From Mariannaea sp. PMI_226 (taxonomy: Eukaryota > Ascomycota > Sordariomycetes > Hypocreales > Nectriaceae): a stretch of 64,000 nucleotides of DNA. Positions 1-64,000 of the stretch are shown here, one piece after another. The position numbers and the translations under genes were made by a program. Position 1 is the stretch's first letter. Each line of letters starts with the position of its first letter. The notes below the pieces were generated by a model, which saw nothing but the letters and a program-made list of their open reading frames with translations, was not told where the DNA came from and searched no databases. The stretch lies in assembly GCA_024336345.1 (NCBI GenBank), contig JANFOG010000004.1, positions 248,001-312,000 of the forward strand, written 5' to 3'.

Positions 1-146
1 CTAGTTCTCTCTTTGAGTGACGACTTCGACTTTCCCTACCCTCTCACTCACTCACTCACTCACCCACCCACTTCTTCTTTTTACTTCCCCCCTTCTATAA
101 TCAACCCATGACAGACAACTAACATTTTCCTTTTTCTTCGACTCAG
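1..146 (+). other. Intron (3' portion) of the Ran1-like kinase gene
   Basis: This non-coding stretch holds CACT/CTCA short repeats at about 46-70, a pyrimidine-rich tract, a branch-site match ACTAAC near 117-122 and an acceptor CTCAG ending at 146. The donor lies before the window, so the intron is at least 146 nt, longer than most introns here. Confidence 0.65.
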
Positions 147-1015
147 AATGTCTGGATCCCTCTGCAAGGAAACCCTACTACATGTGCGCCCCCAATGATG
201 TCTGGAGCCTTGGTGTCATCCTCGTCAACTTAACTTGTGGACGCAACCCATGGAAACAGGCTTCCTTCCAGGACTCCACCTACCGGGCCTACATTACTTC
301 AAAGGATTTCCTGAAGACTATTCTTCCCCTGTCGGATGAACTGAACGACATTCTGGGACGGATTTTCGACAGCAATCCCGACCAACGGATCACTCTTCCA
401 GAGCTCCGAACCAGGATCATGGCCTGCTCCCACTTCACGGTGCCGCCAATGTCGACTCCCCCGACACCACCGGCCTCGCCTGATCACCTTATTAAATACG
501 TTACTTCTGAGGACACCGCCGTCGAAGACTGCGATTACGGTTATGACTCACCTCTCTCACCGGCCTCCTCGGATGATGAGGGTTCACTTACTTCAAGTGG
601 GTCTACCATTGATGACCTTGACGAGGAGTTCCTCCAGGAACAGCAACAACCACAGCAACAAAGCCACCAGGACTCTCTCCAAGGTTTTACACCACACACA
701 TATGATCCAGAGGAGCCCAAGGAACAGCTTGTCTACCACAACCAGGAGTTCGTACCTTCGAACTACACCGGACCTGTGCCTGTTGCGGTGCCTGCCCAAC
801 AACCCATGCACTGTATCCAAGTTCCTGTCCCTGTTCCTGTCTCTGTCCCTGTCCCAATTCAGGCGCCCATCACCATCCAGGCTCCCCCATGCCAACCTAA
901 ATCCTACTTCTTGTGGGATATTGCAAAATACGTTCAACAAGTGCCAATACTCCAGCACCATGTCCCCTTCCACCAACAAGTTCCCTTTATGCCCACGTTT
1001 CAAGGTTGCTATTAG
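147..1015 (+). CDS. Ran1/Ksp1-like Ser/Thr protein kinase, 3' exon (partial)
   Basis: This is the last exon of a protein kinase whose 5' part lies outside the window. The exon opens after a consensus acceptor (CTCAG ending at 146, branch site ACTAAC near 117-122) and reads through the activation-segment end into kinase subdomain IX (DVWSLGVILVNLTCGRNPW) and subdomains X-XI. A long non-catalytic tail follows, with acidic/Ser stretches, a Gln-rich run and a repeated Pro-Val tract encoded near 770-880. Subdomain IX with NLTCGRNPW is typical of the fungal Ran1/Pat1, Ksp1 and Sks1 group, cytoplasmic or nuclear kinases controlling nutrient response and development. That assignment comes from family knowledge. 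The catalytic loop and ATP site cannot be checked here. The stop codon is TAG at 1013-1015. About 288 residues are encoded in the window. Confidence 0.85.
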
Positions 1016-4000
1016 ATCTTCCTAAACGATCATTGTTTTTATCTAAACATGTCGTGGGGTTCTATGCTTCCGCCATTTCCATGGATGGACCATACTCTCT
1101 ACCCCAGGCGCCCGTTCTTGGAGGTCATCACCAAATAATAAGCCAGGGACTTGTTATGGACTCTTTGATCTCTTCTTTTTGGACACTATTCGAAATTTTA
1201 ATCATCAAACCCTGGGCTACATAGGATAACCAACCCCAGGATGCCATAGTATACTTTGGAATGCACCAACCACCGCAAAAAAAAAAATCCGTGCCAGGAT
1301 CACGACCAAAAAATGTTAACGACACCACGACAAGAATGAGAAAGCCCCTAGGACTCAGCTTCACTTCAGGACCTTGTGTATCTATTTCACGCCAAACCCG
1401 TTTCTTGGACACATTTTTAACTTTTACTCATCGATATCCTCTCTTTCTTTTTTTCTCTTCTTTTCTCTTTAAAAGCGTGGAGTTTTGTTGGGATTATGAG
1501 GAAAGGCAAGAACCAATTCTTGTAGAAGCATGACAGTATGGCGCAGCGATTATTGAGGAGTTTATAAATTTTCTCCCCCTTTTTTTTTTCTTCAAAGAAT
1601 TCTGGAAGAGGATATGGAGTTGTATTGAGGGGATCACGCATCTTCCCTCTTCACACCTTTGGGACTTCACTGTTCTTCATACATTGGCTCAAGGAACGAA
1701 CCTCTTTTGGGCCTCTCTTCTTTTTGGAACATGAAGAACAATTATCATGTTTTTAATCTTTTACACTACACAATCAAAACCACCTCTCACCGTGGGAAGC
1801 CCTGCTTCCGATAGACGGAAGGAATATGGGCCCGACATTCGCTTTGGATGGAAAGGAAAAAGATACCTGTCATCATACCCCTCTTTCATATTTTCCTTTT
1901 CTCTTTTTATGTGTTTGCCCCCCTTTTTCACGACGGATTTTGGGATGGCTTCGGTGTTAACAAAATGGAGGAAACTGGAAAGTCTCTTTTCTCTCGGGGT
2001 GGCTATTTGTGTGTGAAGATTAGAGTGATTGGACTGGCTCAATAGCCAAACCCCCAGTGCGCTGAAGAATGCGCAAAAGCAAATACGTTTTAGGAACGAC
2101 ACGGCAGCGAGCTTAGCGGACTCTGAAGAGCCGGAAGCCGTATTTGCCGATTGAAATGAATGAAAGAATCAACGTTTCAAACAGTATACTTGTTGCAGTA
2201 CTTTCTTTACGTGTGATCTTTTACATTTGTAATACCTAATGTCACCGATGGTATCCTCCCAAGGATGAGAAGGCAATATTCTCGTAAACACAAGCTGTAG
2301 TTACATTGACCCTGCTTGCTGCAACTATGTTCCTGCTGGAGCATCTGCCCAGCCAGAGCTCAGCCAAGTAACCCCGGCGTTACTGACCAATGACTTCCCG
2401 ACTCCTGATCTGATGAGGTACCATGTGGCTGTGACTGAAACATACAAGTTCCCTTGAAGAGGTGTGCTCTCACCTCACAATCTCAACGGGAACGAGCCAA
2501 GCCCGGGACTAGTGAAAAAGACATCCCCCGATGGTGCCGATAGCGTCTTGGTGGGTTCTCCACTATCCATGAGCGGATGTTACTCTAGAACAGGAAAATA
2601 GAAGAAAAGTACATGTGTATGGAGTAGAACGAGAGGGAAAAAGAAAAAAAAAAGCAGGGCGGGCGGTGGCGTCGCGCGAAAGCCAATGGAGCGGAGACAG
2701 GGCGGACGGCATGCGTTAGTGGGGGGAGGAGATGGTTGCATGCACTATTTTCTTCTCTTTTTCTTTTTTGGGGCGGGACTGGAATGGGCCTTTTGGGATG
2801 TGCTCTAGAGCGTTCAAGTGTGTGTGTGTGTGTTGGGGGATGGAATTGGTTACGTATGTGTTGAGCAAAGAGGGAGGGTGGAGTGGAGACCTGGATGTAA
2901 TGAGTTATTGTGTGGGAGGGGAGGGAGATGAATATGACTGCTCTTTAGTCGTAGCGGATCGTGATGGGAGCGAATCAGGGGCTGAGCTTTCTTACAATAG
3001 AGCGAAGCCTGCCAAAAGGTTGCAGCATAGGAGGAGTGGAGAGCAAGGACGGATGGGAGACTGATGATTGGAGCGATGGCGGGAGGGAAAGACGGGATTT
3101 TGGACAAGGTGATGATGGCCTGTTATCTTTGTTGATGTGTGGATGAGCACGTTAACTTACTCGTTGTGATGGGTGGTGATGATCGGTGATAGTGATGATG
3201 ATGATGACGATGATGATGTGAACAACAATGCTTAAAGTAACCCACGTGCTCGGAATCAGTCTCAGATCTTTGGGACCATCTTAGCAATCAAGCACTACTG
3301 AAGATGAAAGCGCTCTTCTTTACCAGCCTTTTCTAGATGACAAAGACGAAGCTCTCAAGACTACTCTACCTAGTGAAAAGGTAGATAACTTACAGTACCA
3401 GAGCTGCCCTTCCCTCCGGGGAGATGTGCATTTCAGCACCTTTCTCTGTTACTTTTGCCTTTTTCCATTTCCCCGTGACCTTATTGCCATCTATCCCCCA
3501 AGTTCCTGGCCCCGGCATTCTTGCGTCACTACACTACTTGGTATGGTATGCAAGCACTTCAGCAGAAGCAAGAAAAGAATGCCACCCTCCTTGCATCGCT
3601 AGTCGGTTCTGTAGATAAATCGGAGCTCTTTCTATTCTTGGGTCGTACATCAACTGATTTACAGTACATACCATACCGTATGTATGTATGTATTCACCGC
3701 TTACACGTGGAGGAGACACTATACTCGCTCTTTCCGGGCAAACCTCTTCCGAGCTCGTTGTCATGTCTTACATACATTTCTTATTTCTCCACGTTTTCCT
3801 CTGCCTTGCATCTGGAGCTGCTTCTGTCATCATCATTGATGGGGCACAACGTTACCCAATAAACAGAGCCATCCGTATCTCACTTGGGCTAAAAATGGCT
3901 GTGAGGATATTTCCTCCGAAACCCTTTTTGCCCTGATCTCCACCCTCGTAGCGTTATGACTGTCCCGCCTACAAGATAGGGGAATAGTAGTGAATAAGCT

Positions 4001-6062
4001 CCTTCTCGAAACCTTGGCTTATCTTATTCTAGCTATGCCGAGCCATATGCCGTATGCAACAGCTCACTCATCACGGATCTAACCATGGGTTCTCGTAAGC
4101 ACTGGCCTGACAAATGGCGGGCGTGCCTTGACATGTTTAGATCCATACGCGGGCATCTCCCCATTTCAGAAGCAAAGAGCCACAAGTGAAACTCAAACTT
4201 TCTTACTCGTGCGCACCTTTGTGAGGTGGACAATACCTAAAGTAAAAGAGGACATAAGAATAAAACGAAACCGGTATTGAAGCACACAAGACCCGGGCTA
4301 GGGGAGAAAATGGGAAGTCTTTCCACTCAGTCTTACCCAACCCAAAGCCCGCCAAGCCTCTCTGGGCATACACAGACGTATGCAAAGGCATCTGCTCGCT
4401 CACGGATTGGCTGCTGCAAGATATGGCTTCTTCTTAGTTAATCAAAACCTACTCTGCATGAGTGACATTCATGCAACGAGCGGATTACATGTTTATTACA
4501 GTGTAGCATTGTTATGATTATGTTTCCTGGTGAATAATGATCTGACAAACCGGAGAGTCCCGGATTCAGTCTGCGTTCAGAGTCTGGCTGCGTTCGGCAT
4601 CATATCTGGATTTTATCATATTAACGTTTGTGCACCACCAATTGCTTTATTTCCCGGCATAGCAGACGAATTTGGCCTATTCGATAGGCTATTTAAGCAA
4701 TGATTCCGTCGATCGACGGAGCAGGCACGGGAGGAATAAAAGTGGTGGGTTGGGGGAGATACAGACCATTGGAATGCTGCCCAAGTTTGTGGCTGCTATG
4801 ACGTGAAACATGAATGATATGAGATGACTAGGGAATGAAGTAAAAACAATCGCTGCATGACTGACTGCCGGCGGCTTCTGTTGGCTTCTGCTACGGCTGC
4901 TGCTACTGCTGCTGCGCCAAGCAGACGCGTGGTCACGAGGTCGAAGTCACTAGAGAGCATCTTGGTCTTTTGTCTGTCCAGCCAGTAGAGAGCCACTCCT
5001 TGAGCACATCATCTTCATCATCATCATTATCATACCATGAACTCAAAATGTTGTAGCTACTAGAACAGCCACAACCTACAATACACCATAGTGTTAAGCG
5101 TGTGTTGATAAGCACCTTGTCTCCAGCACCGCCCGATAGACTCATAGAAACGGACCCAACTTTACATCGCACTTCGGTCCGAGTTGTGAGTAAGCTGCCA
5201 TCTTTCGAGTGACCGGATGGCGCCGCGGATGCTACAGCCACGAAGGCGGTATCAAGTCATCCAGGCAATCAGATGAGGTAACAAGGGCGAAACCTTGTTG
5301 AGCTTCTTTACGCGCATCTTGACTTATAATAGCAATGACACGAAGAGCGGAATGAGGCCGGGTGGCTTTTCTTCTTTTGGGGGCGCTGTTTGCGGGCCTG
5401 TGAGAGGGTGGTTGGAGGAGCAGGTGGCTTGACGAAGCGGGCCACGTACGTGTGTGTTATGCGTGGTAGTGTAACGGCTGCGAAGGGTAATTGCTGATTC
5501 AAAACATTCAATGGCCTTTTACGCCGAACCTATTCCGGATGAGGTAGCTGCTTGTCGTCGTATTGGGCGCCATAGCCCAGAGGCTTGGGGAAGGCATTGC
5601 AACTTGGACTGCCGAGCATGAAGAGCGATACACGTGTGGAGGCTGGAGCTGGAATAGGGAACTCATTCCGCGATGGGCCATAATATCTAAGTTAGGCTAA
5701 CTTCTGTTATGCAGCACTCAAAAGCCGCCGCCGATATGTGACGAAGGACTGCGTGAGGCTGGGAGAGTGAGTCGTCCTGCTGCATATGCATATCATGAGT
5801 AAGCCGAGAGAACTGCAGGTCATGGAGTCTGCAAAGCTGTGAAAGCTCCCAGCCAACCGGCTCTTTTAGATCCGGGAACTGCGGCTGAACGAATATTTAT
5901 CATGCTGTAATAACTCAATTGGAAGCTAGTGCTAAGTCGAGAGCGAGATGCGCACCAGCACATTCATTCACTGCCAGTGCGCCATCACCAACTTCAATGC
6001 CCTCTTATGCCTTGAGAGAGAGTAACCACAGGCAGTGCTTACTCAAGCCGTTCGGAACGAAC
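1016..6062. other. Gene-poor spacer (5 kb)
   Basis: It begins with the 3' untranslated region of the kinase. I see no reading frame with recognisable domains; the open frames are short and lack splice-compatible partners. It contains a GT run near 2819-2833, a GAT-type microsatellite near 3192-3217 and A/T homopolymers. Non-coding RNA cannot be excluded by eye. Confidence 0.5.
3192..3217 (+). repeat. (GAT)n microsatellite
   Basis: An imperfect run of GAT units, interrupted by one GAC, in the spacer. Simple-sequence DNA with no coding context. Confidence 0.8.
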
Positions 6063-6443
6063 TTAGCGACAGGCCATACCACAAGGAGTGCAATAACACG
6101 CGAGGTTTCCACTCGACCATTCACCATTTCCGTGCTGTTGTACACAAGCTTCATAGTCGTATGCCGGGCACCCTATTTTCGTGCTTGCAACACCATTCTG
6201 CCCACATGAGCAACGATTGCATCCATCACTGCAAACCCCTCCGGGACCACGGAATAACTTTTGACACTTCTTTTCGGTGTATTCACCGCAGATATTGCGA
6301 GTAATCGCCATGACTTGGCCGTTGATTTTGATGCATTCGTTGCAGTCTCCAAAATCGGACGTGGAGCACTTGAACGGCCGGCAAGGCTGTTCATTCGCCA
6401 TACCCAGAGTGGCTAGTATGAGAAGGATTTCGTATGCCTTCAT
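6063..6443 (-). CDS. Small secreted cysteine-rich protein (effector-like)
   Basis: A single-exon frame of 126 residues. It starts with a short basic-hydrophobic segment (MKAYEILLILATLGMA) that fits a signal peptide of about 16-19 residues. The mature part of about 108 residues contains 16 cysteines, an even number consistent with up to eight disulfide bonds. No known domain is recognised by eye. Small size, secretion signal, very high cysteine density and position in a gene-poor stretch match the usual criteria for candidate fungal effectors or antimicrobial-type peptides, but function is unknown. The frame ends in TAA at 6063-6065. A leader upstream (6444-6640) has no coding support. An alternative reading is a lineage-specific secreted protein with no host role. 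Confidence is good that it is a gene and low for any role. Confidence 0.7.
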   Translation of the reverse strand: MKAYEILLILATLGMANEQPCRPFKCSTSDFGDCNECIKINGQVMAITRNICGEYTEKKCQKLFRGPGGVCSDGCNRCSCGQNGVASTKIGCPAYDYEACVQQHGNGEWSSGNLACYCTPCGMACR

Positions 6444-9400
6444 TTTGGATCAAATGTGATGTTCTTGAAAAATTGAATGATGTCAGTTGCTGATATGTTA
6501 AGCTTGGTAGACAGAGAACCTTGACCGGTTGAATCAGGAAATCTGTGAAATATATTTGTACGCTGATCTCTAAAACTATTTGGGATTGCATCTCATCTTT
6601 TCTGAGACAAAAACAAGGTCCTACGTCGAGAGCATACAAAAAGGGTCCCTAGCGTTTACAGGAGCCACCTTGGAAGGCGAGGACCGTACCGAAGGAAGGA
6701 TTCGCCTTTTGTCTCGGCAGAATTATCTGGCTGTTTAGTTGGTCGGTTGTCTTTTGCTTCAGAACCTTTCTCCAAGCAATAGGAACCTGTATTCCATTGC
6801 TAGGTAGGATTTGTCTCAGACATCAATGCCATTTCGATCTGGCAGGGTGCGGAGCAACCTGGCTATTGAGGAAATAGCGGTGTAGGTTAAGTGAATACTA
6901 CAGGCTGGATGCTGAGACATCAAAGCTTCTTTACTGAATCAATATTGGCATTATTAGCCCCTTACTGAAGGCATTGAGCCTATTCGCTTAGGCTATAGAG
7001 TGCCATGAAGCTGGGCCGAAAACCTGCTCTGTCATTCGCGAAAAGAAGAAGTAAAGCACATTTAAAAGAGGATCATGGCGAAAGGGAAACTCAGGTGAGA
7101 GACTGGTTTGATCTAGAACGACAGACAAGTATTGCGTCCTCATACCAGTGATTTAGAGCTTCAATTTTCCGGACAACATTCTCGGCTACTTCCGTATGAT
7201 GAAGCAAAGGCAAACAAATTTACAAAAGTCATGTTGATGGGCATTTCTTGCTCGCCTGAAGAGGAAGCCGACGCCGAACGCCGTTCGGTAGTTATGCCGT
7301 TGGCTCTGGAATGCGGCACTGGAGCCGATGCAGATCAATGGAAGTTCCAGTCGAACCTTGATGGACAATCGTATGATTGACTGCTGAGGAAAATGATGTT
7401 ACACACCCTACCGAGCTCACCCCTGAAGAGTCGTAATGAGAATAACTCAACGGTTGGAAGGGGATGGGACGGAATGGGCAATGAAGCCGGCCCACAATAC
7501 GTTGAAGCTGGTTGTTATGTCGAGACATATGTGATAAACTATCCAGAGGTTAGATTTAATTCTGAAATAGCAATGACAAATCATCCTGACAAGTTTTCAG
7601 GCCTCTCTGTGCTTGCGTTGAGACCCCGTTGACTTCCTCAACAGAGAGCTTCGTGACCATCAAGTCGAACGTTGATAACCTCATCCCACGTCGAGATTAC
7701 GGAACGGCTCAGAGTTCTCCATTAGTACGTAGCGGAAACTGAACTTTAGGATGCTGACATTCCGAATTCCCATGTTTATGTTGGCTATTTGTAAGATCTA
7801 CGTCCTGCTCTCTCCTTTCCGCCCCCTCCCTCTTCCAACAAAAGGAAAGGAAACGCCACACCTCCAGAGCCACAACTCTGTGTGGCCAACATGCTTCTTG
7901 CTAACTACATATTCCCGGGGCAGCGGGATCTTTTGAAAGGCGGAGGCAAGGAATGTGAAAGTTTTTATCGTTTTCGGAACTTTCGCTCTATGAATGAGGA
8001 CAAGGGACAACGGGTCGATAGACTGTAATCCCATTCCAGTTCAGATAATTACCTTGTTTTCTACACTTGATGCTTTTTACCTTCCTACTGGAATGAGAAG
8101 ATGGGTGTTGGTGATGGAGAGATGAGGCAGATATGACTCCTGCTGGCGGACTTCGTGGCGTTTGCGGGGAAGATTGATGCGACGCTCACTATGCTGATTG
8201 AGATGTAGTCTCCTCAAGCAGAGCCTGTGCCGTTGAGTCTAGCATCCAATTTAGAATAGGGAATCCCTTCTTTTCGTGCATCAACATCACATTGTTGCGT
8301 CCCAGCGTTTAGTTACTATACGTCCAGTGTCGTAATACGAAGCTGGCATGTCATCCAAGACAAGCCTCTTGAATTGCCGCGGCTTGATAGCCATAGTTTT
8401 TATGTTGGAGAATTTAACACAAACAAAAGTGCAAAGTGGTCAATCCCTACGTTCTCCTCCCAAAGTTTATAGGAGTGGAAGCTCCGTGTTCATGGCTCGA
8501 GATGCTCTCATTGTTGATACAATGCCTTACTTGAATTGGTAAGAGTCTGATGTCGGTTGCTGCGCCAGAGAAGCATGAAATCACCAATCCATGATACCAG
8601 AAAAACGGTTTCACATGAGCGGGGGATTAAAGGGGATTGTGTCTTAGAATGGTGAAGGTCCAACTCGAGGTCCCGGTTCTTGTGAAGAGAGGAGACAAAA
8701 GACGCACGAAGCCTCGAGTTGTCAAGTATTGTCTCTCTGACTTGTCAATTATCTGCATAGTAAGAAGTTACGGACCATTGAACTTGAGTACGGGTTAATC
8801 TTGTCATTTCCCATTGTCAAATGATACCATAGCTGTTGCTTCATGGCTCGTCTCGTCTCGGTGATTTAATGCCGAGTCAAGCCTAAACGGATGATGTCTT
8901 CATGCAAAATATGTAGAAGAGATTACCATCCATTGTGATTTAATACAGAACTTGCCTACTCATATATATACATATATGCAGAAGCAATGGCATTCTGTTT
9001 ACAGATATTAAAACATTATGTAGGAATGAAATAGCCGCTCAGGACATCCACACTCTTCATAGACACGTTGATGTACCGGAAATATAGTAGAGAGAATAAG
9101 AAATACAATAATAATATGCATCGTGATAGATTAATTGACTGATAGCCTTATAGGCTATATAGTATACAACTATAAATGGCTACTTTGTGAAATTAGGAAC
9201 TAACGATATATGAATAAACTTAAGTATTATGATTCACGAGTTCGTAAGCATATAAGTCGATTCGTGCGACTTTTCCCTATGCAATACAAGGAAGCTACTC
9301 GCATAATACAATAAAATCATCGAAATTTGACTTCGAAAATTCATGAAGATAAGTTTTAATCCTGGTGTGTCTGTCCTGGGCTATTGGAAATCCGAGAGAC

Positions 9401-12131
9401 TCTTCATCACCGACTTTCAATCTTGTGCAGAAGTTTTCGCTAGTACAGCTGGTCGTTGTGAGGGTTACACAGAGCTCAGAGCATTTCTGGAGGGAGACAA
9501 TGGATAATTTGGTCCTCATTGTCGGACAGCAAGTATACAGTATTAGTTGATATAACATGTATTTCACATTACAACTCAATCTTTGTCCTTTAGAAGATTC
9601 TTCTTTACTCTCTGATGACGACGGCTTTTCGCCAAGGCCCTTAACATATTGCCAACCCCGGATGAATGTGATACTCTGGCAGTGAGTAAGTTAGGGACTT
9701 TGATTTAGCAAGTAAATACACTCCAGATAGAACACTTAGATTTGATCAAATGTACATGCATCGGAACAAGACTATTCGTGACAAGAGTCAAGATCCCACT
9801 TCCTATTTCGATACAGCGTCAAGTATCGAGTTGTGTACTAACACATATCAAGGTGGTACGAAGGTAATGATGACTGCAGGTCGAGCCATATTTGAGTTGC
9901 CTCGTTTGTCTTTAATGATAATGTACGACTTGGATGCGAGAAGTTGCCAATCAAGCCTTGATTAGAACGCAAACATGACGGGCCTTACCCTGTTGCGGGA
10001 AGAGTGACGGAGAAGGATTCACGACCCAAGCATGCAGAGTGCGTTTGCCCGCCACAGGATCTATTGGTATAGTGCTATTACTATTACATCTTCTTGTTTT
10101 GTCACCTAAATTGAAAAGCCGTTGTCGTTTGTTGTTTTCTTGTGACATGGGTTGGTATCAAGATACGTGACGGAGACTATACGACGAAACACTTTTGTTC
10201 TCTCCACGAGAAACAGTCGTATTCCCAATAGTAGATCCTTTCCAATTGCGGGGTTTCCCGCTATATGTCATGTTATAGATGACTTACCGCAATATAGCCC
10301 GCCTGCGAAATCGTCAGTTGACCGACCCCCTTGCCCAGCCCCCCTTGATAACAAACCACAGCTCCTATTCCACTACAGGTACACGTGGCAGGCTAAACGT
10401 CAAACACCTGGAGACCAGAGTCACAATCGAGCAAAAGTCCTCGACATTCTCTGACTATTCGCTCGCGGCTGGAGACAGCACTAGAATCTCTTGATGAAAC
10501 GATATGAAACAGAGCTTGCGAAACGCTAGTCGGTCTATCACTCCCGACTTTTCTTCTTATGTCTTCAGATACTGCCAAGAACAACGGCGAGTGGTAGCTA
10601 ATAGCCAGTTTACGGCTCAGTATCTACAGGATAGACAGGGAGGAAAGTCATCACGTCCAAAGAATGGCATTTCGAGGTTATAGCACGGAACCACTCTGGC
10701 GATATCGTGTAGTCAAAGCAAAAGAGATGACCAGACACAAATGACTATGTGAGATAAACCTGATGTCCTATTGCCAGATAACAAGATAATATCTCGTCCA
10801 AGTCAGGGTAAGACTATCAAGTATGGATAACTTGCATATTTGGAAGCTGAAAGTCGGAAGACGACCAAAACCCATGCAGCTAGTCATCTCCATGCTTTAT
10901 TCACTCCAAGCGAATAAACGAGTGCAAACAAAAGTAACCACTGAATCCCAATTCAGATACTAAGACGAGGTACATCAGTGTTAAGCTCCCCCGCCTCTCA
11001 TAAGCACGTCAACTACGGCCTGTCATGACGTGACAGCCAAAGCGCACCAACGCCCCCCCTGTTCTTCTAGCCAAGAACTCCTTCACTGCAGGATCGAAAC
11101 CCCCAAGAAAGCGAGAGCCACGTGGCGACAGGGCTCTGATGAATGAGGGAGGGGGGAGGGGTATGTCAAAATCTTGATCTTCAAGGATTGATAGTAGTGA
11201 ACTTGAGGGTATTCGGACTTTTGTTTCTTCTTGGAACCAGGAGGGGGGTTATGGAAAAGACTCACTAACTGGTCCGCTCTTTCAAAGGGACAAGGCAGAT
11301 TCTTCATCTTTTCCCATATCATGCGTAACAATTACAACTGATCTACCTATTCTCTTAGCAACGCCGCTACGCGCGGTGTTGGGCGACACAGAGCATATTC
11401 AGGCAGGGAGGCCATCATATATGATATTCATCATCCAGAGACAATAAAGTATTCAAACTTGGCACCCCTCTTAGCAGCCCTGTTACGCCACACACCCGAG
11501 TTTCCTTTCTGCTCAACTATTCAACGAGCACCTGAATAGACACAACGAAACCGTCATCAATGTTCAAGAGCCAGTTCAAACATGAGATTCATGCCATGTA
11601 CACTAATGCTATCAAGTGTAGCAACGCAATAAATGATTCTATCTTTCCCAATCCAGAACGCCTAACCCATCAAGATCACTCACTCTCGTATCGGAAGCAT
11701 TGCCACTTCATTGATAAAGCACCACGTGCTTAACGAGCCGGGCCCTATCTTTTCCGTGGGGCTATGGCTCAATAACAGTAGCCCTTCAATTTGTCTCCAT
11801 TCCCTCACCCAGTACACACACACGCACACAAATCCTCTCGTGTTGACAAAGTGACGCATGTTCGTTCCGAAAGGGGACGACGCTTGCTTCTCGTCGTGGG
11901 GTGCGTACTGCAAGACAACACATCTCTCCTTAGGCGGCGAGTTGGCTCGGAGTGCACTTCCAGAAAAGACAAACAGCCTCCATAGGACCTGCACAGAGAG
12001 GTAATTTTTTGTCACACTACAGCTCACTCTCGTCCGTTTTGATGAAACACTGGCTCATCATACACGCTCCGGCGTATAATGCCCCCAACTCTAACGGAGT
12101 CTGTACAAAACGCAAAAGGACAAAGATATAG
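6444..12131. other. Gene-poor, partly AT-rich spacer (5.7 kb)
   Basis: No gene is supported. The part at about 8880-9560 is visibly AT-rich, with TATATA tracts (8958-8975) and only short frames. It could be decayed repeat DNA altered by repeat-induced point mutation, but no terminal repeats or transposase remnants are visible. The right end (11.0-12.1 kb) is more balanced in composition and probably includes the 3' flank of the sulfotransferase-like gene. Confidence 0.45.
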
Positions 12132-13075
12132 TTAAATGAATTCAAATAGGCGCGCAACGGTAAAGGCGGTGACAATGGCAATGATGAGTGTACAGAAGTA
12201 GCGAAAAGCCACATTGTACATCTGGTTGCGGTTTCGGCGGCGAGAGCGGCTCACAAAGTCGGAGTTGTCATTGACATTTGGGAAGGACACGCCCTTGGGC
12301 ACAGCGTCGCCTAGGAACTCACACAAAGGCTCCCAGCCGTCCTGGACGCGGTACTCGAGGAGTCTGTCCTTGGGGACAAGGCTGCGAACTTCGGCGTAGT
12401 GGCGCTTGAAGACGTCCTTGCCGCGATTGGGGAAGTCGCCTTCGAAGAAGGTGTCGAAGAACTTCTTCAACATAGGGTAGTACATGGAGGCTGCCCAGTC
12501 GAAATGCGAGAGCCAGCGCAGCTCATGGTCAGTGACTCGCCAGTAGACCGTTTTCATGGTAGAGGCGTGCCATGAGTCGACGTCGCGGTTGGTGAGTACT
12601 ACTTTAGCTTCGGGATAGGCCTCAATGAGCTCCTTGGCGAAGGCGATGGCGGGCCAATCACACACAGCCTGGGCGTTTCCAAGAAGCTGGTCCCAGTCTT
12701 CACGGGTGAATGGCTTGCCCTTTTTCTCAAACTTGGCCTCGAGAGCCTCCATCCACATGAGGGCATCAGGAGGGTTTTCGATGGAACAGTTCATCATGTG
12801 GTAGGTATCAACATAACCGAGTTGCTTCATAGCGGAACGCATTGCTAATTATGGTCAATTTTTGTTGTTCTATCTTGTTTCCCGTTTTTGTCTTTGTTGA
12901 GACCGGGGGGCGCATTAGCGAATTTGTTCCACTTACAAGCAGTTCCGGTTCGGCCCAGACCCAGAATGAGGACCTTCATGGGCACCTTGCGGGTGCAGTT
13001 ACGACGGTTGATGTCGGTGTCGGACGTGAAGATATCCGTGCGAGGACGGGGTCTGTAGGAGGCTGAATGGGTCAT
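12132..13075 (-). CDS. Sulfotransferase-like P-loop protein with C-terminal membrane anchor
   Basis: Two exons (12937-13075 and 12132-12844) join across a GTAAGT...TTAG intron to give 283 residues. The junction completes the nucleotide-binding loop GLGRTGTAS (residues 39-47), then MRSAMKQLGY, which is diagnostic of the fungal sulfotransferase-like P-loop family (Sulfotransfer_4 type). These proteins bind a PAPS-like cofactor in family models, but the true reaction is generally untested. Downstream motifs include WPAIAFAKELIEAYPEAKV and LTNRD, matching the 3'-phosphate-binding part of the fold. The last 30 residues form one hydrophobic helix (about 258-280), suggesting a tail anchor in an internal membrane. 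The start was taken at MTHSASY (13075); an upstream in-frame extension to 13258 looks like 5' leader. Confidence 0.82.
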
Positions 13076-13380
13076 TGTAGCGGAAGAGGGGGGCCAGAGT
13101 TGGTATCGTCGTTGTAAGAGGTCAGGGAACCAAGACAAAGAGTGCAACACAAGGCCAAACAGAAAGAGGGTATCAAGATAGACACAGGAAGTGTGGATAT
13201 ACAGAGACGAAACCAACGCAATGAAGTTGAGAGGAGCGGGGTTGGGAATAATAGGCAAGCAAAAGTGAAGGTGATGCAGCGAGATAAAATAGAGACACGG
13301 GAGATAATCAGAGTGCCAGGTTAATGAAGAAATAAATAATAATCATAATGAAAAAAAAAAAAGAACAAAAAAAGAAAGAA

Positions 13381-13413
13381 GGAAGGAAGGAAGGAAGGAA
13401 GGAAGGAAGGAAG
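13381..13413 (+). repeat. (GGAA)n microsatellite
   Basis: About eight GGAA units in tandem, flanked by A-rich sequence, in the promoter-side spacer upstream of the sulfotransferase-like gene. Confidence 0.9.
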
Positions 13414-16400
13414 CAAGGAACAGGTACCTGACTATACTTTGTACGCGTTTCCCTGGTTCGCAGTGCAGACGGCAGACGCACACACATACACAGGACAAGA
13501 AACGGGAAACGGTAAGAAAAACGTGTAAAGAGGCGGAGGCTTGCTACTCGTCACTCATTAACTAGTCTGATAGTCTAAAAATGCTCCAATCTCCATAAAA
13601 TTTAATTGCTCCGTCCTACTTATTATCCCCGGAACGTGGTGCGCACCTTGCCTATTACCTATATTGTACGTGATAATTCGATATTGACTTCACCCCATAG
13701 TGTAGGTACCTCGAGTACCCATTCTCTCGTTCTTCTTGCCTAATTTTTTTCTTTCTTTCTTTCTTCTGGTCCTTCTTTCCTTTATTTGGCCCTCACCTAT
13801 TTCCTGCTAATATCCTGCTGTGAAAGTTGTACCTTGACAACTAACTATCTGTCCTCCTCATTCGACCTTTCAGGGGGGACCCAAAAAGGAAAGAAAGAAA
13901 GAAAGATTACCAAAAAAATGATTACCAAAAAAAAGATTACCCCTACCAGACGAATGGTGGAGGGTCGGACAGCTCAACAGGGGGTAAATATGGAGCAGCT
14001 ACTGTCTTGGGCTACACTAGAGTGTTGTACCTTGCATTAGGACTTACAGCCCTCGCTTCAGCACACGCCCTCCCCTCCACCCCCAGGTTGCACTCCCCTT
14101 GCACCAACTTTTTGCGATACCAACCAACATCGCCAGAATATATGCAAATATGGAGGTATATCACCATGCCTTTTTCTGGCGTTGATAAGCTACCTAAGGT
14201 CACAAAGTTCTCGATTGCGTTGACCCTAGTTGCGTCTTCTCGTTATTCTCGGACTTTCATTGTTTCAAGAGGTGCCATCGGGTGTGGATTGTAAAAAAAA
14301 GCGAGGACAGAAGTTTCTCCTTGATGATGCCACGGAGGTTACAAAAGTCTCATCTCTGTACCTGATACGTTACCTATGAAAGCCCAAGTGGCCATGTGAT
14401 AGATCTTCATGTCCTGTTGTCCTGTGTATGAGTACCGCAGGTTTATCTCTTGCTGCTGGCTACTGTATGAGTCCACAGCAAGGGAATCTGCAATAATTAT
14501 AGGTTACAAGATTAGGTCCATCACGTCAGACTCTCCCCATTACAACGCCGCAGCTCCTTCAATCTTCGCTTGACGATGGCAAACATGGGGGCTATTTTAC
14601 TTCCTTACATACTATGTAGGCCAGATCAGTAATCAAGGCATTTGGTATCGTCATGATTATCATCACTATGATCTACTCACTCCAAGTATAAAAACGCGTC
14701 TTCTCTCACGGTCCATTTTTATGGCACTCACGTAAGAGTGCTACAATTGCTACCTAAGGCAAGAAAATTATTATAGCCAGCTGAGGATGCCTCATCAGTC
14801 GTCTGCACTCGAGCAACGCTTTGCAAACAACCCTGTCCGATCTTTCTCCGGTAAGATGCTGTAATTTCTCTCCGTACCCGCCGCCTCGTAGACTTCAGGA
14901 GCTTGCCCTGGGTAAACGTATTGACTCTCCCCCGGTCCCCACCACTTACTGTGGTGGAGGAACGGCTATTGATGACGCGGTCGAGAAGCGATCGTCGCTT
15001 AGTCTCCAGCCAAAATTGTGGCTAGTCCTAGTCACGCCTCGGCAGCTTGAAGGTTGCGCCGTGGTTTTCAGCTTCTGCGATGGATCACCCACTAATTTTC
15101 AGCGTGGCTTGAAAAGCCCAGTTTATGATTATAGGGCTTTGTTTTTTGTACCTGACTATCGAATCAGCCACGATTTGGCGCACTGGCTGGCCCACCCTGT
15201 TTTCATATGAATACCTATAGAGCTCCCGTCCTCGTCTCTTGAGCCTCTTCCCCTGAGACTGACAGCAAAACAAACGGATCTGCGTGGTAATTACAATAAT
15301 TATGTGCCATCCAGCATGAGGACGATAGTGAGTCGACCAAACTAGTAAGGTTGCAAGGTTAATTGCTCCGCTCATCATTCGGAGCCCCTATAAAAATGTC
15401 TCCAGAGCAGGCCCAAAACGTACATAGTAAAAGAGAGACGAAAAACGAAACATTTCAGGGTCAAACGTTCGTCCACTTGATTGAACGCGTAAGAGATCCG
15501 CGTACACCACCACCTTCATGAGCTGGCCACCGTTCCTGTCACTGTTGGTCCCGCACCGACATCCGTCTCACTGGCAACTCTCCCGGGCCATCGGCCACTA
15601 AGACTTCGCTGTATGTACTCGACTCCGAGCCGAACAGTGCAGAGCACAACCTCACAACCAACGAACTCAGGTAAGACCCATGGTATGCACACCAATTCTC
15701 TGCTTTTTGTACAAGTTCTTCTACAATACAAACAAGGGTATCCTCGTCTTGTTCAGAGAAAAGAAAGGTGCAACCTGTACCTGGCATCTCAAGGTTTCCT
15801 CCCTCTGATATGGCACGTGCCACTCAAAGGTCAAGATAGGTAGGGATAACCTGATTCATATGTGCTCTTGCATGCCTATACCGTAGAACCTGAATGTAAT
15901 GCAAGGCGTCCGTCTAAAAGTGACCCTGTTCGTCGGAGAATCCCCATATTTTGAGTCAGTATCCGACCGACTGAGGAGCTAAAGCAATTTTATTTCAAGA
16001 AACATGGATCGTACTTACGCGTATTGTGAAGGCTATTGCAAAGCTCACCTCAGCCTTACGCACGACCAGATTGCTCCCAGGCTTAGGTGGATAATTCAGT
16101 TGGGGCTTCGCTCTCATTTCATATCATTATTGCTTTTCGAGTGATTTTTATTTGCTATCTTTTCTGGCTGGTCTCGACTAAGTCAATCTCATGAGAGGAA
16201 GGTTTGAACAACGATCCGCAATGACGCTGGAACAAAAGAAGAAAAGGGGGCCGAGGAGGGATGCGTCACGAAGCTCACGCAGCATATGGTGGCGCAGTCC
16301 TACTGTAACATACATAGTATCTTGGCTTGGGTGCTTCGTAGTCGAGTTTCTGGTGTGTAACTCGCCTTCAAGTTGGGGTCTGCGAGCATATTTCCCCCCT

Positions 16401-17776
16401 CGACCAACGAGCAAACAGGCATCATGTTCCAAGATGCACAGGGGGTTGGGAGACAAGAACGATTGTGGAGATGTATGGGTAAAAGCTGACGACGACGTCC
16501 ATTTTGTAGACATCATTGGACATCAAGTGGTGGCTAATTGGCATATGCCATTACGGTGATGATACTTGCTTGGTACTTGGAACATGGGAGACTTGAGTAG
16601 CTACATTTTGAGATACTGGGATAGTTTCTCGAGAAATCAGAGCTGATAAACTTGAAAGAAAAATTGAATGAGGCCTGATGCAACACTCCATACGGTTTAT
16701 TTGTGACCAGCTCGAGAAGCCACAAGCCACATTTTGCATTTTCAGGGGCAATAACAGAATAAGATTACTGATAGGTTATTTGCTGACGAACAGACAGGAC
16801 AAGCTCAGTGGTTTAGCCCGCTTATTGATGTACTAATTACCGGCTGTGCGAATACATGTCCGCGAGTTTCTCTCTTCACGCTACTGTCAGCGTCGCCCTG
16901 GGGGGAGCAATGGGGGACTTTGTGGTGTCTCGGAGAAAATCGAGACCTTGATCAAAGTCATGTCGCACCCGGCTCATCGGGGTGGGATGTTGTTGATGAG
17001 CTGGGTCGTCGCTCAAGAACAGGCAGGGGGACCATGCATTTTGACGCAGAAAGTTGACACTGTTTCATCGCCAAAAAGATGAGTTACCCAGGTAGGTACA
17101 GTACCCTTGACATGGTCGGGGACTGGGGACTGTGGACTGGGGAGGGAGTGTCTACATCGTGCAGAGTGCTTCGTATGGGTAATTGCAGAGTACATGAATC
17201 CGCGTATGGACGCACTCTGTTCCACGTTTCTTAAATTCCCTCCAATAGATTTTAAGTTGCTGATAAAGACGAAAACCAGGGCAGGCAAGGGTAACAGATG
17301 GCGGGAAATCCTGTTGGTACTTTGGGAGTAAGATGCTTGGATGCCTACTCCGTACACAGTATTTTGATTAGCCAAGTGCTCCAACTGTTTGCCACTATGT
17401 ACTGGACTGTACCCTCACTTCAACTGGTGGGGTTGGGGATCAAGCAAAGTACAGCGGGGTTTTTCAGGGGGGACGGCCCGCCACAAGTCAGGCAAATCAG
17501 GGGGCGTGCTCTCTCCGAGCCTACTATGGTGCTGTAGGTATAGGTAGCCCTGGCTTGTACAGTACCTGGCAGGCGACTTGGGGCGACCCCGGGCAAATAC
17601 TGAGCTGGTTCATCAGGATTCGATTCCCTCTCGTGACTGCTTCGGAGATGTGGGTGTTTGTGGGTGTTGTGGTCTATATTCTCCCAAAGTTCTGTTTTGT
17701 TGCTGGGATGGGTTGCATGAAACAGTTGACCATTCTTTGAACGAGCACGAGAGTGGATTCTTGTTGCGACACTCCC

Positions 17777-17807
17777 CGTCGTCGTCGTCATCATCATCAT
17801 CATCATC
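17777..17807 (+). repeat. (GTC/ATC)n microsatellite
   Basis: Four GTC-type units run into about six ATC-type units. Simple-sequence DNA in the spacer; it encodes Ser or Asp runs in spurious frames. Confidence 0.85.
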
Positions 17808-18655
17808 CACAGCACTGATCGTCGTCTTTGTGATGGGGCTTCTCCAGCATCTCGTGAAAACATTGTTGTAAATCGTTATGACAATGTGTACTCCTCCCTC
17901 TTGTCTTTTTACGGATGCATCTCCTCCTTTGATAGTAACTTTCTATCTTCAGTACGCGTAATGGCCCACCGCATCACCCATTCATTTGTTCTCATTGGCT
18001 TCCTCAGGTGACGACTTTCGTATTGGCCAAGTTTCCGCCCTTCCATTTGTCCATCACACTCGCTGCCACATGAAATCTGAATGCACTGCCAATCTCCTTC
18101 CACTCTATTCGAACGCGTAACCACCGAGTCTATACTATACGTAACCTCGAACTTTTCGACATTTTCATTTTCATTTTTCATCCGACTACGAATACTGAAA
18201 CCTGCACTCTCTGACACCAGTTTAGTAATACCACCTCAGGCATCTTCCATCATTCCACGGAGCTATTATACTGTATCGGTTCTGTTCTCGAGGACGCTGC
18301 TAATGCACGTTTGGGCCTTTGCCCCTCCACATTCAGCCCCCCTCCACCCCTTTGATAGTGCTCCTTCTTTTTTCTTTTTTTTTTTCTTGTGGATTTAATT
18401 TTTAGCTTCATCGATTCTTTCTCAAGCCTTCCAGGTCTTCTCAGGTCGACCCCTGGTCCGTACCCTGCCAATCGTGGACCATCTACCTACTATTGTCATT
18501 ACGGTTTGCATCAAAACACCACGAGATGCAGCACTCCTTTACTTCGCCCTGTGCATCTCTCTACCATTTCATAACACTCGTATCACTCAACAATCGAGTC
18601 TCCCAATGAGAGAGACCTGTTCCAAGTTCCTTTTACACTTGTGCATATACAGATA

Positions 18656-18665
18656 TACCTAGGTA
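18656..18665. repeat. TACCTAGGTA palindrome
   Basis: One of three exact copies of this perfect palindrome in intergenic DNA of the window (others at 47215-47224 and 47706-47715). Confidence 0.8.
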
Positions 18666-18837
18666 CAGCACTACAGCACTCAGCCCGCGTGTCCAGTGTT
18701 TCTCATCCCCCACAGCGCTGTCTCATTCCAACGGCCCCGGTCATACCCGTTTCCAACTAATGCAAACTGAGTTGAATTTGCTAGTTTGTGGTGTCTTGGG
18801 ATATTGTAATTCGAGAACCCCGCCAGTTTGATTATCT

Positions 18838-20982
18838 ATGCTTGCACGGCCTTCAAACAGTGAGATCGCTGAGGCACCCTTTGACTCCCGTGGTCATCGG
18901 CGCCGCAAATCTCGGCCTGTGCAGACTACTGACGCCTTGGTCGAGTGCAGCAACGACAACAAGGACAGCAACGGCGGCAGCTTGGAAATCGGTATTGGGC
19001 GCAGTAGCTTGCAAATGGGCGCTACATTCAACGACAACGACAGCAACATGGATGTCGAGTCCCGCCCTCGCAAAGAGGCCAAGCCGCCTCCTCAAAAGGG
19101 TCCTGTGAGCTGGATGAGCTTGCCCCGGAAGGACCAGCTCTTAGTGCTCTTCCTTGGCCGCCTAGCAGACTTCCTCCAGGTCGCCTCGTTGCAGGCCTAT
19201 GTATTCTATCAGCTGAAGCACATGATGCCTGACGTGTCGGATTCGCGCATTTCGGAGAGAGCAGGCATCCTGCAAGGCTGCTTTACCGGCGCGCAAGTCT
19301 GCACCGCCATTCTCTGGGGCAACGTTGCCGACAAGCCTTGGTGCGGACGCAAGTGGGCGTTGGTTATCGGCCTGGCGGGCACGGCCTTGTCGTGTGTTGG
19401 ATATGGATTTTCTACCACTTTCTTTTGGGCGGCGTTTTGGAGGGCGTTTGGGGGTGCTATTAATGGCACTGTTGGTATCATGTAAGTGTGACTTGGTTCC
19501 TCTGAGAGGGGGCGAGAAGGTGTGAAGGAGAGGAGAGAAGCGGACTGCAGGACATGCTATGGCCCCCTTGGGGCCGTGAAGAAAGTTTGAGGCAGTGAGA
19601 GCGATATCAGGAGCAGGGGACTGTGAAGAGATTGAACCTTCACGATGCTAACTGACAACCACTAATAGTCGAACCATGATTTCTGAAATCACTGTTGAGC
19701 GAAAGTATCAATCCCGAGCTTTTCTCCTACTACCACTGAGCTTCAACGCTGCGAGTATGCTTGGTCCAAGTTCGTCACCCTTTCCAAATCACTAGCCAAG
19801 TTTTATTGCTATATCATTTCAACTAACTTGCACGCAATTACCTCAGTCCTCGGTGGCCTCCTAGCTGACCCAACTACCACACTGCCTGGCTACTTCAGCC
19901 CAGGCGCCATCTTTGGCTTCCAGTGGATTCAGGACTATCCATTCGCCTTGCCCAGTCTTCTCAACGCCTTCTTCCTTGGCTTTTCTACCCTTCTTACCGT
20001 GCTGTTTCTAGAGGAAACATCCAAGGACCGGCGGCACAAGTACGATCCTGGCTTAAGCCTCGGCTACCGCGTAAGGCGCTTCCTGGCCAACCTCTTCGGA
20101 AATAGGTTGATGGGCGGATACACACAAATCCCTCCATGGGATCAAGCCTCCGTCAGGAGCGAAAAGGCTGCCGCGACCGCCACCTCAGGTACCAAAGCTT
20201 CTAAGAAGTTGGGCAAGTTGCCCTTCTACCGGATCTGGACCCGGAACGTCATCTTCACTCTCATCAATAGTGCCTTTTACGACTTCCAACTCGGCGCTTT
20301 CACCAACATCTGGTCGCTTTTCCTCTCAACGCCGCGATACGGCACGCACGGAACGGCTCGTTCTACAAAAGGCAAAGTCTCCTCGAGATCCCTGCCCTTG
20401 CTCTTCACTGGAGGCTTGGGAATGCCGGCTTCCACTGTCGGCGTGGCGAGTTCATTCCTGGGCCTATTGGGCATGATCCTCCAGTTTACCATGTACCCTC
20501 CTGTTCAAGCTCGTCTGGGCACCATGCGTTCGTTCCGATGGTTCCTGATCCTCTTCCCCGTCGCCTATTTCATCGGGCCTTACTTGTCCATTCTCCCATC
20601 GACCACAGAGCCCCCGGAGGCTGCGTCCGGCTCATGGATCTGGGCGGGCATTATTCTCATCCTGCTTCTGCAGGTCATGGCGCGCACTTTCACTCTCCCC
20701 GCCACCATCATTCTTCTTAACAACTGCAGCCCTCACCCCAGCGTGCTTGGCACCATCCATGGCCTCGGCCAGAGTGTGTCTGCGGCATTCCGTACCGTCG
20801 GCCCCGTCGTTGGCGGGTGGTGGTACGGTTACGGCTTGGATATTGGTATGGTAGCCTGGGGGTGGTGGGGGGTTGCGGCCGTAGCAATATTAGGATGCGG
20901 GACGGCATTGATGATGCATGAGGGCTCGGGACACGAGATCTTTCTGGAGGGGGAAAGGGAAGAGATGGAAGAAGATGATTGA
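18838..20982 (+). CDS. MFS transporter, YCR023C/ZIFL-like
   Basis: Three exons (18838-19481, 19669-19769, 19847-20982) join in frame to 626 residues. The N-terminal ~90 residues are hydrophilic. Membrane segments then begin around LLVLFLGRLADFLQVASLQAY. The first loop reads GNVADKPWCGRKWAL, the MFS signature between helices 2 and 3, and the middle exon supplies IRTMISEITVERKYQSRAF followed by the GPILGGLLADP motif rebuilt across intron 2. This order matches fungal relatives of yeast YCR023C and of plant zinc-induced facilitators, 12-helix proton-coupled exporters of the plasma or vacuolar membrane; the substrate is unknown. Introns use GTAAGT/TAG with a CTAAC branch, and GTTCGT/CAG. The central loop (about residues 320-375) is charged. 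An alternative start at the Met encoded near 19048 would remove the hydrophilic leader. Confidence 0.88.
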
Positions 20983-21309
20983 AGAAGATGATGAAAAAGA
21001 AAAAGGGCTTGTAAAACGCTCATGAGACTGTAATTATAATGCATTGTAATAAAAGAAAGACGAAGTAATGATGCAATAACTTTTTTTGTGAGGCTGTTGT
21101 CTCATCAAAAATTCCAATGTCTATCCCAAAAGACACCTCAAGAACTCATCCATACGACCGTATCTATATCTTTTGTTTATCATTCCACCAGTCCATCGAC
21201 TTAGTACATGGGGCGTGTGTGCTAAATTCCCAACGCCATAAAAGCAATTCTATCCCTCCTAATCTTGCAATATTCAAACATTTTGCTACAGAATCCATGA
21301 ATAGATGTG
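20983..21309. other. Convergent 3' intergenic region
   Basis: A short A/T-rich spacer between the convergent MFS and TRK genes, with AATAAA-like signals (21048-21053, ATAAAA). Nothing else is seen. Confidence 0.6.
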
Positions 21310-24071
21310 CTACTGAATACATGTCGCACTAACGACCGGCATTTTTTGCGATCCAACACTCATTCTAAGCTGCTCAATTTGCTCAGTTTGAAAGCGGGAA
21401 AGCGTCGAACGTCTTGACTGTGGTCGCCACTCGCTAATAGCATCGTCATCGAGCATGGTTTGTTCGTCAGGGAGAACAATGGCTCGGTCTAGTTTGTAAG
21501 GGAGACCGCGGTGTCGGCCTCGCAGCATCATGGCGCAGATTACCAGCTTGCTGAATGTCGAAAACTGACTGGTCAACGATGTCATTGAGCTTGGGTGACC
21601 AAGACTGAGGCCAACGTTTCCACTGTGTGATGTGAGCTTGCTGCTGGCGGAATATAATCATGGCCTTTCGGGGAATAGTGAGGGTAACATACTAAGCTGA
21701 GACAACTTCAAATAGAATAGGCCAAAGAGCCAGAGCCTAACTGAGTCAGCGGAGTCTGGGAGGAGGGAATACACATAGGACATACAGGATCGTTGCTGAT
21801 CTTTGACGACTCGGCGATGCAGATAGCAAAGACGCCAATAAAAATATACCACATATCAAAGCTTAGCTGGTTTCGCATGTGTGTCATCAGGTACGAGGTG
21901 CCGTCCTGCTCATCATACAGAAGGCTGGGCTGGTAAAGCCCTAAGGACCTCTCCTCGTACGTGTTCGACGATCGAATGGCGATGGCAATGGGATAAGCGG
22001 AGATGTACATCATGACCAACAAGCTCAGCTGCACAGCAGGATTGACACCGGCGAGGTTGAAGCTGGTAGTGCCTGTGTGCCTCGCGCTGACGGCCTGGAA
22101 GATGGCAGCTGCGAGACGTTGGCCACCAGGTAAGTCTGATACTGTAGGGTTGCCAAGATCAAGCGCGATGATTAGAACCGTGTCAATGACGTTGAATATC
22201 ACAATAATTCCCAAGAGCGCCCATGTTGGACCACTGGGGAACAGCAGCGTATAGCAGCGACGGGGGTGGTTGAGCAAGAAGGAGAGTGGTTCGTGGAGAG
22301 ATGAGTGCTTAGGCGCAAGCTTGGACATGGCCCATATCAGCAATCGGAGGAAGATTGGATAGCAAGTGTGGCCAGCAAGAGCCACGAAGCTCATCATTAG
22401 CATCAGGGCTGGAGCATCACGGAATGACAGCATAGAATCCGGAGTCAAGGTAAAGCCCAGGTTGGTGGTCATGGTATGTGCGGTAAAGAATGCCCTAGAT
22501 GGAGAGAAATTATTGGGTCAATATCGGGTCAACAACACTAAGATGAGAGAATATTGATAGGGAATTCATGCATACCACCAGCGTTTGCCCTGGCCGCATT
22601 CTGCAAGATAATCGGCGTATTTGTCTGGGGCATATTGGACCCAGCCAACGAAGAGAATGAAGGCGAAAAGATGAAGTCCAAAGAAGTAGGCTATCCTGAT
22701 TAGAAGCCTGGTTCTTATTGCACGTCTTGTAACACGTAGTTCAACTTACACAAGACGATCTTGAGAAGCAACTTCAAGCTTCTGTATTCAATTCCTCCTA
22801 GTTCCCGTCTATCTTCTGCCGTTAGGTTGTGAAATAATGAGTTCCTTCCAATAGTTGCCTCGCGTGATAGTTGAGGGAAGTCATCCATGGCAAGCGTGGG
22901 GCGAGAAGTCGTTGAAAGACGAGGTTCTTTATCTTGGGTGCTTCCGATGATGAACATAGATTGAGCCACGCTTGTGACTCGTTCCAGGGACCGAGCCTCG
23001 CTCAGGAGGGGACCAGTATGTCGACGACGGAGGCTAGTTAGGGATGACGACGGATGAGGGTATCGTTCAATGCGAGGGTCTGGTTTCATTCAGCATAAAA
23101 AGACATCACTTGACAAGCCGGTAGGGGGGGACTAACCGTCTCGACTTATCCGCCCAGCCTTGAGTTCAATCAGCGGATGCCCTGTCTCTTTGTAAGCGAT
23201 GATATTTGAGATGAAATAGTGGGTGAGATATACCTCGGTCGCGATCACGAGGGCCAGGAATATACAACGCCCTATCTCTTCTAGGGTGGTGATCAACTGA
23301 AGGATCGAATGTGATTCTGAGCTCAGACTTGACGTTTCGCTTCTCATCTTGCCGCGTAGAGGCATCCGTGCTGATAAGATGTTGCACTTCAATGATCTTT
23401 TTTGTCTCAAAGCAAGATACATCTCGGAACCCCTCTCGGGTTTCATGTGACTCTTGCTTTGGGGATGCAGGCGGCGAGACCTCTGAAGTTCTTGGCCATG
23501 ACGATCTGACTCTAGAACCGAATTCGAGATCTCCGCCGCGAGTCTTTTGACGCGATTCACGAAGCAGGTCAGGGCCTAGAAGTAAGGTTTAGTAATGTAT
23601 GATAGCGCTGGAGAGGCAGACAACTAACTAGCATCTTGAAGATATGCTCTGAACCACCATAGTCTGATCACAACAGTTGCGATATTGATGAACGCGATAC
23701 TTGTGATGATAGGCACAAAGTACAAGAATAGCTGCTGGTAGGTCTTGAGGAGCTTGACATCAACTCTATACGGTTTGTGCGTCATAAGAAACAGGAATTT
23801 CCATAGCCAATATTGAGGACGATTTTTGGGTGTACTCACGTATTGAGGCCTGTTTGGGTTGAGGAGCTAACTCCAAAGATATAGCTATCGATTGCGGTTA
23901 GGTTGCCATAAGGGTAAATGACTACTATTCCCATAAAGCCCATGAAAAGAATGTATGCATCTGCATATTGAAAGCACGGTCAGTCACACTATTTGCACAT
24001 CAGACGGTAGTCAGATTGGCGGTATAGCCCATACAATGCACAGTCACAAAGTTGAGAGGAGGTTGCCACAT
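21310..24071 (-). CDS. trk1: TRK-type potassium transporter
   Basis: Ten exons join in frame to 731 residues: 24035-24071, 23840-23960, 23629-23765, 23234-23575, 23137-23181, 22752-23079, 22576-22695, 21786-22494, 21693-21736 and 21310-21622. The protein is a plasma-membrane K+ uptake system of the TRK/HKT superfamily. It starts MWQPPLNFVTVHYAYILFMG and shows the pore-loop segments SSSTQTGLNT, AFFTAHTMTTNLGFTLT, SARHTGTTSFN and YGNVGLSLG, one per M1-P-M2 repeat. The large hydrophilic loop between the first and second repeats (about residues 100-345) is typical of fungal TRKs. The C-terminal tail after LRGRHRGLPYKLDRAI is cytosolic. Its length is at the short end because the N-terminal extension of some homologues is missing. 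Several exons are tiny (37, 44 and 45 nt), and one donor (exon 6) is GTGTAAG rather than the in-frame-stop alternative one base later. Confidence 0.9.
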
Positions 24072-25752
24072 TGTATTGATATGGCAACGTGGATATTGCC
24101 AACTAAGTGGCTTCTTGGGGCCGAAAAAGAGATACCCCTAGATAATATAGACTGGGATGAAGGAAGCTGTGGTTGGGATAATAGGAGTCCGCAATATATA
24201 GCTGGACTTCTGGAACTGGTTGTAAATTTATAGACTAGAGACAACACGTACACCAAGGGCATCTCTGGGACCTGGGTGGACATTGAGGCTATATATATAC
24301 TTGGAGATGCGTTCATGAGACAAGCCAAGGACGGATAGTATCAAAGAAGAGAGAAGTCAGTTTACACAACAGCGGCAAGAAATTTCTACGAGTTCTCACT
24401 TCAGCGGCGCACGTCAGCAGCGGCTGCCATTGAGACCCCGGGTTGCTGGGCTGTCAGGCTCCCATTGATTACAAGCTGAGACATGGTTATATTCGGAGTC
24501 TTGGGACCACGGCCCAGAACCGCTGGCGGACTTGGCGGGAATGGCGGTGGAGGAGAGAAGCGAGGGCCGTTTGAGACTGTTGCACATATTCGTGATTTGG
24601 GCCAAGCCATGTGAGATAACGGCACTGATGAAGATGACAGGGATTGGGCGGGATCTGTCGGGGATTTTCTAGAATGGAATGGGATCGGCAGAATAAATTG
24701 GCTCCAGTATCAAAGACGGCCTTGGCGAAGTAAGCAAGTCAGAGAGAAGAGAGAGAGAAAGAGAGAGAGGAGAAAGGTGAGAGGAGGATGTGAGAGAAGA
24801 GGAGGAGAGGGGGGAGGGGGGGAGGAGAGATGTGAGACGTGACAAGGGAGGAGACTGGACATCCTTCACTTGGCAGCTTTGGAGAAGAAAAAAATAGAGC
24901 TTCTACTGGTCTGCTTTTACTTGCCAAGCCCAACAAGCCCAATAAGCCTAATAAGCCCAACAAGCTATGACTTCCGAAAGCTGCTTGAGGGTGCAATAAG
25001 TCGATGAAAGAAGAGGGAGCATCCCGTGTGTGGGAAATGCCAAGTCTAGACCTTTCCAGTGTCTCGGTACTCGAACTTCCAGCTTCGAGGCGGAACAAGA
25101 ACAAAAGGACTTGGAATGGGAGCTCGTGCTTATTTTGGCTGGAACAGAAAAAGAATAAAAAAGAAGAATAAAAGGTTCTATTTGTAAGCTACATAGGTAG
25201 GACAATGGCATTGCAAGCGAATTCCATGTTCACGGAGGCGGCCAAAGTGCCAGGACGATGCTTACCGTCGCGTGCGAGTGTGTGATCGTCAAAGGGCTGG
25301 CATGTAAAGTCAAGATGCTTCCTCTTGGACCCTGCGCTGGGCCACTGGCGTTGGCTTCCAACTCACCAAACGCGAGGCTCAACTGGCTTTACAATATTGG
25401 GATGAAAATTGAACAAAATAAATACCATTTGGAAAAAGTCAAGTAGGTCAATTTATTGAAGATGAAAGCACAACAACAACAAAAAAAAAAAAGATATTGA
25501 TAGTGTTACTATGTCTTGGCTGAATCATCTCTGCCCAGTCCCAGCCACCTAGAGCCGCATTCCAACCAACAGAGACCTCGATTTCACAGGCGTCACATGA
25601 CCCATTTATCCACGTTTGGTGCACACCTTGATCAACGCGATCGCGTCGGCGCGCGTAACAATACTGCTCCTGCGCAATCTTACCCCCCCTTAGAAAAAAA
25701 AAAACGAAGTGCGACTCGATTGTCCAGCGGTCTTGTTGCTATCATCGTCGGC
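24072..25752. other. Divergent intergenic region between TRK and AT-hook genes
   Basis: Upstream regions of two divergently transcribed genes. It holds a GA-rich tract (24741-24840) and a small tandem repeat of a 9-mer (24926-24963). An A run near 25480-25491 and another at 25689-25699 precede the AT-hook start and look like 5' leader. No further gene is seen. Confidence 0.5.
24926..24963 (+). repeat. Tandem 9-mer repeat
   Basis: Just over four copies of AAGCCCAAC with one-base variants (AAGCCCAAT, AAGCCTAAT), lying in the TRK/AT-hook intergenic region. Confidence 0.85.
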
Positions 25753-27909
25753 ATGAACTTCGGATTTCCAGGAAGCGGATCTGCCTCGTCCACAGGCTGG
25801 TTATCCTTTGGTAACCACCAGCGCGACGATGGTGCCCCAGATGCAACATCGCCCGCCGCGCCGACCACCGTCCCAGAAAGCCCGAATCACTTTGCGACCG
25901 ACGAGATATCTTTCGCCGCTTCCTTTCACGCAGAAACATCGCCTCTATTCAACCCTTCTGTAGTTCCTCACTCCGATTCGACAATCGCCACCCCTCTGTT
26001 CGCAAAGAGTCCAAATCCTGTCAACTCTTGGGAGTCGCAATTTGGAATTCAGAATCCGCAATCCTCACCATTGGCACACGGCCATGCTGCGTACAGTCCC
26101 GACTTATCTACGCAGGTCGATGACCATGGTGTGGAACTAACCGGCAGTAGGTACATGATTGAAGACAATGCAGAGGATCAGGATGCGCATGATCAGGTTG
26201 CGACCGGTTCCCATAGCCCGACGAGGCAAGGAGTTATGGAAGCTGTCAAGACATTGAGCGAACATGAGGAGCAGCTATTGGGAGAGCAGGAGTCGGCCGC
26301 GTCTCAGCCTGATGCTGCACCAGAGGCCAGCACTGAATCTGCCCATGCACAACACGAGGTGGACCAATTTATAGCGGAAGAGAATGAGCCTCCTGCGCTC
26401 AATGGAGTCATTCAAACCAACGAATCTACACAAGAGGAACCGGAAACCGCCAACACCGCTACCCCCGACGAGATTGAACAGCCCTCCTCTTCCGAAACAG
26501 AAATCCCCCATACACTTCCCCAAGCAACTCCATCTTCTAGGCGATCTCGGCGCACTGCTGCCGAAATGCTCAGTGCTGCTGCCGAATCCATCACCAAAGA
26601 CCTCAGTGCTCAGCGCAAGCGTTTCTCGATAGTCCCCCCATCGCCAGCTGTCAACCCAACTCCAACATCTGCGAAGCGCCCCCGCAAGTCTATACCCGCA
26701 GGAGTTGATATCCAGACCCCAAGAAAGCGAGGTCGACCCAGGAAGAGCGATGCGACCGCCGCTACCCCAGGGAATGTCCCGAAAAGTACTGGCAAGAGAG
26801 GGCGACCGAGAAAATCAGATGTCCTGGCATCGACTCCTGGCAATGTGACGAGGCAACCTACTACTACCTCCACAGTAAAATCTATTTCCAAACCGACTCA
26901 GCTGAGCTCCACTACGACCACTCCCAAGGTTGGTCGTCCTCGCAAGGCACTGAATACACCCTCTGCCCCCGCCACAGACACCCCGAGACGACGTGGTCGG
27001 CCACCAAAGAGTGCAGCGCAACCTTCACCAGCAAAACCTATCACCACCCAGAGCCCCGCTGTTGGGCCAACTTCCAGTACAACTACCAGTCGCGCCGTGA
27101 AGGCGCGTGTTGTTCCATCCCCTGCGAAACGAGGAAGGCCTGCAAGAAAAGCAGCGCCATCAGCTCCCATTCCTGAGGTGAAACAAGCAGTTGTTCCCAA
27201 GCCTACTGCTACTAGAGGACGTCCGCCAGCTCCAAAGCCTGTTGCCAAGTCTACAATTGCTGAAACGCATGTTAAGACTCCAAGGCGACGTGGGCGTCCC
27301 CCCAAGGCCACGCCGGCGCCAGCTGAAGCAAATAACGACCAAGTGGCGGGAGCTACACCAACGCTGGCTGCAAAGAAGCGTGGTCAAGTTGCAGCAACAG
27401 GAAATAGCGAGCCCGGAGACGTTCCGCCACCTGAGGTGGCCCAGCCTTCGGCAACCAAGAAGAGAGGTCGTCCACCGCGAGCTAAGGCCCCAGTCGAAAC
27501 AGACCCAGAGCCACCAGCAAAGCGCCAAAGAGCATCTCATCAAACCGAGAAAAATGTAACTGCTGCTGAGATTTCAGGAGCTACAGTAAACGGTCGAAAG
27601 GCGGTAAAGGAAACGAGCGATGATCAAGCCAACCCTGACGGCAAAGCCGAGGTATCCCAGGTCCGGAGAACTCGACGTGACGCTACCAAAGTGTCTGTGG
27701 ACAAGCTGACCGAAGAGCCTACCTCCGCAAGACCCCGTGGGCGTCAACCCAAGTCTGGCAAGGGCGAGATCGAAACATCCAAAGGGAAAGCTGCTCCTGA
27801 AACGAAGGCAGTCAATAGAAAGAGCGGCAGAGGTACCGCCCCTTCTCGTGTTGAGAAGATCGCCACCACTGCTGCGGCCCCACGACGCAGCACAAGATCT
27901 AGAGGCTGA
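25753..27909 (+). CDS. Multi-AT-hook DNA-binding protein
   Basis: An uninterrupted frame of 718 residues from ATG at 25753 (MNFGFPGSGSASSTGWLSFG). The frame stays open further upstream to a TTG, but that part includes an A homopolymer and reads like a leader. The N-terminal half is Ser/Pro/acidic and low in complexity. The C-terminal half carries at least eight AT-hook cores of the GRP type: KRGRPRKSD (around residue 325), KRGRPRKSD (around 350), GRPRKAL, RRRGRPPKS, KRGRPARK, TRGRPPAP, RRRGRPPKA, KKRGRPPRA, plus a degenerate PRGRQPKS. AT-hooks insert Arg-Gly-Arg into the minor groove of AT-rich DNA, so a nuclear, chromatin-associated architectural role is expected. No catalytic domain is visible. 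The spacing and the repeated TPRRRGRPPK unit suggest growth by internal duplication. It is convergent with the AAA ATPase gene. Confidence 0.85.
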   Translation: MNFGFPGSGSASSTGWLSFGNHQRDDGAPDATSPAAPTTVPESPNHFATDEISFAASFHAETSPLFNPSVVPHSDSTIATPLFAKSPNPVNSWESQFGIQNPQSSPLAHGHAAYSPDLSTQVDDHGVELTGSRYMIEDNAEDQDAHDQVATGSHSPTRQGVMEAVKTLSEHEEQLLGEQESAASQPDAAPEASTESAHAQHEVDQFIAEENEPPALNGVIQTNESTQEEPETANTATPDEIEQPSSSETEIPHTLPQATPSSRRSRRTAAEMLSAAAESITKDLSAQRKRFSIVPPSPAVNPTPTSAKRPRKSIPAGVDIQTPRKRGRPRKSDATAATPGNVPKSTGKRGRPRKSDVLASTPGNVTRQPTTTSTVKSISKPTQLSSTTTTPKVGRPRKALNTPSAPATDTPRRRGRPPKSAAQPSPAKPITTQSPAVGPTSSTTTSRAVKARVVPSPAKRGRPARKAAPSAPIPEVKQAVVPKPTATRGRPPAPKPVAKSTIAETHVKTPRRRGRPPKATPAPAEANNDQVAGATPTLAAKKRGQVAATGNSEPGDVPPPEVAQPSATKKRGRPPRAKAPVETDPEPPAKRQRASHQTEKNVTAAEISGATVNGRKAVKETSDDQANPDGKAEVSQVRRTRRDATKVSVDKLTEEPTSARPRGRQPKSGKGEIETSKGKAAPETKAVNRKSGRGTAPSRVEKIATTAAAPRRSTRSRG

Positions 27910-28288
27910 AGATGACAATATCGTGATTTACATGAATGGCGGCGCCAAAATAATAATAATAAAAAATTTGAACTGTTCATGGACTTGGAATGGTTTAACG
28001 GCATTTGAAATGGGAAAGGCGAAGGGCAGGGTCAATCAATCAATGGCTGGTCCTGTTGTTATGAACAAAGATATCCCCTTTATTATAGATAGCTAGGGTT
28101 AACGACAAACTCTGCCTTGGAGCACACTGCTAATTATTATGTTTCCGCGACCCTTATTACTATGAAACCACCGACGCCTCGCCTTGCAAGAATATAGCGA
28201 CAAAGGAAAACAAAAACTGACATGGTTGATGTGACTTGCAGCACGACTCATAAACAAAGAGAAAAAAAACAAGAACGTCCCTAATCAA
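27910..28288. other. Convergent 3' intergenic region
   Basis: An AT-rich spacer with an AATAATAATAAAAAA stretch (27950-27965), a likely polyadenylation region for the AT-hook gene. No gene is seen. Confidence 0.6.
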
Positions 28289-30750
28289 TCATTCGTAAAG
28301 ATCCGTGTCCACGTCGGCGTCCTTGGATGAATGCGGACTCGTTACCTTGATTCCATTCTCCAGCCTGGAGAGCGTCATGGCATAGCCCTTGTGGTCGCAC
28401 CAGCTACGCACCATCTTGACTGCATTCTTAATCTCTCGGCCATTGAGCTGCCAAAGTGACAGCTCCTTGATGTCCTCGTCGTCAAGAGGCTTCTCCTCCT
28501 CCTCCTCCTCCTCTTCCTCCTCCTCAGCCGCCACTCCTGAGGAGGCGGGGTCAGGCGCGCCGTCGGAACCAGCGGCAAGGAGTCGCTTCTGCTTGGACTT
28601 GGACTCTGGCTTGGGAAGACGGTCAAGGAACTTGCGCCAGATGCTCTCGCGGGCATCCCTGCTAAGCGCCTGGAACAGCAGGTGGAGGCTCACGCGGCTG
28701 CGGAAGGCCGAGTCGATGGTGTGGTACAGGTTTGTGGTGAGGAAGATGATGCCGCGGAAATACTCGAGCTCACGCAGGAAGATACTCACCAGCTCGTTGC
28801 GGTGGATGTCGTTTGGGTTGCGCTCCGCCATGAACACGTCCGCTTCGTCCAGCAGGATCACGGCGTTCCACTCCGTCGCCATGGAGAAGACGCGCTTGAT
28901 GTTGGCGCCCAGCGTCGCCGCGCTGATGCCCAGGTCCTCGGCTTGCAGGTAGAAGAGCGGGCGGTGCGTGCGGTCCGCCACCGCTTCGGCCGTCAGCGTC
29001 TTTCCTGTGCCTGGGGGTCCGGAAAGCAGGATGATGAGGCCCTGGCCCTTGCCTACGATGACGTCCTCCATGGCGGATGGGGAGCCCTTGGACGTGCTGT
29101 GGTTCTCGACAAAGGAGAGCACGAGGTCCTTCTGCTGGTCGTCATAGACTAAATGAGAGAAGGCTTGATCATTCCATACCATGGGCTCGATATCTTCGAC
29201 ATAGAATTGAACTATTGTACACACAGAGATAAGCACGACACATTCAGAATGGTAAAGAAACTCATTAGGCAAAGAGCAGGGAGGGGGGAAGGTTGTTAGG
29301 ACTTGTAATGGGACAGAAGAAACTCACCCCATAGCTTGTTCTTGAGAGCGTATCCCTCAATCATTTGAGACATAAAGGCCAGCTCCTCTGGCTTCTCCAT
29401 CATCTCCTCAATGTTCCTCTTCTGAAGCTTCTCGCTCAGTCTTCTCTGCTGCGTCTTGGGACCTTTGGAATTCTGCTCGTCTTCGTCCTGGTCCTCGTCG
29501 TCTCGGAGCCGGCGGCGTCCACGACGGACTTGATTCCGTGTCGTCTCTGGATCCTTCTTCTCCCGCTTGCCCACGGCGAGGTGGTACTTGTTGTAGCCGA
29601 TAACGTCAATGAGTATGCGACCCTCTACGTTGTGCTTCTCGATGCACGATTTTTCACCGTCGTGTAGCGCGATGCCATTGTAGCAGCAGTAGGCCAACCC
29701 CTGGAGGTCGAGCACCTTCTTACCCCTCGCAATGAGCCTTGCCATAATCGCCTCCTTGTCTGGGTGGAAATCGAGCGGGTAGTGTCGCAGCTCGGTGATG
29801 GGCTTGTTTCCTGGGAAATCCGGAATGGGGAAGCTCCTATCCTGCCAGATGAACTCCTCGCCGCTGAAGACCATAACTTTGGCCTTGATGACGAGGAATG
29901 TGCCTTCGGTCTTCTTCACGTACTCGGTGTCCTCGACCTTGCAGATGAACTCGGAATTGACGCCGAAGCTGTAGACGGTTGAGCCACGGGGGAACAGTGT
30001 CCAGGCAGACTTGAAGTCAATGAGGCCGCGGGAGAGCAGGTGGCGTCTTTTAGTCCTCACGTCGCCGAACATGTCCTCGAGCAGCCGCAGCAACAGCTGG
30101 AGATAGCCCTTGAGGGGTTCATCGGTGGATGTGCGGCGGTACAGCGATTTGATCTCATCCTGGCAGAACCACAAGCCCCGGAACGGCTGCGTGAACTCGG
30201 CAGTGTCATGGATGTCGAGGTAGACGTTTTCCTTGACCAGCACAGGCTCCAGAGCGGCCACCAACAGAGGGTTCTGCACTTCGATCCGGTGGTACTTGAG
30301 AGGGAAGCGTCCACTGACACAGGGCTTGTCGCGGTCCTTGATCTTGTAGACCTTGATGGCCACACGCTCCTGGGCGCGAGCGGCAGCCTTGCTCAGCTGC
30401 TTTGGGGGGTAATCCACCCACTCAAAGTGAGTTGCGTCGGAGTTCTTCCCTTCGTAGAGCGTCTTGATGGAGGCGTCCACGCCAAAGGTAGGATCCTTGG
30501 CCGGAGCAGCAGATGACGGTGATGTTGTTAAGGCGACAGTGCCAGCAGCATTCGCTGTGGTAGCCGCGGTAGTACCAGTGGCCAGCTTAGGATCCTCATC
30601 GGTGGTGGCAATAGTGGTAGTAGTGGTGCTCGAGTTGAGATCAATGACACCCTTGAGCTTGAGGCCGGCATCTGACTTGTTTGTGAGTTTGCAGCGCCAT
30701 TTCCAGACAAAGTCGGAGATGTCCTCGCTGTCAATATCTCTAAGGCCCAT
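28289..30750 (-). CDS. AAA+ ATPase of the fungal DUF7025/BCS1-like family
   Basis: Two exons (29328-30750 and 28289-29211) join at LW|VQFYVEDIEPMVWND across a GTGAGT...ATAG intron to give 781 residues. The N-terminal part has a low-complexity Thr/Ala stretch, then a conserved region found in fungal AAA proteins of unknown cellular role (for example GLWFCQDEIKSLYRR, VYSFGVNSEFICKVEDTEY and RILIDVIGYNKYH). The AAA core follows: Walker A GPPGTGKT (residues 539-546), Walker B VILLDEADVF (about 592-601) and a sensor-like LTTNLYHTIDSAFRSR. A run of consecutive Glu residues encoded by a CTC-strand repeat near 28494-28525 splits the lid region. An ATP-driven remodelling role is inferred; substrate and location are unknown. 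The start was set at MGLRDIDSED; an open frame upstream to 30972 looks like untranslated leader. Confidence 0.88.
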
Positions 30751-33646
30751 TGCGAGAGAGTGCCGACAGGCTGAGGTGCCAAAAGTTGAGAAGGTAGTAA
30801 TATATGAGATTGGATGTTGGCGGGAGTCAGAGAAGGGTTGTTTTGATGTCTGTGGGTGAGATAAATAGTAGGCAAGCAGAGGAGCAAACAGTTGTAAAAT
30901 GAAGTAAATGGAACGTGAAAGCGTAAAGCAGAGAATACGACCCAACCAATGTTGAGGGGGGAGAAAGGGCAATGTTTTATGTCTTTTTTTTTTTGTTCTC
31001 TCTCCTTTTGAATCAAGCCTCGAACGCTTCCATTGAACAAACGTGCACTCAAAAATAAGCCCAAGTGGAAGCCTGATGACGCGCGCGGAGAAGTGAGGCA
31101 GGACATCGGCCCCCAGATTCTATTTGTGGTTTGTTGCCTGATGGCGAGGGCTTGATTGGCTGTGGGAGGATTTGGTTAGACCTATGGTACGTCTTCAAAT
31201 GTCCTAGATGACCAGAATCAGTTTGCACGAATTATCGCGGCTGGAAGGCAATCCTGCCTCTCCCCCCCTCCCCTCCCCCTTGGTAGGTAGTTTGCAAGCT
31301 GGGACTGGGGGGTGGTTTGTTTTGTTGGTGACGATGTGGCGCTGCACGATTCACGGCTCTTTGTCCAAGGCAGACTGTTTAGGAGCAGGCAAGGGTTTAT
31401 TTTCTGGTGGCTTCTCAAATGCAAGGCTTTCTGAGAGCAAGTGAGTATCATCGTTAGTAAATCCAGAAAGACTTAGGTAGGATGCTGTCATTCAACAGTA
31501 TATGGAGAGTGACAGTCCTACATCAGAGGAATTCTAGATTCTTGCGCGCTCAGCAATGGGACGTTTACGCAACAATGATCATCATGGCGCAGAGCTCGCT
31601 TCAGCGTCACTAACAACAGACCAAAGTACCAGAGCGAGCTGCTCAAGCTCAAACAGCTTGAACCCTGTCAATCGACGAAAATCACACCCCTGGTTAGTGG
31701 ACGAAATATGAGCGCACAAGCAGTTGACAATGGAGCTTGACAAAAACAATCCAAGTCCCGGAACACTTCCGTCTACAAGGGTGTGGAAAAGTGCCGGCTC
31801 CTCACAAGGCGTCCTCCTGCATGTGGGGGGGGATCCCGGACAGACAAGACGGACATACAGTTGGACAGACAGACAGGGACACACGAGCTGATGCCATGGA
31901 TGGGCAGGATAACTACACAGCACGGATTACAGCACCTACAGCATCTGAGGTACGTGTGTTTGTCAGGGAAGTGATTGGCTAGGCGCTGGGCCAGGCTGCC
32001 AAGCTGCTATCATGCTAGCGCGTCGGTCAACACAGCAGAGTGGTCTAGGAAACCAGTAGTTTGGTAACGTTATCGTATAGGACACCAGGCATCGATAAGT
32101 CCTATTTTTGATCAACTTTACTAGGTGTGCTGTTGGTGAGTGCCTAAGGATATCAGTGTAGGTGGTGGTTACATGGCAGGTTTCTGATACGAGGAACGGT
32201 ATTTGAGGAGGGGAGGGTTCCGTATGCTATGTAAAGAAATAGAGTAAAAAGAACTAAGAAAGAAAGGAAATAGAAAAGCAGTACAAAAGACAAAAAGGGG
32301 GAACGCTCTGGAATCCTGCGAGACGCTCTGTTTGAAAAAGTTGTTGCCTAATAATTCTCGTATCGATCTGACTTTTTGGTGGCTGCTGGGCCTGGGACAT
32401 AAAATGATCTGATTCGACCGATGTGGTGGATAGAGACGGCAGCTGTTCCTGGACACGGGGTCACGCCGAGGTCTGCCTGAAAAAAGATGAAACAAGATTT
32501 GCAAAACAAAAGAAGGAGAAATAAGCTTATGTTTTATTCATGTGATCTAGGGAGTAGAAATAATTGAAACTCGTATTTCATCATGTTATCGTATGCTACC
32601 CTGCTGAAGCACGCCCACCACCACGTCGCACCGCCAAGCCCGTGCTGTCGAATACAGCTAGCCTTCTCGGCCGCCACTTGAGGTGTGTGTTGTATGTCAC
32701 CAGCTTTCGCTGACTCGGGTGGTGGCAGTAGGAAGCTCGGCTATCGTTGACGATATGAATTTGCGATCCTTCCAGTGGGAGTTTCTTATAATCAACAACC
32801 CCCTACTCCCAGATACCCTCAGCAATACCTTAATAACGACGACCGGGCTTATCTGCATTCTTAAAGATGAGGAGGCCATAAAGAAATAGATTAAAAATGA
32901 TTTTAGAGGGATGTATATTATTTTATTGTATACTTTAATAGTATTGGTGTAATGGGGAAACTACTATATATGGTGTTGGGGACAAAAATCACTTCTTTGG
33001 CAGGCATCTGCCGCCTACATTACCCAATCCACTTTTCACTGTGCTTGTCACAATTTGTTTGGCTGAATTCCTTCTCTTTCCAGATTTATAGTGTGGCTAT
33101 TCTGAGCCGCCCGTCGCGACCGTTTAACACATCGTTCCCCTACATCACGAGACCTACGTTGGTGGCCAGTTTTGGGCATGGGGTTTTCTCCTGATAAAAA
33201 GACCCATAGGAAAGCCCACCAAAAGACAATTTCCCATCTTTATCCACAAGACAAAGTCCATCAGCATCGGGACTTAGTGCAATAAGCTATTGCTTCTAGC
33301 TTCCGATTGCTTCAATAGTCTACATGCAATACCCTAAATGATAATAAAAATGGTTAAGCTTGCTTTAAAGCCATGTTTACATTACTACTAAAAACTGCTT
33401 CTTTTTGCGTTAAAAATAATCTGTTGATTTAAATACCTATTAAAAGAATGGGTGGGGATTAAAGATCTTTTCCTCTTCCTCTTCTTCTTCTTTTTCTTCT
33501 TCTTTATCGATCACCCCAGCTCTGATTGATGCCACTCATTTTCCCTCCTCAAACAGTTCCTACACTCCTTTACACCACTCATTAATCTATATATCTCTAT
33601 TCAATACTCTTTGCACTTACGCCGCTTATTTCCACTTTATCATATT
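30751..33646. other. Intergenic region (2.9 kb)
   Basis: 5' flanks of the AAA gene and of the secreted-protein gene. It holds A/T homopolymers, ACAGAC-type short repeats near 31850-31880 and a CT-rich tract (33472-33510) typical of fungal promoters. No gene is supported. Confidence 0.5.
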
Positions 33647-34330
33647 ATGGCTCCTCCTAAGATTTTTGCTGCTCTTGTGGTTGCTGCCCTCAGCATCTGC
33701 GGAGCCAGTGCCGGTCCTTGCAGACCCATAACGACAACTGTAGCAACGTCAACCACAGCCACTGCTACAACCTCGACTGCCGCCCCAACATCGACTGCCC
33801 CTACCTGCAACAGCGAACAAATCGTCATCAACCCTGGCTTTGAAGATAATGAGGGGTTCCCCTGGACTGTGACCGGCTCTCTTGATAACTTCGGCCACAA
33901 TAGCGATAATGCAGTGTAAGTTTCCTATTCCGCGTGTTTTGTAATTGACTTGTGCTAAATGTCTACTTTTAGGCGATTCGAAACCAACGCAGATGGTGGT
34001 GGTTCAGTCCTTCAGACTTTATACAACGTCAAGCCCGGCACGTATCAGTTGAGCTTCGCCTATACTGTAAAAGGCTGGAGTCCTTATAGCTCAGACGCTG
34101 GCCTCAACTGCAATTGGGATGCTTATATGGGCGACCAACATGTCGCCCATGCTAACTCCTGGGGTGAAGTTTTCTTTCCCAGCTGGAAAACAAGCGGCGC
34201 TTCCTGGACCACTACTGGCGCAGATCATGTTGATATTCAAATTAACGGTTTTTGCAGCGGAGAATACAGTTATATCGCTTTTCTTGTCGATGATATCACG
34301 TTGACGAGACAATGCGAGATCTACGGCTAA
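33647..34330 (+). CDS. Secreted carbohydrate-binding-like protein
   Basis: Two exons (33647-33915 and 33973-34330) give 208 residues. It has a clear signal peptide (MAPPKIFAALVVAALSICGASA), a Thr/Ala/Pro-rich linker likely to be O-glycosylated (about residues 28-52) and one beta-sandwich-like module. The module starts CNSEQIVINPGFEDNEGFPWTVTG and includes GGGSVLQTLYNVKPGTYQLSFAY. The sequence 'NPGFE ... W' followed by 'YQLSFAY' is the pattern of CBM4/9- or CenC-like galactose-binding folds that bind glycans. No catalytic domain is present, so the protein is probably a wall- or matrix-associated binding protein. Carbohydrate binding is an inference from the fold pattern. The start was chosen at ATG 33647; the frame continues upstream only to a TTG. 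Confidence 0.78.
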
Positions 34331-34875
34331 GTGCGAGTAAGGCTTCGTTCGAGGTTCAGCACTGAACAAGAAGAGCGGAGCTTGAAGAGTGCCTTTAACT
34401 TCTATTGATAAACACTGTGATTATAATAATTGTAATCATGTGTTTAATATTCTTGCTTTAATTTTTTTCAAAGACAGTTGGGCTTAGTATCTATCACATA
34501 ATTCTGAAATTCTGATACTGGTACCAGAGAATCTCTGAACAACTAGTTACATATATTAGTTACAACTTGCATTATACATAACAATGAAGAATAAGGACAA
34601 TAGGCTGAAGTGTAATAAATTAATAAGTGAGTAATGACGGATGATTTATACATAAGAATTATCCGTTCGTTTACTTCCTAAAAGAACATGAGAAGATCAA
34701 AGGTGCTGCAACCATGTCCAAGTCTGCCGGGGGGGGGGGGGGGGGGAATGTAGGGTAAGTGTAACTGAATTTGATGGTGAGCACCTACTGTAGCGAGGGA
34801 GCGAGCGTCTCACCTACTTGGTACAATGCTCTCTCCTCATAATGTCAACCTAGAGCTGAGTGCTTCAACAACAGC
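34331..34875. other. Intergenic region upstream of tRNA-Phe
   Basis: AT-rich 3' flank of the secreted-protein gene, then a run of 18 G at 34729-34746 and ordinary sequence up to the tRNA. No gene is seen. Confidence 0.6.
34729..34746 (+). repeat. Poly-G homopolymer (18 nt)
   Basis: An uninterrupted run of G in an AT-rich intergenic region, 130 bp before the tRNA gene. Length may be unreliable in sequencing. Confidence 0.8.
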
Positions 34876-35005
34876 GCGGGTTTAGCTCAGTTGGGGTAAG
34901 TTGCATAAACTTTCAAAACTCCAGCACCAAACAAGTCTAACCATCTCTACAGAGAGCGTCAGACTGAAGATCTGAAGGTCATGTGTTCGATCCACATAAA
35001 CCGCA
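34876..35005 (+). tRNA. tRNA-Phe (GAA) interrupted by a 57-nt GT-AG intron in the D-loop
   Basis: Exon 1 is 34876-34895 (acceptor 5' strand, U8, A9, D-stem GCTC and D-loop to G20). Exon 2 is 34953-35005. Joined, they form a 73-nt cloverleaf: D-stem GCTC/GAGC pairs only after the 34896-34952 insert is removed. The anticodon stem TCAGA/TCTGA encloses CTGAAGA (anticodon GAA), the T-stem is ATGTG/CACAT with loop TTCGATC, and the acceptor is GCGGGTT/AAACCGC with one G-A mismatch at the fifth pair. The discriminator is A. There is no intron at the canonical site 3' of the anticodon. The box A (TAGCTCAGTTGGG) and box B (GTTCGATCC) promoter elements are both intact, so RNA polymerase III transcription remains possible; a T7 terminator follows. 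It could also be a non-functional copy, but all other positions are well preserved. Confidence 0.88.
34896..34952 (+). other. Spliceosomal-type intron inside tRNA-Phe
   Basis: A 57-nt insert between D-loop G20 and A21. It begins GTAAGT, has CTAAC at 34937-34941 (branch A about 12 nt from the end), a pyrimidine-rich stretch and ends CTACAG. These are the signals and length of protein-gene introns in this same window. It does not sit where tRNA endonuclease cuts (between 37 and 38). Confidence 0.75.
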
Positions 35006-35013
35006 AACAATTC

Positions 35014-35020
35014 TTTTTTT
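35014..35020 (+). terminator. RNA polymerase III T-run terminator
   Basis: Seven T residues starting 9 nt after the tRNA 3' end, the usual Pol III stop signal. Confidence 0.75.
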
Positions 35021-35255
35021 GCTCCTCTCTGCTCTAATCTCCTACTAACCCCGATGCAAGCGATGGGACCTGCTCCGTTGCTAGAAGCTGACGATGGGTT
35101 TTTTTTATCTGTTGCCTTTTTTGGGGTTTCTACTTCATGTTGCTCTATCTGTCGCTTCCGCAGTCAACACCTCAGAGTTTCTTGGATGTGACTCTATTGA
35201 TGGTGCCTCGATCACCCTTCTCCCATATATCTAATAGAAACGACAATGCTTACCT

Positions 35256-37146
35256 TTACACCCTCTTGTTAAATCCCTGGTTAGCAATAGCCTCGAGCGA
35301 CAGACCCTTTGTCTCCTTCAGGAATAAATACGCCAGGACCCCGATCACGGCATCAAATAGCCCCCACACCAGAAACGTTCCCCATCCTAACCTGTCCACC
35401 ATGTACGGCGTTGAAAAGGTGAAGATGAGGTTAAACAGCCACTGTGAAGATGCCCCTATTGCTATCCCAGGCTCCCGTATTCTTGACGGAAAGATTCTGT
35501 ATCATGCGCATAAATAATTAGCCAGCGTGTTCCCTCTCTCTCTCTTTTTTGCTGCATGTCTCATCTCTCATTACGTAGAAAGCCTCGGGGTTGTTCTTTT
35601 CTGACTTACTCGGAAATGTACGGCCATGCCAGAGGCCCCCAGCTAAAGTTGTAAACTGCCACGAACAAGTAGATTAGTCCCACAGTCAGAACCGCCAGAG
35701 CCGTGACGCTGCCGTCCTCAGGCGCTGGGTTCGTCTTGACCACCATCGCCGTCGTGATTTGACAGGCCGCCATGACCGCAGCGCCGCCAACGAGAACCTG
35801 CCGGCGCGATAACCGGTTCGCCAGAAACACTACAAATACACCGCATGATACGGCCTTGACGGCTCCAAAAATGGCTGTTAGCAGGAGAGCTCGCTGTCCG
35901 CCGCCGACCAGCAGCGCAAAGTACTGTGGGCCAAAGTACGCAAATGCCGTGGCCCCCGTCGCCTGCTGGGCGGCCATTATGCAAAAGGCTGCAGCTACCC
36001 GGCTGAAGGCGTCGCCTCGAAAGAGTTCTGCGATTGATGCCATTTAGTTTCTTGTAATTGCTTCTTGCTTGAGGGACTTTGCGCAGGGGGTTGATCCTAC
36101 TGGATACCCACCTCGTAGTTGGAAACCCTCTCGTGCCCTGGCTTCAGCCTCTATGCCCCGGTGAATTTCCTCCATTTCCTCCTCCGTTGTTTGCGAATCA
36201 TCCCCGCGGATCCATGCGAGACTCTGCCATGCCTCCTCACGGCGTCCTTTCCTGGCGAGCCATCGGGTGCTTTCTTTCAACGTGAGCACCCCGATGGCTA
36301 GCATAGCAGCGGGGATGAGCTGGAGACCTATGGGAATCTGCCACTGGCGAGACGGCTCATGCTTCATGAAGGACACGCCGTAATCGATCCAATACGAGGA
36401 CAATATTCCCTTGTCAGCTTGTCAGTTGATTTGATAAAAAAGAAGAAAATTTAGGCAACTTTGAAATACCGAGGACCATTTTCCTCGGGATTTCCTCCCT
36501 TACCAATGTGTAAAATAGCTGAAAAAACGACCCGATTTGACCGCGCAGCTCCTTGGGAACCATCTCACTGCTGAACATGGGCACCACGACCGTCGACGCG
36601 CCTAGTCCGAGACCCGAGATGCCTCGCGCAGCATAAAATACGGCCAGGGAATGGGTGTTGATGGCCTGGACAATGGCGCCGAGGCAGAACACAATGGAGA
36701 AGACTACCAGCGCCCATTTACGACCCCAGCGGCCGGTGATGGGCCATGCCAGGAAGCAGCCCACAAAGGCTCCGAGCTGCTGCGTACCGACCGACAAGGC
36801 ATTTGTACGAGTCTGTAAATCGGTTCCGTAGCGGAAGTCTCGCTGGAATGAGGCCAGAGTGAGAACTCCGCCAACACTTGGATTGGTTATTAGCTCTTAA
36901 ATTGACGATATAAACTTGTCGCAAAAAAGGGGCGGGGGACGGAGGGGAGGGTTGGGAACGGATGAAAACGAGATGGACTTACATGCCGCTATCATAGCCG
37001 AACAAGAAGCCTCCCATACATAGGACTGATCCGAGCCAATAGGCACGAATGCGTCCCAGAGAGGTTTGATGCTTGGCAAATGACTCTTGCCTCGAGGGCG
37101 GCTGCTCGGTGGAATCCCCGAGCAGAGGCGTGGTGATGTCTGTCAT
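35256..37146 (-). CDS. MFS sugar-porter family transporter
   Basis: Five exons (36983-37146, 36504-36876, 36112-36409, 35610-36027, 35256-35496) join in frame to 497 residues. It is a 12-helix proton-coupled sugar porter of the plasma membrane. Visible family signatures are GGFLFGYDSG in helix 1, GRWGRKWALV between helices 2 and 3, GLGLGASTVVVPMFSSEMVPKELRG in helices 4-5 (the PESPR-like site is KESTRWLARKGR), QQATGATAFAYFGPQYF in helix 7 and the C-terminal FLKETKGLSLEAI. The N-terminus MTDITTPLLGDSTEQPPSRQES is hydrophilic. The last exon has no Met near its start and is easy to miss; it supplies helices 11-12. The substrate may be a hexose, quinate-like acid or other small carbohydrate; I cannot tell. 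Its 5' end faces the arylsulfatase gene across 1.6 kb. Confidence 0.88.
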
Positions 37147-40584
<3,438 letters not shown>

Positions 40585-42141
40585 GGTGCCTAGATGTCTA
40601 GGTATGTTGCAAGGAGAAAAGGGAAAAAAAAAGTAAAGTAAAATAAAATGTAATAAACATAAACATAAAATGAATAGGATAAAATAAAATAAAACCTCGA
40701 TACATTATATATCCCTTGATTCCCTCAGCTTTTGATCATTATTTCTGCAATGACGATGCTATCATCATCTCAAATGCCATCAATAGGCATCTGTCTGCCC
40801 TCGTTCTTCCAATACTCTCCCAACCTCCCCTTGTCTGTATTTATTTTGGTCATCATTTTTGCTACTTTCATCTCCCCTTATCACAACATGGCCTCAGCAA
40901 TGCGAAAGAAATCTAATAACCATGCCAAAAAAAAAGATGGAAGTAAATCATCATCTTCTTTTCCTTTCCTCCCATTTCTTCCCCAAATAGCCAAACAAAG
41001 TGGGAAGAGGGGGCAACGGACTTTGAAAGAAACAACAACAACGAAGGAAGAAGATGGATAAGAAGGGAAAAAGGCTACCTGCATATCGAATCGGAGAATA
41101 TCCCATTTTTTGACAAGAAAGTCTTTCTTCTCCTTGTCTCGGACTCTCCGCGACCCCTCACACACAACCCCGAACGGGCCGATGGAATCACAATCACCTC
41201 GATTGTTATTTACCCCCGGGGATGGATGGAAAAGCTGTATGTCCTCCCCAAACAACACTTTGTCTCTCATCCATGTTACCTATCTGTACTTCTTCTGTTT
41301 AGTTAACCTAACCCCAGCTTCCCCTTTTTGAATGTTTTTTTCTTCTTCTTTGTTTCCTTTCTTTGCTCTCCGATTCCGAATCTATGTGAGACGTTGCCTT
41401 GTCGAGGATAGAATCTTTATGGAAGGGGAAAGGGGAAAATAGATAGGAGAAAGATGAAAAAGGAAAGCAAAAAGGTATGATGAGAGAAGGGAACCCCCTG
41501 TGAAGGAGACAGAGAAGGGAAAACCTCATTGTATGTATGTATGTTATGCGGGTTTCCATCGCAGCGGCCCCAACTAAATTCTGTGAAGGAATTTCGTGCA
41601 AACACTCCAAACAGTCGTACATGGGGGGCTACCCGGAGCGACTTGTTTAGCTGCATGCGTACTACAGCTCACTCAGGTAGTAAATCTATTCTATTATAAT
41701 AAAGAGAATTCCGAAAAAAATTAAAAAATTCTCAATATGTCCTTCTGTGTGTTCTGTTCTCATCTCCTTCTGGGCTGCATCCTCGGCAGTATTCTGGCTC
41801 CCCCTCTCTACAAGTCTCCTACTGAAGGGCTTTGATCAGCTCAAGTACAAAGGTTCTAACGACGATTTCTTACCATTTGTACTTAAGAAACCGGGAAGAA
41901 AGAACAAGTCAAAAAGTTGAAGACAACAAGTCAATCCTGGCCAACACCTGTGCTCAACCGTTCCTCGTCCTTTTCCATCCCACCACATCAACCTCCACTA
42001 CTCACTTCTCTTCATTCACTCTTCCTCTCCCTTCCACCACCTCTTTTGCCTCTCCTCTCTTCTAGCCCCAACACGCACCAAATACCGAATACAGCCAATA
42101 CATGACACAACCATTCTCTTCCTGCCTTCTCACTGGAAATC
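40585..42141. other. Intergenic region
   Basis: The 3' flank of the sulfatase with AAATAAAATAAAA repeats (40630-40695), then a pyrimidine-rich leader before the RRM gene. Minus-strand frames here (such as 40881-41270) lack domains. No gene is supported. Confidence 0.5.
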
Positions 42142-43915
42142 ATGTCGGGATCCCCTTCCCAAAACCCCTGGGACAGGGCTTCGAGAGTCTGGTCAACGGA
42201 TCCCAGTCGTCGAATCGACTTTCGCAATCTGCCAACGCGAAGTCTTGTTGCTGCTGCTGTTGCCCGAGCTACCCAGACTCCTGACAACTCTGAGAACTCT
42301 GAGGAAGGGGGCGGAGTCAAGCTCGATGTCCCTTGTGGCACTCCCCAAGACTTGAATAGCCCTTCCTTCTTGTCGACGCGACCTGCTCTTCAACCTCGAC
42401 CCAACAATGCACGACTAGTTGGGGCGATACCTTCGTTCCGTCCTACATCTGTTTCTACTCCAAACAGCTTCAGCCATCAAGCCATCGAGTCGTCATTCCG
42501 ATCATTTTCCATTCCAGCTCCTGGACTGGGAGTTGATGGTAAGTATTCACCCCGATGTCCCCAAGCTTCTGCTGTACATGTGAGATTTCCTAGTCAGAAC
42601 GCTATCTCGCCAGAAGCTTGATTCCAAGCTCCTCTCCTCTGCCCCCTTCCCTTCCTCCCTCTGATTTTCAACCTACCCGCCCATGAAATCTTGGTCTGAC
42701 TCTCAACTTGTTTTCGCCACAGAATTTTCGTCATCTCGCCAACCTATTCCTGGGTGTCAAGGTGAACCATTCAGCACCAGTCCCGTCGGCTTTGCTAGCT
42801 TCCCTCCGTTGCCATTCGAACTTGTCGGCAATTCTAGCAGTAACGTTGGCAGCAACACAGGTAGCACTGGCTCCAGTGACCGTCCAAGTCCTCTATTTGA
42901 TGTTTTCCGAGATGGGTCAGACCCTGTCCGGCCCCGAGCCCCAACTCCACCTACCATGTCTCGTCCAGGACCGACTCCCGGCCCGGCATCCGGTCGCATA
43001 CCCACACCGTCCCGTGGCCGAGTTCTAGCTCCGCATCCGGGTCTGCCTCCGGGTCTCCCCCTTCCGGCCCGCGTCTCCACCACATCCCCAGCCCGGCGAC
43101 CTGGAGGGTCTCGCAGCTTCCAGCCCATGAGCAACTTGGGCAACAACGGCCAGGGTCGTGGCCAGCAGCACGGTAGCGGTGGTGGCGGCGGTGGAGGAGG
43201 CAGCGTCATTCCTGGCCGAGACGTCGCTCTGGCTGATGTGACAGCCTTCTCGGCCAACTACCGCGGCGAGAGGACAGTCAAGAACGCCAGCGTAGAAGAC
43301 CTGCCGCCGGAGAAGAATTGTGCGCTGTGGCTCACGAACCTGCCGGATAAGGTCACGTACCACGAGCTGCTCTCTGCCATCTCGTCTCTGGGGCCCTTCG
43401 GCCGCATCTTCTGCACCGTCATCAACTATCCGGACTACACGCTGCACCAGACGGCCGCGGCGAAAGTGGTCTTCTTCCAGCCGGAGCCGGCGCAGAAGCT
43501 CCGCCTCAAGGCCATGAGGGAGGGCTTGCTGGTCGGCGGGCGGAGGGTGCGGGTGGCGCACAACCGTGTCAAACACGCTGAGCAGCCGCTGGGGGAGGGC
43601 ACGCGGGTTCTCATCATTACGGGGGACGCCGACTACGTCAACGAGCGGTTCCTGCTGCAGTACTTCACCAGCATCTTCTCCTTCCAGACGGACACGTTTA
43701 AGACGCTCGTGCACGAGGAGCGATGCAACCGGGCCGTGCTGGAGATCAAGTTTGGCAGCTACCGGTGCCAGGCGCAGATGGGCAAGATGGCGCTGGACAT
43801 GAACAAACCCGGATGGCTGATGAAGGTCGAGTTTGGACAGGATCCGTGTGAGGTTGGCCACGAACTATCCTCGTATGGAGTTGCTGGGCTTCGGATTCAG
43901 GGGCTGGGAATATGA
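42142..43915 (+). CDS. RRM-type RNA-binding protein
   Basis: Two exons (42142-42538 and 42723-43915) join at VD|EFSSSRQ to give 529 residues. The N-terminal 280 residues are disordered: Ser/Asn-rich, then Pro/Arg-rich (RPGPTPGPASGRIPTPSRGR), then a glycine run at about residues 285-295. Near residue 331 an RNA-recognition-like fold begins (CALWLTNLPDKVTYHELL, then GRIFCTVI, then AAAKVVFFQPEPAQKL, then GRRVRVAHN). A second, more divergent one follows from about 425 (TRVLIITGDADYVNERFLLQYF to WLMKVEFGQD). The first strand CALWLTNLP matches RNP2 position and VVFF approximates RNP1. A nuclear or cytoplasmic mRNA-binding role is inferred. Similar proteins are common in fungi and mostly uncharacterised. 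The intron uses GTAAGT and CACAG. Confidence 0.85.
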
Positions 43916-45307
43916 GCTGTCGTGTGTGTATGTGCCTCCTATGCCAGAGGTGAATAAGGCGTCATCATACCTGTTTGGCATACTGGTGCTTTTCTGGCTT
44001 CTTTCAGGCCATTCTACCCCTCCTCGTCCTTTTTCTTTCTCCCACACTCTCTCTATGGCACAATATCTACCTAATCTAGATTGCTACAGAGAATATAAAG
44101 AGGCAATAGAAAAGATTCAGTGAAAAACATAGGAGGAAAGCGTTTGTTAGGTAATTCTTGTTAGATCATCTTGGAAGAGCGAAACAAAAGAGGGCATGAC
44201 GGATGTATTTTGCATGGCTGGCTCAACCGGGCAACGAATTTGATAGATAAGATGCACAATAGTTTTTTCTTATCGCAGGTACAGATAAGGCTCCGTCGAG
44301 CAATGAATCTTCTCCTTAAATTTCTATTCCGTGGAAATCTCAAAAGACTCATCCACGACGTCTCGATTGTCCCCCATCCACATCGAGTGCTGGTCCCATG
44401 TAGCACCGTTCTGACTTGCAGGGTGATGCTACACATCTTCATTCTCTTTCTGTTTTGTTCCTAATACCTTTTGCGATGACACGGCCACCACGTGGTCAAA
44501 AATTAGAGAGCAAGCCATTCTTGTAGAACGTGTTGCAAAGCCGAGGTGCTGTGTTGGACACGGGTACACTCAGGATGAAGGTCGGATGTTGGCTATAATA
44601 AGCCTGCAATCTTAATGATGCAACAGTATTGCTCAGCTTGCTTCGCAGTATTCGAACAATGAAGGAAGAGCAAGAAATATGCCACGAGTGAAGTGCTTCT
44701 GGTTGGGTACCGTATCCAGAGTTCGCTAGATCCCAATCTCCAGGTATCACCAAAAATAAAGGAAAAGGAGTAGCTCTTGGACTCCTCGAGCCTGTTCAAA
44801 CGAATGATTGGCCTTGATGAGGCAAAAGGTAAAAGAAAAATATCATTCTGTCCTTGGTCGTACAATTGCTAACCCTAACATCTCCATCCACTTCAAGAAA
44901 AGTGTGAATGCATAAACTCCAAGCTCCCTCTTTGGGTCGCTGCGTCAAACCATTGCAATACAATTTCATCGCTTGAGGTGTCCAATCATTCTCAGTGCCC
45001 CAGAAAACACCGCTGCTATGCAAGTTCCGTCCTTCCTCTGCATGCTTTTTTTTTCTCTCTTGCGCTCATTCTATTTTGTCAACTTGCCCGTTGTAGTATT
45101 TCACCAAGGCAACATGCAATCCCAATACTCGTGTCAAGGGCTTCAACCTGGGCTGTAAAGGCTGTTGACCCTGTAAAATCGAAACCACCAAAATGAGAAA
45201 TTTTGCTCGTAGCTGGTTGTCTCCGTATGCAAAGCTTCCTGGCCTCCAATTGAGGGAATTTCGTTCTGGAAACCTAAGACTGGCTTCTTCCGTCACTTCG
45301 TGTGTCG
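43916..45307. other. Convergent intergenic region
   Basis: 3' flanks of the RRM gene and the unknown gene downstream. Short frames on both strands have no domains. Nothing else is seen. Confidence 0.5.
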
Positions 45308-46465
45308 TTAACCTTTCTGGTGCGTGGTGATGGCGTCTACAATCCGTTGCCGAAGTGTTGAGTAAGGTCGGTACGGGAACCGCCTAAAACGGATGGTCAA
45401 CGGTGAGGCAACGGTAGTGTCATTCATCGCTGTAAGCTGCTCTGGATAGTTGAACATGCTGAGAAAGGATGGGCTGATGTTTGCTGTGTAAAAGTGCATG
45501 TATTCGGCATTTGTCTCGTCAACCAGGATAGCACAGACCTAATCGAGATCGGCAGTTAGTTTCTTGATGCATGGATCAAGTTATCTTGATAGACGATGGC
45601 CCCTCATTTATCCCAAGAAAAAATGAGGCGGTGGAAGGGGGGAGCCTGACCTTGTACCCTCTTCTCGTCCTTCCGGGACCGGAGTCAGTGCCAGCGCTTC
45701 GGGTGGCATTCTCTTCGGCTTGTGCCTGTGCCATGCCAAGAAGGACAGCCAGAATATACGGATCACGTCTTGGGTCGACAGGCTCTAGATGCTTCAGCTG
45801 AAGCTTGCGCATTGTTTCTACAGGGATATTCTGAGTAGGCTGACTGCGGCTACGACGCCGGTTAGGCTTGGGATAGACGTTTTCACGTTGAATCTTGATC
45901 ATGTTGCGCTGCAGAAATGCAAAGACGGGAGGTTCATTCCTGGCTGGAAACTGGCGCTGGCGCTGGGCTGGAGCAAAAACTAGGCCGTGGAGACGAAATT
46001 TGTGGTCCGAGCCATGATGAAAGAAGCCAAAGGGACTATGACATGGCACTGATGTTAGATAGGGGAGGGTATCGATAGCTGTGGTATGTGTTCGCGCGGG
46101 AACTCTTACCGAATGCATCTGAAGGGGCCGTTGCGTTCCGTCAACAGATGCCGGATGACGGCGTTCTTAGTCTCCGACGTTGCCAAGCGCTCGGCTTCGT
46201 GGGTCCAGTATTCCAGCGGCCGGGGATCGACGGGCTCGTCGGTTCTGGCCGAGGGGCCGTGGCCGTGGCCGTCGCCATTGCGGCTGTGGTTTCGGTTGGT
46301 GTTGGTAAGAGAGTCAACATGATCAAGGCCGTCGGCATCACTTTGTAACTCGAAACTGCACTGAAGGACGTCGAGATGGCGTGCCGTCCACTCTGACGGC
46401 TGCACAAAAAGTCGCTCGCGAGGATATCGACGGATAATGTCCTCAGCAGATGGGGGGGATGACAT
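45308..46465 (-). CDS. Fungal protein of unknown function
   Basis: Three exons (46110-46465, 45651-46035, 45308-45538) join in frame to 323 residues. I do not recognise a family. The N-terminal half includes EDIIRRYPRERLFVQPSEW and a His/Gly/Asn-rich spacer, then PLEYWTHEAERLATSETKN. The centre reads RCIRPFGFFHHGSDHKFRLHG, then an Arg/Ser basic patch (NRRRSRSQPTQN) and DPRRDPYILAVLLGMAQAQA. The C-terminal exon VCAILVDETNAEYMHFYTANISPSFLSMF looks like a folded domain core. The combination resembles the many unannotated fungal proteins sometimes found near kinase-like or F-box genes, but no function should be assigned. Introns have GTAAGAG/ATAG and GTCAGG/TTAG ends. The start at MSSPPSAED is preferred over an upstream in-frame codon at 46579. 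Confidence 0.72.
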
Positions 46466-47214
46466 GGCTGTAACTAGGTTGCAGGGGGAGGCAGGGGTCC
46501 AACAGACGGCAAGATGGGATACATACAACCTGCTGGTAAGAGAGCGCCAGAGTGCCTGGAGTGTAGAGTTGGCAAGCAAGACTCGACTTTATGCACCATG
46601 TGCGAAGTATGAAGCAAAGCACCAAATATCGATGTCAAAAAGAAGAATAGGAGTTCTCGTCTCCCATGTCCCGTGGGCAAACGTGGGCGAGCGCGAAGTT
46701 GAGCTGCTGCTGAGGGCCACCCAGGCGTCGCAGGGCCACATGACCCACCCAATCAACCTGCATGAAGTGATTTAGGCCATCTGACGAGGCGACTAATTAA
46801 TTCATGGTCGAGACGCGGGAAGGGAAAGGATCGCATTCATCTTGAAACAGGATAGGACAAGTGATTCAGGGGTTGAGCTGTACGTTGTTGAAGATGTCCG
46901 TTCCTGTTGCCGATCGGGAGACTAATAAAAAGTCTAATGGGTGACAGGTAACGCCTCTAGTTGTGCGTTACTGAACTTAGCACCTGAGGCAGTGACCGAC
47001 CGACTGGTGCCCGCCGCAATAACTTGAGGCTTGATCGCAGATGTGCATTACCTAATCTGGGGAAGTACGTGATTACGTACCATGGTAGCTACCTTACCCC
47101 GTATCACCTGGGCAAACTGGGGCAAGGGCCTTGTTGAGGCCCCTTACATAGGTGCGCTTACATAGTAATCTGTACGTCGCTCATCAACACAACAACATCA
47201 GACCATTTATTCGG

Positions 47215-47224
47215 TACCTAGGTA
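47215..47224. repeat. TACCTAGGTA palindrome
   Basis: An exact copy flanked by GG and GG, in the 46.5-48.1 kb spacer. Confidence 0.8.
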
Positions 47225-47705
47225 GGCAGCTGTGTGTGTTTACTCCGTGCAGGCCAGCTGATTCGCAGGTAGGGGGGTACTTTTCGTTTTGCAACGTGCC
47301 TTAGCTGCCGCGCTAGTGGAGAAGAGTAGCGCATCTTCAGCGCAGATTGACAAGGGTCCCCTAAATATGGTGCTCCACTCCACACTCTTTTCATCAATAC
47401 ATCAACGCAATCGCATTACTCCATCGTACATAGTCTGTGCAATTGCCCCCCCTTACATGGACGGACATAAGTACACTCCGGACGGAGAGGAGACAGTGGA
47501 GGCAATGAATTGAACTAAAGTCCGGTAGCTAGGGAAGAAGACCAGCCACACCAGCTACCTACGTAATTATCCCGACTGCTTGGTCTCCTCCGCTGAGCCG
47601 ATGCAGTTTTCCCACGTGATCTCCATTATGCTTGCATAGATGGAATGGAACGTGCATAGATGCAGATCTATCATTGCCAGTTGGATCGAGATCCTCTTCG
47701 CTGGG

Positions 47706-47715
47706 TACCTAGGTA
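47706..47715. repeat. TACCTAGGTA palindrome (extended GTACCTAGGTAC)
   Basis: An exact copy extended by one base on each side to a 12-bp palindrome. Confidence 0.8.
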
Positions 47716-48049
47716 CGGAGTAATTTAGTCAATGTGAGGTGAAAGACCATTTAGTATGAATGTTGAATTGAAAACTGGATTTATGAGACAGTTATCCTAG
47801 GGCATATATCAATAAGCTCCTTTGTGTCTTACAATGGCTCTTGGCTGTCGTATACTGCCGCACTTTTAATGACCTTGACAACCACGACCTTCAGGTAGGA
47901 ACTTAATTGGGAGCGTGAGGAGGGCGTCGAAACTGCGCTGTCGACACAATATTCGATTGAACAAGAATACGATCACACAATATTATAGCCAGTGGTGCCG
48001 TTTTACATTAATGGGCAGGTAGAATAGAGTCTCTGTCTCTCTCTCTCCC

Positions 48050-48093
48050 CCTTTCCCTTCTCTTCCTTTCCTTTCTCTTCCTTTCCTTTCTCT
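48050..48093 (+). repeat. CTTTCC-type tandem repeat
   Basis: Pyrimidine-only repeated units (CTTTCCTTTCTCTTC pattern) in the 3' flank of the membrane-protein gene. Confidence 0.8.
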
Positions 48094-48102
48094 TGTCGAG
48101 TC

Positions 48103-49802
48103 TCAAGCAAAGTGTGGAATCCATCCAGTCCAGGAAATCTTGCCGTAGGCGCTCTCCGGCATAGACGTGAAGCAATAAAATGTCAAAACCAGAATTACCA
48201 GACGTGCAGCAACGTACGCAACGAGACTGAGAAGCACAATAAGGGAATACGCGCCCGCCAAGCAGGTAAACATCATGCTCTCGTCGTCATAGTCAGAAGC
48301 CACAATGGCAAGCGGCGACGTGACTACGGGCGCCGCTGATGCTGCCAGGGCCGCGACGGCGAACCACCTCCAGAGCGCTTGGATCAGCGGTGACGGGAAG
48401 TCCCAGTTCCATGCAGCTAGATGCACGGCTGAAAATGCGATGCCAGTCAGGTACATGGCGAATGAGGGCAGTGTCTCGGCGACACTGTTCTCCAGAATCA
48501 TTGTATGGTCCCCTACAAGTTCCATGAATATATCTGCCGACATGTCGTCGACTCGCTTGTCTCGAATCGGCGAGTCGGAATTCAACTCATTCACCGATAG
48601 GATGGGAACCGTCGAGAGGTTTTTCCCGTTTGGAGGCAGCCGCACGACGACGTGTCTCGTCTCCACGCCGAACGGCTTATGCCACCAGAACAGGTGCATG
48701 AATACAGCGCAGAGGATGAAGGCCATGGTAGCTAGCTCCAGCTGTGAAATAGCCAGACCTTGGGCACGCCGAGCGATGCATTGGATGATAAGCCAGCCAG
48801 ACTGCACGAGAGCGAAAACCTTGGCAAAGGCATCAGCCTTGCTGAGAGTCTTGATTTCGCTCTCTTGGAGTGCAGGGATGACTTGACCGTGCTTCAGTGG
48901 ACCTGGAAACACCGTCAGTCAGTTGGTCCATGTGCTTCTCCTGAGAGAATAGACCGGGTCATGCCTGGCAGCAAGTAGTAGCCAGAAAAGAAAAGTAAAA
49001 AGAAAGAAAGAAAGAAAGAAAGAAGTAACAGAAAGGTCTTTTTGTCCTTTACATGAGGGGCAACTCCGAATATCAGAAAGGGAACATGGGAGAGACGAAA
49101 TATTTCCTTACCCAATGACTTTATCAGCGTGTAGGGTCCTGGCTGATAAGCAACTGAGTCGTTCTTATCTCCCTCTTCGAGATTGATGCTCGCGTCCCGG
49201 CTGGGAGTCGTCGGATCGGTTTTCTCACTTGGCTTGGCTGTCTCGGTCTCAGTGGTCTCAGGTTCAGCGGTAGCATCTTTCCCATTGCTGCCCGATTTCG
49301 ATTCCCGCTCAACTACAGGCTTTTCCTCCAACTCGCACATGTAAACGCCACCCATGAACACATAGAATGCATGTACTAGGGTCCAGTCGTCGCCGGCGTC
49401 CGAGTAGGTCTTGAGATTGCCCCGAACCTCCTGGAACTGCTTCGCGGCCAGGCCAACGCCGAGCTCCGGAGCGATGGCGATGGTGATCATCCAGTAGATT
49501 TTCCGCCTCCACTTGACCAGCAGCGGCTTCTTCGGGAAGACGGGTACGGGGCCGATTTTGTGCCACTCGCCCACGCACTCGTTGTGAGTCGGGACGTTGA
49601 GGTGGACGCACTTCCATGAGCAGACAAGAAAGATGGACAAGCAGCTCCAGATGATTTCCCAGGTGCTCCTACGCGTTGAGGGGGAGACCCAGCCAAGTTT
49701 CTGGCTATCAGAGATGTCGGAATTGGTGGTATTGCCTGGCTGTGCGGAAGCCCAGCTTACCAGCGAGATGAGGATAAAGAGTTGAAGCGAAGCCAAAGCC
49801 AT
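48103..49802 (-). CDS. Multi-pass membrane protein of unknown function
   Basis: Two exons (49112-49802 and 48103-48902) join at SL|GPLKHGQV to give 496 residues. It has a signal peptide (MALASLQLFILISLVSWASA), then a hydrophobic segment WEIIWSCLSIFLVCSWKCVHLNVP, an amphipathic WRRKIYWMITIAIAPELGVGLA, a charged Glu/Thr/Lys loop (about 165-225) and at least four further membrane helices. The middle motif SEIKTLSKADAFAKVFALVQSGWLIIQCIARRAQGLAISQLELATMAF is characteristic of a large fungal family of uncharacterised membrane proteins, in which the 'W...Q...R...GL..S.LE..T.A' pattern recurs. Function is unknown. The 209-nt intron carries a GAAA microsatellite and a CTGAC branch near the CCAG acceptor. 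The single-exon reading of either half would miss the join. Confidence 0.82.
49000..49024 (+). repeat. (GAAA)n microsatellite inside an intron
   Basis: About six GAAA units in the intron (48903-49111) of the membrane-protein gene. Confidence 0.85.
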
Positions 49803-51164
49803 GTTGTTTTTATTGTAGACAGACTGAATAAGAGAGATTTACACGAGGCAATGAATTGCCATAGAGAAAAAAGAGAGAAAGAGGGAGAAGGGGAGCAACA
49901 ACTGAAGAGAGATAACCGCTCAACCGCCTCGAGACCAGCTCTTCTGGTAGTTAGCAGTAATGCAACCTGTGGATGTAGTCAGGTGAGGACCATCTTCCAA
50001 CTTCAGCTTCTTATTCGCCATAATGAAATGCCGAGCTGAACCAGGGTTTTCAACTAGAGATGCGCATCTCAATATGCATGGGGCTACTTAATGTACGGGC
50101 TCCCAACAAGGAATCATGGCGGTTACAAATAGCTTGGTCAAAGGCAAAGACATGGGGTCGCTTCAGCTGTGACTCGGATTTTGGGGGCTAAAAGACAGAC
50201 GTTGTTACGTTGAAAATGGAGGGGGGTTTTGACTTGTGGCTGCTCTTCGCTTAGGAGAAATTGTCAACAACTCGTCATTTGTAGTGCGACTTTTCCTTTT
50301 TTTTTCAATCTCCCTCAAGCGAATGCTTCAACTATTACTTCAATTGGTGCTTTGGACTCTTTTATCCACAACTTCTAGGCAGAGTACATTATATCTTGAC
50401 CTGTTTTTGCTGACTTTGATCGACTTGGTTCTGCCTGAGAAGATTTCCTGGCCCCCCTTTTCCCCCACACACCCTTGTTTTATCAAGTTGACCGCAGCTC
50501 CTATCACCGCATATCATTCGCCAACTTGCGTCATTCAATCGATAACTATTCGTTCATTCTTGACATTATCCCCAGTGTTCGCATGCGAACTGCGCAAGGC
50601 GATCCCCCAAAGCTGATGCCTTTCAGAAAGTGAGGCTGGAAGAAAGGTGACAAGCCAAGATTTCCTTTGTCCGGCAGCGACAATGTTGTTACTGCTGCAA
50701 AATCCACGGTGTTGACTTGCTGACCGTCTTAAAAGAAGACCAGCTTGCATGATTCAGAGCCTGAAAGTTCTTGTGTTCTGGCACCATTATTGTTGACTAT
50801 GGCGGTAATCACATTGACGTAGATATATCATCATTTCTCGCCATAACCATGGCGTCTGTGTAAGTCGACGTGATTTCGCTTTCCTTAGTGAGGTTGGATA
50901 CGTAGAATGACTTTGTTATCTGTTGTATCCTGTCGAGACCTGGTTTATTATCCGTTTCGAGGAATCTGCCAACCGATGGTATGCTCCAAGCCGAAAGTTT
51001 GATAACTGGGACGCACTTCGCTAGGCAATCTTTCTTTTCGGTTGATAAGTTCCACCGAACATGAAAACCCCTTTGTATACAGGGCGAAAAAAAAATGTAG
51101 TTCCAAGCTGGCGCTTCAGATTGACACCTGGGTAGGCTCAATACCTAGCCATCATTAGATGTTA
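49803..51164. other. Intergenic region
   Basis: Promoter side of the membrane-protein gene and 3' flank of the zinc-cluster gene. Nothing beyond short frames without domains. Confidence 0.5.
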
Positions 51165-53333
51165 TCAGTCTCCTAAATCTCCCCAAAATTCCTTTAAATC
51201 TTCGGCCCTCCATCTGGTCCCCCACCCACTTTCTCTCTCGATCCTCTCCAACAGCTCCAGAATGGCCTTGTGCTCACTTGGGTGGCTCATACAACGCCCA
51301 GCGATCCACAGCGGCTGGATGCCATTCGTCCAGGCCCCGTGGTGGTCATTTGAGATACTAATCCCGCACACCTGCCTAGCATGCCAGAGGATACTTCGAG
51401 GCTTTGGAGCGAGCCTTACGGCCGGCGGCTGGTTTTGCAGCATGAGGATGGACGCTGTGTGATGGAGTTGGTTCCCAGATATGGCGGCTGGGTTGGAGAA
51501 AAGGATAGTGGGGAAGGGTGACGAACTGGAAGAAGGGATCGTCATGGTCGGGAGGAGGGGCGCTGGGCGCTGGTGATGCCAGTCGCATATGTATTTCCAA
51601 AGCTTCAACCAGCGAGCTCGGAACTTTGGGTCATTACGCGTGGGCGCTTGGAGAGTCTCGGACGGTAAAGGAGCCAGAAGGGCGAGAACTTGGGCAATCA
51701 AGTATACGGCGTAGTTGGCCCACTGCTCAAAATCTTTTGTCGACTTGAAATGTTCGACGTCAGCGTCTAGTGTCTGCTTAGACGCCCAGTGAGAAATGGG
51801 GATAAGAGTCTTGACAGAAGAGATGAGTCCACCGCAAACATCCATCCGAGCGAAGCACCAGAACAGAGCTTGGTCGGTGCCGCCGACAGTGCCATTGATG
51901 CCGACGGCTTCCATCAGGCTAGCACAGCCATCTAGATGTCTTTGCCAAGCCTTGGGCGAACAGCTCAGCATCTCCAGCACGCAAAGAATGACACACGTAG
52001 CAATCACGGCGGTACTTCGAGTAGGAAGGTCCGGGAGAAGCAGGTGAATAGCTTCCTGATACAGGGCAAGGCTTCGGTCGGTGGGCAAGGTTGTCTCTTT
52101 TAGCTCCAGCTGGCGTGCGGAAAGTGCCAACATGGAGTATCTAAGATGGCCGTGATCCTTCGCCATTGTGGGGAGCGTGTATTGGAAATGGCGATCTCTA
52201 TCGAACTTGTCCAGCCAGGGTGCAATTTCATCAAAATAATTCTTCCACAAGGCACATTCATTCTCTTCGGAAAGTAAAGTTGGTGCGCTCACAGGAATAG
52301 CTAGTGTCTGGAAGTCCGGCACGGTGACAGATTCTACGAACTCGTCTCTTATTACAGAGACATCATGGCCATTGTGGCTATGGATATCGTAACGCGGCGT
52401 TGTCGATCGCGTGGGTGCATTGGATCTTGTTTCTTGGATAAGATGATTCCGCAGTGTCGAATGCAGCTCGTGGTAAGCTGAGCCAGGGAGGAAGATGCCA
52501 TCTTCGGAGCTGCCTTCCGGAGTAAAGGCTTGCATCTGCTCCATGTAGGAATACTCGTTCATCATTTCAAGAGATATGGGGTCCATGGTGACTTGTTGTA
52601 GAGCTGGATCGATGTCGACGTGGGGTTGAACATGTGGTTGAGCATGAATATGGGCATGAAGATTGGCTTGCCCGCTTTGGCTGAGGTAGAGGAGGTTTGC
52701 AACGGCGCTCTCGGTCTGGCGCCGTGAAGCAGGAGAGGCATTGGGTATCACGGAGGATCTTTGCTGCCTTGCAAAGAAGGGACCAGTGTCTTGACGAGCA
52801 TTTTGGTTCAGGTTCGGTCGTACAACGTTGCGCCCTTTACAACCCAGTCAGAATGTCAGCAAGATATACTCCATCAATGACGACGTGAATTAGGAAAAAT
52901 AAGATTGCAGCAACGCACCATTGTTTCGCGACTCAGGATCCACGGTGTCGTCCTCGTCCGACTCCATCACGGGCGATGCGACATGGTAGTCGCTAATGAC
53001 ATCTTGCGTCACATCAAGGATCTCAAACTCCTTTGGCGGGCGCTTCTTGGCCATCTTCCGCATCGAGGGGTGCCTCTCGTCCAATCCCTGGGCATTCTCA
53101 GCACGGAAGGTAATCTTCAAACCCCATTCGCAGTGTTCGTCCCTGCGGTAGCATGTCCCACATGTCGGTCTTCCCTCGTCACACTTGCGCTTCTTGCGGC
53201 GGCAGTTGAGACAACCGGTCCGAGTCCTGGTGCGTTTCTTTGGGACTGCTGGAGCTGACGCTGAGGTGACCGCCACCGCTGTCGCTGTCGCCGACGTCGA
53301 CCTGGCAGACGGTCCCAGCCGTCGGTTGAGCAT
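51165..53333 (-). CDS. Zn(II)2Cys6 transcription factor
   Basis: Two exons (52919-53333 and 51165-52834) join at NN|GRNVVRPN to give 694 residues. The zinc cluster is complete: Cys41, 44, 51, 58, 61 and 68 (spacing 2-6-6-2-6) with the basic stretch RRKKRKC. It binds CGG-type DNA sites as a nuclear regulator. An acidic/Ser linker follows, then a Gln/His-rich region. A fungal_trans_2-like regulatory domain starts around ENECALWKNYFDEIAPWLDKFD, with LRYSMLALSARQLE and AWQRHLDGCASLMEAVG. The intron has GTGCGT and TAAAG ends with a CTGAC branch. It lies 563 bp from the kinase gene of the 54-63 kb block and may control that block; this is inferred from position. The start was taken at MLNRRLG; the frame upstream begins only with GTG. 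Confidence 0.9.
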
Positions 53334-53896
53334 ATTGGTCAATCGTAGCCGGAGAGGATAAGACACACAAGGAGGAGGGGGGTCTTCCTAAACGGGCGTT
53401 GATGTCGATTATGGGACTCCCGTGGAAAGATGTTGCGCCAGTGTCCAAGCGGGCGCGGAGTGAGAATGTGGAATGTGGAGATGAGCGACGAAAAGACGAG
53501 TGTTCTGGGTGTGGGAGGGGCAACTGTAGACGCCGCCAATCGCCCACACGTGGGGAATTATGACAGCAGGTCAACTAGCTCCCCTACCTACGGCGCCTAA
53601 GCTAGGTAATTAATTACCTGAGTCGCGGGCGGAGCTTCGCTATGAGTTGCACCTCTTCACCTCCACTTGTTTCGAGAAGGCTGGGTAACGCAACCCATTG
53701 ATTTCCACATTAAACTGAGGCGCTCTCGGTACTTGCTGTTAGGGAGTTTAATCAACTGATATCCAATCCTGTGACAGTATTGATCATTACCTGAATTGAT
53801 TATTCCCCGTTCACGCAAGTGAAAATGGCCGCTTACAGATGCCCGTCACTAACGCGCGGCCTGCTAATTAACATCGACCGACCCTCAAAGGAGAGT
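53334..53896. other. Intergenic region between regulator and kinase
   Basis: The promoter of the zinc-cluster gene and 3' flank of the Dak kinase gene. It has palindrome-like CTACCTACGGCG and AGCTAGGTAATTAATTACCT (about 53583-53620). No gene is seen. Confidence 0.55.
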
Positions 53897-56147
53897 CTAC
53901 AGCTTCAATGCCTCCTCAACTCCCCGCAGAATGCTCACCACCCCCAGCGCGCCTGGATCGGGAATCCCGCCCTCCTCATCAAACCGCTCTTGGCCGACAT
54001 AGCTCGCCCGTCCCAGCGCCGCCACCATCCGCCGTGTGCTGTCTGCACCTTTTCGTGCCTCTGCCACGGCGCTTTCCAGGGTGCTCTGAGATCCTGCTCC
54101 GTCCCCTTCACCTCGCTGGCCAAAGGCCTGTACGAAGGGTATCAGAGCATCCATCAGAGTGCGATGGCCGGTGCGAGCGGGCGTGTATCGACAGAGCTCG
54201 TCCAAGCCACCCCGTAGCGAATCACGTAGAAGATCCACGATGACAGCTTGGCTTGGTGATGCCGAGGTGAGCTGCGTCAGTCGGTTGGCAACGGCGTTGA
54301 GGAAGATGGCGTACAGAGCGCCTGAAGTTCCACCCATGCTTCTTTCAGCGGTTGAAGCGGTTCGACGGAAGAAAAGACCGATATCAAGAGTCTCAGTCTC
54401 GTCGTTTTGGAATTCCTTGACCAGGCCTATCGGAAAAGAGTCGCATAAGCGTTAGCTGGGTAATATAGTGCCATGTGCACTTCCCTCAAACGGGCTCACC
54501 ATTGATTCCATTTAGTAACGTCTCTCCACAGTCACCATCCCCAGCAAGTGTGTCGTACGCAGTGATTTTAGGTTCATCTTCAGTTGTTGTCTTCTGGACT
54601 GAGTCGAGAATAGCCTTGATCAACGATGTCGGAACTTTGTTATGTACGATATCAGGTCAGTACTTCATGCAAGCGGAGACTAAGGAGACACACGAGGAAC
54701 TTTTATGCCAAACTTACCCTTGACGCCAATCTCAATATCATCCAGCTCTTCTGTAAGTCCCTCCGTGCCTCGTTTCGATACCATCTCGGCACTCGTGGCC
54801 CATCCGTGAATAGACCGGGGCCAAGCTGGTGCTGTCGTTGGCTCATCCAGAAGGTGCGTCAGTTCATCGTCCAGTTGAAGCAGTGATATAGAGAAGCCAG
54901 GACCATCGAGCGATGTAACAAAGGTGCCTACAAGACTTCTATCAATATGGATTTGGCGCTCCCCCAGCTGCCGCACAACCTCGTCTGCTATCACACCCAG
55001 CTCTAGCACACTCAGTCCGCCCAAGTTGTTGACCATTAGCGCCACTCTCTGTCCGCCTTGGGGCTGCCACATGTTGGTCTTTGGTCGGAACATTATGTCC
55101 AAGGACTTCTGGACTGTCGTCTCTAGGCTGGAAATCGTCTCGCGTTTCACGCCTGGTTCGTTGTGGATGCCCATGCCATACTCCAGCTGATCATGGGGAA
55201 GAGATTCCTGTTGGCTTCGTCCAGGGACGCTACATCGGTCGAGACTGGCAGCGACGGTGGCCATCTGCGAGGCAGCCTTGGTTGCGACCGCAGTGACTTC
55301 GTCGAGGGAGGCCCTATATAGGAGAAATAATTACTATCGTTAGCTACCAATGCTCCATCTCGAGTTGGAAATGAGGTGAGGGTTCAGGCTCATAGAAGTT
55401 ACCCTTTGGCTGCCTTGGCTCCAGCAATCTTGTGCACGAATACAACTCCAGCAAGTCCTCGCTGCCCAACCAGCGAGTTGCCTTCGACCGAGACGTCTTC
55501 ACCCACAATGACCATGTTGACATTCTGATGGACAGCTTTTGCTTTCTCGGCTGCCAATCCAAAGTTGAGCTTGTCGCCGGTATAGTTCTTGACGATCAAC
55601 AAGGTCCTGTTTTTGTTATGTGCGTATCAGTCAGCCTGGAACATTTCCCATACGGTGCACTTCCACTCTCACCCCCCCAACGCAATCTGTGCTTCCTTAC
55701 CCCTTAGACGATTTTACGGTCTTCAATCCGGCCAGAATCTGCGAGGCTGATGGCGAGGCAAAGATTTCACCAGCGACAACTACGTCCAGCGCACCTTCGC
55801 CTAAGTATCCTGCATGCGCTGGTTCATGGCCAGAGCCGCCTCCGGAGACCAAGACTACCTTGTCGCCATTTTCGGCTGTACTTTGACGGTAGAGGACTTT
55901 CGGTCATTAAAATTAGCTTAGAATTCTATATCTTTGGTCGCGCGCGTAGTGGTGGTTTGACTCCCAAGTTCTCACCTTTCTCGGATGCAATGAGACTCAA
56001 CGAAGGGTCGTTGAGCATGCAGCTTCGTAGTGTTCGCTCGACTGGGTTCGCCACCCCATTGATAAAACTCTTGCCTGTGCAGCCTTAATTTCAGCAACAA
56101 TTAACCACACTCAGATGACAATAGTGTAGGTACTTACCCAAGGTCAT
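53897..56147 (-). CDS. dak1: Dihydroxyacetone kinase (Dak family)
   Basis: Seven exons (56138-56147, 55976-56074, 55701-55896, 55403-55606, 54718-55313, 54500-54634, 53897-54426) join in frame to 589 residues, the usual length for fungal ATP-dependent DAK. The DhaK half has [17 protein letters not shown] (residues 55-71) and [12 protein letters not shown], whose His220 is the residue that covalently holds the ketose in the family. [12 protein letters not shown] follows. The DhaL half has [13 protein letters not shown] (Asp396, Asp401 and Asp403 bind Mg-ATP) and [13 protein letters not shown]. It phosphorylates dihydroxyacetone or a related short ketose such as erythrulose; which cannot be read from sequence. 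Exon 1 codes for only three codons plus one base (MTLG|KSFING). It is transcribed away from the sugar-porter gene, sharing a 1.4-kb promoter region. Confidence 0.92.
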
Positions 56148-57560
56148 GATGTCTTTTGTTCTGTCTAAACTGTCAAGTTGCAGTGCTGGAGGTTCAATAA
56201 GCACACAGAAGTTTTCAGGATTACAAAAAGGGGGAAGACTTCTCTATAATTATCTGGTATCTGCTGCGCATAAATGATATAGTAAAACATACATTGTCTC
56301 CCTGTTTGTGCATTGTTTTATCAATACCTTGAGCTATTCCCATGGGCGTTTCGCCTTGCCTCTTTCGATGCCTCCTATGAAGCCCCTCTCTACCGAGAGC
56401 ACCAAGAGATGGTTATTGCGGGGTGACTCTGATGAATTGCCACACCCCCTCCTCCACTCAACTACTCCCTTCCTGTCGCCCTTTTTTCCACACACGCCTT
56501 TTGAAGATACGCCCAAGACTAGGCTCGAAAATGTTAGCTGGGTCGGCTGTCGGGCGATGTTAAAAAAAGAAAAGAAAAAAAAATCAATTGTTGGAAATGT
56601 GCCCAAACAGCTATGTAGAGAGAGCGAGGGTAAAATAAGCGGACACGCGGCTACAGCTTCCCAGGCCTCTCCCGTGTCGCGTGGAAATGCCTCACGAGCA
56701 ACAAGAGTCATGCCAAATCGTATCAATTCCCAATCCCAACCTCAGATATTGTTGGGTACAATCACTGCAATGCCACTTATTATGTCACTCCCTGTCGAAA
56801 CCAGACTTGGCTGTCTCATACCACCACCTACTCAGCTTCGGTGCACGGCTCACTTCGCTTCGAGTTGACTTGCGTGGTAGAGTAAGAGTAAGCCGATATC
56901 AAAAGAAAGAAAACAGGAAAAAAAAGTGATCGGAATAACCATATTGAGAGGCTTTGAGGCCGCCATCACTTGCCTTCCTTGCACAGTACCGTCATGAATT
57001 GAACTATTTCGCTTGGGAATGCCTTTGTTGCTCCCAATCCCGTAACTTCAAGGTTTTTTGTTCCATTCCCCCTTCTCATCCAGGCTATGTCCAATGTCCA
57101 TTGACGCTTCAAGCTCTGTAGCATTCAAACCCCAGATCTTCTTGCTTGTTGCCGTTTCTGGCCGCATCCAAATGCTTTACTCCCCAGTTTCCAGGCATCG
57201 CTGTTCCCGAAAGAATACTTTAATTATCGTTCTTGTTCATTGTCTTCTTATGGGGAATGGAAGCGAAATCCGGGGGAAGAAAGTATTGAACTCTCCTGTA
57301 TCGGAGTGTGGGGAAGGGAGGTGGAAGAGTTGTCGCCACTCCTGAGTACCTGAGTAGATTTCTATACATACCTACATTTATATACCAATATATATATAAG
57401 GATGTCATCATCCCTCCTGTGAATAACCTCGTTGGCAACAATCAAGATCTTATCCAACAGTCTTCTTCTCCTTCTTCTGCCAAAAAAAGAGGAGTTGCTG
57501 GTTTCTCGTCATATCCTCGCCACTCCCCCTCTGACAGCGTCTTGTGGTGTCTTGGTCGCC
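56148..57560. promoter_or_regulatory. Divergent promoter region, Dak kinase / sugar porter
   Basis: The two start codons face away from each other across 1.4 kb. SYGGRG matches (possible CreA sites) occur at 57182-57187 (minus strand), 57270-57275 and 57308-57313, clustered near the porter. Such a short degenerate motif is expected by chance too. A plus-strand frame at 56308-56868 has no domain and was not accepted. Confidence 0.4.
57182..57313. promoter_or_regulatory. Three possible CreA-type motifs
   Basis: CTGGGG (minus, 57182-57187), CCGGGG (57270-57275) and GTGGGG (57308-57313) fit SYGGRG. Paired sites within 130 bp are typical of carbon-repressed genes, but the motif is short. Confidence 0.3.
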
Positions 57561-59380
57561 ATGACTTTTCTCATCGGAAAGCCCCTCGACTGGGCCATCA
57601 CCGCAGCCGCGGGCTCGGGCTTCTTACTCTTTGGTTACGACCAGGGCGTCATGTCCGGCCTGCTGACTGGCGATGCCTTCACAGCCCAGTTCCCGGAGAT
57701 TGACACCACGCACAAGGGCAGCGGAAGCTCCTCGCTGCAGGGCACCGTCGTGGCCATCTATGAGATCGGGTGCTTCTTTGGCGCCATCTTCTGTCTCCTG
57801 GCCGGCGAGCGGTTGGGCCGTCGAATGTGCATCCTTATCGGCTGCGTAGTTTTGAGTATCGGGGCTGCTCTTCAAGCATCTGCCTATGGTATCCCCCAGC
57901 TCATTGTCGGGCGTGTTGTAGCTGGTCTCGGAAATGGCATGAACACAAGCACAATCCGTAAGTGTTTTCCCATTTCCTCAAGTTTTTATTCTTGAAAATT
58001 ACTATGTAATAACAATTTGGGAAACTCTCCCTTAAAGCTGTCTGGCATTCCGAGTTGATCAGTGCCAAAAACCGCGGTCGGGGACTAGCCATCGAGCTCG
58101 CCATCAACATCTTCGGCGTCATGATGGCCTACTGGGTCGACTACGGCATGTCATACGTCCAGAACGAATCTCAGTTCCGCTTCCCCCTTGCTCTACAAAT
58201 TCTCTTCGCCATCATCACCTTTGCCCTCATGCTAGCCTTACCAGAGTCTCCTCGATGGTTAGTTGCTCACGACCGTCACGACGAGGCTCGGGAGATTCTC
58301 TGGGCTGTGCGACCCGACGCCCAGCAGATAAACAAGGAGAACGCTTCCATCAGTCAGAGTCTTGCCGAGATCCAGCATGCCATCCGTGAGGAGCGTGAAG
58401 CAGCTCAGAGTAGTAGTTACAAGGCTATGCTAAAGAATGGAGAGCAAAAGTTCTTTTACCGCACTCTTTTGGGAGTCGGCGGCCAGTTTATGCAGCAGTT
58501 GAGTGGTATCAATCTCATCACCTATGTAAGTCCCCCCCCTCTCTCTTTTCTTATTTCGGTTCGTGGTGGACCTTCCAGCTGTCACATCCAAGGCAGTGCT
58601 GATATTTGAGATATGTAGTATGCACCGGTCATCTTTGAGACCTCCGTTGGTTTGTCCCCCAATTTGTCCCTTCTTTTGGCTGGATTCAACGGAGTCGCGT
58701 ACTTTCTCTCATCCCTGATTCCTATTTGGATCATCGATCGACTGGGTCGGAGAAAGCTCATGATGTTTGCCGCTGCTGGACAATGTGCGTGCATGGCCAT
58801 CCTCGCTGGTACTGTGTCTGACGGAGGCGCACCGGCCGGTATTGTTGCAACGGTGATGCTCTTCCTGTTCAACTTCTTCTTTGCAGTTGGTCTTCTGGCT
58901 ATCCCTTGGTTGCGTAAGTCTCAATCTTTCTCCATATTTCTATCTCTTTCTGGCCCTTTTCCCTTCTTCCCTTGTGTCGCACTGTCAATAAACTAATTCA
59001 TTCGTTTGAACCTCCCAGTACCCGCCGAATACGCGCCCCTTGCCATCCGAACTCGAGCAGCTGCTCTCGCCACCGCATCAAACTGGATCTTCACCTTCCT
59101 CGTCGTTGAGATCACACCCGTTTCTATCAATAGCATCGGCTGGAAGACTTACATCTACTTCTCCATCTTCAACTTCTTCTTCCTGCCCATGATCTACTTC
59201 TTTTACCCCGAGACCCGATTCTTGTCCCTCGAGCAGATCGACAAGCTATTCACCGGCGACAAGATTCTGCTTCACTGGGATAGAAGCATGGGCGTCCCTG
59301 GAGACTTGCCTGACAAGGGGGATGTTGAAGGTGCTGATGCGGAGCACGAGGAGAAGACAACGCTGAGCGACTCTCAATAG
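57561..59380 (+). CDS. MFS sugar/polyol:H+ symporter, STL1-like
   Basis: Four exons (57561-57957, 58038-58525, 58619-58913, 59019-59380) join in frame to 513 residues. Signatures: GFLLFGYDQGVMSGLLTG in helix 1, ERLGRRMCILIG between helices 2 and 3, GRVVAGLGNGMNTSTIPVWHSEL rebuilt across intron 1, PESPRWLVAHDR at the centre, QQLSGINLITYYAPVIFE across intron 2 and YPETRFLSLEQIDKLF at the end. The ordering GYDQG...GNGMNTSTIPVWHSE matches the STL1/lactose-permease branch of fungal sugar porters, whose yeast member carries glycerol with protons. Glycerol or another polyol is therefore a candidate substrate. The partner Dak kinase next door supports this, but it remains inference. A frame extends upstream to 57432 without an ATG; the start is MTFLIGKPLDW. 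Confidence 0.9.
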
Positions 59381-59581
59381 ATGAGTTTCCAATGCAAAGA
59401 AACCCCGTTTCTTTTTCCAAGAAAACTGTTCGGTAGCTGTGGGTGAGACCTTCTTTTCAAACTAAATATTTTATTTTATTGGCTCTATTAGAGCTTGACA
59501 TGATGAGACTGGAGGGGGTAATCAAAACTCGTTTAGATCTAGCGTTTTCTAGATAGCAGGCTATTGTCATCAAAATCTCGT

Positions 59582-60916
59582 CTAGGAATCAGAATCATCA
59601 ACAATACGGCGAAATAGGCTCCTTCGCTTGGGCTTCTCCTTTCTTTTCCTCTCTGTTTCCCGCTCTGCCATCCAAGCTTGCATCTCCATGCACTTTTTCT
59701 CCATGTCCTGATCTGTCAAGAAGCCTCGCCCACCATCAGGCGCGGTGTCCTTGTCCTCTGACCCGCTGTATGAGCCCTCAGTAACGCCCAGCGTCTCGCA
59801 AAGGCCCTCAGATTTGTCCATTAACCACGTGCCGTATCGAAGTCCATCTCGCCAATGCGGGGGCAGCGCCTTGAAGCCAAGGTATGAGCCTAACAGTGCA
59901 CCAGCAAAGCAAGCGTTTGTGTCGGCATCGCCACCCTCCATAGTAAGGTCGGTGATGAGGCGCTCGAAAATTGCGAGCTGTTCACGGAGCTTGTTTGAGG
60001 AGTTCATCTGCCGCATAGCAAGACGCAGCAGCAGGATACCTGACCCGAAGCATTTATAGACAAAGCCAATTTTGCAGCTGTCGTCCAGTTCGAGGTCCGC
60101 CAACGTCTTGGCTGTCGCATGAACATTGAACTCGTCTATATTTAGTGAGGGCTCGTCCTTTCTCTCGGGGTCTTTGAGCTCCTCTTGTCGACGAGCGGAA
60201 TACCATTTGCATCCTCGATCAATCATGGCATCAAGGTCGCTCTCGTTGCTGATCTCCCCGCGAACCAGACCTCGGACAAGAGCAGTGCCGACAACACAGG
60301 AGACAATGCATTTTGGGTCGACATGGGTTACCACAGAGTAATTGGCAGCTACCTCAAACGTCTCTTCTATCGTCTTGTTCAGACACATGAGCCCGAGGGG
60401 GTGTGTTCGCATCAAGCTTCCATTGGGTGCTGCATTGTATTTCCCCTTTACCCAATGGTAACGTGCGGTCTTCTCCGGTTCATCGAGATACCCCTTGCTT
60501 CTCACGACAGCACCGACGGTGCGTCCCAGACCCAGAGGCAGAGTGTCCAGTGCCCGGAGTCCCATGCGTACCCAGACGGACAGCCTCGAGGCAAAATCCA
60601 GGGGATCCATTTGTTTACCGTTGCTATGCAGGAACGAGAGCAAGATTAACATCGCGTGGTCGGTGTCGTCTGTCCATTCTCCCGGACGATGAAAGTCTCT
60701 GTGGCGGTCACGCCGAAACGGTGTCGCCTGGTCTGCGGGGAGCAAAGTGAAAGATCTGGAAGGGTACGCCTGAGCAGAGAGGTCGGCGTTGAGAAATTCA
60801 GTGTAGAGGCCGATAGCATCTCCGAGAGCAGAACCGAAGAGGCATCCGACGATGCGATCGTGGAGCGCATCTTTGGCCAGGGATTGGGTAGCCTGTTGGG
60901 ATAGTGTTTCCGTCAT
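59582..60916 (-). CDS. ADP-ribosylglycohydrolase (ARH/DraG-like)
   Basis: A single-exon frame of 444 residues. The family removes ADP-ribose from proteins or small molecules with two Mg ions. Metal-site motifs visible: GCLFGSALGDAIGLYTEF near residues 24-44, GEWTDDTDHAMLILLSFL (the TDDT acidic triad) and GGDADTNACFAGALLGSYLGF (the C-terminal D-x-DTN site). This is the canonical order for ARH folds. The C-terminus is basic (KRKEKPKRRSLFRR). It lies convergent to the sugar porter with about 200 bp between stops. In other fungi similar single-exon ARH genes occur next to carbohydrate genes, possibly acting on ADP-sugars, but the substrate here is unknown. The start is ATG at 60916. Confidence 0.92.
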   Translation of the reverse strand: MTETLSQQATQSLAKDALHDRIVGCLFGSALGDAIGLYTEFLNADLSAQAYPSRSFTLLPADQATPFRRDRHRDFHRPGEWTDDTDHAMLILLSFLHSNGKQMDPLDFASRLSVWVRMGLRALDTLPLGLGRTVGAVVRSKGYLDEPEKTARYHWVKGKYNAAPNGSLMRTHPLGLMCLNKTIEETFEVAANYSVVTHVDPKCIVSCVVGTALVRGLVRGEISNESDLDAMIDRGCKWYSARRQEELKDPERKDEPSLNIDEFNVHATAKTLADLELDDSCKIGFVYKCFGSGILLLRLAMRQMNSSNKLREQLAIFERLITDLTMEGGDADTNACFAGALLGSYLGFKALPPHWRDGLRYGTWLMDKSEGLCETLGVTEGSYSGSEDKDTAPDGGRGFLTDQDMEKKCMEMQAWMAERETERKRKEKPKRRSLFRRIVDDSDS

Positions 60917-61776
60917 TGGTTGGGTATGTGTGTAAGTGTATCTCTGTGTAGGTAGGTAGTGGGTGAGATGGTATCAGCAGATCTGGTGAATTCACAGAGA
61001 GAACGAAGAGGGATAAATTTCTATCATTAATGCAGCAAAGGTTGAATTGTTATAGATGTTCTTCACAGTAGGTAAATAGCTAACGGAGGCCCAGAAGGGT
61101 CCATGGCAAGGCATCCGTGAAACATCAACCACACTGCCACTGCCTCTGGCGAATTGAGGCTGACGGTCACGCTAGGCACCAATAGTTGGTCTTGGTATGT
61201 GGCAGTGGTGACGCCACATTCCCCGGTTGCGTTGAGTCAGCAGGTTTCCAGCCACTAGTTGAGGTGAGGTAGTCTAGCTTGTCTTCTCAGCCAAGATGCG
61301 CAAGAGCGCCATGAAACTAGATTAATTCGGGTGCCTGAAGCTATTAATGTAGTGTGGTTGATTTTTAGTTGTTTATTTTTGTTTGTTTGCTTTGTGTGGC
61401 TGTCTCATTGGTTGTTTCTTGGGTGCATATCCAGTTCAATTCGTCTGCCCACTCTGCGTAAATTGCAGTCTGTTTCATTGTTCACACTGTTGGGGTCCAG
61501 TAGACGATAAGTCTTCTCATTTTGGCTCTAAAAGAGCACAAAACAGGCTCTCTCGAGGTATTCATATGTCGGTTTAAAACATAGGTCGGTTTTACACATA
61601 TGTAAGTTAGGTACTGTACCTACTAGCACTACCGACAAGTAGTTGGCATATACAACGGACATAAAGGAACGATCCCGGCTTGATGTATGATGCATACCAT
61701 TCTCAATTAGCAAATAATACCACTGTTCTATTTTATTTTCCTTTTTCATCTAGTATTTTCATAAATCCTTGTCTGT
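60917..61776. other. Intergenic region
   Basis: The promoter of the ARH gene and 3' flank of the dehydrogenase gene. AGGTAGGTAG tracts (about 60949-60958) are present. A CT-box and GT-rich segment occur near 61370-61400. No gene is seen. Confidence 0.55.
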
Positions 61777-62818
61777 CTAGGCAGATGCACAGTGTCCTCC
61801 ATCAACCCGAATATCCGCGCCGTGAACAAACGAAGCACCCTCAGACAAGAGGAAGACGGCGGGGGCCTTGAAGTCCTCTGGCACACCAAGACGGCCTAGC
61901 AGAGCACCCGCCATCCACGTCTTTTCCACCTCGGGGTCCTCTGCAAGAAGCTGATCTGTCATGGCGGTTCGAATATACTATTATCATATTAGCCGAGCCC
62001 TTTTTTCCCTTTTGTTTTCTTGTACCGTAAGGAAATCACGAGTATGCGATGGAACAGAAAAAAAAAATAGAGAACAGGCACTTACACCAGGAGACAGTGT
62101 ATTAACTCGGATGCCATATTTGCCCCATTCCTGAGCAACAGATCGACACATTTGCTGAACAGCAGCCTTGCTTGTGTTGTACGCCGTACAAGAAAGACCC
62201 TGCATTTCACTGTTAATCACTTTGAACGGTAGAACCAAGGGGAAAAGAGAGTAGACTTACTCGGTTGGCAATGTTTCCAGACATGCTCGAGATAATCACA
62301 ATGCTTCCCTGTCTCTTGCTGTCCCGCAGCTCTCTAGCCGCATACTTGCACGTATTGAACACGCCGGTGACATTGACCCTCATTATTCTCTCAAAGTCGG
62401 CCGCTGGGTAGTCAAACGCGGGCATCTGTTGTTGAATGCCGGCGCAAGCAATTGTTCCCCAGAAGGGTGCTCCGTTGACCTCCGCCTCCGCTGTGGCCGC
62501 CTTCATGGCTTCCTCTACGGACGACTCGGCCGTGACGTCGCATTGTCTATACGTCGCGGAAGCACCGGTGGAGGCAGCAATCTTGCTGAGGAGCGCCCAT
62601 TCCTCTGCGGAGGGCGACGGGAGGATGTCGAGACACACGACGCTGCCGCCGGCCTCGACAACGGCTGTGGCTAGGGTGATGCCAAGGCCGCGGGCACCGC
62701 CAGTGATGACAATCGTCTTTCCCTCGAGGGAGAAGAGCTTGGGAGTCGCAGCCTTAGATGTAGGCAGGGACTTTGCCTCGCGGGGTGTGTAGACTTCGGT
62801 GTTGATACCAGGCGCCAT
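61777..62818 (-). CDS. Short-chain dehydrogenase (polyol/ketose reductase type)
   Basis: Three exons (62261-62818, 62086-62199, 61777-61977), all phase 0, give 290 residues. Cofactor site TGGARGLG (residues 39-46), a CAGI segment in place of NNAG, the catalytic Ser in SSMSG (about 177-181), and Tyr193/Lys197 in AYNTSK rebuilt at intron 1 are all present. VNTLSPGYIRTAM spans intron 2 and the end is RVDGGHCASA. The order and the motif SxMSGNIANR fit fungal NAD(P)H dehydrogenases acting on polyols and ketoses (sorbose, xylulose, arabinitol or mannitol reductases). The exact substrate is not readable. It oxidises or reduces a sugar alcohol in the cytosol by inference. It stands beside the ARH, porter and Dak genes, which together suggest one pathway. 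The start is ATG at 62818. Confidence 0.9.
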
Positions 62819-64000
62819 GGTGGACGTGATGTGATGGTGAGACAGGGCAGAAGAGAAAAGATGTTGGCTATCAAAGAGTAAAAGGAAAAGGGAGAGGAAA
62901 AAGGAAATCTGGAAGGTTATAGTTTAGACTGAGACGGACAGCGAAAGACTGAAGCCAAAGAGAAGGGACAGAAGGTAGATTATCTCAACATTGTGAACTG
63001 TCTGAAAGATTATAACCAAACCCTCCAGCATCAATCGCATCGACTTCCCTCGCCAAAGATGCCGCCAAGCTCGCCTTCAACTCCACGAAAATACGTGCAA
63101 GGGCAGGTGTATGCGTCTAACACATGCTCTTTTTTCCCATCCGAGAGACATGCCATTCATTGTCCTCCAGTTCATTGTGTTCCATTCTCGTCTAGAATGG
63201 ACACTGCAGCCGAAGAGATGGGTAATAGCTACTTGCAACAAACGGCTTCCCTCGCCACCGACGAAAGGGAAAGGATATGCGGACCTCTCAATTCCACGCC
63301 CATGAGGCATGATTTCAGAAGAATTTAGCTACCTGAATTGAGAGTGAAAAAGGTGATTGCAGCCGGGAAGAGCATCGCAGTGTCATCACCATTCCCCAAC
63401 GGCTCTTCTCCCCGGCAAGTTGAAGCGTACCAGGCCCCCATTCTGTACGGTAATAACACTCGAGCAAATAGTCTAAATATGTCCGGGGGGGCTCATGTTG
63501 CCGCTTTCGGGCATCCTCCCCATCTAACGAGGTCCTGTACCTGGCCCTGACGAATCAATTAAACTACCGTACAATGGCACTACTGATTCAAGTTACTACG
63601 GACACTCCATTTCAAGCCAACACTATTTGACCCCAAACTAAGGACAATTACGGATAGCTCCCTCTCGGGGTTCCTCTTGGGGTAGCCCAAAAAACCTCGG
63701 CCGATCTCCCTCCTCAGCCGTCCCGTCTCCACGAGCGTTCCGGGTTGCCTCTTTCGGAATGTGGAAGTGCCAGGCGGATGGAACAACTTGACCCAAAGAC
63801 AAACACCCCGCTGGACTGGGGTAATTGGCATGATCATGAGTCTGGACGATCTTCGTCGTACCGGTGGCTTGGTAGATGGGCGAGGGGGATATATTTCAGG
63901 ATGGTTTCGAGCCATCTGATCTCATTTGGATTTGATTCTTCCTCCCATCTTGTCTTGTCTTGTCTTGTTTGTCCTTGAATGTTGACAAACCTCTCTTCTC
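62819..64000. other. Right-end intergenic region
   Basis: The promoter of the dehydrogenase gene and unassigned sequence to the window edge. A plus frame from ATG 63059 (MPPSSPSTPRKYVQGQ) could be an exon start with a GTGTATG donor, but no downstream exon of a known family was found. Poly-G (63483-63490) and TTGTC repeats (63950-63970) are present. Confidence 0.45.

Follow-up and report, generated by a model that had tools for sequence, protein, structure and literature searches.

Inserts with spliceosomal intron signals split the D-arm of the tRNA-Phe genes found in Mariannaea sp. PMI_226

Every tRNA-Phe(GAA) gene that we found in the genome of Mariannaea sp. PMI_226, a fungus of the Nectriaceae (Hypocreales), is interrupted in the D-loop by an insert bearing the signals of a spliceosomal intron, and one tRNA-Cys gene is interrupted in the D-stem. 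Judging from the sequences, we consider it highly probable that the split genes are functional nuclear tRNA genes, that RNA polymerase III (Pol III) transcribes them, and that the pre-mRNA spliceosome takes out the insert as a U2-type spliceosomal intron.

Results

A split tRNA-Phe gene in the window

The window, that is, the whole stretch of 64,000 nucleotides that was analysed, corresponds to C20:248001-312000 of a genome assembly of 42,196,573 bases in 25 contigs. A first-pass annotation of the window had proposed that a near-perfect tRNA-Phe(GAA) appears once a 57-nt insert between G20 and A21 is taken out. When exon 1 and exon 2 (Table 1) were joined without the insert, ARAGORN returned a complete cloverleaf tRNA-Phe(gaa) of 73 bases with one mispair, G5-A68, which bears the proposal out. 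When the insert was left in, ARAGORN detected no gene at the locus, and the Rfam search of the unspliced locus gave a partial tRNA match of 26.9 bits, under the cut-off of 29. The second exon also holds the acceptor 3' strand and A73. The letters of the insert are as they had been described (GTAAGT, CTAAC, and CTACAG), with 11 nt following CTAAC where about 12 had been stated. The presumptive boxes A and B, with a spacing of 90 bp, are both whole, and so is the T7 run, as had been claimed. A run of 18 G residues is present at 34729-34746, about 130 bp upstream of the gene, and a run of 17 G residues is present at 37456-37472.

Table 1. Positions of the split tRNA-Phe gene and of a protein gene in the window, and of the intron in the U6 gene
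Feature	Position	Strand	Basis
AAA protein gene	28292-30750		
tRNA-Phe(GAA) exon 1 (positions 1-20), covering the 5' strands of acceptor and D-stem and the greater part of the D-loop	34876..34895	+	sequence; same in all 8 copies found
TAGCTCAGTTGG, which we take to be box A of the internal Pol III promoter	34883..34894	+	sequence
Spliceosomal-type intron, 57 nt, GTAAGT...CTAAC...CTACAG, at 20/21	34896..34952	+	sequence; position shared by 8/8 tRNA-Phe genes found
Branch-point-like CTAAC, 11 nt before the insert end	34937..34941	+	pattern scan and scripted check
tRNA-Phe exon 2: remainder of the D-arm, anticodon arm without 37/38 intron, variable loop, T-arm	34953..35005	+	sequence; ARAGORN fold
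Anticodon GAA	34966..34968	+	pattern and ARAGORN
GTTCGATCC, presumably box B	34985..34993	+	sequence
T7 run, presumed Pol III terminator	35014..35020	+	sequence
U6 intron	L141:1473-1528 (G000:C2 about 1227786-1227841)		sequence read by eye

The insert in the tRNA-Phe genes of the genome

A pattern search for the anticodon arm of tRNA-Phe gave 8 matches in the 42.2-Mb assembly. A laxer pattern returned the same eight and two further places, at which ARAGORN found no tRNA. The eight tRNA-Phe(GAA) genes sit on contigs C6, C19, C20, and C25. The first-pass annotation had suggested listing the tRNA-Phe genes of the genome and seeing which of them carry the insert. It lies at exactly 20/21 in all eight, with lengths of 55, 56, 56, 57, 57, 57, 58, and 60 nt. 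Each insert starts with GTAAGT, GTATGT, or GTAAGA, i.e., GTA[AT]G[TA], carries CTAAC followed by 11-12 nt to its end, and closes with CAG (seven genes) or TAG (one gene). Moreover, a genome-wide search that allowed up to three mismatches matched no tRNA-Phe gene whose D-arm is unbroken, and this search was able to catch intronless tRNA-Phe genes as well as those with a 37/38 intron. The anticodon loop is unbroken in all eight genes, and therefore none of them has a 37/38 intron. The complete complement of further, canonically split tRNA-Phe genes that had been envisaged as a refutation does not exist among the genes found, and the option that the window gene is a silent or mutated copy was not upheld either, given that all eight genes share the insert and that the search for an unbroken D-arm came back empty. 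As 63 of 1269 candidates were scored for the tRNA inventory, a tRNA-Phe gene too divergent for the search patterns could have been missed.

The 73-nt exon set is identical across the eight genes. The inserts fall into two families, one of five copies (family B) and one of three, and their pairwise identity in global alignments ranges from 0.58 to 0.95. For the flanks, the corresponding ranges are 0.54-0.68 upstream and 0.55-0.75 downstream. Unrelated stretches of the window, aligned with the same scoring, averaged 0.54-0.55 in identity, and their 95th percentile was 0.62-0.63; the flanks are close to unrelated DNA, with the downstream ones somewhat above it, up to 0.75. Since the exons are identical while the inserts and flanks have diverged, a constraint on the product is suggested; gene conversion could account for part of the exon identity. 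The eight genes are paralogues, and hence they do not represent eight independent gains of the insert. The 3' end of the family-B insert was matched at five places in the genome (up to two mismatches), all of them within tRNA-Phe genes, so that no source copy was found elsewhere in the genome.

Locus L005 (G000:C25:943151-946171) holds a cluster of four tRNA-Phe genes spanning about 1.2 kb, one of them on the opposite strand. ARAGORN miscalls two tRNA-Phe genes of this locus as tRNA-Cys(aca) and tRNA-Lys(ctt), with introns.

A split tRNA-Cys gene and the search for further cases

A tRNA-Cys(GCA) gene on C4 carries a 60-nt insert, GTTAGT...ACTAAC...AAACAG, inside the 3' strand of the D-stem, with 11 nt from CTAAC to the insert end. 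This gene was located by a CTAAC search, and its CTAAC is thus not independent evidence. Once the 60 nt are removed, the split gene equals exactly the 72-nt intronless tRNA-Cys gene at C22:1106748-1106819 (scripted check), just as the Phe gene without its insert folds as tRNA-Phe. Four tRNA-Cys genes were recognised in the genome by pattern (up to three mismatches), one split and three unsplit. Rfam scored the whole split gene as a tRNA with 46 bits over model positions 1-71, and the extra letters were put as a D-loop insertion. Because the insert position differs from that in tRNA-Phe, the tRNA-Cys case looks like a separate event. With one of the four tRNA-Cys genes split, it seems that Pol III genes have gained or lost introns recently or are still doing so.

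The scan pattern required CTAAC, then AG, then the 3' part of a tRNA, and gave 55 matches. The anticodon-stem test was passed by 11 of them, namely the eight Phe genes, the Cys gene, one uninterrupted Thr gene, and one match judged to be chance. Among a further 74 CTGAC matches and 43 T-arm-side matches, judged by eye, were the Cys gene and five Phe genes already identified, together with two Asp genes that have no interruption. One of the T-arm-side matches, L091, was considered as a split tRNA and proved to be a protein gene. By its translation, read by eye, it is argininosuccinate-synthase-like, and two introns, of 61 and 55 nt, seem to enclose an exon of just 5 nt, AACGA, at L091:1516-1520 (G000:C3). 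ARAGORN accepted none of four further T-arm-side loci as a tRNA, and two of these loci resemble protein-gene introns by eye. Another of the four, L142 (G000:C22:2443900-2444080, minus strand), is tRNA-like, as its box B is good and a long variable arm may be present; it is perhaps a degenerate or intron-bearing Leu-type tRNA. Split genes of other isotypes, or with other branch sequences or insert positions, may exist.

Signals of the inserts compared with those of protein-gene introns

The nine tRNA inserts (eight Phe and one Cys) all begin with GTAAGT, GTATGT, GTAAGA, or GTTAGT and end with CAG or TAG. When the nine were aligned, the letters common to all were those of the donor, of CTAAC, and of the AG at the end, besides a single isolated column. 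For fungal U3 introns, the available part of PMC5832005 gives a consensus of GT-AG, RCTRAC, and YAG with a mean branch-to-acceptor distance of 15 nt, and the signals of the tRNA inserts agree with it.

The window insert had been likened in length to the protein-gene introns of the same window, and here the comparison went the other way. The four window introns that were mapped by homologous proteins, in two genes, are longer (70, 74, 74, and 116 nt); their donors are GTATGT, GTATGG, GTGAGT, and GTGAGT. Four protein introns elsewhere in the genome measure 54-63 nt, with GTAAGT, GTATGC, or GTGAGT at the donor, CTAAC, and CAG or TAG at the end, and they form a small, partly CTAAC-selected sample, having come from scans that required CTAAC. 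The tRNA inserts have ordinary intron signals, and their lengths are at the short end of those seen.

A motif-only scan of the window with a strict pattern gave 43 matches, compared to 55 in the reversed window and 62 expected from a Markov model. With a loose pattern, the corresponding numbers were 53, 72, and 84. Since there is no excess of intron motifs in the 64 kb under either pattern, the presence of the motifs alone is no evidence, and the evidence lies in the position of the inserts, the number of copies, and the sister genes. All eight tRNA-Phe genes share both the position of the insert and its three signals, and this, together with the separate tRNA-Cys case, argues that the arrangement is not due to chance. 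A codon-based intron finder was also tried; its 56 candidates were mostly implausible by eye, and it was dropped.

Pol III signals and the intron of the U6 gene

Boxes A and B are kept in all nine split tRNA genes, and each gene is followed by a run of T5 to T7 that begins 4-12 nt past the gene end. A run of T5 or longer occurs in 2.6% of random 25-mers from the window. It also occurs within 25 nt of only 28 of the 64 other tRNA genes, and therefore it cannot serve as a general sign that a tRNA gene works in this genome. The presence of T-runs after all nine split genes favours Pol III over Pol II. TTTT is absent from the nine inserts, as expected under Pol III read-through; however, it is also absent in 17% of shuffled sets, so its absence is not evidence.

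One U6 gene was found in the genome, and it contains a 56-nt spliceosomal-type intron, GTTAGT...GCTAAC...CACAG, immediately before the ACAGAGA box. The Rfam match to U6 was reported as full length and hid this intron; the fit is poor over model positions 1 to 26 of the match, and a deletion takes up the ten positions after them. A better 5' part was recognised upstream by eye, consisting of the GACCTTCGGGTC hairpin ... TTGAAACGAT, which is followed by the 56-nt intron and then by ACAGAGAAGATTAGC. The U6 intron holds a box B-like element, GTTCGAATCC, and the U6 intron of fission yeast likewise holds a box B-like element. The intron in U6 implies that splicing of a Pol III transcript already takes place in this fungus. 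Both this intron and the T-runs support the earlier suggestion that Pol III transcription with spliceosomal removal of the insert is plausible for the tRNA-Phe gene.

Discussion

The proposed route to mature tRNA-Phe

In the reading that we prefer, Pol III would transcribe the split tRNA genes from the internal boxes A and B to the T-run terminator, and the pre-mRNA spliceosome would excise the insert from this transcript as a U2-type intron. A normal D-arm would not be expected in the pre-tRNA before the insert is removed, splicing would probably come ahead of full tRNA folding, end processing, and export, and the tRNA endonuclease would not be involved at the D-arm insert site. In minimum-energy folds, the native D-stem is unformed in all nine precursors. 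The folding tool also misfolds the spliced tRNA-Phe, and for this reason we infer splicing before final folding rather than read it from the folds. That the tRNA-Phe transcripts are spliced is suggested by the insert in every copy found, by the conserved exons, and by the fact that cytosolic tRNA-Phe is indispensable and has no supply from elsewhere. If the genome has no tRNA-Phe genes beyond these eight, removal of the insert is a necessity. Against this reading, the first exon would be very short and uncapped (20 or 23 nt plus leader), which is unusual for spliceosomal splicing, and the G5-A68 mispair of the acceptor stem is present in all eight tRNA-Phe exon sets.

Other explanations

The inserts might instead be removed by the tRNA splicing endonuclease (Sen complex) and ligase, with the GT...CTAAC...AG look being coincidental, and we regard this as quite unlikely. 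The Sen endonuclease acts at 37/38 or on bulge-helix-bulge motifs. The canonical position is not the one used here, as the anticodon arm is unbroken and the insert lies at 20/21 (Phe) or in the D-stem (Cys). With fixed offsets, the strict bulge-helix-bulge motif (two 3-nt bulges, a 4-bp helix, and a closed outer helix) was found in none of the nine split tRNA genes, and the outer helix has 0-1 of 4 pairs in each of them. The central pairs of exon 1 with the insert are all four possible in the five family-B Phe genes, two of these pairs being G-U; the remaining three Phe genes allow only 2-3 of 4 and the Cys gene 2 of 4, and the pairing is not conserved. What the nine inserts do have in common, apart from one lone column, is the spliceosomal signals. 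The Sen complex presumably works in this genome, given that ARAGORN calls anticodon-loop introns in other tRNAs, e.g., Met, Ile, Ala, and Thr. There is also a parallel in Cyanidioschyzon merolae, in which D-loop tRNA introns and permuted-gene junctions at 20/21 are ascribed to a broad-range splicing endonuclease (PMC3978253, in the part available). Against it, the available part of PMC4090602 states that Sen54 touches the D-arm, which is disrupted here by the insert.

It is similarly improbable that Pol II makes longer RNAs that are spliced in the manner of mRNA and then release the tRNA by cleavage. Transcripts that the spliceosome handles are normally made by Pol II, and the inserts have standard signals, but each of the nine split genes has boxes A and B and a terminator-like T-run, the flanks of the split genes are little conserved, and the U6 intron already implies splicing of a Pol III transcript. 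A further explanation, that the split genes are pseudogenes and the true tRNA-Phe genes are absent from the assembly or too divergent for the searches, is hardly credible. Eukaryotic tRNA genes with an insertion in the D- or T-arm are mostly single members of a large synonymous set and are regarded as pseudogenes, according to the part of the review PMC4090602 that was available, and the incomplete tRNA inventory leaves some room for genes of another kind. Here, however, the insert is carried not by one copy but by all those found, the exons are identical, and no copy with an uninterrupted D-arm was detected at up to three mismatches. The contiguity of the assembly (42.2 Mb in 25 contigs) also speaks against missing genes, as does the BUSCO completeness of 97.7% that the accessible portion of PMC11433043 reports for Mariannaea sp. 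PMI 226 (GCA_024336345.1, 42.25 Mb).

Relation to known introns

Spliceosomal introns in the U6 genes of Schizosaccharomyces pombe and other fungi were reportedly described by Tani and Ohshima in 1989 and by Canzler in 2016. They are the closest precedent for the removal of the tRNA inserts by the spliceosome, as a structured RNA made by Pol III is split by a GT...CTAAC...AG intron, and the U6 gene of this genome has one itself. The difference is that the host here is a tRNA, and that a whole isoacceptor family would depend on the removal. The U3 snoRNA introns of fungi, as far as the available part of PMC5832005 describes them, also lie in a small structured RNA, carry the same signals, and occur in intron-plus and intron-minus copies within one genome, as in tRNA-Cys here; U3 is, however, no tRNA, and the mean length of its introns is 92 nt.

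The canonical 37/38 introns removed by Sen are likewise inserts in nuclear tRNA genes that leave boxes A and B intact, and introns in the anticodon loop are called elsewhere in this genome. The present inserts differ from them in position (D-loop 20/21 or D-stem), length, and signals, and no strict cleavage motif is found in them. Ectopic tRNA introns of C. merolae, the Guillardia theta nucleomorph, and archaea also occupy noncanonical positions including the D-arm, and in the G. theta nucleomorph tRNA-Phe and tRNA-Cys are among the hosts (PMC4090602 and PMC3978253, available parts). Unlike the inserts described here, those introns are either bulge-helix-bulge introns or inserts of 3-24 nt with an unknown mechanism, and no spliceosomal signals are described for them in the accessible portions of these sources; the word stem 'spliceosom' is absent from the available text of the review PMC4090602.

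Judged by titles and passages, no description of spliceosomal introns in tRNA genes was found in the open-access literature, searched by topic and with the gene's own letters, in agreement with the first-pass annotation, which had called the case undescribed to its knowledge; most subscription papers are outside this scope, and priority cannot be certain. A scan of viral contigs gave no matches, and a scan of prokaryote contigs gave 24, of which 23 are titled archaea and one a Flavobacteriales bacterium; neither brought up fungal relatives. In tRNAscan-SE 2.0, noncanonical introns are modelled for archaeal searches according to the available part of PMC8450103, which would explain why split tRNA genes have been overlooked. 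ARAGORN misses or miscalls the split tRNA-Phe genes, and an annotation blind spot is thus indicated.

Implications

In Mariannaea, and perhaps in the wider Hypocreales, it seems likely that the whole cytosolic supply of tRNA-Phe comes from Pol III transcripts that depend on the spliceosome, with no 37/38 intron, and that introns in Pol III genes have been gained or lost recently or still are. The intron-plus and intron-minus tRNA-Cys genes provide a ready record of such gain or loss, and split tRNA-Phe genes that need the spliceosome would offer a clean test of whether it acts on uncapped Pol III transcripts. In the textbook division, the spliceosome deals with mRNA introns, and an endonuclease and a ligase deal with those of tRNAs. 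If all the genes found for an essential tRNA family do need the spliceosome, this division would break down; introns could then settle in the most constrained RNAs, and splicing capacity would be coupled directly to translation.
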